From Acidobacteriota bacterium (GTDB lineage Bacteria > Acidobacteriota > Blastocatellia > UBA7656), in NCBI GenBank assembly GCA_040754075.1, contig JBFMDH010000005.1:62001-126000 (forward strand): a stretch of DNA of 64,000 bases, read 5' to 3'. The notes below the pieces were generated by a model, which saw only the letters and a list, made by a program, of their open reading frames with translations, was not told where the DNA came from and did not search any database. Shown here in pieces: positions 1 through 64,000 of the stretch. The translations under genes and the position numbers were made by a program. Position 1 is the stretch's first letter. Every line of letters begins with the position of its first letter.

Positions 1-15
1 TTAGAGTTAAACGCA

Positions 16-1365
16 ATGGAAAAGAATATTGCTTACAAACCGAGCGAAGGGCTGAGTTATGACCCGACGGAAGCGAAATATTGGGACGCCAGTTTTCTCA
101 ATATGGAAGTCGAGCGCACTTTTGAAATCTGTCACGGCTGCCGTATGTGTTTTAAATATTGCGACAGTTTCCCGACTCTCTTCGCGCTGCTTGATGAAAA
201 ATATGACGGGGAGGTGCGCCGCGTCACCGCAAGCGATACCGAAGCGATTATGGATGCCTGTTTTCAATGCAAGCTTTGCGAAGTGCAGTGCCCGTACACG
301 GAACGCGAAGGTCACGAATTCAAACTCAACTTTCCCAAACTGGTTCATCGTTATAAAGCGCAACGCACACGCCGCCAGGGTTTGAAGCTCAGAGAAAAAA
401 TACTGGGCGACCCGGATCAAGCGGGAAAACTTGCGCGCATCACCCCGGCGATTGCCAACGCCGCCAATCGCGTGCGCATTCATCGCATCTTTATGGAGAA
501 GGTCATCGGCATTCACCGCGACAAACTGTTGCCGAATTTTGCTTCGAGCACCTTTGAAAAATGGGCGAAAGAGACCGGCAGAATAAAAGAAGTGGGCGGT
601 GAGGCAGTGCTTTTTCAAACCTGTTATGTGCAAAACAACGAACCGCAAATCGGGCGCGATACCATTGCGGTGCTGGAAAAAAATCAGGTGGATATTCGTT
701 GCACAGCCGGTTTGCATTGTTGTGGAATGCCTGCCTGGGAAAGCGGCGATATTGACCTGTTGAAAAAACAGGCGAAAGCCAACTTGAAAATCTTAACCCC
801 GTTTGTTGAAAAAGGCGCAAAAGTCTTAGCCATCAATCCGACCTGTTCGATGATGCTCCGTCGCGAATACCCGACACTTGTGGACATTGAAGATCGTGAG
901 GATGCGGAAAAAGTTGCCGAGGCGACAATGGACCCAAGCGAATACCTCTGGTCGATTCGCAACGAACCGCGCTTTAACACCGAGTTCAAGAGTTCGCCGG
1001 GCGCGAAAGTTTCTTATCACGCGCCCTGTCATTTGCGCGCGCAGTTTGTCGGCTTCAAGGGTCGCGATTTGCTCAGGAAAATTCCCGGCGTGGTTCCGTC
1101 AACTACGATGGAGTGTTGCGGACACGATGGCACTTACGCGATGAAGGTCGAAGGCTTTGAAACTTCGATTCGCGTCGGCAAAAAAGCTTTTGACGGAATG
1201 AAGGATGCAAACGCGGAAATCTGGGCAACCGATTGTCCGCTTGCGGCTTTGCAATTCGAGCAGCACGCGGGCGTGCGCCCCATGCACCCGATGAGCATAT
1301 TGGCGCGCGCCTATCGTGAAGATGGATTTACGCAAACAGAAAATGAGAAGAAGGAGGAATCGTAA
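16..1365 (+). CDS. Heterodisulfide reductase-like Fe-S oxidoreductase
   Basis: This 449-residue soluble protein carries two classical 4Fe-4S ligand sets near the N-terminus (CHGCRMCFKYC around residue 40 and CFQCKLCEVQCPY around residue 80). Two CCG-type domains follow (LHCCGMP near 240 and MECCGHDG near 365), the arrangement of GlpC/HdrD-like oxidoreductases. Such proteins pass electrons between a donor and a disulfide, quinone or peroxide-linked acceptor; the substrate here is unknown. The next gene is a DUF3501 protein only 3 bases away. From family knowledge, this pair normally follows a rubrerythrin gene, which would lie just outside the left edge, suggesting a peroxide or oxygen defence operon. 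Only 15 bases precede the ATG, so the start and ribosome site cannot be judged fully. Confidence 0.85.
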   Translation: MEKNIAYKPSEGLSYDPTEAKYWDASFLNMEVERTFEICHGCRMCFKYCDSFPTLFALLDEKYDGEVRRVTASDTEAIMDACFQCKLCEVQCPYTEREGHEFKLNFPKLVHRYKAQRTRRQGLKLREKILGDPDQAGKLARITPAIANAANRVRIHRIFMEKVIGIHRDKLLPNFASSTFEKWAKETGRIKEVGGEAVLFQTCYVQNNEPQIGRDTIAVLEKNQVDIRCTAGLHCCGMPAWESGDIDLLKKQAKANLKILTPFVEKGAKVLAINPTCSMMLRREYPTLVDIEDREDAEKVAEATMDPSEYLWSIRNEPRFNTEFKSSPGAKVSYHAPCHLRAQFVGFKGRDLLRKIPGVVPSTTMECCGHDGTYAMKVEGFETSIRVGKKAFDGMKDANAEIWATDCPLAALQFEQHAGVRPMHPMSILARAYREDGFTQTENEKKEES

Positions 1366-1368
1366 GCA

Positions 1369-1923
1369 GTGAAAGCAGTAGAACGCAGTGAAATCCTCGA
1401 TTACGTCACTTATGAAGAGGGGCGCGATCAATTCAGAGAAAAAGTTTTAATGACCAAGCTTCCCAGACGTGTGCATGTCGGCGAACATTTCACGCTGTTA
1501 TTTGAAAATCATTTGACCGTGCAGTATCAGATTCAAGAGATGGTGCGCACCGAACGCATCGTCAAGGAAGCCGACATTCGTCACGAAATCGATACCTACA
1601 ATGAATTGCTCGGCACGGACGGCGAACTTGGTTGCACGTTGCTCATTGAAATTGATGACCCGCAGGTTCGCGCCGTGAAATTGCGCGAGTGGTGGCATCT
1701 GCCTGAAAAAATTTATGTCACTTTGGAAGACGGTTCGCGCGTCTGGGCGACATTTGATGAACGCCAACGCGGCAAAGAACAGGTGAGTTCCGTGCAGTTT
1801 TTAAAATTCAATACCAAGGGGCAGGTGCCAGTCGCGGTCGGCGTTGATTTGCCGGAACTGAGCGCAGAAACCCCATTGACTGATGAACAACGAAAGGCTT
1901 TGCAGGAAGATTTAGCGGCGTAA
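1369..1923 (+). CDS. DUF3501 family protein
   Basis: This 184-residue soluble protein starts with GTG. An AAGGAGG site at 1351-1357 lies inside the end of the preceding Fe-S gene and fixes this start. The sequence (KLPRRVHVGEHFTLLFENH near residue 30, then a region rich in acidic residues and a conserved ADIRHEIDTYNELL) matches what I know of DUF3501. That family has no established biochemical role but is regularly found beside rubrerythrin and heterodisulfide-reductase-like genes. The tight spacing implies translation coupled to the Fe-S partner. No signal peptide, membrane span or metal motif is visible. Confidence 0.8.
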   Translation: MKAVERSEILDYVTYEEGRDQFREKVLMTKLPRRVHVGEHFTLLFENHLTVQYQIQEMVRTERIVKEADIRHEIDTYNELLGTDGELGCTLLIEIDDPQVRAVKLREWWHLPEKIYVTLEDGSRVWATFDERQRGKEQVSSVQFLKFNTKGQVPVAVGVDLPELSAETPLTDEQRKALQEDLAA

Positions 1924-1939
1924 GACATAGCCGCATAAC

Positions 1940-1972
1940 CCAAGTTGCTCGTTCAATGAACGAGCAACTTGG
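1940..1972. terminator. Perfect palindrome downstream of DUF3501 gene
   Basis: A 15-bp perfect stem (1940-1954 pairing with 1958-1972) with a 3-base AAT loop starts 17 bases after the DUF3501 stop. It lacks a clean T run and may act with the next hairpin, either as a terminator or as an mRNA 3' end stabiliser between the convergent transcripts. Confidence 0.6.
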
Positions 1973-1986
1973 ATTACTTAAAAATT

Positions 1987-2018
1987 AAAAGGGCTGGTGA
2001 TAATCGCCAGCCCTTTTT
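1987..2018. terminator. Bidirectional rho-independent terminator
   Basis: An 11-bp stem (AAAAGGGCTGG at 1987-1997 pairing with CCAGCCCTTTT) has a T run on its right and an A-rich left flank. It therefore provides a U tract in both directions. It sits between the convergent DUF3501 gene (+) and the small protein gene ending at 2041 (-), where a shared terminator is expected. Confidence 0.8.
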
Positions 2019-2040
2019 GTTGAAAACTTTAAATGCCGAA

Positions 2041-2277
2041 TTACTTCTTGCCGCGAGCAGCAGCTTTTGAAGCTTTGAGCGGGTTCTTGGTCCCGTCGGC
2101 GCTGCGTTGCGCGTCGAGATATTTCTGGTGTGCCGCGCAATCGTGTTCGGCGGCTCGCTCTTTCCAGTAAGCATCCACATCCAACCCCTGAGAAATGAAT
2201 CCGACGAGGGTAAATGCCGCCGCGCATTTCGGGCAAGTCAAACGCACCGCGCGTCCGCCTCTTGATCTCTTTGACAT
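2041..2277 (-). CDS. Small hypothetical protein with CPKC motif
   Basis: This 78-residue basic protein is preceded by a good ribosome site (AAAGGAG about 10 bases before the ATG). It has a CPKC pair near residue 15 and a later HDCAAH stretch near residue 45, which together could bind one zinc ion. The C-terminus is Lys/Ala-rich and probably disordered. I do not recognise the family. It lies just downstream of the kinase gene on the same strand but with a 144-base gap, so co-transcription is possible rather than shown. Confidence 0.6.
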   Translation of the reverse strand: MSKRSRGGRAVRLTCPKCAAAFTLVGFISQGLDVDAYWKERAAEHDCAAHQKYLDAQRSADGTKNPLKASKAAARGKK

Positions 2278-2421
2278 TAGCCTTGCACTCCTTTCGCTAA
2301 ATCTTCGTCATGAAGACGATTTTTCGTTAAATTGAATATGACAGATTGCCAGAAACTTTGCGGGTCTGTCAATAATTTCAAAAACAGCATTGATATGTCG
2401 CCTGAACTATCGGCACATAGA

Positions 2422-4650
2422 TTACTGCGGTGGACGATTGCGACGCGGGAACGGGCGATTCTTTCTGATGTCCGGGCGGGCGGGTTCATCCGGGTCGGGT
2501 TGCATTCTGCCGGGTCGCATCGGCATGGCGCTCAGGGTTGCGTTGACGAGTTTGCCACCGGCGGGAACGACGCCGTTGTAAACCATGCCTGCGCCTTTAA
2601 CCAGCACGGTCACGGTACTGCCAACCGGCAAATCACAAACTTTGCTGCCGCCGTTTGGTCCCGTGCGTTTCGGTTGCTGCCCTGCGGAAGTCGAAAAAAC
2701 CACCGGCACACCGGCTACGGGTTCGCCGCTTGCGCCTTTAACCAAAACAAAAACACAGGCGGTGCCGCCAGTTTGTGAGCCGGTTGGCTCCGAAGGTTTT
2801 TCAGGCTCTTGTGGAGGCGGAGTTGGCGTGACCGCAGGTTTATCTTTTGTTTCCGGTTCCTCTTTGGCAGTTTTTTCAGTTTCCCGTTTGTCTTTTTCAG
2901 TCGCAGCTTTATCGGGTTCACTGGCGTCTTTGGCTTTTTCCGCGCTGTTTGTTTCGCCGGTTGGTGCAGGAGGTTCAGTTGTCGATGGGGTCGTCAGATT
3001 TTGCGCCTGCAAATTTTCGTTTGCATTGATGGGCGAGGTTTCGCGCCCAAGCCCGCTAAACACCGCGTAAGCGCCTGCGACCAAGGCAAGCAACAAAACC
3101 ACAGCCGCTGCCATTGCGACCTTCTTTTTACTTTGCAAGCCTGCGGTCTGCGCTGTGTAAGCTCGGGGAACGTTTGCGACGCCAGCAACCATCGTGGCTG
3201 CGGCTTCGCCTTTTTCACTATTTGTGGCTTTTGCCTGTGAGCCGAAAGTTTGCGTCATTGGCACCGCCACCGTCATATTCGAGCCGGTGTCTTGATTGGT
3301 CAGGGTGATACGCTTTTTGCCAATCTCGCCGGATGGCGATTTCACTTCGACATCGTGGGTGCCGGGCGCAAGGCTCAAGGTTGCGCGCCCGTCCTCGCCC
3401 GCGAGCGCCAAAGCTTTTGCGCCGACGAAGACCTGACTGCCTGCCGGAACGCCTTCGAGCGTCAGCATCGCGGTTGCGACTTCATCGCCGGTATCCATTA
3501 TCAAGGTCTTCAACTCCATCGGCGAAGTCTCTTCGCCCACTTGCGGCATGACCATCGTCGCATTAGCGGCAAGCGCCACCTGTAAATCTGTGCGGTTGCC
3601 ATCTTCCAAAACCACACTGATGGTATATGGGTTATAGCTGGCTTTGAGCACGCGAACGCTATGCAGACCGGGATTGAGCGCATCAATCAATATTTTGCCC
3701 GTGGCATCGGAAGTGCCGCGCAATATTTCATCGACATAAACTTCGGCTTCGGGGGGATTGGTGGTTAAAGCGAGTTGCGCGGTCTGTCGGGTGTCAATTG
3801 CAAATTCACTATCACCGGTCGCCTGTCGCAAATCATTTAACATGTCATCGGCGGTGGCATAACGATAATCGGCAGTTTTGGCTGTAGCTTTTTTGACAAT
3901 GCGTTCAATCGCTTGGGGAACTCCGAGCGCGTCGAGCGGCGGGAGTTCATAACTCTCATGCATTTTGCGCATTTCCGACCAGTAGATGAGCGGGTCGGTG
4001 GCTTGCGATTGAAACGGCACTTTGCCAGCGAGCATTTCATAAAGAATAATGCCGAGGCTGTAAATATCGGCGCGGGCATCAGGGTTTAGCGAACCCGAAA
4101 TGCGTTCCGGCGACATATATACGGGCGTGCCGAAACCTTCGCCCGCCATAGTTAAATTTTCGCCGCCGACCATGCGCGCAATGCCGAAATCCAAAACCTT
4201 GACATGCGGCGACCCGGAGTCGCCAATCAACATAATGTTATCGGGTTTCAAATCGCGGTGAATGATGCCGTTTTTATGGGCGTAACTGAGCGCCTCGAGA
4301 ACCTGTGAAATAATCGTGATGGCTTGATTGAGTGGCAATTGACCCTGGGCTTGAATTTCATCAGTGAGCAGTTTTCCCGAAAGAAATTCCATCACCAGAT
4401 AGTAAGAGCCGTGGTCTTCGCCGAAAGTAAACAGCCGTGGCAGATTGGGATGGTCGAGTTTAGCCATAGCGATGGCTTCTTGAAAAAAGCGTTGTTTGAT
4501 GACCGTGCTGCGCGTGTGTTTGCGGTGCAGTTCTTTAACGGCGACAATCCGCCCTGGCGTGCTGGTGTCTTCGGCTTTGAATACCGAACCGAAACCGCCG
4601 CCACCTAAATAATCCAAGACCAGATAATTTCCGATACGTCTTCCACTCAT
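2422..4650 (-). CDS. Membrane Ser/Thr protein kinase with PEGA domain
   Basis: This is a Hanks-type kinase of 742 residues from the chosen start. Kinase landmarks are the glycine loop GGGGFGSVF (16-24), VAVK with Lys39, HRDLKPDN (131-138) and DFG (154-156). A PEGA repeat (TTNPPEAEVYVDE, near 310) follows, then further beta-rich segments, one membrane span (VAMAAAVVLLLALVAGAYAV, around 525), a Pro/Glu/Lys linker and a C-terminal carboxypeptidase-regulatory-like fold ending in a Pro/Arg tail. It should phosphorylate Ser/Thr with the kinase in the cytoplasm and the tail outside. The ATG at 4650 is preferred over the upstream in-frame start at 4761 because a GGAG lies 9 bases before it and the kinase domain begins immediately. 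The PEGA domain precedes the membrane span, which is unusual if PEGA domains are extracytoplasmic; the topology deserves checking. Confidence 0.9.
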   Translation of the reverse strand: MSGRRIGNYLVLDYLGGGGFGSVFKAEDTSTPGRIVAVKELHRKHTRSTVIKQRFFQEAIAMAKLDHPNLPRLFTFGEDHGSYYLVMEFLSGKLLTDEIQAQGQLPLNQAITIISQVLEALSYAHKNGIIHRDLKPDNIMLIGDSGSPHVKVLDFGIARMVGGENLTMAGEGFGTPVYMSPERISGSLNPDARADIYSLGIILYEMLAGKVPFQSQATDPLIYWSEMRKMHESYELPPLDALGVPQAIERIVKKATAKTADYRYATADDMLNDLRQATGDSEFAIDTRQTAQLALTTNPPEAEVYVDEILRGTSDATGKILIDALNPGLHSVRVLKASYNPYTISVVLEDGNRTDLQVALAANATMVMPQVGEETSPMELKTLIMDTGDEVATAMLTLEGVPAGSQVFVGAKALALAGEDGRATLSLAPGTHDVEVKSPSGEIGKKRITLTNQDTGSNMTVAVPMTQTFGSQAKATNSEKGEAAATMVAGVANVPRAYTAQTAGLQSKKKVAMAAAVVLLLALVAGAYAVFSGLGRETSPINANENLQAQNLTTPSTTEPPAPTGETNSAEKAKDASEPDKAATEKDKRETEKTAKEEPETKDKPAVTPTPPPQEPEKPSEPTGSQTGGTACVFVLVKGASGEPVAGVPVVFSTSAGQQPKRTGPNGGSKVCDLPVGSTVTVLVKGAGMVYNGVVPAGGKLVNATLSAMPMRPGRMQPDPDEPARPDIRKNRPFPRRNRPPQ

Positions 4651-5059
4651 AATGCGCACTCCGTTATCAGAGAATTTCTTTAATTGTATGCGGATTTTGT
4701 CACGAGAAACCGACACGCGAATTATCACATAACATCCGCACCGCGTAAACACATCCTGCAAACATGGTTTTGGACGAAGGAGGCGTCCAAATAGCTTAGA
4801 TAAATTTTCGCCTGCGCGGTGTGAGCGGCGAATGAATCATCCATCACGTTTATGATTTCTGCTGATTGACGCCGCGCAGTTTTGGAATCTTCAGTTCCGT
4901 ATCCGGTCATTTTTCAATATCTCCTCGACCAGTGATTACTTTTGCAGGTTTCGCCTTGTCAAGAAGGCGCAGCGTGTGTAAGTTAATCACGATTACTTTG
5001 CTCCCAAATCGGCAGGTTATAAAAGTCCCTAAATCACCTGAAAGAAGTAGAGAACGATT
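4651..5059. other. Intergenic region between divergent genes
   Basis: These 409 bases separate the PEGA kinase (minus) from the PilZ gene (plus) and must hold both promoters. I see no convincing -35/-10 pair. The only open frame (61 codons on the minus strand, 4725-4910) has no ribosome site and no recognisable protein character. Confidence 0.5.
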
Positions 5060-5473
5060 TTGGCTCGAAAAGCAACAGCAACAGCAAAGAAAGCGGTTAA
5101 AAATGGTAAAAAGGCTGAGCCTCGTTCAGCGCAGCCTGAACGCCGCCGATTTGAACGGGCACCCATCAATGCACAAGTTGAATATGAACTGACAAACAGC
5201 AGCAGCGGCCCTTCCCGTGTCCGTAGAAACATGGCAAACATCAGCACCGGCGGCATGTTCATTACCACAGAAGAGCGCATACGCGCCGGCACCCGTATGG
5301 TTGTCCGTTTTGAATTACCCAATAGACATCGGGTGATTGCCGTGTCGCGGGTCAGCTATGCCAAAGAAGGCAGCGGGCTTGGCGTCGAATTCCTCAGTCT
5401 GGATGAAGAGGATTTGGAAGAGATTCAAAACTACATCACCAGCATGAAAGAGAACGCGGATAAGTCCGAATAA
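5060..5473 (+). CDS. PilZ-domain protein
   Basis: This 137-residue protein starts with TTG. A Lys/Ala-rich N-terminal tail (1-25) leads into a PilZ domain. The ligand motif is present in the form ERRRFERAP (near 27-35), followed by NISTGGMFI (near 59-67), which correspond to the RxxxR and [D/N]xSxxG c-di-GMP motifs. It probably senses c-di-GMP in the cytoplasm and acts on motility, envelope or transcription targets. The ribosome site is weak (GAAAGAAG). The next gene is 190 bases away and has its own promoter-like element, so this is probably a single-gene unit. Confidence 0.85.
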   Translation: MARKATATAKKAVKNGKKAEPRSAQPERRRFERAPINAQVEYELTNSSSGPSRVRRNMANISTGGMFITTEERIRAGTRMVVRFELPNRHRVIAVSRVSYAKEGSGLGVEFLSLDEEDLEEIQNYITSMKENADKSE

Positions 5474-5533
5474 TCTACCGCATCAAACATTTGAAATTCC
5501 GCAAGCGATTGCTTCATTCGGAAAAATTTCTTG

Positions 5534-5542
5534 TGTTATAAT
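5534..5542 (+). promoter_or_regulatory. Extended -10 promoter candidate for SPOR gene
   Basis: TGTTATAAT is a perfect extended -10 element (TGn plus TATAAT), about 120 bases upstream of the SPOR-protein ATG at 5664. No good -35 is required for this class. Predicted from sequence only. Confidence 0.45.
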
Positions 5543-5663
5543 CGTGTCGGCATTTTTGCCCCCTCAATAACAACGTCGCTACAATTTAAGCCCTCACCCT
5601 TGCTGGATTCCCGCTACCTTCGGGAGTTGTTATTGTCTGTTTATGTTTTAAGGAGAAGTGAGT

Positions 5664-6896
5664 ATGTTTGCTCAGACATCAACTGCAAGCTGTCCGCTAT
5701 GCAAGCATCCATCGGATGCCAATGCCAAACTCAACGGTTATCCGACCAGACTTTGCGAAAAGTGTCGTTCATTGATTGAAACCATCTTTCCGCAAAATAT
5801 CGCAAGAAATGGCGCAAGCCTGAACGCCCCGCTTTTGCCGGTTCAGGAACTCGTCGAAACTCCGGTATTAGAACCACCAACGTTTTCAAACCAGGATTTG
5901 CTCAAAGCCCCGGAAAGCCCTGTACTCATCGAGCCTTCTTTCAGCGAACCGGCGGAAAAGCCTGCGGTTGATGAACCAACTTTCGTAGAGGTGCAAAATG
6001 ATTTCGCTATCAGCAGTTCGTTGCCTGATGGGGGATTCTATTTTCAGGATATGAATGCGCCACAGGAATTCACAGAAGCCCATAAACTTCCGCAGCAGGT
6101 GGATGCGACGCCTCAATTTCATGAACCGGAACCGGCGGCACAACCCTTGCCGATAAGCGATAGCGCACCTTTACCGGTCTATGAAACTGCGCCTGTCAAC
6201 GGCAATAACGCTTACCAGAGTGCGCCGTCTACCATGCAGGAGTTCCCTGCCGAACAAAACGGCAAATTTGTCACCGGTTCCATCATTGATGACACGCCAC
6301 GTTGGAATACGCAGATGGATGATTTTCCTTATCTTGTGCAAAACCCGCAAGGAAACCGTCTATCATCCAAACTGCTGCTGGCTTTAGGTGGCATCGGCTT
6401 GCTTGCCGTTTTAGCTGCGGGTTATCTTTTCGTTTATAAACCCTATTTTGCGGCTGCGAAAAATAGCGCGCAAAAACCTGCCGCGAATACTCCGCAGGTG
6501 ACGCAAACTCCATCACCTGCGAGTGCTGCCGAAAATTCAACGGCGGCAAATGCTGCTGCTTTAACCGACACCAACCCTCAACAGGCGACTGCGTCAAAAC
6601 CCGAAGAGCCGAAAAAAGCCGAAACCATGCCAACCCCTGAAGTTTCGGGGCAAGGGCAGTTCGCTTTGCAGGCTGGCGTTTTTTCCAGTGAAGCCAACGC
6701 CGGAGAGTTTGCTGAACGGTTAAAAAAAGCTGGCGTTCCGGCTTATACGGCGGCGGCAAAAGCCAATAAATTCCGGGTGCTGGTGGGCAAGTTTGTTTCC
6801 GCAAGTGATGCGCAAAAATTTATCGCGCAGGCGCAAGCCCGTGCAAATTCCGCAGGGATAAAGTTAGAATTACTGGTCTCCGAAATGAACCCATAA
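5664..6896 (+). CDS. Zinc-ribbon, membrane-anchored SPOR-domain protein
   Basis: This 410-residue protein has three parts. A treble-clef-like zinc ribbon (CPLC near 10 and CEKC near 33) is at the N-terminus. A long Pro/Glu-rich disordered segment follows to about residue 230, then one membrane span (LLLALGGIGLLAVLAAGYLFVY). The C-terminal SPOR domain (about 325-405) begins FALQAGVFSSEANA. SPOR domains bind glycan strands lacking stem peptides at the septum, so the C-terminus is expected in the periplasm and the zinc ribbon in the cytoplasm. AAGGAG at 5650-5655 is 8 bases from the ATG at 5664 but only 2 from the upstream GTG at 5658, which decides the start. The next gene, a peptidoglycan-recognition protein, follows after 18 bases, supporting a cell-wall operon. 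Confidence 0.85.
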   Translation: MFAQTSTASCPLCKHPSDANAKLNGYPTRLCEKCRSLIETIFPQNIARNGASLNAPLLPVQELVETPVLEPPTFSNQDLLKAPESPVLIEPSFSEPAEKPAVDEPTFVEVQNDFAISSSLPDGGFYFQDMNAPQEFTEAHKLPQQVDATPQFHEPEPAAQPLPISDSAPLPVYETAPVNGNNAYQSAPSTMQEFPAEQNGKFVTGSIIDDTPRWNTQMDDFPYLVQNPQGNRLSSKLLLALGGIGLLAVLAAGYLFVYKPYFAAAKNSAQKPAANTPQVTQTPSPASAAENSTAANAAALTDTNPQQATASKPEEPKKAETMPTPEVSGQGQFALQAGVFSSEANAGEFAERLKKAGVPAYTAAAKANKFRVLVGKFVSASDAQKFIAQAQARANSAGIKLELLVSEMNP

Positions 6897-6914
6897 CCTC
6901 AGGCGGTAAAAGCA

Positions 6915-8288
6915 GTGTTAAAGGATTTGCAGCAACCCGATAGCCATTACACCAAAATCGTTGACCGCTATGCGCGTTATATCGAATCGCCGGTTTTGCG
7001 TTTGAAATTCCTCAATTCCGTAATGAAATCGCAACCGCAAGGCAGTTTGTTGATGCGCTTACCGTGGGTTGGCTCGCTACCGGAACGCGCCCGTTTGATT
7101 ACCGAACTGGCGAAAGTTTTGCCGCCAACTAAAGGCGTGCCTTTTTCACTTCGCTTAACTGCGTTTCTTTATCGCATACGGTTTCTCGTTTATGGATTGT
7201 GCGCGGTTGGCGTGCTTGCCGCAGGCTCAGGGTTGGTCTATTTAGGCTCAAAAGCGGTCACTAGTATAACCAGCGCCATTCAGGCAAAAACCACATCCGG
7301 TCAAACGGCAAATGATAATGTCAGTTCAGGTGAAGCGGTGGCAGCAATCGGCTCGGAAGCCCCTCTGCCGCTCGATAGAGTCTGGCTTGCGGAAAAAACC
7401 GCGACGGACGAGTTCTATAGCAACGGCGCAAGAATATTAACCGAATATGAAACCGCGGGGGCAAAGCGCGGTTTCTATGGTTTCGATTTGGAAAAACTCA
7501 GCAAAAATGCCGATGATTACGAAGTGCTTTCCAAACCTGTGGGCATCGTTTATCACTTAACCGAAAGCGACCTGCTGCCGTTTTCAGACCAATACAACAA
7601 ATCGTTGATTCGCACCTCGGAAGAGTTGATGGATTATGCGCGACGGCACAAACTGTACAATTACATCATTGACCGCTTTGGCAGAATTTTTCGCATCGTG
7701 CGCGATGAAGAGGTCGCCTATCACGCGGGCAATTCCATCTGGAGCGATAGCCGCCACGCCTATGTCAATTTGAATGCCAGCTTCATCGGCATCAGTTTTG
7801 AGGGCAAATCGGGCACTGCCAAAGGCGCGGACGGCATTAACGAAGCGCAGATTTATGCGGCGCGGGTATTGACCGCCGTGTTGCGCTCGAAATATCAAAT
7901 CAATGATGCCAATTGCACGACGCACGGTTTGGTTTCGACAAATCCGTCGTCGCGATTGCTCGGTCATCACACCGATTGGGTTGCCAATTTTCCTTTTGAA
8001 GCAGTGGGACTGACGAATAAATATAATGCGGAATTACTGGCGATTTCGCGTTTCGGTTTCGCTTACGATCAATCGTATTTAATCGCTGCCGGTGGCAAAC
8101 GCTGGCAAGGATTGACGCAGGCGGAAGCGGCATTGTGGGATACCGCGAAGAAAAATGGCTTTGTCATCGAACAACAACGTCGCGCCTTGTGGGAACTGTT
8201 TGAACGCGCTTACGTGAAGCAACACGAGTTGGATAAACAGCGTGTGGATACGAATGTCGAGATGCCGGAATCGACAAGCGACCAGTAA
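6915..8288 (+). CDS. Membrane-anchored N-acetylmuramoyl-L-alanine amidase/PGRP-like protein
   Basis: This 457-residue protein starts with GTG. The N-terminal 90 residues are cytoplasmic-looking and precede one membrane span (FLVYGLCAVGVLAAGSGLVYL). The region from about 205 to 370 is an Amidase_2/PGRP fold: IVYHLTESD, NYIIDRFGRIFRIV, YHAGNS, ISFEGKSG, and GHHTDW near the end. The His in YHLTE, the His in the LLGHHTDW stretch and the Asp after it are positioned like zinc ligands of T7-lysozyme-type amidases. It probably binds or cuts peptidoglycan outside the membrane. The C-terminal 90 residues are helical and unassigned. It follows the SPOR gene closely and is followed by a hairpin and the HU-actin fusion gene. 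Confidence 0.8.
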   Translation: MLKDLQQPDSHYTKIVDRYARYIESPVLRLKFLNSVMKSQPQGSLLMRLPWVGSLPERARLITELAKVLPPTKGVPFSLRLTAFLYRIRFLVYGLCAVGVLAAGSGLVYLGSKAVTSITSAIQAKTTSGQTANDNVSSGEAVAAIGSEAPLPLDRVWLAEKTATDEFYSNGARILTEYETAGAKRGFYGFDLEKLSKNADDYEVLSKPVGIVYHLTESDLLPFSDQYNKSLIRTSEELMDYARRHKLYNYIIDRFGRIFRIVRDEEVAYHAGNSIWSDSRHAYVNLNASFIGISFEGKSGTAKGADGINEAQIYAARVLTAVLRSKYQINDANCTTHGLVSTNPSSRLLGHHTDWVANFPFEAVGLTNKYNAELLAISRFGFAYDQSYLIAAGGKRWQGLTQAEAALWDTAKKNGFVIEQQRRALWELFERAYVKQHELDKQRVDTNVEMPESTSDQ

Positions 8289-8289
8289 C

Positions 8290-8367
8290 AACTAGAGATT
8301 TTAGTTTTCAGTTTTCGGCGTTTGATTTTAATCTAACACCTGACCAATAACTGGAAACTATTCTAGT
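8290..8367. repeat. Imperfect inverted repeat between amidase and HU-actin genes
   Basis: The left arm (8290-8313) and right arm (8349-8367) are imperfectly complementary; ACTAGA and CAGTT blocks match on both sides. The left arm repeats AGTTTTC at 7-base steps. The right arm ends directly before the ATG at 8369, so folding would cover that start. It may end the amidase transcript or attenuate translation of the next gene. It belongs to the same class as the hairpins at 9804 and 15473. Confidence 0.55.
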
Positions 8368-8368
8368 C

Positions 8369-9802
8369 ATGAGAAAATCTGACCTCATCAAAGAAGTAAT
8401 GTCACGCGCAAAACTCCGGGAGCGTGATGCGACGCGCGGCGTTGAAGCGATTTTGGAGGTCATCGCGCGTGAGGTCAGCAGCGGTAAAATCATTCGTATA
8501 CGCGGTCTGGGTAGTTTGCAGTTAAAAGACAAACGTCGCGGTTTTACGCCCCCTTCGCCAAACCGGCGCGCATCCAAGCCCATACCTGAAGGCAAAGTTG
8601 TTATAATCAAACCGAGCAGGAAAGCCATTGAAAATTTAAACCCGGAGCTGTTCCTGTCGGAACCATCCGAACCCGTTAAGCTCAATACGTTCAAGAGTGA
8701 GAATCAGGACGAGCAAAAGCTTACAAATCCCGAAATCAAAATTGGAGGCAAGAAAGCAATGTCAAAAGAAAAAGAGAATGAACATGCCGGCACCGAAGAA
8801 GTAACCAGCGAAGGTGGGGCGCTGGGGCTGGATATTGGCACCAGCCGTTTGGTGCTGGCTGGTGGCGCAATTGATAAAATCAAAACGCAAACCCAGCTAA
8901 ATGCTTTTATCACCGTCCCGCATTCAAAATTTACGGAAAATATTTTAAAGCAAAACAAAATCACTTATTACTTGAACGGCAGCAATTCGATTCAGGTTTA
9001 CGGCAATGAAGCCGGACGTTTTGCCAACGTCTTTAACATCGAAGTCCGCCGTCCGATGATGTCCGGCACCCTCAATCCGAATGAAGAACAGGCAATGCCG
9101 GTTATTCAGGAAATCATCAAACAACTTTTAAAAGGCAAAGGCAAAGGTGAAACCCTGCGCTTTAGCGTGCCCGGCCCGGGGCGCGACGGCAGCGCGGCGG
9201 CAGACCTGGTCTATCACGAAGCCATGTTGAAAAAGGTGCTCGATGAAATGGGCTATGTGTCAAAAGGCGTAAACGAAGGCATGGCAGTGGTGTTTGCCGA
9301 ACTTGAAAAAGAGAACTTCACGGGCATCGGCATCAGTTGCGGCGGCGGCATGTGCAACGTGGCGCTCGCGTTTATGTCGATTCCGGTGATGACTTTCAGC
9401 ATCGGCAAAGCCGGAGATTACATCGACCGCAGCGCCTCATCTGTAACCGGCGATGTGGCAACGAGAATTCGCATGATTAAAGAAGAGGGTCTGGATTTAT
9501 CGCGCCCTGCCGAAAACAAATACGAAAACGCCCTGCATATCTATTATGAAGACGTGGTGCTTTCCTTAGTTGAATCGGTGCGCAGCGCGCTTTCGGAAAC
9601 CAAAAATATGCCGGCGATGGAAAAAGCCATTCCCATCGTGCTTGCGGGCGGCACGGCTGCGCCCAAAGGTTTTCTGGAAAGGTTCCAGAAGGCGGTCGAA
9701 CAGGATAAATTCCCGCTGCCGATTTCAGAAATTCGCATGGCAAAAGACCCGCTGACAACCACCGCGCGCGGATGTCTGATTGCCGCGCTCTATGACGCTT
9801 AA
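8369..9802 (+). CDS. HU-family DNA-binding domain fused to actin-like ATPase
   Basis: This 477-residue protein has two unrelated parts in one frame. Residues 1-95 are a HU/IHF fold: RKSDLIKEVMSRAKL, then IRGLGSLQLKDK, then the arm and KPSRKAIENLN. Residues 96-130 are a polar linker. Residues 131-477 are an actin/Hsp70-superfamily ATPase with phosphate-1 GLDIGTS, phosphate-2 ISCGGGMCNVAL and adenosine motif VLAGGTAAPKGF, closest in feel to MreB/ParM/FtsA-like proteins. It could polymerise while attached to DNA. The ATG at 8369 has no clear ribosome site and abuts a hairpin. By contrast, GGAGG at 8744-8748 sits 10 bases before an in-frame ATG at 8759 that would make the ATPase alone. Two products from one gene are therefore plausible. 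Neighbours concern peptidoglycan and membrane anchoring. Confidence 0.8.
   Translation: MRKSDLIKEVMSRAKLRERDATRGVEAILEVIAREVSSGKIIRIRGLGSLQLKDKRRGFTPPSPNRRASKPIPEGKVVIIKPSRKAIENLNPELFLSEPSEPVKLNTFKSENQDEQKLTNPEIKIGGKKAMSKEKENEHAGTEEVTSEGGALGLDIGTSRLVLAGGAIDKIKTQTQLNAFITVPHSKFTENILKQNKITYYLNGSNSIQVYGNEAGRFANVFNIEVRRPMMSGTLNPNEEQAMPVIQEIIKQLLKGKGKGETLRFSVPGPGRDGSAAADLVYHEAMLKKVLDEMGYVSKGVNEGMAVVFAELEKENFTGIGISCGGGMCNVALAFMSIPVMTFSIGKAGDYIDRSASSVTGDVATRIRMIKEEGLDLSRPAENKYENALHIYYEDVVLSLVESVRSALSETKNMPAMEKAIPIVLAGGTAAPKGFLERFQKAVEQDKFPLPISEIRMAKDPLTTTARGCLIAALYDA
8744..8761 (+). promoter_or_regulatory. Strong internal ribosome site and alternative ATG
   Basis: GGAGG (8744-8748) is followed after a 10-base spacer by ATG (8759-8761), in frame with the actin-like half. 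It is stronger than anything upstream of the annotated start at 8369. It probably drives a separate HU-less 347-residue ATPase. Confidence 0.65.
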
Positions 9803-9803
9803 T

Positions 9804-9961
9804 CAGTAGCCGGTGGTCAGTAGCCGGTAGCCAGAACAGATTAACGACGCTCTCGCACTCTATTGCTGAAAAAAATTAAATCAGCGTTTAAAGAGAGCAA
9901 ACCATATAACCGAATACCAGCTACCGGCTACCGACCACCGACCACCGGCTACCGGCTACTG
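9804..9961. repeat. Hairpin made of degenerate heptamer repeats
   Basis: The left arm (9804-9834) and right arm (9917-9961) are inverted copies of one another. Both are built of 7-base units of the form YRGTRGY (CAGTAGC, CGGTGGT, CGGTAGC). The arms enclose about 80 unrelated bases. It lies immediately after the HU-actin stop. It resembles the short tandemly repeated repetitive elements known from cyanobacteria, but in inverted orientation. A remnant unit (CGGTAGCCGG) occurs again at about 10863, just before the acetyltransferase ATG. Confidence 0.75.
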
Positions 9962-9974
9962 CTTGCCTGCCAAT

Positions 9975-10002
9975 TTGACACTGCCCGCTTCAATGATAGA
10001 AT
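9975..10002 (+). promoter_or_regulatory. Sigma-70-type promoter candidate
   Basis: TTGACA (9975-9980), a 16-base spacer and TAGAAT (9997-10002) lie about 50 bases upstream of the zinc-ribbon gene ATG at 10051. The -35 box is consensus. Predicted from sequence only. Confidence 0.55.
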
Positions 10003-10050
10003 AAACTTGCCTCGGTAAATCGAACCACTGCCAATGATCTGGAGAGAGTT

Positions 10051-10809
10051 ATGAAAATCTGTACCGCCTGCAATGAACTTTTTAATGAAGAATTCAATTT
10101 CTGCGAACTCTGTGGCGCGCAACTCGGTATCGCGCCGGCGTCCCCAGTGGTCGAAACCGCTATGGTTACGCCGCGCCGGAAAGTGGATTGGTCAATGCTC
10201 GGCATTGGACTGGTGGCGCTGGCGATTCTCATCACCGTCGCTTCGATTTTCTTTGCTCCGAAATCTCGCATCGCGCCGTCCAACAGCACGACACCTTCGG
10301 TTGCCGTAGTGCCTCCGGCTCCGCTTGTCGAAGAATCGACCGCTCAGCCTGCGGTTGCCGAAACACCCGCAGTAAGCGAAGAAGCAACCACTGAAGCGGA
10401 AGCCGAGGCTGCCAGGAAGAAAGAAGAAAAGGAAAAGGCAGAAAAAGAGAAAGCCGAAAAAGATAAGGAAAAGGGCGATAAATCCGACGCCAGTACGAAC
10501 GATGGCGCTAATCCCAAAGCGCCTTCCGGCGACAATGAAGCCAACCCCAAAGCAGCAAAAGCCGCCGTTCAACCGGTGAATCCCAAACCGGCTCCAAAGG
10601 CTGAATCCGCAGCCGCCGAACCCAAAGAAAAACCTGAAGAAGAAAAGCCGCGCACCACCACTGCCCAACCGGAACCCAAAGAAGCGAAAAAACCTGTAGC
10701 TGAAAATAAAGACCCGCAGAAGGATGCGGATGCCAAGAAGAAAGAAGAGAAAAAGAAAAAGGGCGGATTCTTTGGCGTATTCAAGAAAATTTTCGGCAAA
10801 GGCAATTAA
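10051..10809 (+). CDS. Zinc-ribbon single-span membrane protein, Lys/Glu/Ala-rich
   Basis: This 252-residue protein begins with a short zinc ribbon (CTACNELF and CELCGAQ, residues 4-24). One membrane span follows (MLGIGLVALAILITVASIFF, about 50-70), then a long charged low-complexity region of Ala, Lys, Glu and Pro. The C-terminus is basic and aromatic (GGFFGVFKKIFGKGN). A GGAGAG ribosome site precedes the ATG. Its build, zinc ribbon plus span plus disordered tail, copies the first two-thirds of the SPOR protein at 5664. I do not recognise a function. The basic amphipathic tail could bind membrane or nucleic acid. Confidence 0.65.
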   Translation: MKICTACNELFNEEFNFCELCGAQLGIAPASPVVETAMVTPRRKVDWSMLGIGLVALAILITVASIFFAPKSRIAPSNSTTPSVAVVPPAPLVEESTAQPAVAETPAVSEEATTEAEAEAARKKEEKEKAEKEKAEKDKEKGDKSDASTNDGANPKAPSGDNEANPKAAKAAVQPVNPKPAPKAESAAAEPKEKPEEEKPRTTTAQPEPKEAKKPVAENKDPQKDADAKKKEEKKKKGGFFGVFKKIFGKGN

Positions 10810-10876
10810 TCTGCCGACAAGGCAGACTTGATGATTGACCTTGCGATTATAATGGCGTTGGACGGTAGCCGGAATT

Positions 10877-11392
10877 ATGGACTTCAGATTATGGCTCAGG
10901 CGTAGAGAAAAGAAGATCGAGCAACCCTATGTTGCCGCTTTCGCCGAAGCTGTGGTGAAAGAAATGACCGCAGCGGATTTGAATGAGTGCTGGAAACTTG
11001 ATCAGGAATGTTTCTATGACAGCGAGGCTTACGATAGAGAAACCCTGCGCTATCTGCTCTCTCATAACAAATCTTCGTGTTATAAAGTCACCCTTGCCGC
11101 CAATCACATGGTCGCCTTCATCATCGGCATGATTGAACCTGACAATACCGGTCATATTGTGGCGCTGGGCGTCAGTCCCGTTCATCGCCGTCGCGGTTAT
11201 GCTGAACAACTGATGGATGCGGTTGAAAACAGTTTCACACATCAAGGCATCAATGCGGTTCGTCTGGAAGTGCGCACCTCAAATCAGGCGGCGCAACGAC
11301 TGTATTTGAAACTCGGTTATAAAATCCTTCGTCATATGCCGAAATATTATTCCAGCGGCGATGATGGGTATTTAATGATTAAAAATTTCTAA
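10877..11392 (+). CDS. GNAT acetyltransferase, RimI-like
   Basis: This 171-residue cytoplasmic protein has the GNAT core. The acetyl-CoA loop is in ALGVSPVHRRRGYAEQLM (about 96-113; R/Q-x-x-G-x form RRRGYA), and the C-terminal NQAAQRLYLKLGYKILR is typical of RimI and relatives. It should transfer acetyl from acetyl-CoA to an amine, by analogy the N-terminal residue of a protein. The RimI name is by likeness; specificity cannot be read from sequence. Upstream, a TATAAT-like box (10848-10853) and a heptamer-repeat remnant lie in the 67-base gap. Confidence 0.75.
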   Translation: MDFRLWLRRREKKIEQPYVAAFAEAVVKEMTAADLNECWKLDQECFYDSEAYDRETLRYLLSHNKSSCYKVTLAANHMVAFIIGMIEPDNTGHIVALGVSPVHRRRGYAEQLMDAVENSFTHQGINAVRLEVRTSNQAAQRLYLKLGYKILRHMPKYYSSGDDGYLMIKNF

Positions 11393-11450
11393 AGCGATTT
11401 TTGCTGACTGAACTCCCCTCTGCTTTTATTAAACTTCGCCAGATTGATTC

Positions 11451-12401
11451 ATGGAATTTTCAGAAATCAACGCTTCATCAACTCCCCTGGTCAGTGTGGT
11501 TATTCCGACCTATAACAGCGCCGCGTTTTTGAGCGAAGCCATCACCAGCGTGCTCAATCAAACCTATCGCCCGGTTGAAATCATCGTCATTGATGACGGG
11601 TCTACGGATAACACCGAAACCGTCGCGGCAACTTTCAAAGAAGCGATTCGCTATAGCAAAAAAGCCAACGGGGGTCCGTCGGCAGCGCGCAACGTCGGCA
11701 TACGTCATTCAAGCGGCGAGTTTATCGCCTTTTTAGACGCAGATGATCTTTGGCTTCCCGATAAACTGGAACTGCAAATCGCGCATTTTAACGAGCATCC
11801 CGAATATGGGGTGGTGTTCACAGGCTCTCAGCGATTTAATGAATCAGGGGTTTTAGACAGCAATATCCGAGCGGGGCGTGACATACCAACCGGCATGATT
11901 TTTGACAAAATTCTGTTGGAACATTTCATCGCCATGCCGTCGGTGATGGTGCGTCGCCGCTGTCTGGACGAGGTCGGATTGTTTGATGAAGGATTAATCG
12001 GCAACGAAGATTTCAATTTCTATTTGCGGCTGGCGAAAAAATATCCCTTCGGGTTTGTCAATAAAATCCTCGTACACATTCGCTGTCACGATAAAAACCT
12101 TTCCGACAATCTGGAACAGATGTGCAACGATGAGATTAAAAATCTCGAAAAAATCGCCGCCCTGTTTCCCGACGAACCAATTCCCAAACGCAGGCTCGCG
12201 GGCAACATCTATGCGCGATTCGGGCGCTATTATTTCAGTCAACAGCGATTCGCAGAAGCCCGCCGGTGTTTCAGGCAAGCCTTTCGTCATTGGCCCTGGC
12301 AAGCGGGCAGCCTGCCGTTTTTCCTGATTGCCGCCTTGCCCGACCGCCTGCGCCACCGCGTGCTCTCGCTCAACAAATCGTTAAAAAAATCTGTCAGGTG
12401 A
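11451..12401 (+). CDS. Glycosyltransferase family 2
   Basis: This 316-residue protein has a GT-A fold: VSVVIPTYNSAAFL (near 14), VIDDGSTDNT (near 46), GGPSAARNVGIRHSSGEFIAFLDADD with the DxD-type metal site (near 95), and a later EDFNFYLRLAKK acceptor-site motif (near 185). The last 60 residues look like a single TPR-like helical hairpin (YYFSQQRFAEARRCFRQAF). It transfers a sugar from a nucleotide sugar to an unknown acceptor. It has no membrane span and stands alone, not near the glycan operon at 35-44 kb. Confidence 0.85.
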   Translation: MEFSEINASSTPLVSVVIPTYNSAAFLSEAITSVLNQTYRPVEIIVIDDGSTDNTETVAATFKEAIRYSKKANGGPSAARNVGIRHSSGEFIAFLDADDLWLPDKLELQIAHFNEHPEYGVVFTGSQRFNESGVLDSNIRAGRDIPTGMIFDKILLEHFIAMPSVMVRRRCLDEVGLFDEGLIGNEDFNFYLRLAKKYPFGFVNKILVHIRCHDKNLSDNLEQMCNDEIKNLEKIAALFPDEPIPKRRLAGNIYARFGRYYFSQQRFAEARRCFRQAFRHWPWQAGSLPFFLIAALPDRLRHRVLSLNKSLKKSVR

Positions 12402-12406
12402 GGTCA

Positions 12407-12425
12407 CGGGTTATTGAGAAACCCG
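12407..12425 (+). terminator. Weak stem-loop after glycosyltransferase
   Basis: CGGGTT and AACCCG form a 6-bp stem a few bases after the glycosyltransferase stop codon. There is no T run, so it is only a weak terminator candidate. Confidence 0.3.
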
Positions 12426-12459
12426 ATGAACCAATCAATGCTCGACCGCTACACCGACT

Positions 12460-12537
12460 GGTTTGCAATTTACTGAGTTGAACAGGCGGTCAAAGACTGC
12501 TCTCTCAACAGAGGCTGAGTAAGCTCTTTTGCAAACC
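12460..12537. repeat. Imperfect inverted repeat between convergent genes
   Basis: GGTTTGCAA (12460-12468) is matched by TTGCAAACC (12529-12537), with partial complementarity continuing inward (TTACTGAG against CTGAGTAA). It lies between the convergent glycosyltransferase and cyclase genes. It could be a bidirectional terminator or a small palindromic repeat element. No other copy was seen in the window. Confidence 0.45.
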
Positions 12538-12561
12538 GCTATAGCTGATGAGTTCCTTATT

Positions 12562-13356
12562 TCAATCAGGCAGAAAGGCGATGATTCTGAGTGGTCCGCC
12601 GCTGCCGCCTTTGATCTTTATTGGCAGGGCAATGATCTGAGCGCCAAGTGCAGGCACTTTGTCGAGGTTTGCCACATTTTCAAAAGCAGGGATATTGTGC
12701 CCCATCAACGTGACATGACTTGCGAAGGTTTGCGACTGCCCGTAATCAATACTCGCCGTATCTATGCCGATGGCGCTGATTTTTCGATTAGTGACCAGCC
12801 AGGTCGCGGCTTCCGGGTGCAACCCCGGAAAATGGAGTTGCGCTACGCCTTCGGCGCCTCTTGTGGCGGTTCCCAGATATTTCACGCGATCAGGCCAATA
12901 CTGCCCATATCCGGTTTGCAACAGCACGATGCTGCCATCCGGGATTTTTCCGTTGCGGGCTTCCCAGGCAGTAAAATCTTCAACGCTGATTTGATAATCG
13001 CGATTGGCATTGGTTGGTTGCGAAACATCAATCTTGATGGCTGCGCCAATCAACTGGGTCAAGGGAAGTTGATCGACAGTTTTACGCCCCTCGGCAAAAT
13101 GGATGGGCGCGTCAATGTGGGTGCCTCCATGTTCAGCGGCACAGAACTGATAGGCTGAGTAGTAATAGCCCTTTTCGGTTACGCCGGCTGCGACCGTATC
13201 CAGTTTGAACGGTTCGGCTGTCGGCCAGTAGATAGTTTCGGCAGATAAATCATAGGACAAATCAAGCCACTGACCTGTGGGAAAGGAATTGCGTTTGGCG
13301 CAACCGGTTATCAAACAACACAGCCCGACACACAGCAAGATTTTGGTTCGTTTCAT
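12562..13356 (-). CDS. Cyclase/kynurenine formamidase-like lipoprotein
   Basis: This 264-residue protein begins with a lipoprotein signal (basic MKRTK, a hydrophobic core and lipobox LITGCAK), so the mature protein should be lipid-anchored outside the inner membrane. The metal motif of the cyclase family is intact as EHGGTHIDAPIHF near residue 80 (HxGTHxDxPxHF). These enzymes are metal-dependent hydrolases acting on amides or cyclic substrates; kynurenine formamidase is the best-known member. Export is unusual for a kynurenine enzyme, so a different substrate is likely. GGAGAGGAG precedes the ATG. A possible 38-codon frame lies just upstream. Confidence 0.85.
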   Translation of the reverse strand: MKRTKILLCVGLCCLITGCAKRNSFPTGQWLDLSYDLSAETIYWPTAEPFKLDTVAAGVTEKGYYYSAYQFCAAEHGGTHIDAPIHFAEGRKTVDQLPLTQLIGAAIKIDVSQPTNANRDYQISVEDFTAWEARNGKIPDGSIVLLQTGYGQYWPDRVKYLGTATRGAEGVAQLHFPGLHPEAATWLVTNRKISAIGIDTASIDYGQSQTFASHVTLMGHNIPAFENVANLDKVPALGAQIIALPIKIKGGSGGPLRIIAFLPD

Positions 13357-13699
13357 TTCCGCTCCTCTCCTTTGCTGGTTAATCAGAGGTGAGCTTAACG
13401 GTCGCCGCTCGACCGAGCAAGCCAGATGGGTCTACGTCCGGTTTAAAATTATTCACCGCCGGATTGGCAGTCACGTCCAAACGAATTGTCGGCATACCTT
13501 ACAATTTGCAATCGCTTGCAGCGGCACTGACGTTGTCATTATCTCTGCCTGTTGAGCGGGATTCATCAGTTGGCCAGTTGATCAAGCAAAAATTGCCCGA
13601 CCAGATTTAGGCGGGCAAGTATTGCTTATCTGCTTAACTCTAATCACGGGTTTCGCCACCTAAATTTAAGGACAACTCATCAAAACCCTGTTATCAGGC
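13357..13699. other. Intergenic region upstream of cyclase gene
   Basis: These 343 bases lie between two minus-strand genes. They contain a possible 38-codon gene (13379-13495, minus) and a small stem (TTGCCCG at about 13593 with CGGGCAA at about 13612). No clear promoter hexamers were found. Confidence 0.4.
13379..13495 (-). CDS. Possible 38-residue peptide or gene remnant
   Basis: ATG at 13495 opens a 38-codon frame whose sequence (MPTIRLDVTANPAVNNF, then KPDVDPSGLLGRAATVKL) has ordinary protein composition and no rare-codon look. It ends 22 bases before the cyclase ATG. An AAGGT lies directly before the start, too close to be a good ribosome site. It may be a small gene co-transcribed with the cyclase or the tail of a decayed larger gene. 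I recognise no family. Confidence 0.25.
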   Translation of the reverse strand: MPTIRLDVTANPAVNNFKPDVDPSGLLGRAATVKLTSD

Positions 13700-14587
13700 T
13701 TAACGCAGGTATTTGTTGAAAAAATCAAGGGTGCGCGTCCACGCCAGTTTCGCCGACTCCGCGTCATAACGCGGCGTCGTGTCGTTATGGAAGCCGTGCT
13801 GTTTGCCTTCGTACATATAAACCGTGTACATCTTGTTATTGGCTTTGAGCGCCGTTTCATAAGCCGCGATGCCGGCGTTGACGCCCTGGTCATTGCCCGC
13901 GTAATGCAGCAGGAGCGGCGCAGAAATCTTGGGCACATCATCTGCGCCGGCTTGGCGACCATAGAACGCCGCCCCGGCATTCAAGTCAGCGCCGAGCCGC
14001 ACTGCCAGTTGATTAACCATCCCGCCACCAAAACAGAAGCCGACCGCGCCGAGTTTACCCGTGGAATCGGGACGCCCTTTGAGCCATTTGGCAGCCGCTA
14101 CGAAATCTTCGGTCATCTTCTTTCCATCCACAGTGCGAAAGGCAGCAGCGCCTTTCTCATCGCTGCCCGGATAGCCGCCAACCGACGTCAAGCCATCGGG
14201 CGCAAATGCGATGAAATTGGCGAGCGCCAGACGCCGCGCAACATCTTCGATATAAGGATTGAGTCCGCGGTTTTCATGAATAACCAGGACAACCGGCAAT
14301 TTCCCATTTTTTACAGGACGCGCCAGATAGCCTCTAATCGCGCCGTTTCCGGCGGGCGAGGGTACATTTTCGTATGCCGTTTTGATGCGCTTGTCATCCA
14401 GTGGCACCTGCTGTGCCCAGGCGTAGTTCGGCTTCAGGCTCTCAAAAATCGCCATCGCGGTCAACCCGCCGGTCGCGAACTTGCCAAGCCGGTCAAGAAA
14501 GGCACGACGGTCAATGTCGCCGTGCTGGTATTCGTGAAACAGGTCTAATAATTCTTGTGAATAATCGGTTGCTTGCTTTCGTTTCAT
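13700..14587 (-). CDS. Exported dienelactone hydrolase family protein
   Basis: This is a 295-residue alpha/beta hydrolase. The triad is visible: nucleophile Cys in GFCFGGG, Asp in YAGNDQGVN and His in GKQHGFHND. This matches dienelactone hydrolase (carboxymethylenebutenolidase), which opens dienelactones during chloro-aromatic breakdown, though many relatives have other esterase roles. Near residue 27 there is a twin-arginine-like stretch (DRRAFLDRLGKFATGGLTAM) followed by an Ala-Gln cleavage-like site, so Tat export of the folded enzyme is likely. The ATG at 14587 is chosen because AAGGAG sits just upstream. The in-frame ATG at 14659 lacks one and would add a meaningless N-terminus. Confidence 0.85.
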   Translation of the reverse strand: MKRKQATDYSQELLDLFHEYQHGDIDRRAFLDRLGKFATGGLTAMAIFESLKPNYAWAQQVPLDDKRIKTAYENVPSPAGNGAIRGYLARPVKNGKLPVVLVIHENRGLNPYIEDVARRLALANFIAFAPDGLTSVGGYPGSDEKGAAAFRTVDGKKMTEDFVAAAKWLKGRPDSTGKLGAVGFCFGGGMVNQLAVRLGADLNAGAAFYGRQAGADDVPKISAPLLLHYAGNDQGVNAGIAAYETALKANNKMYTVYMYEGKQHGFHNDTTPRYDAESAKLAWTRTLDFFNKYLR

Positions 14588-14902
14588 TTTTCTCTCCTTG
14601 GCGCGCATTTTATAATCGGAGAGAAATTCTATCCAGTAAAATGCTGTGAAAGCCTTCATCGAATGATGAGCAGGAATTACTTATGCAATGCTTCACCAAC
14701 AAGTCACCCGAAGCCATAGAGATGAATTTTTAATCCCCCTACCATTCGCTGCGGTTGTCAGGTAAACTCGTCCGGTAATCGGCTCTGGTGATGGTAGTCA
14801 GGATTTCGCATTCCATACCGGAACGAAATATAAATGAGTTCTCAGATGAACAGGCAAGAATATCCGCCACTTCCCTTTTCTGTTCGTTGGGTTTGAAAGC
14901 TT
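14588..14902. other. Divergent intergenic region
   Basis: These 315 bases lie between the exported hydrolase (minus) and the sigma-factor gene (plus). Promoters for both are expected. I see no convincing hexamer pair, no repeat and no small gene with a ribosome site. Confidence 0.5.
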
Positions 14903-15466
14903 ATGGCATCACACTCGTCTCACAATGTCACGCAACTCCTGGTCGCCTGGAACGACGGAGACGAATCGGCGCTCGAACAATTAGTACCCAAAGTCCATGC
15001 TGAATTGCACAAACTCGCCAGACGATATATGGGACAAGAGCGCGCCGGTCATGTCTTGCAACCGACGGCGCTCGTCAATGAAGCTTACAAACGCCTGATC
15101 GACTGGAAAAATGTTGAGTGGCAAAACCGCGCCCATTTTTTCAGTGTTGCCGCCCAATTGATGCGTCGTATCCTGGTTGATTTTGCGCGCCAACGCCCGC
15201 GTTTTGCAGGGCGCACAGCGGCTCACGTTTCGCTCGATGAAGCCCTCACCGTAAGCGCCAACCGCAGCGCAGACCTGGTGGCGCTCGATGATGCGCTCAA
15301 CGGTTTAGCCGAAATCGACGAGCGCAAAAGCCGCATTGTTGAAATGCGCTTTTTTGGCGGACTCAGCAACGAAGAGATTGCCGAAGTTCTCGACATCTCA
15401 ACCATCACCGTCATCCGCGAATGGAACAAAGCCAAGGCTTGGCTGTATCGCGAATTGAGTAAATAG
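14903..15466 (+). CDS. ECF-type RNA polymerase sigma factor (Acidobacteria SigK-like)
   Basis: This 187-residue protein has a region-2 helix pair ([28 protein letters not shown], about 35-62) and a region-4 helix-turn-helix ([29 protein letters not shown], about 153-181). The wording is that of the PF07638/TIGR02999 ECF group, common in Acidobacteriota and Planctomycetes. It directs RNA polymerase to a set of promoters. The next gene is a receptor-like kinase, the usual partner for this group, so phosphorylation rather than an anti-sigma factor may control it. No zinc anti-sigma gene is adjacent. No ribosome site is obvious. Confidence 0.9.
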
Positions 15467-15472
15467 GAACCG

Positions 15473-15612
15473 GGAGTCAGGATTCAGGAGTCAGGACTTA
15501 GGATAACGATGAAGTAGGAACGCTGAACGATGAACACGGTGAAATTCTTTTTGTTCATACTTCATCGTTCCTACTTCATACTTTCTTCTTCCTGAATCCT
15601 AATTCCTAACCT
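15473..15612. repeat. Hairpin made of degenerate heptamer repeats
   Basis: The left arm (about 15473-15530) runs in 7-base steps (GGAGTCA, GGATTCA, GGAGTCA, GGACTTA and so on). The right arm (about 15550-15612) is the reverse complement of similar units (GGATTCA, TGAAGTA, GGAACGA). The element fills the gap between the sigma-factor stop and the kinase ATG. It would form a long imperfect stem in the shared transcript. Confidence 0.75.
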
Positions 15613-15620
15613 CTCATCTT

Positions 15621-18509
15621 ATGGACGCTGAACGCTGGGCAAAAATCGATCAACTGCTTGAGCAGGCGATGGAATGCGCGCCGGAAACCCGCGCAGACTT
15701 TCTTGCCGCTGCCTGCGCAGGTGATGAGGAATTGCAGCGCGAAGTTGAGTCGCTGCTTGACGCACACTCCCATTCCGCATCTTTCCTGAGCACCCCGGCG
15801 CTCAGTGTGGCGGCGCAATATTTGATTGATGAAAAACCGGAATCGCTGATTGGGCAACAACTCGGCGCGTATCACATCATTTCGGTGCTGGGCTTTGGCG
15901 GCATGGGCGAAGTTTATTTAGCTCGCGATGAACGCTTGAAACGCAAACTGGCGCTCAAATTATTGCCGCAACAATTCACCCGCGAACCGGAGCGCGTGCG
16001 CCGCTTTGAACGCGAAGCCCGCGCCGCCTCGGCTTTGAATCATCCCAACATCATCACCATTTATGAGATTGGCGAGATGGCTGGAACCTACTTCATCGCC
16101 GCCGAATATGTTGAAGGTCAGACGCTTCGCCAACTGATTGAACGTGGCGCGCTCAGAGTCAAAGACACTCTGGAGATTTGCTCACAGATTGCTGACGCGC
16201 TGGTTGCCGCGCACGAAGCCGGGCTGGTTCATCGCGACATCAAACCGGAAAATGTCATCGCGCGCCCGGATGGTTATGTCAAAGTTTTGGATTTCGGATT
16301 GGTGAAATTAACCGAGCGCGTTTCACTCGAACAAAAGCCCAATCCGAGTGACCCGCACAAAACCAATCCCGGCACCGTGCTTGGCACCGTGGCTTATATG
16401 TCGCCCGAACAGGCTGCCGGTCTTGATGTTGACCATCGCAGCGACCTCTTCAGCCTTGGCGTATTGATGTATGAATTGCTCGCTGGCGTGGTGCCTTTCA
16501 AAGGCGTTACGACTGCGTCCATTCTCGATGCCATTATCCATCATCAACCGCCCGCGCTTGCCAGTGTAAAAAAAGACATCAACAGCGAACTCGAACGCAT
16601 CGTCAACCGCGCGCTCGAAAAAGACCGCGACCTGCGCTTTCAAACTGCCAATGATTTTTGCGCTGAGTTGAAACGTTTGCAGCGTGAACTTGATTCGGCG
16701 GCAATCAAGTCTACGGATGTCGCTACGAAATCAACAACCGTTCAATCATCAGGCGTGGTGTTGACCAGACCGATGCTTGCGTTGGCAGGGGTAATCTTTA
16801 TTTTGGTGGCGCTGCTTTTCGTCTGGGTGTTTACCGGAGCGAAACCGAATGAACCTTCGCCGTGGCTGGCGGCGCGTTCGACGCAGGTAACCGACTTTCC
16901 CCATGAAGAATTTTTTCCGAGCCTTTCACCCGACGGCAACACCATCGTTTATGGGCGGCGCACGGCAAATGGTTGGGACATCTTCAGGCAACGGGTGGGC
17001 GGCTTCAATGTGCAGAACCTGACTGAAAATTTTTCAGGCGATGACACGCAACCGGCATTTTCGCCAAATGGCGAATACATCGCTTTTCGCTCGGAACGCG
17101 ATGGTGGCGGCGTCTTTGTGATGGGGGCGTCGGGCGAATCGGTCAGACGATTATCCGATAGAGGTCCGGCTTTTCATCCCGCCTGGTCGCCTGACAGTCA
17201 GGAAGTAATTTTCACCGAGGAGCGATTCCGCGACCCGCGCGAACGCCAGGTTTCACCTCATCGTTTGTGGGCAGTTAATCTGAAATCCCTTGAAAAACGC
17301 CTGATTTCGACAAACGATGTCGTGCAACCCCAATGGTCGCCCAATGGTCACCGGTTGGCTTACTGGGCATCGGACGAAAGCAGCCAACGCGACATCTGGA
17401 CGATGACGCCGAAAGGTGAAAGCGCCGTGCGGGTTACCAACGATGCGGCGACCGACTGGAATCCCATCTGGTCGCCCGATGGCAAACAGTTGTATTTCGT
17501 CAGCGACCGTTCGGGCGGCATGCAATTATGGCGGGTCGCGATTGATGAAGCGACAGGACGTGCGCTAGCTGAGCCGGAACTGGTGCCGACCCCTTCAGCC
17601 TTCAGCCAGCACATCAGCCTTTCACGCGACGGCAAACGCCTGGCTTTCGTCAATGTCAGTCTCAAACGCAATCTCTACCGCGTCGAAATCGACGCTCAGC
17701 GCGAAAAGATTAGCGGTCAACCCAGGGCATTGACTTTGGGGTCGCGACAAGGAATGGATTTGGATATTTCGCCGGATGGGACGCGCCTCGTCTACACCAC
17801 CGTAGTCGATAATCACGAAGACCTGGTGTTACTAAACAGTGATGGCAACGGTGAACCGCAACTCCTGACCGATGATGAATACAAAGATCGCGGGCCGCGA
17901 TGGTCGCCCGATGGCAAGCGACTGGCTTTTTATTCAACCCGCAGCGGCAACTTTGAAATCTGGCTCATCAACGCCGACGGCACCGGTCTTCGCCGCTTGA
18001 CCGAATCAAATAATGAGAAAGCTTTCAACCCCCTGTGGTCGCCTGATGGTCGGCAGGTCAGTTTCACCAACCCCAAAGGCGAGACTCGCATCATCGAAGC
18101 GGACAAGACCTGGAGCGAACAGACGCCGCAACTCCTCAATCCGAAACGCGACCCGCCGTTGCAATTCTGGCCGGTTGTCTGGTCATCGGACGGCAGCAAA
18201 TTGCTCGGCGGCAGTAACCTCGAAGGGCAATCTCTGGTTCCGGCTGTCTATTCCTTTGCAACCGGCGAGGTGGAAAAGCTCAGTGATGTGGGCGGCGTTT
18301 CCATGGCATGGTTACAGGATAACCGCCGGGCGCTGTTCATTATCGATGGTACAGTCTTCATCACCGACACCGTGACGAAAAAGCACCGTCCGTTATTTTC
18401 AAGCCCACCCGACAGGATCATCGGTTTCCGGCTCTCACGCGACAACCGTTGGCTTTACTATATTCTGGAATCGGTCGAAGCCGACATCTGGTTGCTGCTG
18501 CATCAATGA
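15621..18509 (+). CDS. Receptor Ser/Thr kinase with WD40/TolB-like propeller
   Basis: This 962-residue protein has an N-terminal helical region (1-75) and a complete kinase: glycine loop GFGGMGEV (91-98), Lys113, HRDIKPEN (204-211) and DFG (224-226). One membrane span (MLALAGVIFILVALLFVWVF, near 380) follows, and about 560 residues of PD40/TolB-type beta-propeller repeats (recurring FSPDG, WSPDGK, ISPDGTRLVY) lie outside. It is expected to couple an extracytoplasmic signal or ligand to cytoplasmic phosphorylation. The ECF sigma gene directly upstream is the likely target or partner. No ribosome site is evident: the heptamer hairpin ends 8 bases before the ATG. Confidence 0.9.
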   Translation: MDAERWAKIDQLLEQAMECAPETRADFLAAACAGDEELQREVESLLDAHSHSASFLSTPALSVAAQYLIDEKPESLIGQQLGAYHIISVLGFGGMGEVYLARDERLKRKLALKLLPQQFTREPERVRRFEREARAASALNHPNIITIYEIGEMAGTYFIAAEYVEGQTLRQLIERGALRVKDTLEICSQIADALVAAHEAGLVHRDIKPENVIARPDGYVKVLDFGLVKLTERVSLEQKPNPSDPHKTNPGTVLGTVAYMSPEQAAGLDVDHRSDLFSLGVLMYELLAGVVPFKGVTTASILDAIIHHQPPALASVKKDINSELERIVNRALEKDRDLRFQTANDFCAELKRLQRELDSAAIKSTDVATKSTTVQSSGVVLTRPMLALAGVIFILVALLFVWVFTGAKPNEPSPWLAARSTQVTDFPHEEFFPSLSPDGNTIVYGRRTANGWDIFRQRVGGFNVQNLTENFSGDDTQPAFSPNGEYIAFRSERDGGGVFVMGASGESVRRLSDRGPAFHPAWSPDSQEVIFTEERFRDPRERQVSPHRLWAVNLKSLEKRLISTNDVVQPQWSPNGHRLAYWASDESSQRDIWTMTPKGESAVRVTNDAATDWNPIWSPDGKQLYFVSDRSGGMQLWRVAIDEATGRALAEPELVPTPSAFSQHISLSRDGKRLAFVNVSLKRNLYRVEIDAQREKISGQPRALTLGSRQGMDLDISPDGTRLVYTTVVDNHEDLVLLNSDGNGEPQLLTDDEYKDRGPRWSPDGKRLAFYSTRSGNFEIWLINADGTGLRRLTESNNEKAFNPLWSPDGRQVSFTNPKGETRIIEADKTWSEQTPQLLNPKRDPPLQFWPVVWSSDGSKLLGGSNLEGQSLVPAVYSFATGEVEKLSDVGGVSMAWLQDNRRALFIIDGTVFITDTVTKKHRPLFSSPPDRIIGFRLSRDNRWLYYILESVEADIWLLLHQ

Positions 18510-18510
18510 T

Positions 18511-19764
18511 TCAACGTTTCACTACCCGTTCCGGCACATCCGAGACATTTTCTTTCAACTGCCGCAAGGGTTCAAAGATATATTCAATCAACGAGCGATT
18601 GCCGATGACGATTTCCGCTTTGCCGCTCATGCCTGCCGCAAGCGGTCGCGATTGACCCTGTACGAACACTTCACTCTCGGTGATTTCAACGTGCGCTTTG
18701 AATGACGCGCCGCCCTGGGCTTCAACGCTGGTTGGGCTAAGCCACGCCACACGCCCATACCGCACGCCGAAGCGTTGATAAGGAAACGCATCATATTTCA
18801 ACTTCACGCCCTGACCGGTTTGCAATTTGCCGACTCCAGCTTCCGGGATTTTCAATTCCGCCTGCAAAGTTTCTCTGGCGTCAACCAGTTCAGCCACGAT
18901 TTCGCCTTCGTGCAAAACCGCGCCGCCACCCTTTACGTGCAGTCGCACAATGGTTCCGGCACACGGGGCAGTCAAGCGGATTTCATTGCCGTCGCTTCCT
19001 GCAAGTCCCGCCCGCAAAGCCGCGACGCGAATTTCGCCGGTGGTTGTCGCTTCTTTATAGCTGCGCTCTACCTCTTTAAATTCAGCGCGACGAGCCGCGC
19101 TTTCGAGTTTCAACTTTTCAATTGCCGCGCGCGTCTCTTGCTGTTCAGCAATGAGCTTTTCAAGTTCGGCTTGAAGACTGGTGACTTCAAGTTGCCGCCC
19201 AGTCCATTGGGCGCGACTGGCGATGCCCTGTTTGTAAAGTTTCTCGAAACTTTCTGCCATCTGTTTCAACAATTCCAACTGCTGGCGTTTGAGGGCAATC
19301 AGTCCTTCGAGGTGTTCGATGCGACCAGTGAGTTTGCGTATCTCCTGTTCATCGGCAAGCTGCCCGGCAGTGAATCTGGACTTCGCGTTGGTGAAACTTT
19401 CGCCCGCTCCCGCAAGCTGAGTTTGCATGGTCATGAGTTCTGCCGCGCGGTCGCCTGCGGATTCCGATTTAAGCGTCGCAATCACCTCGCCTTGATTGAC
19501 GGTTTGCCCTTCGCTCACGAACACCTGATTGACGATGCCCTGCCGCGTGGCTTTGATGGGGTCGGTTCCTCGCATCGGCACCAGCACGAAATCCGCGGTT
19601 ACGGTTTCGGGCAGTTTGATAACTACCGAGGCGACAGCCGCAATCAAAACAATGGCGATGATTGCGTAACTCAGTCCCCGCGCTACCCAGTGCGGCGGCG
19701 CAAACGCGAGAAATGCTTGAGCCATGCGAGGTTGGTTATTTGCCGTAGCTAAATTTGCAGCCAT
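18511..19764 (-). CDS. HlyD-family membrane fusion protein for peptide export
   Basis: This 417-residue adaptor has one N-terminal membrane span (LSYAIIAIVLIAAVASVVI, about 30-50). A lipoyl-like half follows (GIVNQVFVSEGQTVNQGEVIATL, near 75-98), then a long coiled coil (about 110-225), the second lipoyl half (LTAPCAGTIVRLHVKGG) and a beta-barrel domain. It bridges the inner-membrane exporter to the outer envelope. It is the last gene of the minus-strand unit headed by six VKGG precursor peptides, and it faces the C39 ABC exporter gene across the divergent control region. This context makes it part of a type I secretion line for those peptides. Its 3' end comes within 2 bases of the kinase gene's stop codon. 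Confidence 0.85.
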   Translation of the reverse strand: MAANLATANNQPRMAQAFLAFAPPHWVARGLSYAIIAIVLIAAVASVVIKLPETVTADFVLVPMRGTDPIKATRQGIVNQVFVSEGQTVNQGEVIATLKSESAGDRAAELMTMQTQLAGAGESFTNAKSRFTAGQLADEQEIRKLTGRIEHLEGLIALKRQQLELLKQMAESFEKLYKQGIASRAQWTGRQLEVTSLQAELEKLIAEQQETRAAIEKLKLESAARRAEFKEVERSYKEATTTGEIRVAALRAGLAGSDGNEIRLTAPCAGTIVRLHVKGGGAVLHEGEIVAELVDARETLQAELKIPEAGVGKLQTGQGVKLKYDAFPYQRFGVRYGRVAWLSPTSVEAQGGASFKAHVEITESEVFVQGQSRPLAAGMSGKAEIVIGNRSLIEYIFEPLRQLKENVSDVPERVVKR

Positions 19765-19855
19765 AATAAATCCCCTTTCTCAATGAACCGGGCTGTGAAG
19801 TTTCTCCTCTGAAGAAATTTGCTGTCCAGGGAGTAGCCTGCCGCATTGCCAGCGT

Positions 19856-20014
19856 TTATTTAGCGACGGGGGTTGAACTAAAAAGGTTTCCCATCAAGGC
19901 ACCTTCGTGCCTTGCCAGTTCTCCGGCTCTGGTCGCCTCGGCTTGTTCATCGGTCAACGGCAAATCGGTCAGTGATTCTTTCGCTTGGGTTTCACAATGG
20001 TTTTGTAAATTCAT
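19856..20014 (-). CDS. Leader peptide precursor 6 (degenerate cleavage site)
   Basis: This 52-residue precursor was found by translating the gap. AGGAG lies 8-9 bases before the ATG at 20014. The leader contains ESLTDLPLTDEQAEATRAGE, aligning with the VKGG leaders of its neighbours, but the double glycine is replaced by Ala-Gly-Glu. The tail LARHEGALMGNLFSSTPVAK is unlike the other cores and not recognised. If the C39 peptidase needs GG, this one may be cut poorly or act without cutting. It lies between precursor 5 and the HlyD gene. Confidence 0.65.
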   Translation of the reverse strand: MNLQNHCETQAKESLTDLPLTDEQAEATRAGELARHEGALMGNLFSSTPVAK

Positions 20015-20111
20015 TATCGGTATCTCCTGGTGATTAAAAGTTGGTTGTAATTAAACGTTTACTGAAATTCACGGATTGAGCGTTTGCGTGGTAACTTGAA
20101 AGACCAGAAAC

Positions 20112-20267
20112 CTATGAAGGCTGCTGATTACTTACCTGAACTTTGATATGCAACTCTCTGATTTCGAGTGGCCCGCCTTTCACGTCCATTGCCTGTGTGG
20201 GGTTGACGGTCATATCTTCAATCAAAGCTTGTTGATGATTGGCGTCACGATGGTCTTGATGGGTCAT
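20112..20267 (-). CDS. VKGG precursor peptide 5, DUF5908-like core
   Basis: This 51-residue precursor starts at ATG 20267, with GGAG 9 bases upstream; an ATG at 20282 is less well placed. Its leader has the family pattern QALIEDMTVNPTQAMDVKGG. The expected product after the double glycine is PLEIRELHIKVQVSNQQPS. The [LI]EIRELxIKxxV stretch resembles the start of DUF5908 small proteins as I recall them, without a search. There is no Cys or Ser/Thr pattern for lanthionine rings. Confidence 0.75.
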   Translation of the reverse strand: MTHQDHRDANHQQALIEDMTVNPTQAMDVKGGPLEIRELHIKVQVSNQQPS

Positions 20268-20306
20268 CAGACTGGTCTCCATTTCTGCATGGATTAAGGC
20301 GCGGCT

Positions 20307-20480
20307 TTAATCCGAGTATGAATGCAGCGCCAAGCCAATTTGCTTGAGATTATTTTGGCAAGTCGGGCCACCTTTGACATCGTCTCTGGTTTCCAGGTCG
20401 GTCAAAATATTTTCCTGTTCATTTGTGCGGTTTTCGGCAACCGGCAAACGGTTTAGATTTGTAATCGTTTGATTTTTCAT
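20307..20480 (-). CDS. VKGG precursor peptide 4, DUF1559-motif core
   Basis: This 57-residue precursor has AGGAG before the ATG at 20480. The leader ends ILTDLETRDDVKGG. The predicted product is PTCQNNLKQIGLALHSYSD. This is nearly the signature CxNNLKQIGLALHNYHD that follows the hydrophobic helix in DUF1559 prepilin-like proteins of Planctomycetes and relatives. There is no hydrophobic prepilin helix here and no room for a pilin domain. The preceding precursor supplies the upstream part of the same signature. Confidence 0.8.
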   Translation of the reverse strand: MKNQTITNLNRLPVAENRTNEQENILTDLETRDDVKGGPTCQNNLKQIGLALHSYSD

Positions 20481-20565
20481 GTTTCTCCTGTGGTTAATGA
20501 ATTTTGTTTGTGGCGCAGGCTGCTTTGGTGAGTCGCTCTATCAGCAGCCCGCGCGGGTGAACCGG

Positions 20566-20733
20566 CTAGCGAATTTTTTGCACGGCAGGCAGGAGTTGTC
20601 CAATGAGCACTCCGCCCTTGACCTGCGCCGGAGTTTCGCCGTCAACCGTCAGGTCAACCAGAGTTTCAGCCTTTGAATGGTCTTCGCCCTCGAATTGTTC
20701 ACGGCTTTCGGTTGTTTCAATCTGCTGTTTCAT
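20566..20733 (-). CDS. VKGG precursor peptide 3, LLPAVQ core
   Basis: This 55-residue precursor has AAAGGAG before the ATG at 20733. The leader is acidic and ends AETLVDLTVDGETPAQVKGG. The 14-residue product would be VLIGQLLPAVQKIR, matching the end of the DUF1559 prepilin helix (usually VLIALLLPAVQAAR). It is amphipathic or hydrophobic with a C-terminal basic pair. On its own it could also act as a small membrane-active peptide. Confidence 0.8.
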   Translation of the reverse strand: MKQQIETTESREQFEGEDHSKAETLVDLTVDGETPAQVKGGVLIGQLLPAVQKIR

Positions 20734-20801
20734 TTCACTCTCCTTTTACAATGGTTTGATTTTGCGCCAGACTTCGCGCTCTAAAATTGTCAGCGCAATG
20801 T

Positions 20802-20966
20802 TTAACTTCGCGGCGAGACGCCATCGACTCTTGCCCAGGCAAGCACGGTAACCCCGTGACCGCCTTTGATGTCGTCTGATTTCTCATCAGTCAGTTTCAA
20901 ATCGTCGAGCGCAGTTGCGTCTTCGATTTCGATTAAATTTTGTGGTTGGTTGTTGGTTTTTATCAT
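20802..20966 (-). CDS. VKGG precursor peptide 2
   Basis: This 54-residue precursor has a perfect AGGAGG 6 bases before the ATG at 20966. The acidic leader has a family-like pattern (LIEIEDATALDDLKL) and ends SDDIKGG. The product would be HGVTVLAWARVDGVSPRS. I do not recognise this core with confidence, though it shares the VDG step with the Hcp-like core of peptide 1. It contains no cysteine. Confidence 0.75.
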   Translation of the reverse strand: MIKTNNQPQNLIEIEDATALDDLKLTDEKSDDIKGGHGVTVLAWARVDGVSPRS

Positions 20967-21028
20967 CGGTTCCTCCTATTGATAAGCTTGTTAAATAGAG
21001 TTGTAGCGTTGAATCGTCAGGCTGAGGC

Positions 21029-21196
21029 TTACTCAATCCATTTTTCATGACCGCTACTGGTTACAGAGCCATCAACGCCTTCAACTCTCAAATAGATGGG
21101 TCCGCCTTTCACGACTTCGGCGTCGGCTTGAGTGACGGTCAAATCTTCAACCAGAGTTTGTTGATTGTGCGCTTCACCTTTATTTTGCTGATTCAT
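21029..21196 (-). CDS. VKGG precursor peptide 1, Hcp-like core
   Basis: This 55-residue precursor has AAGGAG 9 bases before the ATG at 21196; the upstream ATG at 21217 and TTG at 21220 lack a ribosome site. The leader is QQTLVEDLTVTQADAEVVKGG-like with a canonical double glycine. The product starts PIYLRVEGVDG and ends GHEKWIE, which matches the first strands of type VI tube protein Hcp (xxLKIxGIxGExxxxxHxxxIE). It stops where Hcp continues. It is the first gene of the minus-strand unit. Confidence 0.8.
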   Translation of the reverse strand: MNQQNKGEAHNQQTLVEDLTVTQADAEVVKGGPIYLRVEGVDGSVTSSGHEKWIE

Positions 21197-21281
21197 CTCG
21201 TTCGTCTCCTTGTTCATCAAAATTTTCTTTATCTCTTGAGCGCCTTAATCGCGCTCAACTGTTCAGGCGCAGCGCGCAGCC

Positions 21282-21324
21282 AAAAACTATCACCGTAAAA
21301 TATTTTTTTTCGATGATAGTTTTT
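21282..21324. promoter_or_regulatory. Inverted repeat in divergent control region of peptide locus
   Basis: AAAAACTATCACCG (21282-21295) and CGATGATAGTTTTT (21311-21324) form a 14-base inverted repeat with one mismatch and a 15-base A/T-rich spacer. It is centred between the minus-strand peptide unit and the plus-strand helper/exporter unit. It could be an operator for a dimeric regulator controlling both units, or a stem-loop in one leader RNA. Confidence 0.55.
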
Positions 21325-21368
21325 AAGCCTGCCTTTCGCCTGTACTCATGAAGGTATAGGGAAGTTGT

Positions 21369-22313
21369 ATGACGCTATTCAGCATCGCAAATCGCAATTT
21401 CGGCTGGGATGAAATCCGTATCGCCGCAACGGTCTGGAATGAATGGCAATCATTTTTTGAACAGACGCGGCAAGCGCTTGCCTGTTTATGTCAAGCAGAA
21501 AAGCGTCATCAATTGCCACAGGCTTTTGATTTACGCGAAGCCGCTCAGGCATTCCGCTATGCGCATAATTTGATTAGCGCCGAAGAGACCAACATCTGGC
21601 TGCGCCGGTGGCACATGACCGTTGAAGACTGGATGAACTGTTTGCGTAGCGAGTGTTTGCGAAAGCGTTTTGCCGGACAACTTGATGAACTCGTCGCCGC
21701 GCATCCTGTCAGCGATGAAGCGGTAGCCGGGGTCATCAAACATTACGCGATTTGCACAGACAATTTGCGACACTGGGCTTTCAAACTGGCAGGGCGGGCA
21801 GCGGTGGCGGCAAGCGCCAATCAATTTTTTACCATCGAATCGCCGGACAATTTGATTGCCTACATCGAAACGGAATTTGCGCGACAGCAAAAACAAGCGG
21901 TCACTCCGAAATTGATTGAAAGCAAAATCGCCAATCACCGCCTGGACTGGGTGCGCTTCGATTGTCGTTATCTGTGGTTTGCCGAAGAACGGGTGGCGCG
22001 TGAAGCCGCCTGGTGCGTGAGCGAAGATGGCATGACCTTGGATGAGGTCGCACACGATGCCCACAATCAAATCAAACCATGGACGGTTTACGCGGATGAA
22101 ATCGACCTGAAAGTTCGCCCTTACTTTCTTGCGGCGCGACAGGGCGATTTGCTGGGCCCGCTGAACATCTGGCAAGGCTTCCCGCTCTTTTCTCTTTTAA
22201 ATAAGCAACTGCCCGCAGCCGATGACTCACAAGTCCACGCCCGCGCCGAACAGGCAATTATTGCCAACTTCACAGAACAGGCAATGCGTGAACGTGTGCA
22301 GTGGCTAGCCTGA
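21369..22313 (+). CDS. Hypothetical protein of peptide-export locus
   Basis: This 314-residue soluble, mainly helical protein has no signal peptide. The N-terminal half has a rhythm like the helical chaperone part of SurA/PpiC-type proteins (EETNIWLRRWHMTVEDWMNCLR near 75-95). The rest (FDCRYLWFAEERVAREAAWCV, then a C-terminal segment with RPYFLAARQGDLLGPL) does not show a parvulin active site that I can name. It begins the plus-strand unit and is followed after 78 bases by the exporter gene, so a role in holding, selecting or maturing the VKGG precursors is likely. The family is not recognised; a peptide-maturation PpiC-like protein is one alternative. Confidence 0.6.
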   Translation: MTLFSIANRNFGWDEIRIAATVWNEWQSFFEQTRQALACLCQAEKRHQLPQAFDLREAAQAFRYAHNLISAEETNIWLRRWHMTVEDWMNCLRSECLRKRFAGQLDELVAAHPVSDEAVAGVIKHYAICTDNLRHWAFKLAGRAAVAASANQFFTIESPDNLIAYIETEFARQQKQAVTPKLIESKIANHRLDWVRFDCRYLWFAEERVAREAAWCVSEDGMTLDEVAHDAHNQIKPWTVYADEIDLKVRPYFLAARQGDLLGPLNIWQGFPLFSLLNKQLPAADDSQVHARAEQAIIANFTEQAMRERVQWLA

Positions 22314-22391
22314 TGAACCGCAGAATCATTGCGGAAAGCAGCAGGAGATAACCGATTCATGAAATCCTGATGATTGGTTTTGGAGATCAAC

Positions 22392-25300
22392 ATGACCGAC
22401 AAACAAACTGCGCTCGAAGAATTACCGATGATGAAGTCGCTGCCGCCGGAATTGAAAAAGCTGGTGATGGATTGTTTCGTGCCGGCGCATTTCACCTTTG
22501 GCGGCGACATCGTCACCGAAGGTGAAGCAACCGATGCCGTCTATGTTCTGGCAGAAGGACGGGCGCGAATGGTTAAGCGCGCCGCCAACGGCGAAGAGAT
22601 TCCTTTGAACGTGTTGAAACCCGGCGAAACTTTTGGGGCAACCGGATTGCTCGACCCCGCCAGTATCGGCAAACGCACCACCACGGTGCGCGCCAGCAGC
22701 GATGTGCAGGCATACAAACTCGACCCGGCATTGTTTCAGGCGTTACTCGCCAATCATCCCGAAATCAAAAACTACATCGAACTGGAACAACGTCCGCGCC
22801 AGTTGGCGAATTTCATCAAGCTTTATACGGTGTTTGCGAAATTGCCTGCCGATGCCTTGAAACTCCTGGCGCTTGAAGCCGAAACCTGCACGCTGGCAGC
22901 AAACGAAATCATCGTTCGCCAGGGTGATGCGAGCGGGCCAATGTTCATCGTCGAAGAAGGTCGCTTGCGCGTCTGGGAACAAACCGACGCCCAACCGCGC
23001 AATATGGCGTTTCTGCGCAAAGGCGATCTCTTCGGCGAACTCTCCATTGCCCGAAATCAACCGCGCCGCGCCAGCGTCGAAGCCTTGACGCCCTGTCGTT
23101 TGCTCAAGATTAACGAAACCACCTTTGGCAAACTTTACGCCAGGTTTCCCGAATTCAGAAATCAGATTGAAGACCGCATCGCCCGTTACGCTTACAAGAA
23201 AACCGCGCGCTTGCCGCTCGATTTCGCCGACGAAATTCTGCCTGCCAATGCCGTCCCAACCGAACAAGTCAGCCCCCGTCAATTGGACGAGCGGCGAACG
23301 GCTGCGCAACTTGGACCCTTTGCCACCGAAGACGGTCATTTCGTCAAAGCTCGCAAACCCATCGCGCGTTTCCAGCATATCCGACAGATTGATGAAATGG
23401 ATTGCGGCGCGGCAAGTCTGGCGATGATCTGCCGCCATTTTGGTCGAAAAGTTTCGCTGACGCGCATTCGTCAGGTGGTTCACACCTCGACCGATGGCAC
23501 CAGTTTGCGCGGGCTTTGTCAGGGAGCCGAAGCCCTGGGTTTAGCGGCGCGTTCCGTCAAAGCCTCGAAAAACCATGTCGGGCAGATGCCGCTTCCGGCA
23601 ATCATTCATTGGGAAAATTACCATTGGGTGGCGCTCTTTGACGTCAACGATAAACACGCCTGGATTGCCGACCCGGCAACCGACATCCGGCGCATCCCCC
23701 GTCAGGAACTCGATGAAAAATGGAATGGCTACGCGGCGCTCTTTGATTACACCGAAGCTTTTGAACAAGCGCCGGAAACCCGGACGAGTTTCGGTTGGTT
23801 GCTGCCGTTTTTAAAACCTTTCGCCAACCTCTTCGCCAAAGCCTTTGGCTTGGCAATCATCGTCAGCGCCTTGCAAATGCTCTTGCCGGTGTTTACGCAG
23901 GTCATTGTCGATAGCGTTCTGGTCGAGCGCGACGCATCGTTGCTGGCGATGATGATTGGCGCGATGCTCGTGGTGCTCGCCTTCATGATTATCGCGATGC
24001 TCGTGCAACGCTACCTGCTCAGTTTCGTAGCGGTGCGCGTCGATTCCCTGTCGCTGGATTTCATCACCCGGCGACTGCTCGCCCTGCCCATCAGCTTTTT
24101 CGCGGCGCGCAAGACCGGCGATATTCAGCGGCGCATTCTCGGCGTCCGACAGGTGCGCGAATTTCTCGTGCAGAACGGCGTCAATGGACTCACTGCCATC
24201 GCCCAGATTGGCGGCGCGGTGACCTTAATGTTTCTCTATAGCCCGGTGCTTGCCGTTGTCTTTCTCGCGGTTGCGCCGCTATACGCAGGCTTGATGAAAT
24301 TTTCGAGCAAACGCTTGAAGCCGATGTTCGATGAACTGGAAGCGGCTTATGGCAAATACGCTTCGCACCAGATTGACGCCATTAAAGGCATCGAAACCGT
24401 GAAGGCTCTGGGCGCGGAAAGCGCCCTGCGCGAAAAGATGCTTGATCAGTTTCACGCTTTGGCAAATCAACAATTCAAATCGAATTTTCTGCTCATGAGT
24501 TACGAAGGCGCGGTGCAGACGGTCGGCTTTCTATCACTTGCCTTGTTTCTATTTGTCGGCGCGCATCAGGTGATGAACGGCGAGATGACCATTGGCGCGA
24601 TGGTGGCGTTCAATTCACTGGTCGCGATGGCGAATGTGCCAATTTTGACCATGCTTTCGATGTGGGACAACTGGCAACTGGCGACGGTGCTGCTCAACCG
24701 CCTGAATGACATCTTCGAGTCAGAACCGGAGCAAGGTTACGACCACTCGCATCTGAAACCTGTGAGCACGCTCGAAGGGCGTGTGCAGTTGCAAAACGTC
24801 AGTTTTCAATATGGCGGCGCGGATTCGCCGAAAATTCTGGAAGATATTTCCATAGATATTCCGGCGGGTAAAACCGTTGCCATTGTCGGACGCAGCGGTT
24901 CAGGCAAAACCACTCTGGTCAAAGTTCTCGCCGGAATGCTCGAACCGAGCGCAGGCGCAATCTATTTTGATCGGGTCGAGCAAAAGAAACTGCATTATCG
25001 CGACCTGCGCCGCCACATCGGTTTTGTGTTGCAGGAAAATTATTTATTCGATGACACCATCGCCAGAAACATCGCGTTCGGTGAAGAAGAAGCAGACCCT
25101 GAGCGCATCACTTGGGCGGCGAAAGTCGCAAACGCCCACGAGTTCATCGAACGATTGCCGCTTGCCTATGATACGCGCATCGGTGAAACCGGCATCGCGC
25201 TTTCGGGCGGTCAACGTCAGCGCATCGCCATCGCGCGAGCCGTGTACAATAAACCGCCGATTCTGATTTTCGATGAAGCGACGAGCGCCCTCGATACGGA

Positions 25301-25508
25301 ATCAGAAAAAGCTGTCAAAGAGAACATGGCGCAATTATTAAAGGGACGAACCTCATTCATCATCGCCCATCGGTTGAGTACGATTCGCGATGCCGACCTG
25401 ATTCTGGTTATCGAAAAAGGCAGACTCGTTGAGCAGGGAACCCACGAAGCCTTAATCGAGCGCCAGGGGCTTTATTATTACCTCAGCAGCCAGCAACTCG
25501 ACCTGTAA
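22392..25508 (+). CDS. C39-peptidase ABC exporter with two cNMP-binding domains
   Basis: This 1038-residue protein has, in order: two CRP-like cyclic-nucleotide-binding domains (about 10-130 and 140-260; both show the GDLFGE/GETFGA-type loop), a C39 peptidase (QIDEMDCGAAS with Cys338; NYHW with His411; Asp near 428), six hydrophobic spans (about 460-740) and an ATPase with GRSGSGKTT, LSGGQRQR, ILIFDEATSALD and an IIAHRLSTI switch. C39 domains cut after double glycine, so this protein should cleave and export the VKGG peptides through the HlyD partner. GGAG 7 bases before the ATG at 22392 fixes the start, rejecting 22374. The paired nucleotide-sensing domains suggest export gated by a second messenger. 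Confidence 0.92.
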   Translation: MTDKQTALEELPMMKSLPPELKKLVMDCFVPAHFTFGGDIVTEGEATDAVYVLAEGRARMVKRAANGEEIPLNVLKPGETFGATGLLDPASIGKRTTTVRASSDVQAYKLDPALFQALLANHPEIKNYIELEQRPRQLANFIKLYTVFAKLPADALKLLALEAETCTLAANEIIVRQGDASGPMFIVEEGRLRVWEQTDAQPRNMAFLRKGDLFGELSIARNQPRRASVEALTPCRLLKINETTFGKLYARFPEFRNQIEDRIARYAYKKTARLPLDFADEILPANAVPTEQVSPRQLDERRTAAQLGPFATEDGHFVKARKPIARFQHIRQIDEMDCGAASLAMICRHFGRKVSLTRIRQVVHTSTDGTSLRGLCQGAEALGLAARSVKASKNHVGQMPLPAIIHWENYHWVALFDVNDKHAWIADPATDIRRIPRQELDEKWNGYAALFDYTEAFEQAPETRTSFGWLLPFLKPFANLFAKAFGLAIIVSALQMLLPVFTQVIVDSVLVERDASLLAMMIGAMLVVLAFMIIAMLVQRYLLSFVAVRVDSLSLDFITRRLLALPISFFAARKTGDIQRRILGVRQVREFLVQNGVNGLTAIAQIGGAVTLMFLYSPVLAVVFLAVAPLYAGLMKFSSKRLKPMFDELEAAYGKYASHQIDAIKGIETVKALGAESALREKMLDQFHALANQQFKSNFLLMSYEGAVQTVGFLSLALFLFVGAHQVMNGEMTIGAMVAFNSLVAMANVPILTMLSMWDNWQLATVLLNRLNDIFESEPEQGYDHSHLKPVSTLEGRVQLQNVSFQYGGADSPKILEDISIDIPAGKTVAIVGRSGSGKTTLVKVLAGMLEPSAGAIYFDRVEQKKLHYRDLRRHIGFVLQENYLFDDTIARNIAFGEEEADPERITWAAKVANAHEFIERLPLAYDTRIGETGIALSGGQRQRIAIARAVYNKPPILIFDEATSALDTESEKAVKENMAQLLKGRTSFIIAHRLSTIRDADLILVIEKGRLVEQGTHEALIERQGLYYYLSSQQLDL

Positions 25509-25518
25509 AAATTATTGA

Positions 25519-25536
25519 CCGGTTTTTGAAAACCGG
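25519..25536 (+). terminator. Stem-loop after exporter gene
   Basis: CCGGTTT and AAACCGG with a TTGA loop lie 10 bases after the exporter stop. The stem is GC-rich at its base, but a T run is absent. It is a modest terminator candidate between convergent genes. Confidence 0.45.
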
Positions 25537-25668
25537 CAGTGAGGTATCAGTGGGGTTCAGCGAATCGAAAAAAATCTTTATGGTGTCGGATGCGCCGTCG
25601 CTTTGAAATCGAAAGGTGAAAGCCGTTAGAGCAAGCGGTGAGTGGATATTTGGCAAGTGGTGAGGCAG

Positions 25669-28449
25669 TCAATTTTTTCTAGCGATTACATCCCGAATCT
25701 CAATCAATAATTTGGAAGCGTTAAAAGGTTTTTGAATGAAATTCACACTCTCTTCAAGCACGCCGTGACGCGCAATCACATCATCGGTGTAGCCTGAAAT
25801 ATAGATGACTTTGAGAGCCGGCATAAATTGGGTCATTTGCAGGAACAGTTCTTTACCATTCATTTCAGGGATAATCACATCGGTTAATAAGAGGTCTAAT
25901 TTCCCTTGAAGCGATTTAGCCATTTCAATGGCTGTTTGCGGGCTTGAGGTAGCGTAGACCTCATATCCGTGGTCTTTCAGCAGCATCTCGATCAATTCAC
26001 GAACGGCGTTTTCATCTTCGACGACAAGAATAGTTCCCTTCCCGGATAAACTGGCAATCTCCGATTTCTTTTTCACAGGTTCTGCTTGCCCTTCCAAAAA
26101 TCGCTCTCCCCGGAAATCCTGGGTGTAGCGACCATCCTCCACAGGTTCCGTTTGAGTCCAAGCCGGAAGATAAATATTAAAAACCGTTCCTACGCCGGGT
26201 TCGCTGTAAACCCGAATATCGCCATTATGTTGTTTCACAATTCCAAATACGGTTGATAGCCCAAGCCCTGTGCCTTTGCCGGATTCTTTCGTGGTATAGA
26301 AAGGCTCGAAAATTCGCTGTTGAGTCGCTTCATCCATGCCATGACCGGTATCACTGATGCTCAACAATACATAATCGCCGGGTTGCATGCCGACAGCCAG
26401 CGCCTGTTCGTTAAGCGCGACATTGGTGGTTTCGATCATCAGATTGCCGCCATCCGGCATGGCATCTCGCGCATTGACGGCGAGGTTCATCAACACCTGT
26501 TCGAGTTGCGTTTTGTCTGCCTTCACAGGGTATAAATGGGGCGACAATCGCGTTTGAAAAGCGATATCTTCTCCGATTAAGCGATTCAACATTTTTGCGA
26601 AATCGCTAATCACCTCATTGAGATTGAGGGTCTCCAACTGCATGATCTGTTTACGGCTGAACGCGAGAATTTGTCTGACCAGTTTGGCAGCGCGGTCTGC
26701 GGCGGTGAGAACGTGCCGCAGGTTCAAAAGTTGGTAACTATCCTTGGGTAATTCTTTGGCGAGCAATTCGGAATACCCGATAATCGGCACCAGCGCATTA
26801 TTCAAATCATGGGCGATGCCTCCGGCAAGGCGACCGATGGATTCCAGTTTTTGCGCCTGATAGAGTTCGCTCTGTACTTGTTTCAAATTCACTTCAGTCT
26901 GTTTGCGTTGAGTAATGTCACGCGATGAACCGATGATTTCAATTTCTCCGTCATCGTTGCGGGTGATCGTACCGGTTACTTCGACCCAGACAATCGAACC
27001 ATTCTTATGAATTTGTTGAACCTCATAGAGTTCAGAAGCATCATCTTTTCCGAATTGCAAAAACTGCTTGACCCTTGCCGATAAACTCGACTTCACATCC
27101 TCCCACGAAGCGGCTGCCAGGTAGTGATTAATCGGTTGAGCAATGATTTCGTTCACCGTATAGCCGATTAAGCGCTCTACGGATGGGCTGACATACTTGT
27201 ATTTCATGTTTATCGGGTCGAGCACCCAGACCACATCCGCCATGTTTTCGGCAAGCAGACGATAGAGTTTTTCTCTTCTCTCCAAATCTTTCTCCACCCG
27301 CTTGCGCTCGGTAATGTCCTGTTTGATGGCGATGAAATGTTCGATTTCATGTTTGCCGTTTTGCACCGGCGTGATGGTCATCTCTTCATAGTAAAGCGCC
27401 CCGTCTTTGCGACGATTAACAATTTCGCCGCGCCAAGTCTTGCCATCGAGAATGCTGCGCCAGAGATTTTCATAGAATTCTTTTGGATGTTCGCCGGATT
27501 TCAAGACGCTGGGTTTATTGCCAATCACCTCTTCGGAGGCATAACCCGTGAGATTAGCAAACGCCGCATTGACCCACTCGACAACGCCATCGCGATTGGT
27601 AATAACTATCGCATTGGCTGCCGCCTCAAGCGCCGCGCTTTGTAGTTTGAGTTGATCGGAAGTCTTTTTTTGCTCGGTGATATCTGAAGCCATAACCAGA
27701 ACCGCTTTTCGTTGATTGAATTCGAGTAGATGAGAGGTAACTTCAATGGTGATGACTGAACCATCCTTCAAACAATGTCGCCATTCTCCTGAGTGCCGCA
27801 ATTCCCCGCGCGGTTTAGCTAAATAATTGAGAAATGCCGGAATATCTTCGCTCGGGCGAATATCTTTAATCGTCATTGCGAGAAATTCCTCCCGCGTGTA
27901 ACCGTATTTTTCGATGGCAGCTTGATTGACCTCAAGAAAGGCGAGGGTTTCCAAATCATAGACCCACATACACAAGGGATTATTGAAAAATATTTGTTGA
28001 AACGAGGCTTCGGCTTGCTTTTTTTGTTCTTCCGCCAATTTGGATTGGGTTTTGTCAAACGATATTCCGATAATCTGTTGCACCCGTCCATCAGGGGTTC
28101 GCTGAAAAACACTTTCTTTAATCTGCAACCAGTGCCAGGTGCCGTCGGCATGGCGCAAGCGGAGTTCCTGCTCGAGCACTTGAGCGTCTGCGACATCGTC
28201 CCACCGTGAAATCATTTCATTGATGCGGACAATATCATCGGGATGCATTAACTTCTCTATGAAATGGTCGCCCAGGTCCCAAATTTCTTCCGGGCAATAG
28301 CCGAGGTCTGCATAAACCTGCCGGTTGACATAAATATTTCGTCGCTCGATGAGGTCTAATACATAAATCACCACGGGGGCGGTAGTGAGAATTTTCTCAA
28401 AGCATGCGGAAATGCGATTCATTGCCACTAAGAGTTCACTATCGGTCAT
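25669..28449 (-). CDS. PAS-rich hybrid sensor histidine kinase
   Basis: This 926-residue cytoplasmic-looking protein has four PAS/PAC modules (about 10-135, 150-265, 275-390 and 400-520). A histidine kinase core follows (LAGGIAHDLNNALVPIIGYSE with His547; N-box NLAVNARDAMPDGG; G-boxes DTGHGMD and GKGTGLGLSTVFGIV), then a C-terminal receiver (LLLTDVIIPEMNG with Asp857, KPF near the end). It should autophosphorylate and pass phosphate to its own receiver, then to an unseen partner. No membrane span is visible. It faces away from a second kinase gene at 28824 with a 374-base divergent gap, suggesting joint control. Confidence 0.9.
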   Translation of the reverse strand: MTDSELLVAMNRISACFEKILTTAPVVIYVLDLIERRNIYVNRQVYADLGYCPEEIWDLGDHFIEKLMHPDDIVRINEMISRWDDVADAQVLEQELRLRHADGTWHWLQIKESVFQRTPDGRVQQIIGISFDKTQSKLAEEQKKQAEASFQQIFFNNPLCMWVYDLETLAFLEVNQAAIEKYGYTREEFLAMTIKDIRPSEDIPAFLNYLAKPRGELRHSGEWRHCLKDGSVITIEVTSHLLEFNQRKAVLVMASDITEQKKTSDQLKLQSAALEAAANAIVITNRDGVVEWVNAAFANLTGYASEEVIGNKPSVLKSGEHPKEFYENLWRSILDGKTWRGEIVNRRKDGALYYEEMTITPVQNGKHEIEHFIAIKQDITERKRVEKDLERREKLYRLLAENMADVVWVLDPINMKYKYVSPSVERLIGYTVNEIIAQPINHYLAAASWEDVKSSLSARVKQFLQFGKDDASELYEVQQIHKNGSIVWVEVTGTITRNDDGEIEIIGSSRDITQRKQTEVNLKQVQSELYQAQKLESIGRLAGGIAHDLNNALVPIIGYSELLAKELPKDSYQLLNLRHVLTAADRAAKLVRQILAFSRKQIMQLETLNLNEVISDFAKMLNRLIGEDIAFQTRLSPHLYPVKADKTQLEQVLMNLAVNARDAMPDGGNLMIETTNVALNEQALAVGMQPGDYVLLSISDTGHGMDEATQQRIFEPFYTTKESGKGTGLGLSTVFGIVKQHNGDIRVYSEPGVGTVFNIYLPAWTQTEPVEDGRYTQDFRGERFLEGQAEPVKKKSEIASLSGKGTILVVEDENAVRELIEMLLKDHGYEVYATSSPQTAIEMAKSLQGKLDLLLTDVIIPEMNGKELFLQMTQFMPALKVIYISGYTDDVIARHGVLEESVNFIQKPFNASKLLIEIRDVIARKN

Positions 28450-28823
28450 ATCTATCCTTTAGCGGGTAGGTCGATATTGGATTGATGACGCATAAACCTA
28501 TTCAATAGGATGTTAAACTGGTCTTCAGGTCATAGGTTGAAGGCTTGTTTCCCGCATAACGAAACCTTTTCTTAACTGAAACCGAACAAAGCCGGACTGA
28601 GGATTATTCCCCAAAGGAAAAGTCAAAAGGGGGAAGAACCACAATGAGCAAGCCTGATGCCATAGCAAATTGCTATAGAAGAAGCAAATCCTGCCCATTC
28701 AGGCTTAAAATTACTGGATTTTTCCGGGATTTTAAAAATTCTCGGATGGCATATTTTTTGCCGGACAGTTAAACCGGCGAACCTCATTTCCGGGCAATCA
28801 TCACAGGCAAAAAGGAAAGTTCT
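28450..28823. other. Divergent intergenic region between two kinase genes
   Basis: These 374 bases separate the hybrid kinase (minus) and the small PAS kinase (plus). They contain only a short GGCA/TGCC stem around an A/T run near 28748. No small gene with a ribosome site was seen. Confidence 0.5.
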
Positions 28824-29963
28824 ATGGCATCAGATAATTTGACGACGCTTTATGCTCCGGCAGAAAGAGCCTCTGCTGACACCATTCAAAAACAGAAAGA
28901 TTATTTCATCAATCTGCCATTTTTAAGACGCTTTCTCGATACCATCCCAGAAGTCGTCGTCGTGCTCAATAAAGAACGCCAAATCGTTTACGCCAACAAA
29001 AACGTCGCCTGTTTGATGGATGAAGACCACAAAGACGCTTTGTTTGGCAAACGACCGGGTGAAGCCTTGAACTGCATACACGCTTTTGAATCCCAAGGCG
29101 GTTGCGGAACCACGGAATTTTGTCGCAATTGTGGCGCGGTCAATGCCATTTTAAAGAGTAAAAATCAAGAATATGTTACCGAAGAATGTCGGATTATTAA
29201 TACCAGCGGTGAACCGCTAGACCTGCGTGTGGTGGCTTCGCCGCTCAAATTGGCAAACCAGGATTTTACGATTTTCTACGCCGAAGACATCAGCCATGAG
29301 AAAAGGCGGCAGGCGCTTGAACGAATCTTTTTCCATGACCTGATCAATACTGCCGGAGGCATTCTGGGACTAACCGATTTATTAAAAGACTCGCCTACTG
29401 AGGAAACCGAAGAACTGTGTTCAATGATTCAGATGGTAGCCAGAGATTTGGTTGAAGAGATTAAAACGCAAAGGGATTTGAAAGCTGCCGAAGACAATAA
29501 TCTCACGGTTAATCTGACGACCTTTAGCACCCAGGAATTGTTACAGGATTTATTGAACACCTACAGTAACCATGTGGTTGCCCAAGATCGCGCCTTACGC
29601 ATTGATGCCTACGCCGAAGAGATGCTCATGACTTCGGATAAGGTACTACTGCGGCGGGTGATTGGCAACCTGGTGAAAAATGCCTTAGAGGCTACCGAAA
29701 GCGGTGACTGTGTGACCATAGGGGTAGAGTGTAAAGGCGAAGAGTTGGAATTTTGGGTACATAATCCGAGCTTCATTCCGCGCAATGTGCAGTTGCAACT
29801 CTTTCAACGTTCATTTTCGACGAAAGGTGTGGGCAGGGGTCTGGGCACCTACAGCGTCAAGCTTTTAAGTGAACGTTACCTGCATGGCAATGTCGCTTTT
29901 GAAACCTCGGTTGAATCAGGAACCAGGTTTAAAGCCCGCTTCCCGGTTTCGCTGAGGGAATGA
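28824..29963 (+). CDS. PAS sensor histidine kinase
   Basis: This 379-residue soluble kinase has a single PAS domain (about 30-155). Inside it is an unusual cysteine-rich loop, GGCGTTEFCRNCGAVNAI, near residue 92-110, which could bind a metal or an Fe-S centre, or sense redox. The phospho-acceptor region is FFHDLINTAGGILGL (His171). The ATPase part has NLVKNALEA and a GVGRGLGTYSVKLL G-box. The N-terminal 40 residues have no membrane span. No receiver or response regulator is adjacent on this strand. Confidence 0.85.
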   Translation: MASDNLTTLYAPAERASADTIQKQKDYFINLPFLRRFLDTIPEVVVVLNKERQIVYANKNVACLMDEDHKDALFGKRPGEALNCIHAFESQGGCGTTEFCRNCGAVNAILKSKNQEYVTEECRIINTSGEPLDLRVVASPLKLANQDFTIFYAEDISHEKRRQALERIFFHDLINTAGGILGLTDLLKDSPTEETEELCSMIQMVARDLVEEIKTQRDLKAAEDNNLTVNLTTFSTQELLQDLLNTYSNHVVAQDRALRIDAYAEEMLMTSDKVLLRRVIGNLVKNALEATESGDCVTIGVECKGEELEFWVHNPSFIPRNVQLQLFQRSFSTKGVGRGLGTYSVKLLSERYLHGNVAFETSVESGTRFKARFPVSLRE

Positions 29964-30064
29964 AATATTGCGTCCGGTTAAGATTGAGGACTTACACAAA
30001 GGATGTACAGCAGGCGATCTGGTCTGCTGTTGCAGGATCGACCTTAACGACTTTGAAGATAGTA

Positions 30065-30093
30065 TTGACAGGATTTTGACCGAGTAAGATACT
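30065..30093 (+). promoter_or_regulatory. Sigma-70-type promoter candidate for PAS protein
   Basis: TTGACA (30065-30070) and GATACT (30088-30093) are separated by 17 bases, ideal spacing, about 130 bases before the GTG start of the PAS protein. Predicted from sequence only. Confidence 0.45.
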
Positions 30094-30225
30094 GGAATTC
30101 CCTTCTTCTACTGAACAGGTTAAACCCAAAAAGCCAATCCCCTCCTATGCCTGACCTCAGCTTGAAATTTTTCCATAGGTTTATTTCATTTACCGGAATG
30201 CCAATGGGAAAGGGATGTTGAAACA

Positions 30226-31203
30226 GTGTCGGTTTATCAAAAGATATTCAAATATGCGCCGATTGGCATTGCCTTTGTGGGTGCGGATTTCAAATTACTC
30301 AAAGTCAATCCCATGCTTTGCCAAATTCTCGGTTATGATGAAGCGGAACTTTTAGGTAAAACCTTTGTCGATATTACCCACCGCGAAGACATCGACAAGG
30401 ATGTCAATTTAATTACCCAATTATTTCGCGGCGAGATTTCCAGTTATCGCATTGAAAAACGCTATATCACCAAAGACCAACGCATCATCTGGGGCAATCT
30501 GACCGCAACGCTTTTTCATAATCAAGACGGGACCATACAAGCGCTCAAATTAGTCGAAGACATCACGGAACGTAAACATACCGAAGAAGCTTTGAAAATC
30601 AGTGAGCAGCGCTTCCGTTTATTCATGGAGATGGCTGCCGATGGCATTATGATATTTGATCAAGCAGGCAATATTTTGATGGCGAACACCAAAGCCCGTG
30701 AGTTGCTCGGATACAATGAAGAAGAAGTTCTTCAATTAAATCTTCAAGCCATCGTGGCTCCCGAAGATTTGCAAAGGCAACCCATCCGTTATGCGCAGAT
30801 GCAACGGGGCGAAACCATTCAGGATGAACGCCTGCTTATCAGAAAAGACGGCAGTCAGTTGACCGTTGATGTCAGCGCCAAATTCCTTCCCGATATGGGT
30901 TTTCAGGTCATCTTTCGCGACGTCAGTCAGCGAAAAGCCCACGAAGCCGACATGAAAGAATTAATCGAGAATTTGGAAAAGGCACTGGCAAACGTCAGAA
31001 CCCTGGAGGATTTATTGCCCATTTGTTCAGTCTGTAAAAAAATCCGCAACGATGATGGCTACTGGCAACAAATAGAATCTTATATTACCGAACAAACGGG
31101 CACACATTTTAGCCATGCGATTTGTCGGGATTGCGCCAAAGAGTTGTATCCTGATTATTATGACCGGATGTTTGCACATGAAAAAATGACCGTCAGTGGT
31201 TAA
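30226..31203 (+). CDS. PAS-domain protein with C-terminal zinc-like tail
   Basis: This 325-residue protein starts with GTG. It contains two PAS/PAC modules (about 1-115 and 125-240) and a short coiled linker. It ends with LLPICSVCKKIRNDDGYWQQIES and ICRDCAKELYPDYYDRM. The four cysteines (CSVC and CRDC) probably form one zinc site; this tail is widespread at the ends of sensor proteins. No kinase, cyclase or receiver domain is present, so it may report to another protein by contact. It is flanked by kinases, which are the likely partners. Confidence 0.8.
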   Translation: MSVYQKIFKYAPIGIAFVGADFKLLKVNPMLCQILGYDEAELLGKTFVDITHREDIDKDVNLITQLFRGEISSYRIEKRYITKDQRIIWGNLTATLFHNQDGTIQALKLVEDITERKHTEEALKISEQRFRLFMEMAADGIMIFDQAGNILMANTKARELLGYNEEEVLQLNLQAIVAPEDLQRQPIRYAQMQRGETIQDERLLIRKDGSQLTVDVSAKFLPDMGFQVIFRDVSQRKAHEADMKELIENLEKALANVRTLEDLLPICSVCKKIRNDDGYWQQIESYITEQTGTHFSHAICRDCAKELYPDYYDRMFAHEKMTVSG

Positions 31204-31304
31204 TGCCCCGGTTGTTGATTAGCTGATCGCTGGAATGCGCAAACAGCGACCCAGCCATAAAATTTATATCAATCGTCGGGTAGGGACGTTTGAAAGGAGT
31301 AGTT

Positions 31305-31808
31305 ATGTTATTCAAAATATCCCTTCTTGAATCTAAAAACCTGCTTTACGTCGGGTTGACCGGCAACCTCACCGTCGCCGATTTAATGAACCTGCGCAAA
31401 ATGGTGTTGAATTTTCCGGGCTATGTTCGCTCATTGAATACCTTATTGGATTTGCGGTTTATCGAGGGCTTGAGGTTAACCGCTTTCGAGATTCGCTATC
31501 TGGCGGATACGGCTATATCGAATCCGGGGACGCAATGCGCCATCGTCACCGATAACCAGTTAGCCTTCGCCAATGGGCGAATGTATAGCGCCTTTAGCGA
31601 ATCGAAAAAGCGAGAGGTCAGAGTTTTCCGGTTGCTGGAAAGTGCCTGCCAATGGCTCCACCTATGTGAAAAAGATTTAGACCTGATCCATCCATTAACC
31701 GATCATTCGGCAGATGGAGAACGGCTCACTCAAAGCATTGAAACCGGCGGTGTCCATCGCTCCAATACGGTGCGGAGTTGTTCGATATTGACGGGTTTGG
31801 AAATATAG
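31305..31808 (+). CDS. STAS/SpoIIAA-like hypothetical protein
   Basis: This 167-residue soluble protein has the alternating pattern of a STAS-like fold: YVGLTGNLTVADLMNLRKMV, TLLDLRFIEGLRLTAFEIRYLAD and QCAIVTDNQLAFANGRM. Similar small proteins sit beside sensor kinases in many genomes, with no proven role. AAAGGAG 6 bases before the ATG at 31305 decides the start over the TTG at 31290. The last 26 codons overlap tail-to-tail with the 3' end of the hybrid kinase gene on the other strand. The final 35 residues look less conserved and may be a recent extension. Confidence 0.7.
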   Translation: MLFKISLLESKNLLYVGLTGNLTVADLMNLRKMVLNFPGYVRSLNTLLDLRFIEGLRLTAFEIRYLADTAISNPGTQCAIVTDNQLAFANGRMYSAFSESKKREVRVFRLLESACQWLHLCEKDLDLIHPLTDHSADGERLTQSIETGGVHRSNTVRSCSILTGLEI

Positions 31809-34800
31809 TCATCCATTCCGGCTGCTTTGCATTTTTCCCGGTCGCCTTCCAGGGCGCTTGCGGTCATCGCAATAATCGGAATATGCGCAAACCCGTCTTC
31901 GCGGCGGCGGATTTCTGCGGTTGCTTCGTAACCATCCATCTCCGGCATCTGGCAATCCATTAAAATCACATCGAAATTTTCTTCAACCGTTTCCAGAGTT
32001 TTGATGGCTGCCAAGCCATTGCCGACAACCACCGCGCTATATCCCAGACGTTTCAATTGTTGCAGGGTCACTTTCTGATTCACCAGATTATCTTCGGCTA
32101 AAAGAATGCGGGTATTTCTTGGCAATTGACCTTCTGCCAAGCTGTGACGGGTGATCAGCGCCGACGGCGTATTTTCCCGGACTGCCGGAACCAGCAGGGT
32201 GTTGGTCACGGTCATCAGGCAATCAAACAGTTGAGATTGGCGAATGGGTTTAGTGAGGTAAGCGGCGATTCCCGTGTGTCTCGCCCGTTGGGCATTGCCG
32301 CGCTCTCCCTGATTGGTCAGTAAGATGATTTGGGTTTTGGCGATGGTCTTATCCGCTTTGATTTGACGGGCGAGTTCAAAGGCGCGCTCTTCATGTAAAT
32401 GAAAATTGATAATCATGATGTCGATAGGATGCCCTTCTCTCACGCGGGTTTTCAGTATCTTCATGCCCGTATCCTCATCAATGGCGGTTTCGATGATGGT
32501 TTTCCATCCTGCCATTTGCTCAAGGAGAATATGTTGACTGGTCTCTGAATCGTCAATTATCAAGATAGAGATGCCTTCCAGGTGTGATGATGGCACAACG
32601 AGTTCAAAGCCTTTTTCCGCCTGCTTATCCAGTGGCGCAGTGAACCAAAATGTTGACCCCGGTCGGGATTGATTTTCGACGCCGATTTCGCCACCCATCA
32701 ATTCAACCAGTTGTTTCGATATTGCCAAGCCCAATCCCGTTCCCCCATAACGTCGTGTGGCTGAGCCATCGGCTTGCACAAAGGGTTGAAACAGTCTTTT
32801 GAGAGCAGTCTCGGAAATTCCGATTCCGGTATCGCTCACTAAAAATCGCAACACCACCTGCGCGGGGGTTTCGCTTTCCAGCCTGACCCGAATCGTCACT
32901 TCGCCTTTTTCGGTGAATTTAATCGCATTACCGATGAGATTGGTTAAGACCTGGCGCAGTCTTCCGGCATCTCCGTGCAGGCTGGTCGGAACCTCATTGT
33001 AAATCAGGGCAGCCAGTTCGAGACCTTTTTCCTGCGCGCGCCCGGCAAGTAAAGCGATAGTTGATTCCACCAGATGGCGTAAATCAAAATCAAATTTCTC
33101 GATTAATAGTTTGCCCGCTTCAATTTTTGAAAAATCGAGAATGTCATTAATAATCGTCAATAACGAGTCGGCGCTGGCTTGAATGGTTTCCGTAAAATCG
33201 CGTTGTTCGGCATTCAACGGGGTATCCAACAAGAGGTTCGTCATGCCGATTACGCCGTTCATGGGCGTGCGGATTTCGTGACTCATATTGGCTAAGAATT
33301 CTGATTTCAAGCGCGCCGACTCCATCGCCAGATCGCGCGCCTGATGTAACTCCGCCTCCAATTGTTTGCGCTCGGTGATGTCCTGGGCGGTGCCGATAAT
33401 CAGTTTCGGTTTACCTGAAGCATTGCGTTTAAAGACGACTTCGCGCGCCCATACCCAACGCCACTCCCCCCAGCCGTTTTTGCTGCGCACTTCGTATTCC
33501 ACGACTTCCCCATCGGCTTTTTCCAGAAAGTCTCGCCAATGCCGGATAAAGCCCGGCAAATCTTCCGGGTGAATCACTGTGGCAAACAGGTTCTTACTCA
33601 TCGCTTCAATTTGCGCGAAGGTGAACCCCATGAAGTCGAAAAATTGTCGATTGGAATAGGTATAAACCAGGCGTTCAAGATCAAAAAGGTAGATGATGCT
33701 GGTCGAATGTTCCGTAATACTTTCAATGAAGCGTTTACTTTCGCGCAGTTCCTTTTCGATTTTTTTGAGCGCCGAAATATCGCGTGATGCGCCAACGATT
33801 CCGGTTACTTTTCCGTCTTCATCAAAGATTGGCGCTTTGGTGGTCATCACCCAGGCTTCGGTTTGATCAAAAAAAGTTTCCTTTTCAACTTTATCAATAA
33901 TCGGAATGCCGGTTCTGACAATTTCCTGTTCGTCTTCGTAAGCTTCACAGGCATGTTCATTGGAAAAGAAATCGAAGTCGGTTTTGCCGATAGCTTCTTC
34001 AGGCGAAGTGATGCCTCGCAGGTGAACATGTTTACTCACCCGCGTAAAGCGACTCCGCGTGTCTTTGAAATAAATGGCATCCGGTAAATTATCCAGCAAG
34101 GATTGCAACATCCGGCTCTCTTGTTGAGCAAGGGCTTCGGCTTTGAGGCGTTCGGTCAAATCAATCGCCTTGCCGCCGACAAACAGCTTGCCGTTTCGAT
34201 CTCTAAAGGGAAATTTGAAACTAAGCCAGCGATGCGGAGCGCCATCCGCCGTAGGCACATCCTCGATGACCTCAAGCATTTTACCTGTGGACAATACCTG
34301 AAGATCATTTTGCCGCAATTGCTCGGCGATTTTTGCAGGCCACAGTTGGTAATCGGTTTTTCCGTAGACATTCTCAGGGCGCAAATTAAAAAGGCGTTCA
34401 AAGGGCTTATTAATAAACACCATTCGACCTTCGCTATCCTTCATAAAGGCGACCGCCGGGCTGTTATTCATAAACGCTTTAAAGCGGTCTTCACCTTCCC
34501 ATAAAAATTCCAAAGCCTGTTTTCGCCTGATTACCTCACGGCGAAAAAAATAGATGGCGAATATCAGCAGAACAAAAGCAATCACCGAGCCAACCAGTAG
34601 CGTCTTCAAGGTGTATTTACCGGCAGTTTGATAATCGATAATCCGCCGGGTCAGCAGGCTCGCTTCTTCGTCTTTTATTCCTGAAATCAAATCGTGAAGA
34701 TCAGCAAGTGAAATATCGGCGCTCTCAGTTAGCGCCGGCTCGCTGCCGGTTTCACCTGGTGGAAAAGATTTTCTCTCGACTTCCTGTTGAAGCAGGTTAA

Positions 34801-35164
34801 AGATGCGCGACACCAGAGATTCAATCTCATCCAGATGCTCCTGCTGGATTGCGTTATTCCTCATCAGAGCCGATAGCGTTTGCAGTTTTTGTTTTGTGGA
34901 ATCAATCGCCTGATGAAAATGCTCAAGGTCAGGCTTCCGGTTGCTTAACAGATAATTTCGTTGACCAGAGATTAGCATGGCGACTTCATTATCGAACGCA
35001 TCAATGTCGTCGATGACCCGATAAGAATGGCTCATCCATTTTTCAGCTTCTCCTAAAGCCACAATCGCTCGATAAGCAATCCCTCCGATACTCATTAAGA
35101 CCATCAATGTAACCGAACACAAGAGGGTAACTTTATGGGTTTGAATCCACCTCAAGGGAATCAT
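31730..35164 (-). CDS. Hybrid histidine kinase with CHASE3, PAS domains and two receivers
   Basis: This is a 1144-residue membrane sensor. A first span (VTLLCSVTLMVLMSIGGIAY) and a second (TLLVGSVIAFVLLIFAIYFF, near 190) bracket a CHASE3-like periplasmic domain. Three PAS domains (about 215-590) follow, then a kinase core with FLANMSHEIRTPMNG (His629) and GLGLAISKQLVELMGG. The first receiver (about 860-980) has Asn920 where the phosphorylated Asp should be (IMIINFHLHEE), so it is probably a pseudo-receiver. The second (about 1015-1135) is intact (VILMDCQMPEMDG, Asp1070). No Hpt domain is seen, so the phosphorelay must continue elsewhere. The 3' end overlaps the convergent STAS-like gene. Confidence 0.9.
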   Translation of the reverse strand: MIPLRWIQTHKVTLLCSVTLMVLMSIGGIAYRAIVALGEAEKWMSHSYRVIDDIDAFDNEVAMLISGQRNYLLSNRKPDLEHFHQAIDSTKQKLQTLSALMRNNAIQQEHLDEIESLVSRIFNLLQQEVERKSFPPGETGSEPALTESADISLADLHDLISGIKDEEASLLTRRIIDYQTAGKYTLKTLLVGSVIAFVLLIFAIYFFRREVIRRKQALEFLWEGEDRFKAFMNNSPAVAFMKDSEGRMVFINKPFERLFNLRPENVYGKTDYQLWPAKIAEQLRQNDLQVLSTGKMLEVIEDVPTADGAPHRWLSFKFPFRDRNGKLFVGGKAIDLTERLKAEALAQQESRMLQSLLDNLPDAIYFKDTRSRFTRVSKHVHLRGITSPEEAIGKTDFDFFSNEHACEAYEDEQEIVRTGIPIIDKVEKETFFDQTEAWVMTTKAPIFDEDGKVTGIVGASRDISALKKIEKELRESKRFIESITEHSTSIIYLFDLERLVYTYSNRQFFDFMGFTFAQIEAMSKNLFATVIHPEDLPGFIRHWRDFLEKADGEVVEYEVRSKNGWGEWRWVWAREVVFKRNASGKPKLIIGTAQDITERKQLEAELHQARDLAMESARLKSEFLANMSHEIRTPMNGVIGMTNLLLDTPLNAEQRDFTETIQASADSLLTIINDILDFSKIEAGKLLIEKFDFDLRHLVESTIALLAGRAQEKGLELAALIYNEVPTSLHGDAGRLRQVLTNLIGNAIKFTEKGEVTIRVRLESETPAQVVLRFLVSDTGIGISETALKRLFQPFVQADGSATRRYGGTGLGLAISKQLVELMGGEIGVENQSRPGSTFWFTAPLDKQAEKGFELVVPSSHLEGISILIIDDSETSQHILLEQMAGWKTIIETAIDEDTGMKILKTRVREGHPIDIMIINFHLHEERAFELARQIKADKTIAKTQIILLTNQGERGNAQRARHTGIAAYLTKPIRQSQLFDCLMTVTNTLLVPAVRENTPSALITRHSLAEGQLPRNTRILLAEDNLVNQKVTLQQLKRLGYSAVVVGNGLAAIKTLETVEENFDVILMDCQMPEMDGYEATAEIRRREDGFAHIPIIAMTASALEGDREKCKAAGMDDYISKPVNIEQLRTVLERWTPPVSML

Positions 35165-35297
35165 CCTTCGTTGGTCTGTTGGCGGAGGGAAATGATAGCA
35201 AGGCTAACCGAACGGAAGTTTAAACAACCGTAGTATGAGGGTCATCCCGGTGAAATGCCAGAGTTTATTTTAAGCTGAATTCGCCAGCTTTTCAGGC

Positions 35298-36143
35298 TTA
35301 CGAAGGACGGGCAGTACCGGATGCAGAGACCCGCTGCCCCAGGCTGCGCGCCTCGTCTTCATACGGCAGGCGATGCGCGAAAGCGGGCGCTACGGCGTTG
35401 CAGATAAAGGTCTGTGAAAAGGGTTCGTTAAATCGCCGTTCGATACTGAATCCTGCGGTCTCCAGAAGCGAGGTTATACAGGAGGGCGTCAATCCCCAGA
35501 ACCAGTTCCCATAGCCTTGATGCGGTTCAAAGCCATCGCTTATGCCGACTTGTCGACCGACGCCAAGGCTTCGCAAATCCCAACCTTTTCTGTCCTGCGG
35601 TTTGAGCATCGGATAGAAGATGGCGGCGTTTGCCAGCCCCTTGATTTCGGGAATCGCAGAGGTTCTCAAAATCAAAGTCTTTTCACACATGCGGCGCAAC
35701 GCCACCAGCAAATCGAAAGGGCTGGGATGATGGTAGAGCACCCCCGCACAGAAAACCACATCGACGACGCCAACGCGCGCGATAGTTTCCGGGTGACAGG
35801 CATCGCCGAGAATGAACTCAACCGCAGAATTCTGCGCCTGTTTTTTGGCTTCAAATTCCGGCGTCGGACCAAACACGTCAACTGCTTTCACTTCGGTTGC
35901 GCCACACGCTTCAGCCAGAAATGCGTAGTCACCATTGACGCCCCACATACAGCCGATGTCTGCGAAGCGATGACCCGGAGCATATTTGCGAATGTGGTCG
36001 GGCAAGTGTCCATAATCACCAACCGCATCGCCGCGCCACACCCGCCATCTGCGCCAAAGATGATTGCCGCGAGGGGTCTTTAAAAATTTCACTTTCCAGG
36101 AATAGAACATCAGTTCAAACACCTCCCAGGTTAATTTGTTCAT
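35298..36143 (-). CDS. SAM-dependent methyltransferase
   Basis: This 281-residue soluble protein has a class I methyltransferase core: FADIGCMWGVNGDYAFL (SAM loop, near 60), KAVDVF (acidic end of beta-2, near 87), ILGDACHPET and VDVVFCAGVLYHHPSPFDLL (near 130). It resembles DUF1698/CmoB-like and sugar- or lipid-modifying methyltransferases. It is the last gene of a five-gene minus-strand glycan unit, so a methylated sugar or lipid carrier is the likely substrate. No strong ribosome site; 45 bases separate it from the preceding gene. Confidence 0.75.
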   Translation of the reverse strand: MNKLTWEVFELMFYSWKVKFLKTPRGNHLWRRWRVWRGDAVGDYGHLPDHIRKYAPGHRFADIGCMWGVNGDYAFLAEACGATEVKAVDVFGPTPEFEAKKQAQNSAVEFILGDACHPETIARVGVVDVVFCAGVLYHHPSPFDLLVALRRMCEKTLILRTSAIPEIKGLANAAIFYPMLKPQDRKGWDLRSLGVGRQVGISDGFEPHQGYGNWFWGLTPSCITSLLETAGFSIERRFNEPFSQTFICNAVAPAFAHRLPYEDEARSLGQRVSASGTARPS

Positions 36144-36188
36144 TCTTGCTCAGGCTATATCCTTCACGCATTCGTACACCCACGAGGT

Positions 36189-37844
36189 TTATGGCTTGGC
36201 GACTGCTTCCGGGCTGAGTATGCGATAAACCACAAAGCCCGACTCGCTTTGTTGCAACTCACAGGTGCGCTCGAGATGTTCGACGAATAGAGGATGGCGC
36301 TTTATTAGTTCCTGCTTTTGGCTTCTGACCATCCCTAACCAACCTGCGCCCTCGGCTCTGAGTTCTTCAAAGAGTCGAATCGCTTCCGCGTCTTCGGGTA
36401 TCACGCCCCATGATTTATCCGGGCGTGCCGGTGGAAATACCCAGCCGCGTCTGCCGCTATAATAAATCGCCACAGGGTCGCCGGGGTCATCGGCTATGGT
36501 GACGACCAGCGATTCCGGCGCAGTTATCCGGCGAAGCGCGAGTCCGAGTTGATAGCCATCTTCGGCGTAAGGCTTGTACATAAAACTTAGCCCTTGCTGA
36601 CCGCGAAAAAAGATCAGCGCCAGAAGCAAGGTAATAATCAAAGGCTTTGCCAGCGGATGAATGAGGCGTTTTGCAAAAATCGCTATCCATAAAATCGCCT
36701 GTCCGGCGAGTGCCGCCGCTGCCGGATTGATGATGTGAAAGTTCCAGGGGTTATTGACCAGTTCCTTTGCGCCAATCAGGTAAAACACCACGCCTGCCAG
36801 CATCCACCAGTGAAACAGCCAGGCGGCTTTCATTGAATCAGTCGTTGATGCTGGGTTTTTCAAAGACGCTAAAGCATCCGTCCTCTGGTTTGCGCGTAAG
36901 AGTAGACCGAGCGCCACAAGAATAATGACCGGCAATGTCCATAGCCAATCGGTGAAGCGACGGATGAGGAGCGCAAGAAAAAACTTTTGCTCCCACCATC
37001 GGCTAATCCCATCATCCCATACCCAGTTCCCTGCTCCGGCAAAATGATAAGGCGGATAAGTAAGCGCCAGATGTCTCGCCCACAGGTAGTAAGCAATTAC
37101 CGGAATCAGCGTGAGCACGCCGAATATCGCGATTGCAGTCAGTTTGGTTTTCGTGAACAACCGCCGCTTTCCGGTGATTGAAATTACCGCGTATGCCATT
37201 GGCAACCCGATAATCAAGCCGGAAATTTTCGTGCAAAAACCCCACGCGCCGATTACCCCCGCAAGCAACAGGTACAGGGTACGATTGGTTTTTAAATAGA
37301 CAACCAGAAGCCAAAAACTGGTGGTCACCAATGCAACCATTGCCGCATCGGGAAGCAAAGACCGTTCGATAAAAATGCTTCCGGGAAGCAAAGCCATTAT
37401 TGCGGCGCTACAGGTGGCGCGCTCTTCATCCCACACCAGACGGACGAGTTGGTAGAGGGCAAAGATGCCAAGCACACCAAACATCACTGCAACCGAACGC
37501 CCCAGCCAATCGTGCGCTCCCAGTATTTTGTAAAGCAGCGCCGCAAGGTAACTCACAGTTTGCAACTCGCGTCCCTGATAACTTGCTCCTGCCCCGCTCC
37601 AATTCACCTCCGGGTAAAAAATATTCCAGTTGTTGCGATAATAATTGTCGGCAATCATTGCCGTGCTCGATTGTCGCCAACTGAAGGCATCAACAAAAGG
37701 TTGACGCAGCAGATACAGTCGCAAGATAAGAGCGACCATCAACACAGCGATAATTTGCGGCGTAATCAGCGAGGCGGCATTTGTCGCAATCAAGCGCTGC
37801 TTGCGATGAAGGTCAGGCATAATGCTGATGCTGGCTTTTTTCAT
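36189..37844 (-). CDS. Glycosyltransferase family 39 membrane protein
   Basis: This 551-residue protein has about 11-12 hydrophobic segments. The first periplasmic loop has the GT39/ArnT-like acidic motif region (RQPFVDAFSWRQSSTAM, near 50). The last 130 residues are a soluble domain. Such enzymes move a sugar from a polyprenyl-phosphate donor to a lipid or protein outside the inner membrane. Its ATG overlaps the stop of the preceding GT39 gene (ATGA), showing coupled translation. No donor or acceptor can be assigned. Confidence 0.8.
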   Translation of the reverse strand: MKKASISIMPDLHRKQRLIATNAASLITPQIIAVLMVALILRLYLLRQPFVDAFSWRQSSTAMIADNYYRNNWNIFYPEVNWSGAGASYQGRELQTVSYLAALLYKILGAHDWLGRSVAVMFGVLGIFALYQLVRLVWDEERATCSAAIMALLPGSIFIERSLLPDAAMVALVTTSFWLLVVYLKTNRTLYLLLAGVIGAWGFCTKISGLIIGLPMAYAVISITGKRRLFTKTKLTAIAIFGVLTLIPVIAYYLWARHLALTYPPYHFAGAGNWVWDDGISRWWEQKFFLALLIRRFTDWLWTLPVIILVALGLLLRANQRTDALASLKNPASTTDSMKAAWLFHWWMLAGVVFYLIGAKELVNNPWNFHIINPAAAALAGQAILWIAIFAKRLIHPLAKPLIITLLLALIFFRGQQGLSFMYKPYAEDGYQLGLALRRITAPESLVVTIADDPGDPVAIYYSGRRGWVFPPARPDKSWGVIPEDAEAIRLFEELRAEGAGWLGMVRSQKQELIKRHPLFVEHLERTCELQQSESGFVVYRILSPEAVAKP

Positions 37845-39418
37845 GGCGTTTTCAATCGGCTAATGGTGGCATAAACCAGCGGTGCGGCTTTTTCGATAAC
37901 TTCAATCTTGTACAAGCCCGACAACGCCGCAATATCTTTTTCAGCCAAAATAATTTCTCTCGGCTGCTGAATAAATTGCGCCAGTTCATCTGCGCTATAA
38001 GCGACCTCCACTGGTCTGTCGCTATAAAATAACGGCGTCGGTTTAAAAAGGTTGGAGGTAACGATTACGGGCAACTGGTGATTAGCGTTTGCGCTGCCGG
38101 CAAGACGCGCAAGCTTGGCTACAGGCGTTTCGCTGCCTTGGTAAAGTGGCTTCAGGGTGTTCGCTCCAACGGTTATCAGAAAAGCGCACATCATCAAGGC
38201 AACGGGTCGATAAATCATCTTCTTGTTTGCAAACGCCAATAGCACAACTGCCATTCCTGTGATGCCAAATATCAAAACGATTTTTAAAGGAGCCAGCAAG
38301 GCGACGACAAACACTGCCATTAACAGACAACTAAAGGCGACGGACTGGTAAGCTTTCAAGGCTTGCACAAACAACGATGCGTTGAGAATCGCCAGCGCCG
38401 GATAGAGCGGCACGATGTACCATCTCAACTTGGTTTGCACCATCAAACAGATGCCAAAATTCAACATTGCAATGAGCAATAAAATTCGCGCGCCTATGCG
38501 CCCCTGCATCATTTCTTTGATCGTCAGGGCAATCGCAAACGGGGTGACATAGACCCAGGGGAAAAAATATTTCTGCAACCGGTCAATGTAGTAGTAGCGG
38601 TCGCCGGTATGCTGATCGAGCGCGCCGACTGAGCGATCTACGATGCTGTGACTAATATATTGCTCAATGAAAGCCTGCCCGTGTTGCGCGACCATGCTGA
38701 TGTGCCAGGGAACGATGATGATAAACGCCATAAAAAGTCCGCGCCAGAATTGTGGTAACCGGATTGCCGTCTTAAAACGCCTGTCCAAAAACAACGCCAG
38801 GATGATGGCGAGGGGCGCAATGACTCCGGCAGCCGACTTGGTCATTAAAGCCAGCGCGCAGGAAATCCAAATCACATACCACCCGCGCGCATCACCTGAT
38901 TGAACGCGCAGATAACCATAGACCGCCAGATAGATAAAAAAGGTGAGCATGATATCGGTCGTGCCAAAACGCGAAGAGGCGACAAATTGATAACTGGTCA
39001 GTAAGATGACAACTGCCGCGAATCCAACCCAGCGGTCATCAATCTGTTTGGCAATCAGGTAAGTCACGACAAGCAACGCGATACCGGAAAACGCCGAAGC
39101 CGCCCTTGCCCAAAATTCACTGACTCCGAAAACCTCATAAAAAATCGCCGTCGTCCACATGAACACGGGAGGCTTTCTGAGATAGGGCGCAAATCCCCAA
39201 TGCAGCGTCCACCAGTGTCCGCCTTCAACTGCCTCTTTGGAAATTTGCGCATAGATGGCTTCGTCCCAATCATCGAGGCTGCCGCTGCCAAGTCGCCATA
39301 GCAGAACAAGCGCCCCGGCAAACCCGATAGCCGTCACTGTCCAGTACGATGTGATGCGCATAACGAATGTCTTCGTCCCGGCAGGTTGTGCGGTGGTGAT
39401 GGTTTCGGTTGCTTCCAT
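37841..39418 (-). CDS. Glycosyltransferase family 39 (ArnT-like) membrane protein
   Basis: This 525-residue multi-span protein has the GT39 hallmark early loop, LDDWDEAIYAQISKEAVEGG (near 45-65; acidic pair DD/DE), and YLRKPPVFMW further on. It is closer to dolichol-P-mannose/ArnT-type transferases than its neighbour. The ATG at 39418 follows an AGGTGA ribosome-like site. The in-frame GTG at 39433 would overlap the upstream stop as GTGA and is a possible alternative. It works outside the inner membrane with a lipid-linked sugar donor. Confidence 0.82.
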   Translation of the reverse strand: MEATETITTAQPAGTKTFVMRITSYWTVTAIGFAGALVLLWRLGSGSLDDWDEAIYAQISKEAVEGGHWWTLHWGFAPYLRKPPVFMWTTAIFYEVFGVSEFWARAASAFSGIALLVVTYLIAKQIDDRWVGFAAVVILLTSYQFVASSRFGTTDIMLTFFIYLAVYGYLRVQSGDARGWYVIWISCALALMTKSAAGVIAPLAIILALFLDRRFKTAIRLPQFWRGLFMAFIIIVPWHISMVAQHGQAFIEQYISHSIVDRSVGALDQHTGDRYYYIDRLQKYFFPWVYVTPFAIALTIKEMMQGRIGARILLLIAMLNFGICLMVQTKLRWYIVPLYPALAILNASLFVQALKAYQSVAFSCLLMAVFVVALLAPLKIVLIFGITGMAVVLLAFANKKMIYRPVALMMCAFLITVGANTLKPLYQGSETPVAKLARLAGSANANHQLPVIVTSNLFKPTPLFYSDRPVEVAYSADELAQFIQQPREIILAEKDIAALSGLYKIEVIEKAAPLVYATISRLKTP

Positions 39419-39429
39419 GAGTTCACCTA

Positions 39430-42369
39430 TCACGCTTGCTGTTGAGAAATTTGAACTTTCTGTGCGAGTTCGGCAACGAACGCCTGGCGCACCTGTTCAA
39501 CCATTCGTCTGGCACGTTCGCAGCATTTTACGGCATTCACCCGCGCCGCCTCAGTCAGGCAATAATCAAAGGCTTGTTGCAAGGCTTCAGCCGTAATCGT
39601 TTCGGGAGTAAAAACCACTTGCCAACCGATGGTTTCCGCCTGACGTTTGATTTTTGCGCCGCCCGCCACGGGGTCTACGACGAGCGCCGGAACGCCATTT
39701 TTCAACGCCAGCACCAGTCCATGCAGCCGCGTGGTTAAAACCACATCCATGCGCGCAATCAACGATTCCACTTCAACAGGGGTGCGAAGCCCTGTGCGGT
39801 TGGCATCTAATCGCGTGTCAATTGGCACGGCTGACATTTCCCGCGAAGCGATGAGTTGATGAATCGCATCATTAACCAGTTGATGTTTGCCCGCATCCTT
39901 GTACTCTGCCTGTGAGTCAACCAGAACCACGCCAACAACCGGAACCGGATTTTTAGAAGATAGGAAAGTGATGTCGGGGCGCGAAACTTTTGAACTATCG
40001 CGCTCGAATAACCGGTCGAAAGGATTCCACAGGTCGAGCGATTCAAGCATCGAGAGGTCAACGCCAATCAATCGGCAACCGGCAAAACGGCGCAATAATT
40101 TTTTAATCGTCGGGCTGTCGCCAAATGGCCCGCAAACAAAAACCAGTTGCGTATAATCTCGCGGATCAACCAACCGCCAATCGACACCACCAGTGAAAGG
40201 CGCAGCGTGGGCAACCTCGTAAAGGCAGCCTGCTTCGTCGAGCCAATCGCAAACCAAATCGCGCGCCATCAGGTCGCCTGCGGTCGCCCCCGCTCCTTGA
40301 AAACTAAACCACCCGGCGACTAAAGTTTTTTCTCCCGGTTCAGTTGCGAATCTACGCTGAGTCTTTTTCAACTCAACCGCTGACTCACTCAATTTGGTAA
40401 TCGCACAAGTGACCCATTCGCCTTCTTCATAAGCGTCAAGGTCGGCTCTGTCGCCGAGCAACTCTGCAATGTCGTATTCGGCGGTTCGATCCCAGATCAC
40501 AAAACGACCTTGCTTAATCGAAAAATTCCATTGTTGCGAGCCGCGATAATCGAATTGCTCCGCCTGGTTTATTTTATGTTTCAACAAGACGCAGCCGTTT
40601 TCTTTGACCACGGCGAACATATTCTGAATTGCCAATATCGGGTCGTAGCTCGAATCAAGCGCGTTTCTTGCAAAGGCAATATCAAAACTTTTCGCGTCAA
40701 ACTGCGCGAGTATGGTTTCGGCTTCACCCGCAACGGTCTCAACCGGCGGCGCGATGCCTGCGTCTTTGAGGATTTGTCGGTAGACCTGCGCCAGAGGGTC
40801 AACTGCGGTAATATGCAAAATTTTTCCCGGATAGATTTTGCCTAACGTGGTGAGCGGGCCAGCGCCGACATCGAGAATCGCTATCGACTCGTGGTCGGTT
40901 TCCCGCAAATAATCAATGATGACCGCTTCCTGCAATACGGCTTGCGGGTCGGTTCTAAATTTAAAATCACTCTGCCATTGCAATCCGCCGGTGTTTACAT
41001 ACTGCCGCCAAAAATCTACTTCCCTCAGTTGGTTGTTTTTCCATTGAGTTTTCGCGTGAGGGCTGGCTTCACGCCTACTTTCATCCGCTTGAGTTTCGCA
41101 GGCAATCGTCGATGGTTGACGCAGTGCAGGTTCAATATAAACCGGGCTGCGACCCAACCGCTTAACGCGCCGCAGTGATGACCATAACGCCCAAAGACCA
41201 GCCAGATTGCCCGCAATCTCCAACAAAACCAGCGATAGCGGATAGGAACTGTGACCGAGAATACGGTCTTTGGCTCTTGATAAATAGGTCTGCGGCAAGC
41301 GAATCAACAAGCGCACCAGGGCGCGTTTATCGCGGTCTTTCAACAGGGTGATTAAGTGATAAGCCACATGACCTTTGCTGTAATTATAAATCTGGCGGCG
41401 CAATCCTTTTCTATCGCGACGATGGTTGTGCCACACATAAGCCACAGGTTCATAGACCAAGGTGTAGTCGGCTTTCAATGCTCTGTAAAAAAGGTAAGTA
41501 TCTTCGCTGCATCCCGTGGGCGTTCCCGCGCCAAGCGCTTCATGCAGTAATCCGACTTCGGGGTTGCAAAAGAGCGTCGAACGAAAAGCGGCATTGGCGG
41601 TTGCGCCGAGTTCCCAGGTCGGCACCGCAGTTCTGAATTGCTTGAACCAGTTTTTATTGACAACACGGCGTTCAAACCCGCGACTCAGTCCGCCATAGGC
41701 TTCAAATAAAATTTGCGAAGCGGTTTCCAGTTCCGCCGGAAAAATGTTTCCGGTGACGATGCCAACCTTTGGGTCAGCAAACGGCGCAAGTAATTTTTCA
41801 AGCCAGCCGGGTGGCATGGCGACATCATCATCCGTACAGACAATAATCTCGCCGTTGCTTTGATTGATGCCTTGATTGCGCGCATACGACAAGCCTTTGC
41901 GCGGTTCGCTGACTAAGCGCGCGCCGGCAAATTCTGCAACCACCGGAGCGGTCAATCCTGACGACGGGTGGTTATCGACGACGATGATTTCAACCGGGCG
42001 AGAAGTGGTTTGCGCCGTAAGACAGGTTAAACATTTGCGCAAGGCTTCGGGTCTATCAAAGGTTGCGACGACTACAGAAACCGAGACCTCATCGGGCAAA
42101 GGCATGGTTGAGTGTTCTGTCGAGTCGGCAAACCGGTAATGCCCTGCGAGTAGGGGTTTGAGAAGCGCGGAGCCGAATTTTTCCACGATGGCATCGCGCA
42201 AACGTGTGGCGCTGACGGGTTGATGGTTATTGCTGATTTCAACTGTGCCCAAAGGAATATCGCCCTGCATCACCAATAATTTTGTGCGCGCATAACCGGA
42301 TACCTCCAACAACTCAGGGATGGGTTGATCCAGATGAATGGTGCGAATGGCGATTGGGGTTTCTCGCAT
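39430..42369 (-). CDS. Fusion of glycosyltransferase 2, methyltransferase and pyruvyltransferase
   Basis: This 979-residue protein has at least three catalytic-looking domains. After a 90-residue N-terminal module comes GT2 (VSVVVATFDRPEAL, IVVDNHPSS, GLSYARNQGINQSNGEIIVCTDDD; about 95-370). Next is a class I methyltransferase (AILDVGAGPLTTLG, FDIAFARNALDSSYDP; about 470-640). Last is a polysaccharide pyruvyltransferase-type domain (AGWFSFQGAGATAGDLMAR to VVLTTRLHGLVLALKNGVPALV; about 655-955). It may build and decorate one glycan unit. GAGGAG 5 bases before the ATG at 42369 decides the start. The N-terminal module also begins the next upstream gene product. Confidence 0.85.
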   Translation of the reverse strand: MRETPIAIRTIHLDQPIPELLEVSGYARTKLLVMQGDIPLGTVEISNNHQPVSATRLRDAIVEKFGSALLKPLLAGHYRFADSTEHSTMPLPDEVSVSVVVATFDRPEALRKCLTCLTAQTTSRPVEIIVVDNHPSSGLTAPVVAEFAGARLVSEPRKGLSYARNQGINQSNGEIIVCTDDDVAMPPGWLEKLLAPFADPKVGIVTGNIFPAELETASQILFEAYGGLSRGFERRVVNKNWFKQFRTAVPTWELGATANAAFRSTLFCNPEVGLLHEALGAGTPTGCSEDTYLFYRALKADYTLVYEPVAYVWHNHRRDRKGLRRQIYNYSKGHVAYHLITLLKDRDKRALVRLLIRLPQTYLSRAKDRILGHSSYPLSLVLLEIAGNLAGLWALWSSLRRVKRLGRSPVYIEPALRQPSTIACETQADESRREASPHAKTQWKNNQLREVDFWRQYVNTGGLQWQSDFKFRTDPQAVLQEAVIIDYLRETDHESIAILDVGAGPLTTLGKIYPGKILHITAVDPLAQVYRQILKDAGIAPPVETVAGEAETILAQFDAKSFDIAFARNALDSSYDPILAIQNMFAVVKENGCVLLKHKINQAEQFDYRGSQQWNFSIKQGRFVIWDRTAEYDIAELLGDRADLDAYEEGEWVTCAITKLSESAVELKKTQRRFATEPGEKTLVAGWFSFQGAGATAGDLMARDLVCDWLDEAGCLYEVAHAAPFTGGVDWRLVDPRDYTQLVFVCGPFGDSPTIKKLLRRFAGCRLIGVDLSMLESLDLWNPFDRLFERDSSKVSRPDITFLSSKNPVPVVGVVLVDSQAEYKDAGKHQLVNDAIHQLIASREMSAVPIDTRLDANRTGLRTPVEVESLIARMDVVLTTRLHGLVLALKNGVPALVVDPVAGGAKIKRQAETIGWQVVFTPETITAEALQQAFDYCLTEAARVNAVKCCERARRMVEQVRQAFVAELAQKVQISQQQA

Positions 42370-42409
42370 CGTACTCCTCAACCATCGCTTCACAAGCGAT
42401 GACACACAA

Positions 42410-43693
42410 TTATGCGGGACGAAACGATTGAGCAATTTTCCTGGCGTTGCGTTTGGATTTGCGGTAGCGCAACAGCCCTGAAAATGAGCCTCGCAGTTCA
42501 GCCAGAATGAGCGCCCGAGGGAATCGTTCAGGGTCTTTAAATGAAATCAGCAGGCGGCGAAGGTTCCACCACCACAACCACCAGATAGCAAATTTTAAAA
42601 ACGCCAGACGTTCTTCGGGATAAGCCAGGGCGCTACGCAGCAGAAAAGCATAGAGACCGATTCCGTTATTGGTTATTTGGGTTCGCAATTGCGCATAGTC
42701 GCGCCGGTGGCGATGGTAAACAATGGCGCTCGGTTCATAAACCAGCGTGTGACCGGCTTTCAAAATGCGAAAGAACATTTCAAGGTCGCCGCCGCCATTG
42801 GTAACGGTGCCGACATCGAGCGCCGGGTCAAAGTTGCCGATTTGCTTAAACACATTGCGGCGATATGCCATATTTGCGCCGGTGCCAAACATCCCTGCGC
42901 CCGCGTAAAGGCTGGCGACGCGCGTATTACTTTGCGGGTCTATGCCATACCACTGGCGTTTGAAGCCGCGCCCGAAGCCGCCATATTTTTCAAATAAAAC
43001 CTGCGCTTCGGTTTCGAGTTCAAAAGGCGCGACCAGTCCGGTCACCGCCATCACTTCACGATTTTCCGAGAAGATGCGGGCAAGGGCATTGATCCATTTT
43101 GCATCGACGACGACATCATCATCGGTGTAAGCGATGATGTCGCCGCGCGCTTCTTCGATGGCGCGATTGCGCGCCCAGTTGAGTCCCGGTCGCAATTCAC
43201 AAACGTAGCGCACATCGGGATAAGTTGAACGAACCAATTGTTCAGTCGCATCACTGCTTGGCGCATTGTCCACGACCAGAACCTCGAGAACCGGATAATC
43301 AAGCGCCCTGATGGAATCCAGGCAGCGGGCAAGGTCAACCGCGCGGTCTCGCGTACAGATAGCGACCGTGACCGAAATAATTGATTTATTTTGTATCGCG
43401 ATTTGTGAATCAACTAAGTTGTGAACCGCTGACCAAGCCGCCGCCATAGATGAACGGTCGCCGCCGATGAGTCGATGGGCGATGACCGCGCTGTACCGCG
43501 CTAAAATCGCTTCGTTCATCAGCGCATCCGCGTTTTGCAGATGCTGCGCCGGTAAGGTCGCATAACCAAGCGGCTCACCATCTGAGCGCACCAGCGCCTG
43601 CGCGGTTTCATAATCCGCCAGCGGTTCCAGGTCGGTGAGCCGGTTTTTTAAATCAATGGCGATGACTTTAATCGGGCTAAACGGTGAATGCAT
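42410..43693 (-). CDS. Glycosyltransferase family 2
   Basis: This 427-residue protein has an N-terminal module of about 110 residues (IKVIAIDLKNRL, GEPLGYATLP) shared with the neighbouring fusion protein. The GT2 domain follows: VTVAICTRDRAVDL, VLVVDNAPSS, GLNWARNRAIEEARGDIIAYTDDD, then GGGDLEMFFRILKAGH. The C-terminal 100 residues are hydrophobic and aromatic (FAIWWLWWWNLRRLL) and may lie on the membrane. It is the first gene of the five-gene glycan unit and 40 bases upstream of the fusion gene. It is probably cytoplasmic, extending a lipid-linked glycan. Confidence 0.87.
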   Translation of the reverse strand: MHSPFSPIKVIAIDLKNRLTDLEPLADYETAQALVRSDGEPLGYATLPAQHLQNADALMNEAILARYSAVIAHRLIGGDRSSMAAAWSAVHNLVDSQIAIQNKSIISVTVAICTRDRAVDLARCLDSIRALDYPVLEVLVVDNAPSSDATEQLVRSTYPDVRYVCELRPGLNWARNRAIEEARGDIIAYTDDDVVVDAKWINALARIFSENREVMAVTGLVAPFELETEAQVLFEKYGGFGRGFKRQWYGIDPQSNTRVASLYAGAGMFGTGANMAYRRNVFKQIGNFDPALDVGTVTNGGGDLEMFFRILKAGHTLVYEPSAIVYHRHRRDYAQLRTQITNNGIGLYAFLLRSALAYPEERLAFLKFAIWWLWWWNLRRLLISFKDPERFPRALILAELRGSFSGLLRYRKSKRNARKIAQSFRPA

Positions 43694-43867
43694 TTCAGGA
43701 TTGAATTAGACTTTGTCTTCGAGACTGCTTGAGCAGATTGAGGATTTGACTATTAGGGAAGTCAGCCGCCGTTGCGGCGCAGTTATTCTATACCATAACC
43801 GGCGGAATCGTCTCCATCGGAATGAAGATAATGCGATTCGGATAATTTCACTTGAGGTACTACAGGT

Positions 43868-44116
43868 CTAAACCATTTTACCGTGTGAGCGGTTGTCATT
43901 TTCTTGGCTACAAAGTCTGTATGCAGCCAATGCTATTGCTCCTGAAAGAATCAGTAGGAGGATGCCAAGCCAATCCCAGAATGTCATCTCCGGTGATACA
44001 TCAGACACGAGCGAATACGCTTCTGTCACTTGTTGGCTGCTCACATAAAAACTTGCGCAAGAGCCAAGTGTCAGCAGGCAAGTTATCGCAACAAGTACCT
44101 TAACGGGTCTGTCCAT
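43868..44116 (-). CDS. Small two-span membrane protein (cassette gene)
   Basis: This 82-residue protein has an N-terminal hydrophobic segment ending at a lipobox-like LGSCASF (near 17-23) and a second span (FWDWLGILLLILSGAIALAAYRL, near 46-68). It could be a lipoprotein with a C-terminal anchor or a two-span protein. The ribosome site is weak. It is the last cassette; the palindrome that should follow its stop is degenerate (CGAATC/GATTCC blocks around 43805-43845). Family not recognised. Confidence 0.5.
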   Translation of the reverse strand: MDRPVKVLVAITCLLTLGSCASFYVSSQQVTEAYSLVSDVSPEMTFWDWLGILLLILSGAIALAAYRLCSQENDNRSHGKMV

Positions 44117-44189
44117 AATCTCAATTGGCTTTCAAATTTTGTACATTCTCGATCAATAAACTTAGACACTGGGCGAGCAATATTGTTCC

Positions 44190-44268
44190 GTCTAACGACC
44201 GAATTGACCGGACACGCGATGAACGAAGCAATGCGCTGCCTGCGCCCCGCTCGAACACATTGTTATGG
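44190..44268 (-). repeat. attC-like site 1
   Basis: This 79-base site lies between two cassette genes. Outer boxes are GTCTAAC (44190-44196, read as GTTAGAC on the minus strand) and GTTATGG (44262-44268). Inner boxes ACCGGACACGCG and GCGCCCCGCTCG are partly complementary. Its left half is almost the same as that of the site at 44734. Confidence 0.65.
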
Positions 44269-44289
44269 AGCCACTGGAAAGGGGCAATT

Positions 44290-44676
44290 CTATTTAACAC
44301 TAATATCAAGTTTGTATCGCTCCGAGCGCCCAGCACAAAAGCATTGAATCCATAGCAGGTAGTCGCCCGTTTCCTTTGCGATCTCAGTTACCCCCTTCAT
44401 CTTAGTCTGAGTTTCTAGCTTTATAAGTGTGCTTTCGCTTGGAGCAATTAGGCGTAGGTGGATCTGTTTACCATTCAGTTTGATGCCTAATACTTGCCCT
44501 TCCTTCACGGGTATTAAATACCTATGCGGGTTCATCAGATCAATCTTTCTTTCAAACCGAGCAGATGTTTTACCCTTCTCGAAATCAACGTGTGTGGTCA
44601 TTACGCCATCCTGAGCAAAGATTGTTGATGCTGTCAGGAAGAAGCAGGTGAGCATACAAAGAGTTTTTGATGACAT
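44290..44676 (-). CDS. Secreted small protein, PPC-like (cassette gene)
   Basis: This 128-residue protein has a clear signal peptide (MSSKTLCMLTCFFLTASTIFAQ, cleavage after FAQ). The remainder is beta-rich: YLIPVKEGQVLGIKLNGKQ, then HLRLIAPSESTLIKLE and GDYLLWIQCF. This pattern is like bacterial pre-peptidase C-terminal (PPC) domains. It is probably exported. The start at 44676 is chosen by the signal peptide; upstream in-frame codons run through the neighbouring attC site. No enzymatic motif seen. Confidence 0.6.
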   Translation of the reverse strand: MSSKTLCMLTCFFLTASTIFAQDGVMTTHVDFEKGKTSARFERKIDLMNPHRYLIPVKEGQVLGIKLNGKQIHLRLIAPSESTLIKLETQTKMKGVTEIAKETGDYLLWIQCFCAGRSERYKLDISVK

Positions 44677-44733
44677 ATCTATATTCCCTACCCGCCCATA
44701 CGAATCAATTTTAATCCTTAATATCTCGAAGCG

Positions 44734-44824
44734 GCATAACGACCGAATTGACCGGACGCGCCGAACACTCAAAGAAACCATACGAAACTGTCTTCGCGCA
44801 CTCCGGTCGAATCGGTTATTAGAC
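44734..44824 (-). repeat. attC-like site 2
   Basis: This 91-base imperfect palindrome has a GCATAAC box (44734-44740), GTTATTAGAC at the right end (44815-44824) and strongly complementary inner boxes (GAATTGACCGGA against TCCGGTCGAATC). The interior is unpaired. It shares the run TAACGACCGAATTGACCGG with the site at 44190. Confidence 0.7.
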
Positions 44825-44828
44825 GGCA

Positions 44829-45239
44829 TTAAAGATACCGCAACTCGTGCAAGCGGTATCTTTCACCCGCCAATTCTACTACACATTCCTCAACTCCTAT
44901 GATCGCTGTATCTGACTTCTGTTGCTGCTCTGCCACCCATTTTCTTAGCCTCGGTAGAATTTCCTCAATGAATTGTTTCTCGGCTTCTTCAGAGTATTTT
45001 TCGCGTTTGACTGAGAATAACCGTAATGAAGTTACTCTGTCACGATTGAAAGTTACTGATGCGATGACTGTCCCTGTGACATTGGGCTGATTGAAGCATC
45101 GGCTATCGAAGGTGTATTTTTTGGATGGCCAGCCAAAAGTTGCGCTACTGACGCCGTCAGAATCAAACATATCTTTAATGCTCCGCCTGGAACAGGGATA
45201 GCGTTCGGTCTTGGGCAGATTAGATTGAGTTATCTTCAT
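44829..45239 (-). CDS. Hypothetical cassette protein
   Basis: This 136-residue soluble protein is not recognised. It has an N-terminal KITQSNLPKTERYP, a short beta region (GTVIASVTFNRDRVTSLRLFSV), a charged helix (KYSEEAEKQFIEEILPRLRKWV) and a final beta hairpin (CVVELAGERYRLHELRYL). An AGAAAGGA run lies just before the ATG at 45239. The longer frame from 45329 would run back through an attC half-site and is rejected. Its composition differs from the flanking chromosomal genes. Confidence 0.55.
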   Translation of the reverse strand: MKITQSNLPKTERYPCSRRSIKDMFDSDGVSSATFGWPSKKYTFDSRCFNQPNVTGTVIASVTFNRDRVTSLRLFSVKREKYSEEAEKQFIEEILPRLRKWVAEQQQKSDTAIIGVEECVVELAGERYRLHELRYL

Positions 45240-45273
45240 TCCTTTCTCATCCTGTGAAGAGATACTCGCAGCC

Positions 45274-45757
45274 GCCGAACGCTGGAAATCAGCGGGCGCG
45301 GCGAGAACTCGGATTATATAGGAACCCATGTTTCACGCTCTGAAGAAACCACGAGTAAAAGTCACGCTATAAATGTTGAAAGCACGTTCCAATCATCGAG
45401 TGTGGCACAAACCCATCCGTCCTGCTGGCTGCTGGCCAACACTCCTTGAGGGGATTTTCTTTTCTTCTTCACCCTCTTTGGAGGGCGACATCAGCGGGCG
45501 CACAGGTACTAAAGATAAAGTAATCTCTGAAACGGGATCAACAACACCAATTGATTGTGCGCTGTCACCAATGATCTTGTCACAGACCTGTGAGACCAAA
45601 CTCCGCTGCGGGCATCAAGCACCAATGCGCTACCGGTCTTCACGACCCGCTATGTCCTTGTGATTATACTCCCGGAGAGCGAAGCACACACTAGGTTTCA
45701 TTCCGATATTTGCCTGCAAAGCAGGCAGAGGAACTCCGCTGCATTGATTGGTTAGAC
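45274..45757 (-). repeat. Two attC halves separated by about 430 bases
   Basis: On the right, GTTAGAC (45751-45757) with TCCGCTGCATTG looks like one half of an attC site. On the left, CCGAACGCTGG followed by AGCGGGCGCGG (about 45274-45302) looks like the other half and resembles the site at 46933. The inner boxes are compatible (CAGCGG against CCGCTG), but they lie too far apart for one site. The DNA between has no gene with a ribosome site; it holds a TGCCTGC/GCAGGCA hairpin near 45712. Confidence 0.45.
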
Positions 45758-46246
45758 GCCGTTGCCTCGCGGCCTCATTTCTCGACCTGTCGGATCGGTA
45801 TGCAGAACACTTTCATGCAGTCCATCAATAGCTTCCCCGATTCTTCCATCCTCATCGAGTTGAAATAGACCAAAGTGAATATCTTGTAGCTCTGGCTCTA
45901 TGATTTGAGGGTCACTCAGCAGGTAACAAATACGAAATAACAGGTCAGATTGCATTCCGCGCACGACATCCGTCAAATCTTGCGGGTCTGCTCCATTTTG
46001 TAGGAGTCGTTCAAGGGCTGGGCCGCTCCCAGAATAGGGGGCGCCTGGATTCCGTTTTGATTCTTCAATTGTACTTTGTATCCACGTGTGATCGCTCTCA
46101 TCTAAGATTTGACGCCATGCCTGCCGAAGAAAGAGAAAACGCCCAAGTTGATTGATGCCTTCCTGAATTTGCGAGGCGGCCCACAGTTCTGGGTCAGGGG
46201 CACCGAGCTTTTGGAAGAGTTCTGTTAATTCTTGTTGAGTGTACAT
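45752..46246 (-). CDS. Hypothetical cassette protein
   Basis: This 164-residue acidic, helical, soluble protein has the N-terminus MYTQQELTELFQKLG, consistent with a small folded domain of unknown role. It also has DESDHTWIQSTIEESKRNP and a region DPQDLTDVVRGMQSDLLFRICYLL. GGAGG 4-5 bases before the ATG at 46246 fixes the start. A longer in-frame start at 46420 would translate the attC site and is rejected. No catalytic motif seen. Confidence 0.65.
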   Translation of the reverse strand: MYTQQELTELFQKLGAPDPELWAASQIQEGINQLGRFLFLRQAWRQILDESDHTWIQSTIEESKRNPGAPYSGSGPALERLLQNGADPQDLTDVVRGMQSDLLFRICYLLSDPQIIEPELQDIHFGLFQLDEDGRIGEAIDGLHESVLHTDPTGREMRPRGNGV

Positions 46247-46273
46247 AAGCCTCCAGGGAATAATTTCATAGGC

Positions 46274-46376
46274 GTCTAACAACTGAGTTAACCCGGCATT
46301 GAAAGCAGTGCTGAGTGAGGCGTAGCCAAACGAAAGCAACTGCTTTGCAAGGATCGGGTTCAACGTGATGTTAGGC
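46274..46376 (-). repeat. attC-like site 3 (best match)
   Basis: This 103-base site has both canonical outer boxes, GTCTAAC (46274-46280) and GTTAGGC (46370-46376). The inner boxes TTAACCCG and CGGGTTCAA are complementary, and a second stem (AAAGCAGT against ACTGCTTT) lies closer to the centre. It separates two cassette genes exactly as attC sites do. Confidence 0.8.
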
Positions 46377-46407
46377 GGCGTCACTGACTGAGTACCACAT
46401 CTCAATA

Positions 46408-46917
46408 TTATTCTGAACATAAAAGATCGCCAAAAATCTCTCGCAGCAGAGAAGCCGAAAGGAAAGGAATATAGTCCCCCGATGGATCCTTCGGAGTAAG
46501 GTGCGGGTAGATGACTGCGAAATCTGCAAAGTAGGCTGCTCGCTCCAGCAATTCGCGGGGTGAAACATCCGCGATCTCCTCAATAGGATGGATCATCGCA
46601 CTGAGTTCATCGCGAGGTATCGCTTGGACTTCCTCAATCCATTTCTCGATGGCATTGGGATCACAATTATAGTCGATATTGAATGCCGCACCTTCAACAT
46701 GCCAGTCCGCTTTGTTGAGTTCCTCATCAGTCGCAAGCCCATCGACATATCGCTCTGCAACTTCAATTCCCCTTCGGCTCTCCTCCTGTGGAAGTAACCT
46801 CCAGATCGCTCGGCAGCAGGCGAGATAATAACGGTGCAATTTGCGCTCTAGTTGTGCTTCACTGCCCCGCCAGTTCACTCGAAGTGTCTTCAGCATTATT
46901 GGAACGTCGTTTGTCAT
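46408..46917 (-). CDS. Hypothetical helical protein (cassette gene)
   Basis: This 169-residue soluble helical protein contains CCRAIWRLLPQEESRRGIEVAERYVDGLATDEELNKA-type text, familiar from small proteins of unknown function common in Planctomycetes (often with a C-terminal LLRDIFGNPFRP). Here the C-terminus stops at LLREIFGDLLCSE, so the usual tail is missing. No strong ribosome site precedes the ATG at 46917. The function is unknown; as a cassette gene it is a candidate for recent acquisition. Confidence 0.65.
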   Translation of the reverse strand: MTNDVPIMLKTLRVNWRGSEAQLERKLHRYYLACCRAIWRLLPQEESRRGIEVAERYVDGLATDEELNKADWHVEGAAFNIDYNCDPNAIEKWIEEVQAIPRDELSAMIHPIEEIADVSPRELLERAAYFADFAVIYPHLTPKDPSGDYIPFLSASLLREIFGDLLCSE

Positions 46918-46932
46918 ATTAACGCTTTAGCC

Positions 46933-47048
46933 GCATAACGCCAGGCGTCAGCGGGCGCGCGACGTAGCCTTCGGATCACGGTGAACACCGATACGCGCGC
47001 TCCGCTGGACGTCCGAGTTCGGCTTGCCATCGAGGCACCGCGTTAGTC
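46933..47048 (-). repeat. attC-like site 4
   Basis: This 116-base imperfect palindrome overlaps the stop of the next gene. Outer boxes are GCATAAC (46933-46939) and GTTAGTC (47042-47048). Inner arms GTCAGCGGGCGCGC and GCGCGCTCCGCTGGAC pair well. Confidence 0.65.
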
Positions 47049-47498
47049 AGCATCTTCGACAAGCCGAAAATGCGCATTGAAGTAGGCTGTCTTCACGGAC
47101 AGCGCGTAGTTCGTGTAGAGAGGCTCTCTTAAAACGTCTGCTGGTACCAGACCTCCCTGCAACTCACCATATCGAAGCGGTAGGAAGCTGACTGCGATGG
47201 GTTTCGGATCGGTGGTGCCCTCGCTGATTCTAACCCTCTCACCAGCAGCGAGCCGACCTGTGCCGCAATCACTCGCGGGCGCGGCAAAGATATAGTGAAC
47301 CAAGACGTCGCACTCGTGGAGGGACTCCCATATCTGCTTGCCGCGCGGAAACACGATGCCGGATGGCAACAGTGATCGCTCATAATCCCGCGCCCACTCG
47401 AGCTCGTCACCTGTACTGAAAAGCCGTTTTCCCTGCTTGATCTCCTCGAAGAGATCTTCAATTGTCTTATTCCATCCGGGTGGTGCTGGCTTGCTCAT
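47043..47498 (-). CDS. Hypothetical protein (first cassette gene)
   Basis: This 151-residue soluble protein is not recognised. The text GWNKTIEDLFEEIKQGKRLFSTGDELEWARDYERSLLP suggests a helical N-terminal part; the rest is mixed (ECDVLVHYIFAAPASD, then a beta-like GERVRISEGTT). The ATG at 47498 is preferred. The same frame is open back to 47672 and overlaps the next gene's stop, but that extra stretch does not look like the same protein and may be the cassette's upstream boundary. No ribosome site is visible for either start. Confidence 0.5.
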   Translation of the reverse strand: MSKPAPPGWNKTIEDLFEEIKQGKRLFSTGDELEWARDYERSLLPSGIVFPRGKQIWESLHECDVLVHYIFAAPASDCGTGRLAAGERVRISEGTTDPKPIAVSFLPLRYGELQGGLVPADVLREPLYTNYALSVKTAYFNAHFRLVEDAD

Positions 47499-47668
47499 AG
47501 CGTTTTGTTGATGCCGAACATGAATTCGGCGAATTAATGTCATATAACTGCCTTCATCTACGTTGATAAAATTCCAACTACAAAAATTTTCGCGACCGAA
47601 ATGCTTTTGTATGTCCGCGAGCACATCGCTTACCGGTGATGCGCCGCGATGTTTGATTAAACAAAGCA

Positions 47669-49222
47669 TCATTGAGTTGAAGCTGATTGACCAACCAACT
47701 GTGGGACTTTCGTTGTGCCGAACGCCACATTATGTTCGCCATCAATCACCAGTTGTTCACCGTCAAAGCGGAATTTCATGGTTGAATAAAATGGCGTCTC
47801 ATAGAGCGCCAGTTTAACCGTAAAGAGATTATCACCTGTCCAACCCCCGCTTGCGGCAATCAATGGATTTTCTGGCACGCTTAAAACCCGTTCGAGGCCG
47901 TTGGCAAAACTGCCGCGACTTTTTGCCCAGGAACCAATGCCGATTGGCAGGCGCGTTTCTCCTGCGCGTGTGCGCACCTGTAGCGTTGGCGAAGCGGAAC
48001 TGAAATCAAGCGCCAACGCTTGAATGCCGCGTTCGTTTTCACCAAATTCATACCATCTTCCCGATACTTTCGCGGCAATCGGCGCAGTCGGTTGTCCAAC
48101 TGCAAGCCGCATGCTTAAACCCGCGAGCCTCGTTTGCAATTGCCTGTGGGCTGTAACATTTTCCGGCAAACGCTCGGCTTTCATCGCCGGCAACAATTTA
48201 TCCCAGACCAGATTCATGACCTGTTGCATATCGCGCACCCCGCTGGTAATTGCAATCACCGCATCCAGTTCAGGAATGACAAAACAATATTGCCCGAACG
48301 CGCCGTCGCCTCTGTAGGTGTTGTGCCGCGAACGCCAGAACTGATAGCCGTAACCCTGATCCCAATCGCTTTTCGGCGAAGAACCGTTGGCGGTCTGCCT
48401 GGCGGTTGCTTCTTCAACCCATGCGGCAGGAATGAGTTGTCGCCCGTTCCACTTGCCTTTCTGCAAATACAACTGCCCGAAGCTGGCAATATCTTCGGTG
48501 CGAATGCGCAACCCATAAGCGCCCACGATGATGCCCTGTGGGTCTGCTACCCATTGGGGATTTTCAATTCCCAATGGCTCAAATAATCTCGGCATCAGGT
48601 AATCGCGCACGGTCATCCCTGTGACCTTCTGCACGATAGCCGAAAGCATGTAGGTTGCGGGCGAGTTGTACAAAAAATGCGTTCCCGGTTTGAACGGCAC
48701 AGGATGCGCAAAAAATTTTTTCGCCCACGTCCCCGTCCCTTGAAAAAGTTGTGGTTCGCTTTGATGCCCGGTTGCCATGCGTAGCAAATCGCGCACCCGC
48801 ATGGCGCGCAGATTATTTGCAGGCTCCGCCGGAGCATCTTCCGGGAAGAATTTCAGCACCTCGTCATCAACGCTCAGTTTGCCTTCGGCAATCGCCAACC
48901 CGATTGCCGTCGAGGTGAAACTTTTGCTCAGTGAATAAAGCATATGCGGAGTCTTCGCATCATAAGGATGCCACCACGCTTCAGCGACTACATAACCATG
49001 ACGCACCATCATAAAACTGTGCAGGGCATCAATCTCTTTGTCGGCAGCTTCGATGAAGGCAAGAATCGCGGATGAGGCGATGCCTTGTCGTTCAGGCGTG
49101 CTGCGCGGCAGTCGCTTTGCCGAAGTCTCTGTCTTTTTTGCCAAGTTGCGCGCTTGCTGACGAGCAAGCGCCGGCGTGAGAGCGAGTACAAGAAGCAAAT
49201 AAATGAGCAGGAATTTTCGCAT
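47669..49222 (-). CDS. Secreted serine hydrolase, class C beta-lactamase family
   Basis: This 517-residue protein has a signal peptide (MRKFLLIYLLLVLALTPALA). It has the serine beta-lactamase/penicillin-binding fold: MLYSLSKSFTST (SxxK with catalytic Ser and Lys, near 95), a YNSP-type tyrosine motif (FLYNSPATYML, near 180) and a C-terminal beta-strand motif HNTYRGDGAFGQYCFV replacing KTG. Such proteins are usually esterases, peptidases or amidases rather than true beta-lactamases. The final 150 residues are a separate beta-rich domain. It is probably periplasmic and cleaves an ester or amide of unknown identity. Confidence 0.85.
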   Translation of the reverse strand: MRKFLLIYLLLVLALTPALARQQARNLAKKTETSAKRLPRSTPERQGIASSAILAFIEAADKEIDALHSFMMVRHGYVVAEAWWHPYDAKTPHMLYSLSKSFTSTAIGLAIAEGKLSVDDEVLKFFPEDAPAEPANNLRAMRVRDLLRMATGHQSEPQLFQGTGTWAKKFFAHPVPFKPGTHFLYNSPATYMLSAIVQKVTGMTVRDYLMPRLFEPLGIENPQWVADPQGIIVGAYGLRIRTEDIASFGQLYLQKGKWNGRQLIPAAWVEEATARQTANGSSPKSDWDQGYGYQFWRSRHNTYRGDGAFGQYCFVIPELDAVIAITSGVRDMQQVMNLVWDKLLPAMKAERLPENVTAHRQLQTRLAGLSMRLAVGQPTAPIAAKVSGRWYEFGENERGIQALALDFSSASPTLQVRTRAGETRLPIGIGSWAKSRGSFANGLERVLSVPENPLIAASGGWTGDNLFTVKLALYETPFYSTMKFRFDGEQLVIDGEHNVAFGTTKVPQLVGQSASTQ

Positions 49223-49386
49223 GCTATGCCTTTCCGTAAATGGTGAAGTGTCTGTCGGAATCGTTTGCCGGTTGATGTATAAAAGCGTAATTAAAGCGCC
49301 GTGAAATTATTCACGGCGGTCTATTCCAGCACACCCACATTCTCTCAAATCGCTTTTGTCGATGGATGACGAACCTTGAAATACCT

Positions 49387-50736
49387 TCAGGCTTTGTATT
49401 TCATCGGCTCAGGGTGAATCCAGGGGGCGCGGTACTTTCGCGCCAGGCGTTTATTCGCCTCTTCATCGCCGATGACGCGCTGTTTCTGCGCGTCCCAATT
49501 CAACGTCCGCCCAAGATCAAAGGAGATATTGGCGAGAATACAACTCGCCGTTGAAATATGCCCTTCTTCGATGCTCGCCACCGGCTTGCTGCGCTTTTCG
49601 ATAGCCCGTAAAAAATCCTTCATATGTCCGCGAATCGCCGGAGCGACGTGCTGTTCCAAATCCTTTTCGGTTTTGTCCTCAGGGTATTGTTCCAATTCAT
49701 AAGCCACATCGCGGTGAATCGGCTGACCTTGTCCGATGGGAATAAAATCATAACCGTAAACGCTTGCCTTGAGCGTCCCTTTGTCACCATAAAGGGTCGC
49801 GCCCCAGGGGTATTTCGGATCGTTCGGGTGTCCCCAACTGCGATGTTGCCAGATGACTCGCAGGTCATCGAATTCAAAGGTAGCGGTTTGGGTGTCGGGA
49901 ATATTGGCTTTGCTGCTTTTATCAACCAGTATGCCGCCGCTCGAAGAAATCCGTTTCGGCCAGCCGAGTCCCATCATCCAGCGCACCGTATCCAGCATGT
50001 GTATGCACATATCGCCGAGAATGCCGTTGCAGTATTCGTTAAACACGCGCCAGCCACGCGGATGAACCAACCGATTGTAAGGTCGCATCGGCGCAGGTCC
50101 TGTCCACATTTCATAATCGAGATAATCGGGCGGCGCGGAATCGGGCGGATTTTCGGTCGAACGCATATGGTAATAGCAATAAATTTCCACCAAGCCGATT
50201 TTGCCCAGTTTGCCTTCGCGCAGAATGCGGTCGCGGGCTTCGATTAAATGCGGCGTGCTGCGGCGCTGGGTGCCGACCTGCACGACGCGTTTATATTTAT
50301 TCGCCGCCGCCACCATCGCCTGCCCTTCGATGACATCAACGCTGATGGGCTTTTGCAGGTAGACATCGGCGCCCGCTTCGACCGCGGCAATCATCGGCAG
50401 CGCGTGCCAGTGGTCGGGCGTGGCTAGGAGCACAATGTCCAAATCTTTTTCGCGAAGCAGGGCGCGATAATCGCTATAAGTTCGCGGCGTTTTCTTTGAT
50501 GCCTGTCGTTCGGCAATCATTGAGGCAGCCTCGCCAAGCATGCGTTTATCGACATCACAAATGGATACGACTTCGACCGGCGCGACTTGAATCAAGCGAA
50601 AGAGGTCTAATTTGCCATACCAACCGCTGCCGATCAGTCCGACGCGCAGTTTGCGGTCTTGAAATTCTTCGCCGTAGAGTTGGCGGGCTAATAAAAATCC
50701 GGCGGCGCTGGTTTGTAAAAATTGTCTGCGATTCAT
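49387..50736 (-). CDS. Tat-exported Gfo/Idh/MocA oxidoreductase
   Basis: This 449-residue protein has a twin-arginine signal (MNRRQFLQTSAAGFLL) at its N-terminus, then a Rossmann NAD(P) domain (VGLIGSGWYGK, VSICDVDKR) and the family motif region ATPDHWHALPM and YLQKPISVDV. The usual EKP is QKP here; the Lys is kept. It should oxidise or reduce a sugar or inositol derivative with a bound nicotinamide cofactor outside the cytoplasm. GGAG 8 bases before the ATG at 50736 fixes the start over 50832. A paralogue lies at 59196. Confidence 0.87.
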   Translation of the reverse strand: MNRRQFLQTSAAGFLLARQLYGEEFQDRKLRVGLIGSGWYGKLDLFRLIQVAPVEVVSICDVDKRMLGEAASMIAERQASKKTPRTYSDYRALLREKDLDIVLLATPDHWHALPMIAAVEAGADVYLQKPISVDVIEGQAMVAAANKYKRVVQVGTQRRSTPHLIEARDRILREGKLGKIGLVEIYCYYHMRSTENPPDSAPPDYLDYEMWTGPAPMRPYNRLVHPRGWRVFNEYCNGILGDMCIHMLDTVRWMMGLGWPKRISSSGGILVDKSSKANIPDTQTATFEFDDLRVIWQHRSWGHPNDPKYPWGATLYGDKGTLKASVYGYDFIPIGQGQPIHRDVAYELEQYPEDKTEKDLEQHVAPAIRGHMKDFLRAIEKRSKPVASIEEGHISTASCILANISFDLGRTLNWDAQKQRVIGDEEANKRLARKYRAPWIHPEPMKYKA

Positions 50737-51075
50737 CACGGTTGCTCCACTCGAAAGATTTCTTAATCCATTTGATTGCTGCGCCATCATACGGCTACGC
50801 CAATCAACTCGCAACGTCAAAAGCGCGACCATCGCGTATCAGAAAAAATTCCCTTAAACATTAAGCAACCCCGTATGCGCGACTACATCTAAGGCGCGCG
50901 ATGAAATGCAAAACCGTTCGGCTCGCGATGAGGTAATCCCGCCTGTGGCTTGCGACATTAAGCTCTCGGCGAAGGAAGAAACACACATCAACATCATCGT
51001 AAGCCAGTCAATATGACAAAAGAGGCTTTTGCCTTGTTTAACCACCTGACAACTCGGTTGTCTAAGGAGACGTGT
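50737..51075. other. Divergent intergenic region
   Basis: These 339 bases lie between the oxidoreductase gene (minus) and the VIT/VWA gene (plus). The open frames inside lack ribosome sites. No convincing promoter hexamers or repeats were seen. Confidence 0.5.
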
Positions 51076-53070
51076 ATGATGAAATACAAAATTTGCACCG
51101 TCTGTTTGATGTTGCTCACCATTCCCTTACTCGCTTTTTCTGCCGCTGCGCAGACCCAGAAAGATAAAACCCTCTCCCCCTATTTCTTTGTGCAGGGCGA
51201 CCCTGCCGTCGATCACTTGCCGCTTAAAGAGACCCGCGTTGATATAAACGTTTCCGGCATCATCGCCGATGTGACGGTCAGACAAACCTATCGCAATGAA
51301 GGGACGCGACCGATCAATGCCCGATATGTTTTCCCTGCCTCCACACGCGCAGCGGTTTACGCGATGCGCATGCAAATCGGCAATCAGGTCATCGTCGCCA
51401 GAATCAAAGAACGCGAAAAAGCCAGAAAAGAATTTGACGAAGCCAAACAGGCAGGTAAGAGCGCATCGCTACTTGAGCAAGATAGACCCAATGTATTTTC
51501 CATGAATCTTGCCAACCTCAACCCCAATGAACAGGTTGACATTGAACTGCGCTACACGGAACTTCTGGCGCCGACCGATGGTGTCTATGAAGTGGTTTTC
51601 CCTACGGTTGTGGGCCCGCGTTATTCTTCGCAACCGGAATCGACGGCAACCGCTCAAGACCAATGGATTAAAAATCCCTATCTGCGTCAAGGCAATAAAC
51701 CGACAAGCACACTCCATATTTCAGCCAAAATTTCCGCCGGGGTTCCGATTCATGATTTAGCCTGCACCTCACACAAAATTGCTGCCGAGTGGCAAAGTCC
51801 GAGTGTCGCGCAGTTGATCTTAAATGAAGCGGATGCCTTGCAAGGGAATCGTGATTTTATCCTGCGCTATCGTCTGGCGGGCGAGCAAATCACTTCGGGC
51901 TTGCTGCTCTATCAGGGCAAGGATGAAAACTTTTTCTTGTATATGGCTGAACCACCCGCGCGCATTAACAACGCCGACATTCCGACTCGCGAATATATTT
52001 TTGTGGTTGACGTTTCCGGTTCAATGGAAGGTTTCCCGTTGAATACCGCCAAGCAACTGTTGCGTGATTTAATCGGACAACTCCGACCCACGGATATGTT
52101 CAACATCGTGTTGTTTGCAGGCGATGCGACGGTGCTTTCTGCGAAATCGCTTCCCGCAGACCAACAAAATCTCGCGAATGCTCTGCGCTTGCTTGACGAA
52201 CAACGCGGCAGCGGTGGCACTGAACTCCTTCCGGCAATGCAAAACGCCATGAACATCCCGCAACCGGAAGGCGTGTCACGCAGCATCGTGCTCGTCACCG
52301 ATGGCTATATTTCCGGCGAAAAAGGGGTATTTGATTACATCCGCGCAAATTTGAATCAAGCCAACGTGTTTTCCTTTGGCATCGGCACATCGGTGAATCG
52401 TTACCTCATCGAAGGCGTTGCCAAAGCCGGAATGGGTGAAGCGTTCGTGGTCACGCAGCCGGACGAAGCGCCGGCGATTGCCGCGAAATTCCGCGAGTAT
52501 ATTCAAAATCCCGTGCTCACAGACATTCAGGTGCGCGCGCAGGGTTTCGACATTTATGATGTTCAACCAACTTCATTCCCTGACCTGTTTGCCAATCGTC
52601 CGGTAATCCTGTTTGGCAAATGGCGGGGTTCAATTAGCGGCACGTTTGAACTCACAGGGAAAAACGGACAGGGAGATTACACATCTCGCCTCTACATCAC
52701 AGGCATGTTACCCGATGGAGCCAACAGCGCCTTGCGTTATCTGTGGGCGCGTTCGCGCATTGCCGAACTTTCCGATTACGGCTCAGGCGACATCGACACA
52801 GACCGCGTTGCCAGCATCACGGCTCTGGGCTTGAAATACAATCTGCTTACGCAATACACCTCATTCATTGCGGTTCGCGAAATCGTCACCAATCCCGATG
52901 GTTCTGCAAAAGATGTTGAGCAACCGTTGCCGCTGCCGCTTGGCGTCACCGATTTGGCAATCGGCGATGGCATCGAAACCGGCGATGAACCGGAACTCAT
53001 CTGGTTGATAGCGACCATTTCACTCATCACCCTGATTATGATTTATCGCGGACGGCGGCGTTTGGTATGA
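51076..53070 (+). CDS. VIT/VWA-domain surface protein, exosortase K substrate
   Basis: This 664-residue protein has a signal peptide (about 1-26, ending AAAQ). A VIT domain (VDHLPLKETRVDINVSGIIADVTVRQTY to LNPNEQVDIELRY, about 40-175) follows, then a von Willebrand A domain (about 300-475) with intact MIDAS FVVDVSGSMEG. The C-terminus, GDEPELIWLIATISLITLIMIY plus RGRRRL, is a sorting signal: short polar motif, one span, basic tail. AAGGAG 6 bases before the ATG at 51076 decides the start. The exosortase gene overlaps its last 4 bases, so the enzyme next door probably cuts this tail. The role is adhesion or protein-protein contact outside the cell. Confidence 0.85.
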   Translation: MMKYKICTVCLMLLTIPLLAFSAAAQTQKDKTLSPYFFVQGDPAVDHLPLKETRVDINVSGIIADVTVRQTYRNEGTRPINARYVFPASTRAAVYAMRMQIGNQVIVARIKEREKARKEFDEAKQAGKSASLLEQDRPNVFSMNLANLNPNEQVDIELRYTELLAPTDGVYEVVFPTVVGPRYSSQPESTATAQDQWIKNPYLRQGNKPTSTLHISAKISAGVPIHDLACTSHKIAAEWQSPSVAQLILNEADALQGNRDFILRYRLAGEQITSGLLLYQGKDENFFLYMAEPPARINNADIPTREYIFVVDVSGSMEGFPLNTAKQLLRDLIGQLRPTDMFNIVLFAGDATVLSAKSLPADQQNLANALRLLDEQRGSGGTELLPAMQNAMNIPQPEGVSRSIVLVTDGYISGEKGVFDYIRANLNQANVFSFGIGTSVNRYLIEGVAKAGMGEAFVVTQPDEAPAIAAKFREYIQNPVLTDIQVRAQGFDIYDVQPTSFPDLFANRPVILFGKWRGSISGTFELTGKNGQGDYTSRLYITGMLPDGANSALRYLWARSRIAELSDYGSGDIDTDRVASITALGLKYNLLTQYTSFIAVREIVTNPDGSAKDVEQPLPLPLGVTDLAIGDGIETGDEPELIWLIATISLITLIMIYRGRRRLV

Positions 53071-53828
53071 ACAAGAAATTGCATTGGACACGCATTGCGC
53101 AATGGGCAGTCGTTCTGCTTGTTGCTTTCACCCTCAAACTGTTTTACTCAAAGGCGAGCGCCAACGAGTTGCAATGGATACTCGCGCCGACGACTTCGCT
53201 GGTTGAACTCACCAGCGGCACCCGGTTTGAGTTTGAATCCTACACCGGCTATGTCAGCCAGGATCGCCGTTTCGTCATTGCTCCAGCCTGCGCAGGGGTG
53301 AATTTCTTAATCGCCGCTTTCCTGATGCTCTCGACGAGAAAGTTATTAAAAGCGCGCCAGCCCGCCGCATTGCAAGCGCGCCAGCCCGCCGCTGCCTGGA
53401 AATTCCTTCCGGCAGCGGCGCTCATCGCTTATCTGGTCACGCTCATTGCCAATACGGCGCGCATTGCGATTGCTTTGCATCTGGAGCAACTGTCGGATGT
53501 GAGCGGTCTGAGCGCCAATCAACTGCACCGCATCGAAGGCATCACCGTCTACTTTGTTTTTTTATTTTTACTCTTTATCGTGAACGAAAAAATCAGTGCG
53601 GGAAAATTTTCAGGTGGCTGGCGTCGCTTCTGCTATCCGATTCTGGCGTACTATACAATCGTGTTCCTGATTCCGCTCATCAATGGCGGATACAACAGGG
53701 GCGCGGCTTTCTGGGAATATTCACTTCTGGTTTTAGTGATTCCCTTACTGGTGATTTTGCCGCTGATAATTTTCTATGGGCTTGGGAAGCGCGTCGAGGT
53801 CGATGCAAATTCTAATGTCCAGGTGTAA
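53067..53828 (+). CDS. xrtK: Exosortase K
   Basis: This 253-residue membrane protein has about six or seven hydrophobic segments. The exosortase active site is visible: Cys75 in IAPACAGVNFLIAAF, Arg132 in LIANTARIAIAL and His154 in NQLHRIEGI. Exosortases cleave C-terminal sorting signals of exported proteins and may pass them to a surface acceptor. The size and motif wording fit the K subtype, which typically serves one adjacent target. Overlap with the VIT/VWA gene supports a single-target pair. The tandem Ala/Arg/Gln-Pro duplication (ARQPAALQARQPAAAWK, near 95-110) is a local repeat in a loop. Confidence 0.87.
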   Translation: MNKKLHWTRIAQWAVVLLVAFTLKLFYSKASANELQWILAPTTSLVELTSGTRFEFESYTGYVSQDRRFVIAPACAGVNFLIAAFLMLSTRKLLKARQPAALQARQPAAAWKFLPAAALIAYLVTLIANTARIAIALHLEQLSDVSGLSANQLHRIEGITVYFVFLFLLFIVNEKISAGKFSGGWRRFCYPILAYYTIVFLIPLINGGYNRGAAFWEYSLLVLVIPLLVILPLIIFYGLGKRVEVDANSNVQV

Positions 53829-53933
53829 CAGCTACTCGGTTTTCGTTCGGTTCAGAAATAGCCTGGGAATAGCGTTATTTGATAAAGTTTGAACGACGCT
53901 TTGAACGAACTACGATTACCTCAAATTGAGAAA

Positions 53934-54959
53934 ATGAAAAATCAAAACCGTCAACTGATTTTGACTGCCGTCATCGGCGCAATCCTTTGGGCAATCGTCA
54001 ACGGTCTGCCGGTCGCCGCGCTTCATCAACAAGAGAGCGCAACCTCAACGGCATTGCCGCCAAAGGCTCCCGCGCCTGCCGATAATCCGACCACTAAAGA
54101 ACGGATTGAACTGGGCAAACAGCTTTTCTTTGACGCGAGACTCTCCGGCGATAACACCATGAGTTGCGCCAGTTGTCATCTTCCCGAAAAAGCCTTTACC
54201 GATGGCTTGACGAAAGCCAAAGGCGCAGGCGGCAAATCGCTCACACGTAACACGCCCGGACTTACGAATGTCGGATTTTATACGCGCTACCTGTGGGACG
54301 GGCGGGCTGGGAGTCTCGAAGAGCAAGCCTTGATGCCGATTCAATCCGCCGATGAAATGAACCAGAAGCTTGCCGAGTTGGAAAAAGAATTGAATGCCAT
54401 TCCTCAATACGTCGCGCAATTTCGCGCGGCTTTTGGAACCGCTGCAACCAGTGATTCGATTGCCAAAGCCCTCGCCGCTTTTCAACGCGCCTTAATCAGT
54501 CGCAACGCCCCCTTTGACCGTTTTATTGCGGGCGACCAAAACGCGATTTCCGATGAAGCGAAATTGGGATGGGAACTGTTTCGTGGCGATGCCGGTTGCA
54601 TTCGCTGTCACAGCGGACCAATGTTTACCGATAATAATTTCTATCGACTCGGCACGACGTTTATAGATAAAGGGCGCGGCGCAATTACCGGCGAGAAGGC
54701 GAAATTTTATGCCTTTCGCGCGCCGGGTTTGCGCGATGTGGCAAGAACCGCGCCTTACCTCCACGATGGTTCGCTGGAAACGCTGTCGCAGGTTGTCGAG
54801 TTTTATTATCGCGGCGTTCCCAGAGGTTCAACGGACGGACTGCCGCTTGATGTTGCCCCGCTGCTCGGACAGAGCTATTCGGAGATTTCCGCAATCGTCG
54901 CCTTTTTAGAATCGCTCAATGGCGAACTGCCGAATATCTCACGCCCGGTTTTACCGTGA
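53934..54959 (+). CDS. Di-heme cytochrome c peroxidase family protein
   Basis: This 341-residue exported protein has a signal-like hydrophobic start (LILTAVIGAILWAIVNG). Two CxxCH haem sites, SCASCHLPEKAFTDG (near 80) and GCIRCHSGPMFTDN (near 225), define the bacterial CcpA/MauG family, which reduces peroxide in the periplasm with electrons from cytochromes or oxidises a partner. The C-terminal APYLHDGSLETL is typical. The ATG at 53934 is chosen because the signal peptide starts there; the TTG at 53889 lacks a ribosome site. It converges on the MtrB-like gene. Confidence 0.87.
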   Translation: MKNQNRQLILTAVIGAILWAIVNGLPVAALHQQESATSTALPPKAPAPADNPTTKERIELGKQLFFDARLSGDNTMSCASCHLPEKAFTDGLTKAKGAGGKSLTRNTPGLTNVGFYTRYLWDGRAGSLEEQALMPIQSADEMNQKLAELEKELNAIPQYVAQFRAAFGTAATSDSIAKALAAFQRALISRNAPFDRFIAGDQNAISDEAKLGWELFRGDAGCIRCHSGPMFTDNNFYRLGTTFIDKGRGAITGEKAKFYAFRAPGLRDVARTAPYLHDGSLETLSQVVEFYYRGVPRGSTDGLPLDVAPLLGQSYSEISAIVAFLESLNGELPNISRPVLP

Positions 54960-55095
54960 GATAAAAGCAGGCGATGAATTGCATCTGGAGCGGCTTGCAA
55001 AACAACTTTCTCAAATTGAAAAAGCGGTCACTGATTGCGAGACCATGAACGTCGCAGTCAAACACCTTCCTCAACTACCTCATCACCAAATTGAA

Positions 55096-55120
55096 AAGGA
55101 GCCTGAAATTCAGGCTCCTT
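55096..55120. terminator. Bidirectional terminator between convergent haem-related genes
   Basis: An 11-bp perfect stem (AAGGAGCCTGA, 55096-55106, with its complement ending 55120) has a 3-base loop. On the minus strand it is followed by TTTTCAATTT, a good U tract, so it mainly ends the MtrB-like transcript. The plus side lacks a T run. Confidence 0.75.
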
Positions 55121-55152
55121 ACTTCTCCCCGGTAAACAGGTGGCATCACGAA

Positions 55153-57516
55153 TTACCAGGAGAACCGCACATAGGCTCCCCACACATGAGCGTCATAGCC
55201 GGTGTAGCGGGAATCGAGTAACAGGAACCGTCTGCCATCCTGAGTCGCAGGTAACTGACCGAACTGATAAGGCTGCTGATTATCCCAGGCATAATCTTCA
55301 AGATGATAGGGTTCATAAATGTAACGCGTGCCGATAGCGAAATTCGGCGTCAGTTGGTAACTAATGTCCGAATTGAACTCATTGAGGCGCGTCTTGACAT
55401 CAGGGAACGGATAAGCCGCCGCATTCAGCACATTGATGGCTGATGGGGTGTTGGGATTGACTGTCGTCAATCGCGTTCTGCCAAATGAATAGCCATAATG
55501 CACATCGAGAAACAGTTTCTCTTTTGCCAGATACGTAGTGACGCCGAGTCCCAGAGTATCGAGCAGGTCGCGTTCATCCCGATTCCAACGATTCGCAAGA
55601 TCAAACGGCACTGCGGTCTTGGCAATCTGATTCAATGAATAGCTGTAACGGTCACGACCATAGTTGAAATAAAAGGTCGTTGCGTCGTTCACATTGCAGA
55701 GCAAATCGATGCTTCCGAAAGCTTGAATATATTTCGTCAAGCCGAAGAAGTTTTGATCATAGTCATCGCTCAAATACCCGAAGGTTCCCGATAAACCGAG
55801 TTGCGGATTGATGTGATATTGCCACTGCAAACTGGCATTGTGGCGCAGGCGTTTCGACTGATCGAACATTCGTAAACGATTAAACTCCAAAATGCCGGGA
55901 TTGTATTTGAGCGGGCTTCTATCGGAATAGGCGTAACTCAATCTTCCGGTAAAGCGGTTGGTCGGTTTGTAAGAAAACAAGGTGCTGATGGTGTGTTCAT
56001 TGCTTCTTTCAACCTGGCGATTTTCCCTGTCCCAGACATCAAGCTTGTATTCAAATTTCCAATCCAACGGATCGGCAATGCGCCAGACCGATTCGGCGCT
56101 CGCCATTTGATGCGTGAACGAGACCGGTTCATTTTCAATTGGCTTGGTGTTGATATTGGTACGCCAGAAAGATTCCCCGAAAGCCACATAACCGGGAAAT
56201 TTAATGTGATGCGTGACATTGTCATAGTCATACATTCGATAATGAAGATTGAACATCCAACTCTTCGTCACCCTGGTGGTAAACAAATGGTCTTGAGAGA
56301 AGGTATCAACTTCACCTTCGAGACTGCGACGCGGTAATGCCGCCACATCCGTCACACTCGTGCCCGCAGGCAAACCCGAAGCAACGATTGCCGAGTTCAA
56401 GGTATAGGGGAGAAAATCTTCATTCTGTTCCCACTGGCTCCAACCGAGCGCGCTTGCCCAACGCGAATCGTGCGGCAATTCGATGAAGCCTGAAATCATG
56501 AAAGTTTTCGCTTCATTGCTTGGCGCGAGAGCAAAGATGCCGCGCGCAAATGCCATGCGGTCAAATACCCCGCCGCTGCCGGTGGCTTGCTTATCGGTAA
56601 TGCGGAAGGGATTGTCGAAGGTCAATGAAGGAATGCGATTCTCAAATTTCGAGAAGGTGTAATCGGCATTGATTGCCCATTTGGCTCTCGTATAGCTGGT
56701 TCCGAAAGTGAACTGGTTGGTCAGATAATCAACCGGCGCAGGCAATTCTATAGAGAGTGCCCGGAAGGTATCGCCGGTCGGGGTTCCGACACGTTCATAA
56801 CTGCCGGTGCCGAGTGGACTGGTGCCGGTTTTTTTCTGATTCCACCAGTTGAATCGCAATTTCCAGTTTTCGGTAACATTTACCGTCTGGCGAAAATCAG
56901 TGGTGTGGCGCTGCACCCTGAGCGTAGAAAGTGGCAGGCTGCTGACATAATTCCGGACAAGCGCAGGCAGTTGGTCATTCGTAGCATTTTGAAAAGCCGT
57001 CTGCACATTGTCCGGTATCGTAAGCACGCCGCCCTCGCTTGAACTGAAGGGTGAACGCGCGCCGCGAGCATACAGATGCGGAATGCCTGTGTAATCAAAA
57101 GTGGTTCTGAAGGTTCCGTATCTGCCGAGGTCGAGGCGGTAACGCTGGTCGCGTTCGCTCGGTTCGCGACCCGTAAAGCGGAAAAACAGCGGTGAGGCGT
57201 CGGGATTTGCTGAAAGCGAAAACTTCCGCACATAAGCGCCCTCTCGCACTTTGCGATATTCTTCAAATTTCGATGGGCGGCTGCCATCAACGCTGGTGAT
57301 CTGTCCGCCGAATTCAAAAATCAGTTTGAATGGACGCGGCGTGTCCGCTTGCGGAAGCGCCGTGGTTTTAGTTGCGGTCTTGTCATTTGCAATGAGTTTC
57401 TTGTTGGCTGATGCATCAGCATTTTGTTGTCCAAAGGTCATCAACGGACAAACCAGAAGGAACCAAAGCAAAGAACAAAGAACAGACTTGGGTTGGAAAA
57501 CGATTCTTGTATTCAT
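55153..57516 (-). CDS. MtrB/PioB-like outer membrane beta-barrel
   Basis: This 787-residue protein has a signal peptide (LLWFLLVCPLMTFGQ) and then a long chain of amphipathic strands ending in Trp (FSW), as in outer membrane barrels. Text such as FRFTGREPSERDQRYRLDLGRYGTFRTTFDYTGIPHLY matches the MtrB/PioB family (PF11854), which holds a decaheme cytochrome in the outer membrane so electrons can cross. AAAGGAG precedes the ATG. The decaheme gene is directly upstream (28 bases). The lack of a CXXC-type motif at the mature N-terminus sets it apart from Shewanella MtrB. Confidence 0.87.
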   Translation of the reverse strand: MNTRIVFQPKSVLCSLLWFLLVCPLMTFGQQNADASANKKLIANDKTATKTTALPQADTPRPFKLIFEFGGQITSVDGSRPSKFEEYRKVREGAYVRKFSLSANPDASPLFFRFTGREPSERDQRYRLDLGRYGTFRTTFDYTGIPHLYARGARSPFSSSEGGVLTIPDNVQTAFQNATNDQLPALVRNYVSSLPLSTLRVQRHTTDFRQTVNVTENWKLRFNWWNQKKTGTSPLGTGSYERVGTPTGDTFRALSIELPAPVDYLTNQFTFGTSYTRAKWAINADYTFSKFENRIPSLTFDNPFRITDKQATGSGGVFDRMAFARGIFALAPSNEAKTFMISGFIELPHDSRWASALGWSQWEQNEDFLPYTLNSAIVASGLPAGTSVTDVAALPRRSLEGEVDTFSQDHLFTTRVTKSWMFNLHYRMYDYDNVTHHIKFPGYVAFGESFWRTNINTKPIENEPVSFTHQMASAESVWRIADPLDWKFEYKLDVWDRENRQVERSNEHTISTLFSYKPTNRFTGRLSYAYSDRSPLKYNPGILEFNRLRMFDQSKRLRHNASLQWQYHINPQLGLSGTFGYLSDDYDQNFFGLTKYIQAFGSIDLLCNVNDATTFYFNYGRDRYSYSLNQIAKTAVPFDLANRWNRDERDLLDTLGLGVTTYLAKEKLFLDVHYGYSFGRTRLTTVNPNTPSAINVLNAAAYPFPDVKTRLNEFNSDISYQLTPNFAIGTRYIYEPYHLEDYAWDNQQPYQFGQLPATQDGRRFLLLDSRYTGYDAHVWGAYVRFSW

Positions 57517-57543
57517 AACTTTCTTCTCCTTTCTGTTGTCCTT

Positions 57544-58581
57544 TTAGCGTTGCAGGTTAATGCCTGATGGATGATTCGAGCCATGCACTTGCGGATGGCA
57601 CTGAACGCATCCTCTCCCGGAGGTAAATACCGAGTTGGACACCCCGGCAACCGTTTGATGCCGCCCTTGAATGTGGCATTGCTGACATAGCATTGGCGTT
57701 TTTGCAGCCAGCAAGGCAGCGTTATTCGACCCGTGGGCTTTGTGGCAACTGCCACAATTTTCCCGCACCGGCGAATGCTCGAATAGAAACGGGCCACGTT
57801 TTTCGGTATGACATTGATAACAGGTTTCGTTAGCGGTCGCGGTTCGCATCATCTTTTCGCCAATCGACCCGTGCGGCTCATGACAGGTGGAACAGGTGAT
57901 TTTGTGTTCCAGATTTTCATTGCGGAAAAGATGTGTCGAACGTTGAAATTGCGCTTTGCGAAGTTCCGTGTGGCATTGAAAACAGGTCTCGGCTTGGGAA
58001 TTTTTCTTGAGCAATTTGGTTTCGGCTTCCGCTGAAGCAAAGAGTTTGGATTCGCTGAATTTCGCAACCGGCGAATGGTGCGCGCTATGGCAGCTCAAAC
58101 AGGAAAGCCCGGCGGCTTCGTGTTTGCTGCCGCGCCAGACCGCGTGTTCGTTGTTTTGTGAGTGACACTGCGAACAATTTTTACTGGCTTCGGCGGCATT
58201 CAGCTTTGCCGGATTTTTAATCTTCGTCGCATCTCCACCATTGGCTATGTGTTCGGTGCCGTCCCCGTGACAGGACTGGCAACTGACGGCAGCTTCTGAT
58301 GAAGCGTTACCGGTTTTCACCAGGGCGGCATGTTTTTTAGCCTTGCCGTGAACCGTTTTAACAAAGCCTTGAGCAATCTGTTCATGACAACTTGCACAGG
58401 CGCTGTCTTCGGGTGAAACCGTGGGTGTATTGACCTCTGTATCAGTTGATGAGTTGATAGAACTAACTTCTGCAGAGGCGTTGTTGGCGGGTGTGAAAAT
58501 GAAGAAAAGTACGGTCACTAAGGCTAAGAGGGTAATCACACGTTTTAAAATCTTAGCGGTTTTAGGTTCGGCATTTTCCAT
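57544..58581 (-). CDS. DmsE/MtrA-like decaheme cytochrome c
   Basis: This 345-residue exported protein has exactly ten CxxCH sites (CASCH, CQSCH, CSQCH, CLSCH, CFQCH, CSTCH, CYQCH, CGSCH, CQQCH, CVQCH) spaced as in MtrA/PioA/DmsE. The N-terminal hydrophobic stretch (RVITLLALVTVLFFIFTPANNASA) is a signal peptide or anchor. It should carry electrons through the outer membrane inside the MtrB-like barrel encoded next. AAAGGAG 8 bases before the ATG at 58581 fixes the start over the upstream 58668. No extracellular MtrC/OmcA-type cytochrome or CymA-type quinol oxidase is in the window. Confidence 0.92.
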   Translation of the reverse strand: MENAEPKTAKILKRVITLLALVTVLFFIFTPANNASAEVSSINSSTDTEVNTPTVSPEDSACASCHEQIAQGFVKTVHGKAKKHAALVKTGNASSEAAVSCQSCHGDGTEHIANGGDATKIKNPAKLNAAEASKNCSQCHSQNNEHAVWRGSKHEAAGLSCLSCHSAHHSPVAKFSESKLFASAEAETKLLKKNSQAETCFQCHTELRKAQFQRSTHLFRNENLEHKITCSTCHEPHGSIGEKMMRTATANETCYQCHTEKRGPFLFEHSPVRENCGSCHKAHGSNNAALLAAKTPMLCQQCHIQGRHQTVAGVSNSVFTSGRGCVQCHPQVHGSNHPSGINLQR

Positions 58582-59195
58582 AGCAACGCTCTCCTTTGGC
58601 AGATTGTTTGCCTTGGGCAATGAGCACTGACTAATCCGGGACGTTATCCACTGATTAATTTGCCCCAAACAAAATGCGTGGTTTTTCGCAGGAAACGGAA
58701 TTTTTCTGCGAGGTTAAAAGAACAAGTGGTTTTGGCGACCGACCGCGCCCAACTCCCTGATCATTGCTGGCAATACCCTATTAAAGTCTTTTTTTTGCAC
58801 AGTAAACATCCTTGGCTCTCGACCAGATTTATTGAAGTAGTTGACCAGCATTTACCCCGTATCAGGGATTTGAACATGGTTAAAAATCCCCTTGGGAGCT
58901 TACGATGGCTCTCCTGGAGCAACTACTGTTCCGCTATCTATGGGAGGAATTTTCCGCTCTCAGCGAATCAAGACAAGCCCTATGGAGCTTTAGCTGATTT
59001 TTAAACGCTTGCTTATTCGACGAAAAGATTGCAGTCACTATAAAAATTCTTACCCAACTTCACAGATAGCGAGTTGCAAGACCTGTGCAAAAAAAATATA
59101 GTGTGTGCCCGACAAATCAGTTCAATGAACAGGCGAAATTTAAACTCCAAAAATCCAAAGAGTTTTCATTTATAAAAAACCTGAGAGGTAAAGCC
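58582..59195. other. Intergenic region between divergent cytochrome and oxidoreductase genes
   Basis: This 614-base stretch is the longest non-coding gap in the window. A 30-codon frame (58905-58997, plus) follows a GGGAG at a fair distance but has no recognisable family. The longer frame at 58660-59004 starts with TTG without a ribosome site and has an odd composition, so it is not called. Promoters for both flanking genes are expected here; none is convincing. Confidence 0.5.
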
Positions 59196-60494
59196 ATGAT
59201 AGAACGACGCAATATTCTTAAAGGCGTAGGAGCGGCGCTCACCACATCGCTTTTCACGGGGCGTGTGCGCGGCGCGAATGACCGCATCAGTGTAGGCTTT
59301 ATCGGGCTTGGCGCGATGGGTTCGAGCAACCTGGGTTATGCCTTGAAACTGCCGGATGTTGAACCGGTAGCGGTTTGTGATGTGTATCAACCGACACTCG
59401 AAAAAGCGGTCGCCGCCGCAGACAAAGGCGGCAAAAAGGTCAAAGCGATAAAAGATTTTCGCGAACTCATCGCCGATAAATCCATCGATGCCGTCTGCAT
59501 CTCAACGCCCGACCACTGGCACGCTTATATGGCTGTTGAAGCCTGCAAAGCGGGCAAGGATGTTTTCGTTGAAAAACCTGCTTCGGTCTATGTTGAAGAA
59601 GGACTGAAGATGGTGCAGGCAGCGCGCAAATATAAACGCGTGGTGCAGGCTGGCACTATGCAACGTTCAGGCGGCTATTTCAAAAAAGCCGCTGAAATCA
59701 TCCAAAGCGGCATGATTGGTGAAGTGACGTTTTGTCACACCTGGCAAACCGCAAAGCCAAACAAAAAAGGCTTCGGCAGACCCGCAGATGGCACGGTTCC
59801 CACAGGTCTCGATTGGGATATGTGGTTGGGTCCGGCTCCGAAAGTTCCTTTCAATCTCAACCGTTGGGGCGTCGGTGTGCAAACCTTTCCGACCTTTCGT
59901 TATTTCTGGGATTATGCGGGCGGCGCGATGACCGATTGGGGCGTGCATCTCATCGACCCTGTGCATCAGTGTTTCGGTGAAGTGATGCCGACCGCCATCT
60001 CAGCGATGGGCGGCAAGCTGTATGTTGATGATAATCGCGACACGCCCGATACTATGATGGCGACCTTTCACTATCCGAAATTTTTGCTCACTTACGAAAG
60101 CCGCACGGCTAATCCGTTGCCGATGTTTGGTCACGGCGCGGCAACGTCGATTCACGGAAGCGAAGGGACACTGATTGTCAGGCGCGGCGGTTGTTATGTG
60201 ATTGCCAACGATGACGCGAAAATCACTTCGGTTACTTATGAAAAAGATGCGGCGATGAATGAGATGAATATGCCGCACTGGAAAAATTTCATCGAATGCA
60301 TCAAGACGCGGGCGCGACCTGTAAGCGACATTGAAACCTGTGTGCGCTCTTCGACGGTCTGCCTTCTTGCCAATCTTTCGATGCGTCACAAGACGTGGCT
60401 GGATTGGGATGAAGCAAACTGGACGGTCAAGCAAAATCACATCAGAGCGTTTTTGAAGGCGAAATATCGCGCCCCGTGGAAGCTTGAGGTTTAG
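59196..60494 (+). CDS. Gfo/Idh/MocA oxidoreductase with Tat-like start
   Basis: This 432-residue protein has a twin-arginine-like start (MIERRNILKGVGAALTTSLF), a Rossmann motif GFIGLGAMGSSN and the active-site stretch STPDHWHAYMAVEACKAGKDVFVEKPASV with the standard EKP. It shares wording with the protein at 49387 (CDV, TPDHWHA, KYKRVVQ), so the two are paralogues, probably with different sugar-type substrates. GAGAGG before the ATG at 59196 supports this start; the longer frame from 59085 adds an unlikely N-terminus. Expected periplasmic, cofactor pre-loaded before Tat export. Confidence 0.87.
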   Translation: MIERRNILKGVGAALTTSLFTGRVRGANDRISVGFIGLGAMGSSNLGYALKLPDVEPVAVCDVYQPTLEKAVAAADKGGKKVKAIKDFRELIADKSIDAVCISTPDHWHAYMAVEACKAGKDVFVEKPASVYVEEGLKMVQAARKYKRVVQAGTMQRSGGYFKKAAEIIQSGMIGEVTFCHTWQTAKPNKKGFGRPADGTVPTGLDWDMWLGPAPKVPFNLNRWGVGVQTFPTFRYFWDYAGGAMTDWGVHLIDPVHQCFGEVMPTAISAMGGKLYVDDNRDTPDTMMATFHYPKFLLTYESRTANPLPMFGHGAATSIHGSEGTLIVRRGGCYVIANDDAKITSVTYEKDAAMNEMNMPHWKNFIECIKTRARPVSDIETCVRSSTVCLLANLSMRHKTWLDWDEANWTVKQNHIRAFLKAKYRAPWKLEV

Positions 60495-60525
60495 CCCTCA
60501 AGCTTCAAAACTCTCGCGCACAATC

Positions 60526-62310
60526 TCAATTGCCTTTTGCCGCCGACTTGGTTTCACTTGCCATCGCGCCGGGTAGCGTTTTATTGATTCGCGCCGCCAT
60601 CATTCGCACCAGTTCAGCATTGGTGAATGGTTGCCAGCCGTGCGCCTTCATCGGTCGCCCGTATTCAAAGACCGCTTCGGCTTTCGGATTGTCTGCGACT
60701 TTCAAAAAATCTTCGAGCAGGTAGACCGCAAGATTCAGATAATAGTTATCCATATCGCCGCAATAGACATGAATTTTGCCAACCAGATCGTTGCCATTCT
60801 TTGACCAGTTCTTTTCCAGGTTGTAACGCAAATCATAGCCGTTGTCGCGCATGTATAACGCCACCTGGCGATCAATCTTGCCGGTCAACCGATCCCAGAT
60901 GGGGCGCGGATAACCGTCCTTGCCGACAGTCCCGTATGCCGCATCCCACGCGGCAATCTGTTGCCCCGAACGCACGTTGCTGCCAAGCACGGCTTCAAGC
61001 CGGCTCATCTCGCGCATCGTCAGCGTCACCTGCCCTTCGGCATTTCGTGAAAGCGGGCGGATGAGTTTGCTCCAGTCGCCGTTTGGCACTTCAAAAGCAT
61101 TGTCGTCTTCGTAAACATTCGACATTTGATAACGACGAAAATCAACAGGGTCTGGATACAGCGCCCAGGTGCCGTTGAAAAATTTCGGATGAAAAATTTG
61201 TAAAGCCAACGCTTCCCAACCACCGGTTGAACCGCCCGTGAGCACACGCGCTTGCGGCTTGGCGATGATTCTGAATTTTTCTTCGAGATAGGGAATCAAC
61301 TCTGTCAGTAACGCATCACCGTAAGGGCCGTTGTTCGCCGAATTCACCGCATAAGAATCATCATAGTAAGGCGTCGGATGTTGAAAGGTGATGGCAATCA
61401 TGCGCGGGAAATTTTCCGACATCCAGCTTTGCGCAAACTCATAACCGGTTTCACGGGCGCTGCGACTCAGTCGCGCCTTGCGTTGCTCTGCGCTTTCAGG
61501 TCTTGCGGGCGGTTCAGTGGTAAAGCCAAAGGGCGCGCCGAGTCCGAAATGACCTTGAATGTAGATTGCCGGATACCGTTGATTCGGATTTTCGGTGTAG
61601 CCTTTCGGCAACAACAAAGTCGCGCCGAGATACATCGGATGTCCCCAGAACTCTGTCAGCAACTTGCTTTGAATCTTTATGCGTTTGACCCAGACGGTAT
61701 CGGGCGGCACTTCGACCGGCGGCAGTTTTTTCGTCAGGCTGAGTTTGATATTGAATCCTGCGGCGGGGTCAAGGTGGATGCGCTGCACTTCGCTTACGAG
61801 ATTTCCCGGCGAACGATTCCACTGCTGGCCCTCCCATTGATCCATATGCACCCAGATAACGTGACCATCTTTGCGATGCGCCTGAGTGTAAACATTCAAG
61901 AGCGCCTGCACATAGTATTCGCCTGCCGGAAGCTGATTGAGATTTTCGACCGGATAGCCAAGTACCGCTGCATCAATCACTGCGTTCTCGTCAGGCTTGA
62001 GCGCCTGCACATCCAATCCGTAAAACGGCACCGAACTGTTATAGGAACCCGCCTGCAAGCGGGGTTCGACGCGATTATTTTTTGCAATCATCACAAACAC
62101 ACGCCCGGTGATTGGTCCCTTATCGATTGCTGTCGGATAGGAAATTTCAAATCGCGCATCGGCTGCCATCGCGCAAACCGAAGCGACTGCGATTATCAAG
62201 AGACAAAGCATGGCTTTCGTGACTGCCTGCCCGGTCCATTGCAATTGAGCTTTCATTGGAACATTGCGCGCCACTGAATTGAAACTCTCCGGTCGAATTC
62301 GCTGATTCAT
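60526..62310 (-). CDS. Secreted esterase-like alpha/beta hydrolase
   Basis: This 594-residue protein has a signal peptide within the first 50 residues (AMLCLLIIAVASVCAMAADA). An N-terminal beta domain runs to about 200, then an esterase-D-like hydrolase with nucleophile elbow GGSTGGWEALALQ and a late His in YGRPMKAHGWQPF. Substrates of such putative esterases include feruloyl or other carbohydrate esters; it cannot be decided here. GGAGG 5 bases before the ATG at 62310 fixes the start over 62367; the methionine at 62256 has no ribosome site. It converges on the oxidoreductase gene with a 31-base gap. Confidence 0.82.
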   Translation of the reverse strand: MNQRIRPESFNSVARNVPMKAQLQWTGQAVTKAMLCLLIIAVASVCAMAADARFEISYPTAIDKGPITGRVFVMIAKNNRVEPRLQAGSYNSSVPFYGLDVQALKPDENAVIDAAVLGYPVENLNQLPAGEYYVQALLNVYTQAHRKDGHVIWVHMDQWEGQQWNRSPGNLVSEVQRIHLDPAAGFNIKLSLTKKLPPVEVPPDTVWVKRIKIQSKLLTEFWGHPMYLGATLLLPKGYTENPNQRYPAIYIQGHFGLGAPFGFTTEPPARPESAEQRKARLSRSARETGYEFAQSWMSENFPRMIAITFQHPTPYYDDSYAVNSANNGPYGDALLTELIPYLEEKFRIIAKPQARVLTGGSTGGWEALALQIFHPKFFNGTWALYPDPVDFRRYQMSNVYEDDNAFEVPNGDWSKLIRPLSRNAEGQVTLTMREMSRLEAVLGSNVRSGQQIAAWDAAYGTVGKDGYPRPIWDRLTGKIDRQVALYMRDNGYDLRYNLEKNWSKNGNDLVGKIHVYCGDMDNYYLNLAVYLLEDFLKVADNPKAEAVFEYGRPMKAHGWQPFTNAELVRMMAARINKTLPGAMASETKSAAKGN

Positions 62311-62629
62311 GTTTCCTCCACAATCGTCAAATTGATTCACTGACAACTCCTGCCAAAATTTTGGCACCCGAAACTCATTGTTTGATTGAACAATTTCCGT
62401 TGAGCCTGAAAAAGCCAGGTGACGGCGGAATCATACAACCGATTGAATAGAAAATTGAATGACGATTCTGGAAAATTTCTTATTTGATGCTTAGGGTACA
62501 TCATTTGCCTGAGTGAATGCCGGGGTGATTTGTAAAAAATTTAACGCGCAGTTTTGTAGGGAAATTATGCACTCGCCGATTATGAAATTACAGCCGTTGG
62601 GCGAGCCTGGTTTGAGAAGGAGATGGATT
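62311..62629. other. Divergent intergenic region
   Basis: These 319 bases lie between the esterase (minus) and the 34-codon gene (plus). Nothing beyond ordinary A/T-rich promoter-like DNA was seen. Confidence 0.5.
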
Positions 62630-62734
62630 ATGGCGCTCAAGAAAAAAGGAGAGCCGAAAGGGCGTTCAGGCAATCAAGGTTATCAGGAAGGCAATGAAGG
62701 ACGTGAACACGAAAAGCCTGCCACACCGCTTTGA
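62630..62734 (+). CDS. Small hydrophilic 34-residue protein
   Basis: ATG at 62630 follows GAAGGAG at a good distance and opens a 34-codon frame. The product begins MALKKKGEPKGRSGNQGYQ and ends REHEKPATPL. It is rich in Gly, Lys, Glu and Asn with almost no hydrophobic residues, like stress-linked hydrophilins or Con-10/KGG-type peptides, but no exact family motif is present. The same frame is open further upstream without a ribosome site. Probably a real small gene of unknown role. Confidence 0.55.
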   Translation: MALKKKGEPKGRSGNQGYQEGNEGREHEKPATPL

Positions 62735-62885
62735 TGCTCGCCAATCAAGGCGGTCACGAAGACACGGCTTTTTCGCTCAGGCAAGCCGGAGCAGTTGAAT
62801 AGCATCCATTGAAAAATTGATGCCCGCGAGACACTTAACTTGAGCGATGAAGCCGTGCAATTAACCGCAATCAGAAATGCCTAAA

Positions 62886-63836
62886 TCATTTTGGGTTTTT
62901 CATATCTTCCAACTTACCCGAAAGCCAGTGCATGATGTTTAAAAGAAATTGCGGATTCTTTGCGGCAATTGGCGCATTCATTCCCACCGGCGTGCGATTG
63001 GCTCCCGCGAGTTGCGCCGAAAACATCGCGGCTTCTCCGAAAATCGCAATACGCCCTTTGCCGAATTTCATCGTCGCCCCCTGCAACCAACCCTTTACCG
63101 GAAGGCGCGGCGTGTCGTCATTTACCTGACCGGCTACCGTGGTCAGCACAGACACCACCGATGAACCGAGAATGAGCAGCGGTTGGGCTTCGCCTTCGAT
63201 TTGAAACGCTGAGCCGGTGAAGGTCGCAACCGAATCCACCTTTTCATTCTCATTTCGCCCACGGGTAATCGCGTGTTCTTTCAGTAAGCCATCCGCCAGT
63301 TTAAAAACTATTGGACCCTGCGCTTTTTCATCTACCGCATAACCGTTGCTGAAACGAATGCCGAAAGCTTTTGCCAGGTTTTCCGCAGCCCCCGGAAATG
63401 GCATATGGTCAACGATGAGCAGTAGCGCGCCGCCATCTTTCACCCAATCGCGCACGCTGGCAATCTCCTCATCGGTAAAGGCTGTGGGCGTCGGCAACTT
63501 CCAACTCGATTGATTCTGCTCAGCCAGAGCGTTGGCAATTATCAGTATCTGTCCCTTTTGCAGAGCGGCTTTGCTGAATTTTTCGCGCGACCCCTGTACC
63601 ACATAACCGTCGCGTCGTATGAATTCGGCAAATGGCTGGTAGCGTCCATCCACCGTATGAAAATTGAAGTGGGCTTCATCAAGTAAGATGACCGGACCCC
63701 GACCCGTAGCGTACAGCGGATTCGCTATGGGCGGTTTAAACGCGGGGTCGGCAATTTGTTGCCCATAGCTATTGACGCTTAAAAGCATCGAAATCAATAT
63801 CGTAAACTGCAGCATCATGCGTAGTTTTATTATCAT
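62886..63836 (-). CDS. Secreted DUF4350-like protein
   Basis: This 316-residue protein has a signal peptide ([20 protein letters not shown]). The body has the glutamine-amidotransferase-like Rossmann pattern of DUF4350/GldG-type domains: [76 protein letters not shown], and a final [19 protein letters not shown]. These domains are thought to bind rather than cut a substrate. AAAGGAA precedes the ATG at 63836. It stands alone on the minus strand. Confidence 0.75.
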
Positions 63837-64000
63837 GGAGATTCCTTTGTTCGACGTGTCTGGCTGGATACGTCGCGAGATTTTAGCTTACTTAAACAAC
63901 CGGAATCAAAATTAAAACCGGCGCGGCGAAATGCGCCAGGGCAGGCAAAAATCGTCAATCATACTTTGGCAAAGGTAGAGTTTATTACAGTGGAACCTAA

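Follow-up and report, generated by a model that had tools for sequence, protein, structure and literature searches.

An HU domain fused in frame to a volactin-family actin, with a conserved internal start and wall-enzyme neighbors, in Acidobacteriota

We analyzed a stretch of 64,000 nucleotides from an Acidobacteriota bacterium (contig JBFMDH010000005.1, positions 62,001 to 126,000; hereafter the window). Here a gene that follows two wall-enzyme genes on the same strand encodes an HU/IHF domain, a variable linker and an actin-superfamily ATPase, and it carries a second potential start between the two domains (Table 1).

Table 1. Features of the HU-volactin locus, in window positions
Feature	Position	Strand	Basis
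SPOR-domain protein, upstream neighbor	5658..6896	+	PF05036, E 5.2e-10
N-acetylmuramoyl-L-alanine amidase, upstream neighbor	6915..8288	+	PF01510 (Amidase_2), E 1.7e-15
Intergenic inverted repeat/hairpin just 5' of the first ATG	8291..8367	+	z -3.1
HU-volactin fusion open reading frame, long form, 477 aa	8369..9802	+	Open-frame reading, profile matches, 12 genomes
HU/IHF domain, aa 1-91	8369..8641	+	PF00216, PDB HU/IHF chains by sequence, model, pN/pS
HU beta-arm region, basic, without the RNPxTG of canonical HU	8525..8593	+	Alignment with canonical HUs; low model confidence
Variable linker, predicted disordered	8642..8758	+	pLDDT <50; sequence and length vary among relatives, always in frame
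Internal Shine-Dalgarno GGAGG	8744..8748	+	All 12 fusions and unfused relatives
Internal ATG, from which the short form (actin alone, 347 aa) would begin	8759..8761	+	Aligns with the start of unfused relatives
Volactin-family actin ATPase domain, aa 152-473	8822..9787	+	PF25216; archaeal identity; MreB/MamK fold
Phosphate-2 loop GISCGGGMCNV, family signature (archaeal volactins: GISxGxGMxNV)	9329..9361	+	Loop comparison

The fusion frame is free of internal stops. It matches the HU/IHF family over the full profile (43.6 bits against a cut-off of 22.4; E 3.5e-11; model positions 1-90 of 90) and the Volactin family almost end to end (255.4 bits against a cut-off of 35; E 1.2e-75; model positions 3-321 of 321). 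Both scores lie above their cut-offs and confirm the proposal of a first-pass annotation that one frame joins an HU/IHF fold to a full actin ATPase. Membership of MreB (PF06723; 23.6 bits, cut-off 27) and of MamK (NF040964; 30.5 bits, cut-off 400) was not reached. An AlphaFold model of the protein, built with a 12-sequence alignment (mean pLDDT 71), has an HU-like body of helix-helix-strands-helix, a disordered linker (aa 91-153, pLDDT below 50) and an actin fold. The best PDB matches of the modeled actin fold are MreB and MamK, and the HU part resembles HU/IHF chains in the PDB by sequence. Canonical HU genes are present elsewhere in the same genome, and MreB genes were found in all 22 genomes tested, which rules out volactin as a replacement for MreB. 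The fusion is therefore an extra, dedicated combination of HU and actin that exists beside the ordinary genes for both.

Our search for the fusion covered Acidobacteriota. The first-pass annotation had suggested looking for the same domain order in related genomes, and HU, linker and volactin were in frame in 12 genomes from three families. In the family labels of the genome search tool (f1-f8), seven of these, including the window, belong to f1, one to f2, another family of the window's order, and four to f8. All 12 match both the HU/IHF and the Volactin profiles. A volactin gene was present in 34 of the 162 genomes of the window's class, taken to be Blastocatellia, and the remaining 22 copies, from families f6 and f3, are unfused. 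In these 22, the match to a profile of the fusion mostly begins at or after the linker, and matches further upstream cross stop codons. Scans with profiles detected no HU in the surroundings of volactin, either in the f6 loci or in loci from outside the class. HU and volactin were separate neighboring genes in no relative that we examined; relatives were either fused or had no HU at that place. On the volactin tree a single change suffices to account for the fusion, with weak branch support (50/42). A search of genome contigs with a single protein returned two close relatives.

Several candidate arrangements were rejected. The extension of G042 through a TGA reads as the tail of the amidase and not as an HU remnant. 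In G367, an apparent amidase-volactin fusion (an 825-aa frame) proved to be an artefact of GC-rich sequence, the amidase lying in another frame. We also set aside the idea that the fusion came from a plasmid or a phage: the relatives of volactin carried by plasmids come from haloarchaea, and in those from viral contigs no HU was found by profile.

HU is normally an obligate dimer, and binding of DNA by HU dimers is established for the family. The HU part of the window protein has a net charge of +13, compared with -5 for the ATPase, and in 9 of the 12 fusions the HU charge is at least +6, as basic as a canonical HU of the same genome. DNA binding by the fused HU is thus plausible from its sequence. 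The RNPxTG motif of the DNA-inserting arm occurs in canonical HUs, both in this genome and in the class, and in none of the 12 fused HUs. Furthermore, little of the arm is left in G029 and G007, and the net charge is just +1 to +3 in G003, G033 and G056. Given the loss of the motif, the reduced arms and the low charge in some relatives, DNA binding may not hold across all fusions.

The main rival to a DNA tether is consequently a pure dimerization role, in which HU would serve as a module for dimerization or protein docking and the long form, as a dimeric seed, would nucleate or cap actin filaments and leave DNA unbound. The helical dimerization part is the best conserved part of the HU, the variable arm and low charges described above fit such a role, and 5 of the 12 fusions also match the HU-HIG profile. 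Against it stands the strongly basic character of HU in the window and in most of the other fusions, and we regard this explanation as rather unlikely. Domains assigned by eye indicate that other proteins of the class (L145, L146 and L147) also begin with an HU-like region, there followed by a TPR-like region; L145 and L146 have in addition a PilZ-like tail and adjoin a PP2C-like phosphatase.

The internal GGAGG and ATG that the first-pass annotation had seen as a start for the ATPase alone are present, and this in-frame pair is kept in 12 of 12 fusions. They lie 10 nt apart in the window and in the relative nearest to it, and 4 nt apart in the other fusions. Unfused relatives begin at the matching place, where the sequence is GGAGG or differs slightly from it. 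The first glycine codon of the internal Shine-Dalgarno sequence is GGA in every fusion, whereas GGA makes up 8-24% of glycine codons elsewhere in these genes; multiplied together, the GGA frequencies give 1e-10, a value that is overstated since the genomes are kin. Because the signal is kept throughout, uses a minority codon and coincides with the start of unfused relatives, the internal start is likely to function, which would give two products.

These observations also bear on a simple domain fusion, in which the long form alone would be made and the internal signal would be a relic of the unfused ancestor. Use of the same start by unfused relatives indicates that the signal is ancestral in form, and selection acts on the fused frame, which is open, as such an explanation would have it. 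The linker, however, has changed in both sequence and length around a GGAGG and ATG that are retained in all 12 genomes with the minority glycine codon, and we consider a relic unlikely.

No Shine-Dalgarno sequence precedes the first ATG, as the first-pass annotation had noted in proposing that the long, DNA-bound form would be rare. The absence of a ribosome site holds, and the proposal of rarity is unsupported, because starts of this kind are the majority in the window: an SD-like 4-mer is found at 15 of 41 long ATG-started open reading frames and is absent at 26. A start without a Shine-Dalgarno sequence is ordinary here and is no sign of weak translation of the long form. In G002, G005 and G003 the first ATG lies about 20-40 nt past the amidase stop, so ribosomes that finish the amidase may re-initiate there to make the long form. 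The hairpin against the first ATG, also noted earlier, is real in the window (-25.5 kcal/mol) and ends one base before the start. We recognized no counterpart when the upstream intergenic sequences of relatives were compared by eye, and since these sequences look unrelated, a role as a conserved regulator is unsupported. Two further repeats were observed: positions 9803-9965 of the window, 3' of the fusion gene, hold a long inverted repeat of CAGTAGCCGGTGGTC-like units, and palindromic intergenic repeats also lie 5' of the gene in some relatives.

Over HU and linker, the 12 genomes together have no stops in frame and 100 and 69 stops in the two other frames, both of which carry stops in every fusion genome. 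Linker length varies widely among fusions, always by whole codons. For five close pairs of fusion genes, pN/pS was 0.39 for HU (95% CI 0.33-0.46; 0 of 5000 bootstraps at or above 1), 0.60 for the linker and 0.13 for volactin, and the residues M1, L6 and G48 are invariant in the fused HU domains. The stop counts and pN/pS rule out a spurious long open frame. By these ratios, HU is translated and selected as a protein, more loosely than the actin.

These results leave little room for the idea that the short actin alone is functional and HU is an in-frame leader, either decaying or merely coupling ribosomes to the internal start. HU does evolve faster than the actin and its start lacks a Shine-Dalgarno sequence; moreover, in G003 (L040:6169-7494) the C-terminus of HU cannot be aligned and is seemingly lost, as after a compensated frameshift, the fusion there still being in frame. 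Selection on HU, its invariant residues and the complete absence of in-frame stops across three families nevertheless make a leader improbable. That two genes were joined by a sequencing error at the linker or by an HU gene's loss of its stop codon, a simpler view raised in the first-pass annotation, can be dismissed, since 12 separately assembled genomes from three families carry the same fusion, HU has a pN/pS of 0.39, and HU and volactin with a stop between them were never found as neighbors in the genomes of the class that we examined.

The two upstream genes link the locus to the cell wall. The amidase has one N-terminal hydrophobic segment (aa 90-108) and the SPOR protein has one hydrophobic segment (aa 239-257), both membrane-spanning-like. 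Directly 5' of volactin there is an amidase gene in families f1, f2 and f6 and in one f8 genome, as well as at most volactin loci from the phylum's other classes, and the SPOR gene is kept beside volactin in f1 and f6. The amidase neighbor is missing in three f8 genomes. For the f8 genome G056, which is not the one with the amidase, the product of a gene a short way upstream is a peptidoglycan transglycosylase, and a gene in G033 looks homologous to it. Because amidase and SPOR neighbors also accompany unfused volactins, the link between actin and wall enzymes is probably older than the HU fusion. Plasmid positioning, one role that had been proposed for the fusion gene, finds no support: the contig is 311 kb long, and the gene's synteny with SPOR and amidase is conserved. 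As for the other proposed role, a link from nucleoid to wall, the conservation of the upstream wall-enzyme genes speaks for it, and DNA tethering and the parts of nucleator and polymer are what we continue to infer.

Taken together, we tentatively favor a reading in which one gene makes two forms of an actin. Initiation at the first ATG would give the long form, HU-linker-actin, and initiation at the internal ATG, 10 nt past GGAGG, would give the short form, actin alone, if both starts are used. By analogy with the archaeal volactin HVO_2015, the short form would be the filament protein, binding nucleotide and polymerizing. The long form should be a DNA-bound dimeric actin, because HU is normally an obligate DNA-binding dimer, and it would seed or anchor short-form filaments on the nucleoid. 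At its opposite end the system would probably meet the envelope, where the SPOR protein and the amidase may each be held by their single membrane-spanning-like segment. In this way the position or segregation of the nucleoid could be coupled to wall remodeling and cell separation. The fully specified version of the two-form reading is a one-gene DNA-tethered actin system in which the long form binds the nucleoid and nucleates short-form filaments, and these link the chromosome to membrane-anchored SPOR protein and amidase so that cell separation is coordinated with where the nucleoid lies; taken as a whole, it is rather unlikely.

Both domain families are already known, and their architecture here is new. 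We did not find the HU-actin fusion, its internal start or its link to the amidase in the literature available as open-access text. In the DNA-moving actins known to us, a separate adaptor connects filament and DNA. The HU-actin fusion, kept across the divergence of three families together with a second start, would to our knowledge be the first actin built into a nucleoid-binding protein. In addition, volactin, a family described from a haloarchaeon, is also present in Acidobacteriota, where its pairing with a peptidoglycan amidase gene makes its role in bacteria testable.

Among known systems, volactin is the closest. Its Haloferax volcanii member, HVO_2015 (VolA), assembles in vivo into filaments that are dynamic (PMC10869688). 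The whole ATPase domain of the fusion belongs to the same family by profile (PF25216), is 35-36% identical to haloarchaeal volactins of Haloarcula and Natrinema, and shares with archaeal volactins the P1 loop GLDVGT (GLDxGT) and the unusual P2 loop GISxGxGMxNV. Unlike archaeal volactin, the fusion is bacterial and has an N-terminal HU and linker, an internal start and SPOR and amidase neighbors; the two archaeal volactins compared have no N-terminal extension. The family also occurs in viral and phage records. Volactin-like actins are on 22 IMG/VR contigs and, at 33% identity, in two records of uncultured phages (LR745208.1:337426-338466, 485 kb; LR756511.1:548798-549796, 595 kb). In two volactin-family genes on viral-classed IMG/VR contigs (L103:1603-3780 and L104:4596-6869), the P2 loop is interrupted in frame, at a different position in each, by some 380 aa that have ends resembling those of inteins (C...HN|C) and an HNH-like motif.

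Salactin of Halobacterium salinarum (PF25229) is an actin homologue implicated in the distribution of DNA in daughter cells (PMC10746226). It forms a separate Pfam family, to which just 1 of the 12 fusions has a weak match. We know of no DNA-binding domain in Salactin. MreB and MamK are the nearest solved structures to the actin of the fusion by fold and sequence profile, the fusion falling below both family cut-offs and separate MreB genes being present in the same genomes. With HU/IHF the fusion shares the whole domain, its helical body and strands being conserved, whereas canonical members have the RNPxTG arm and the fused HU lacks this motif and is joined to an ATPase. In plasmid segregation by ParM-ParR-parC, an actin filament is nucleated on DNA and attached to it through a DNA-binding partner. 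The adaptor to DNA is a protein of its own in that system, whereas in the fusion adaptor and actin are one protein.
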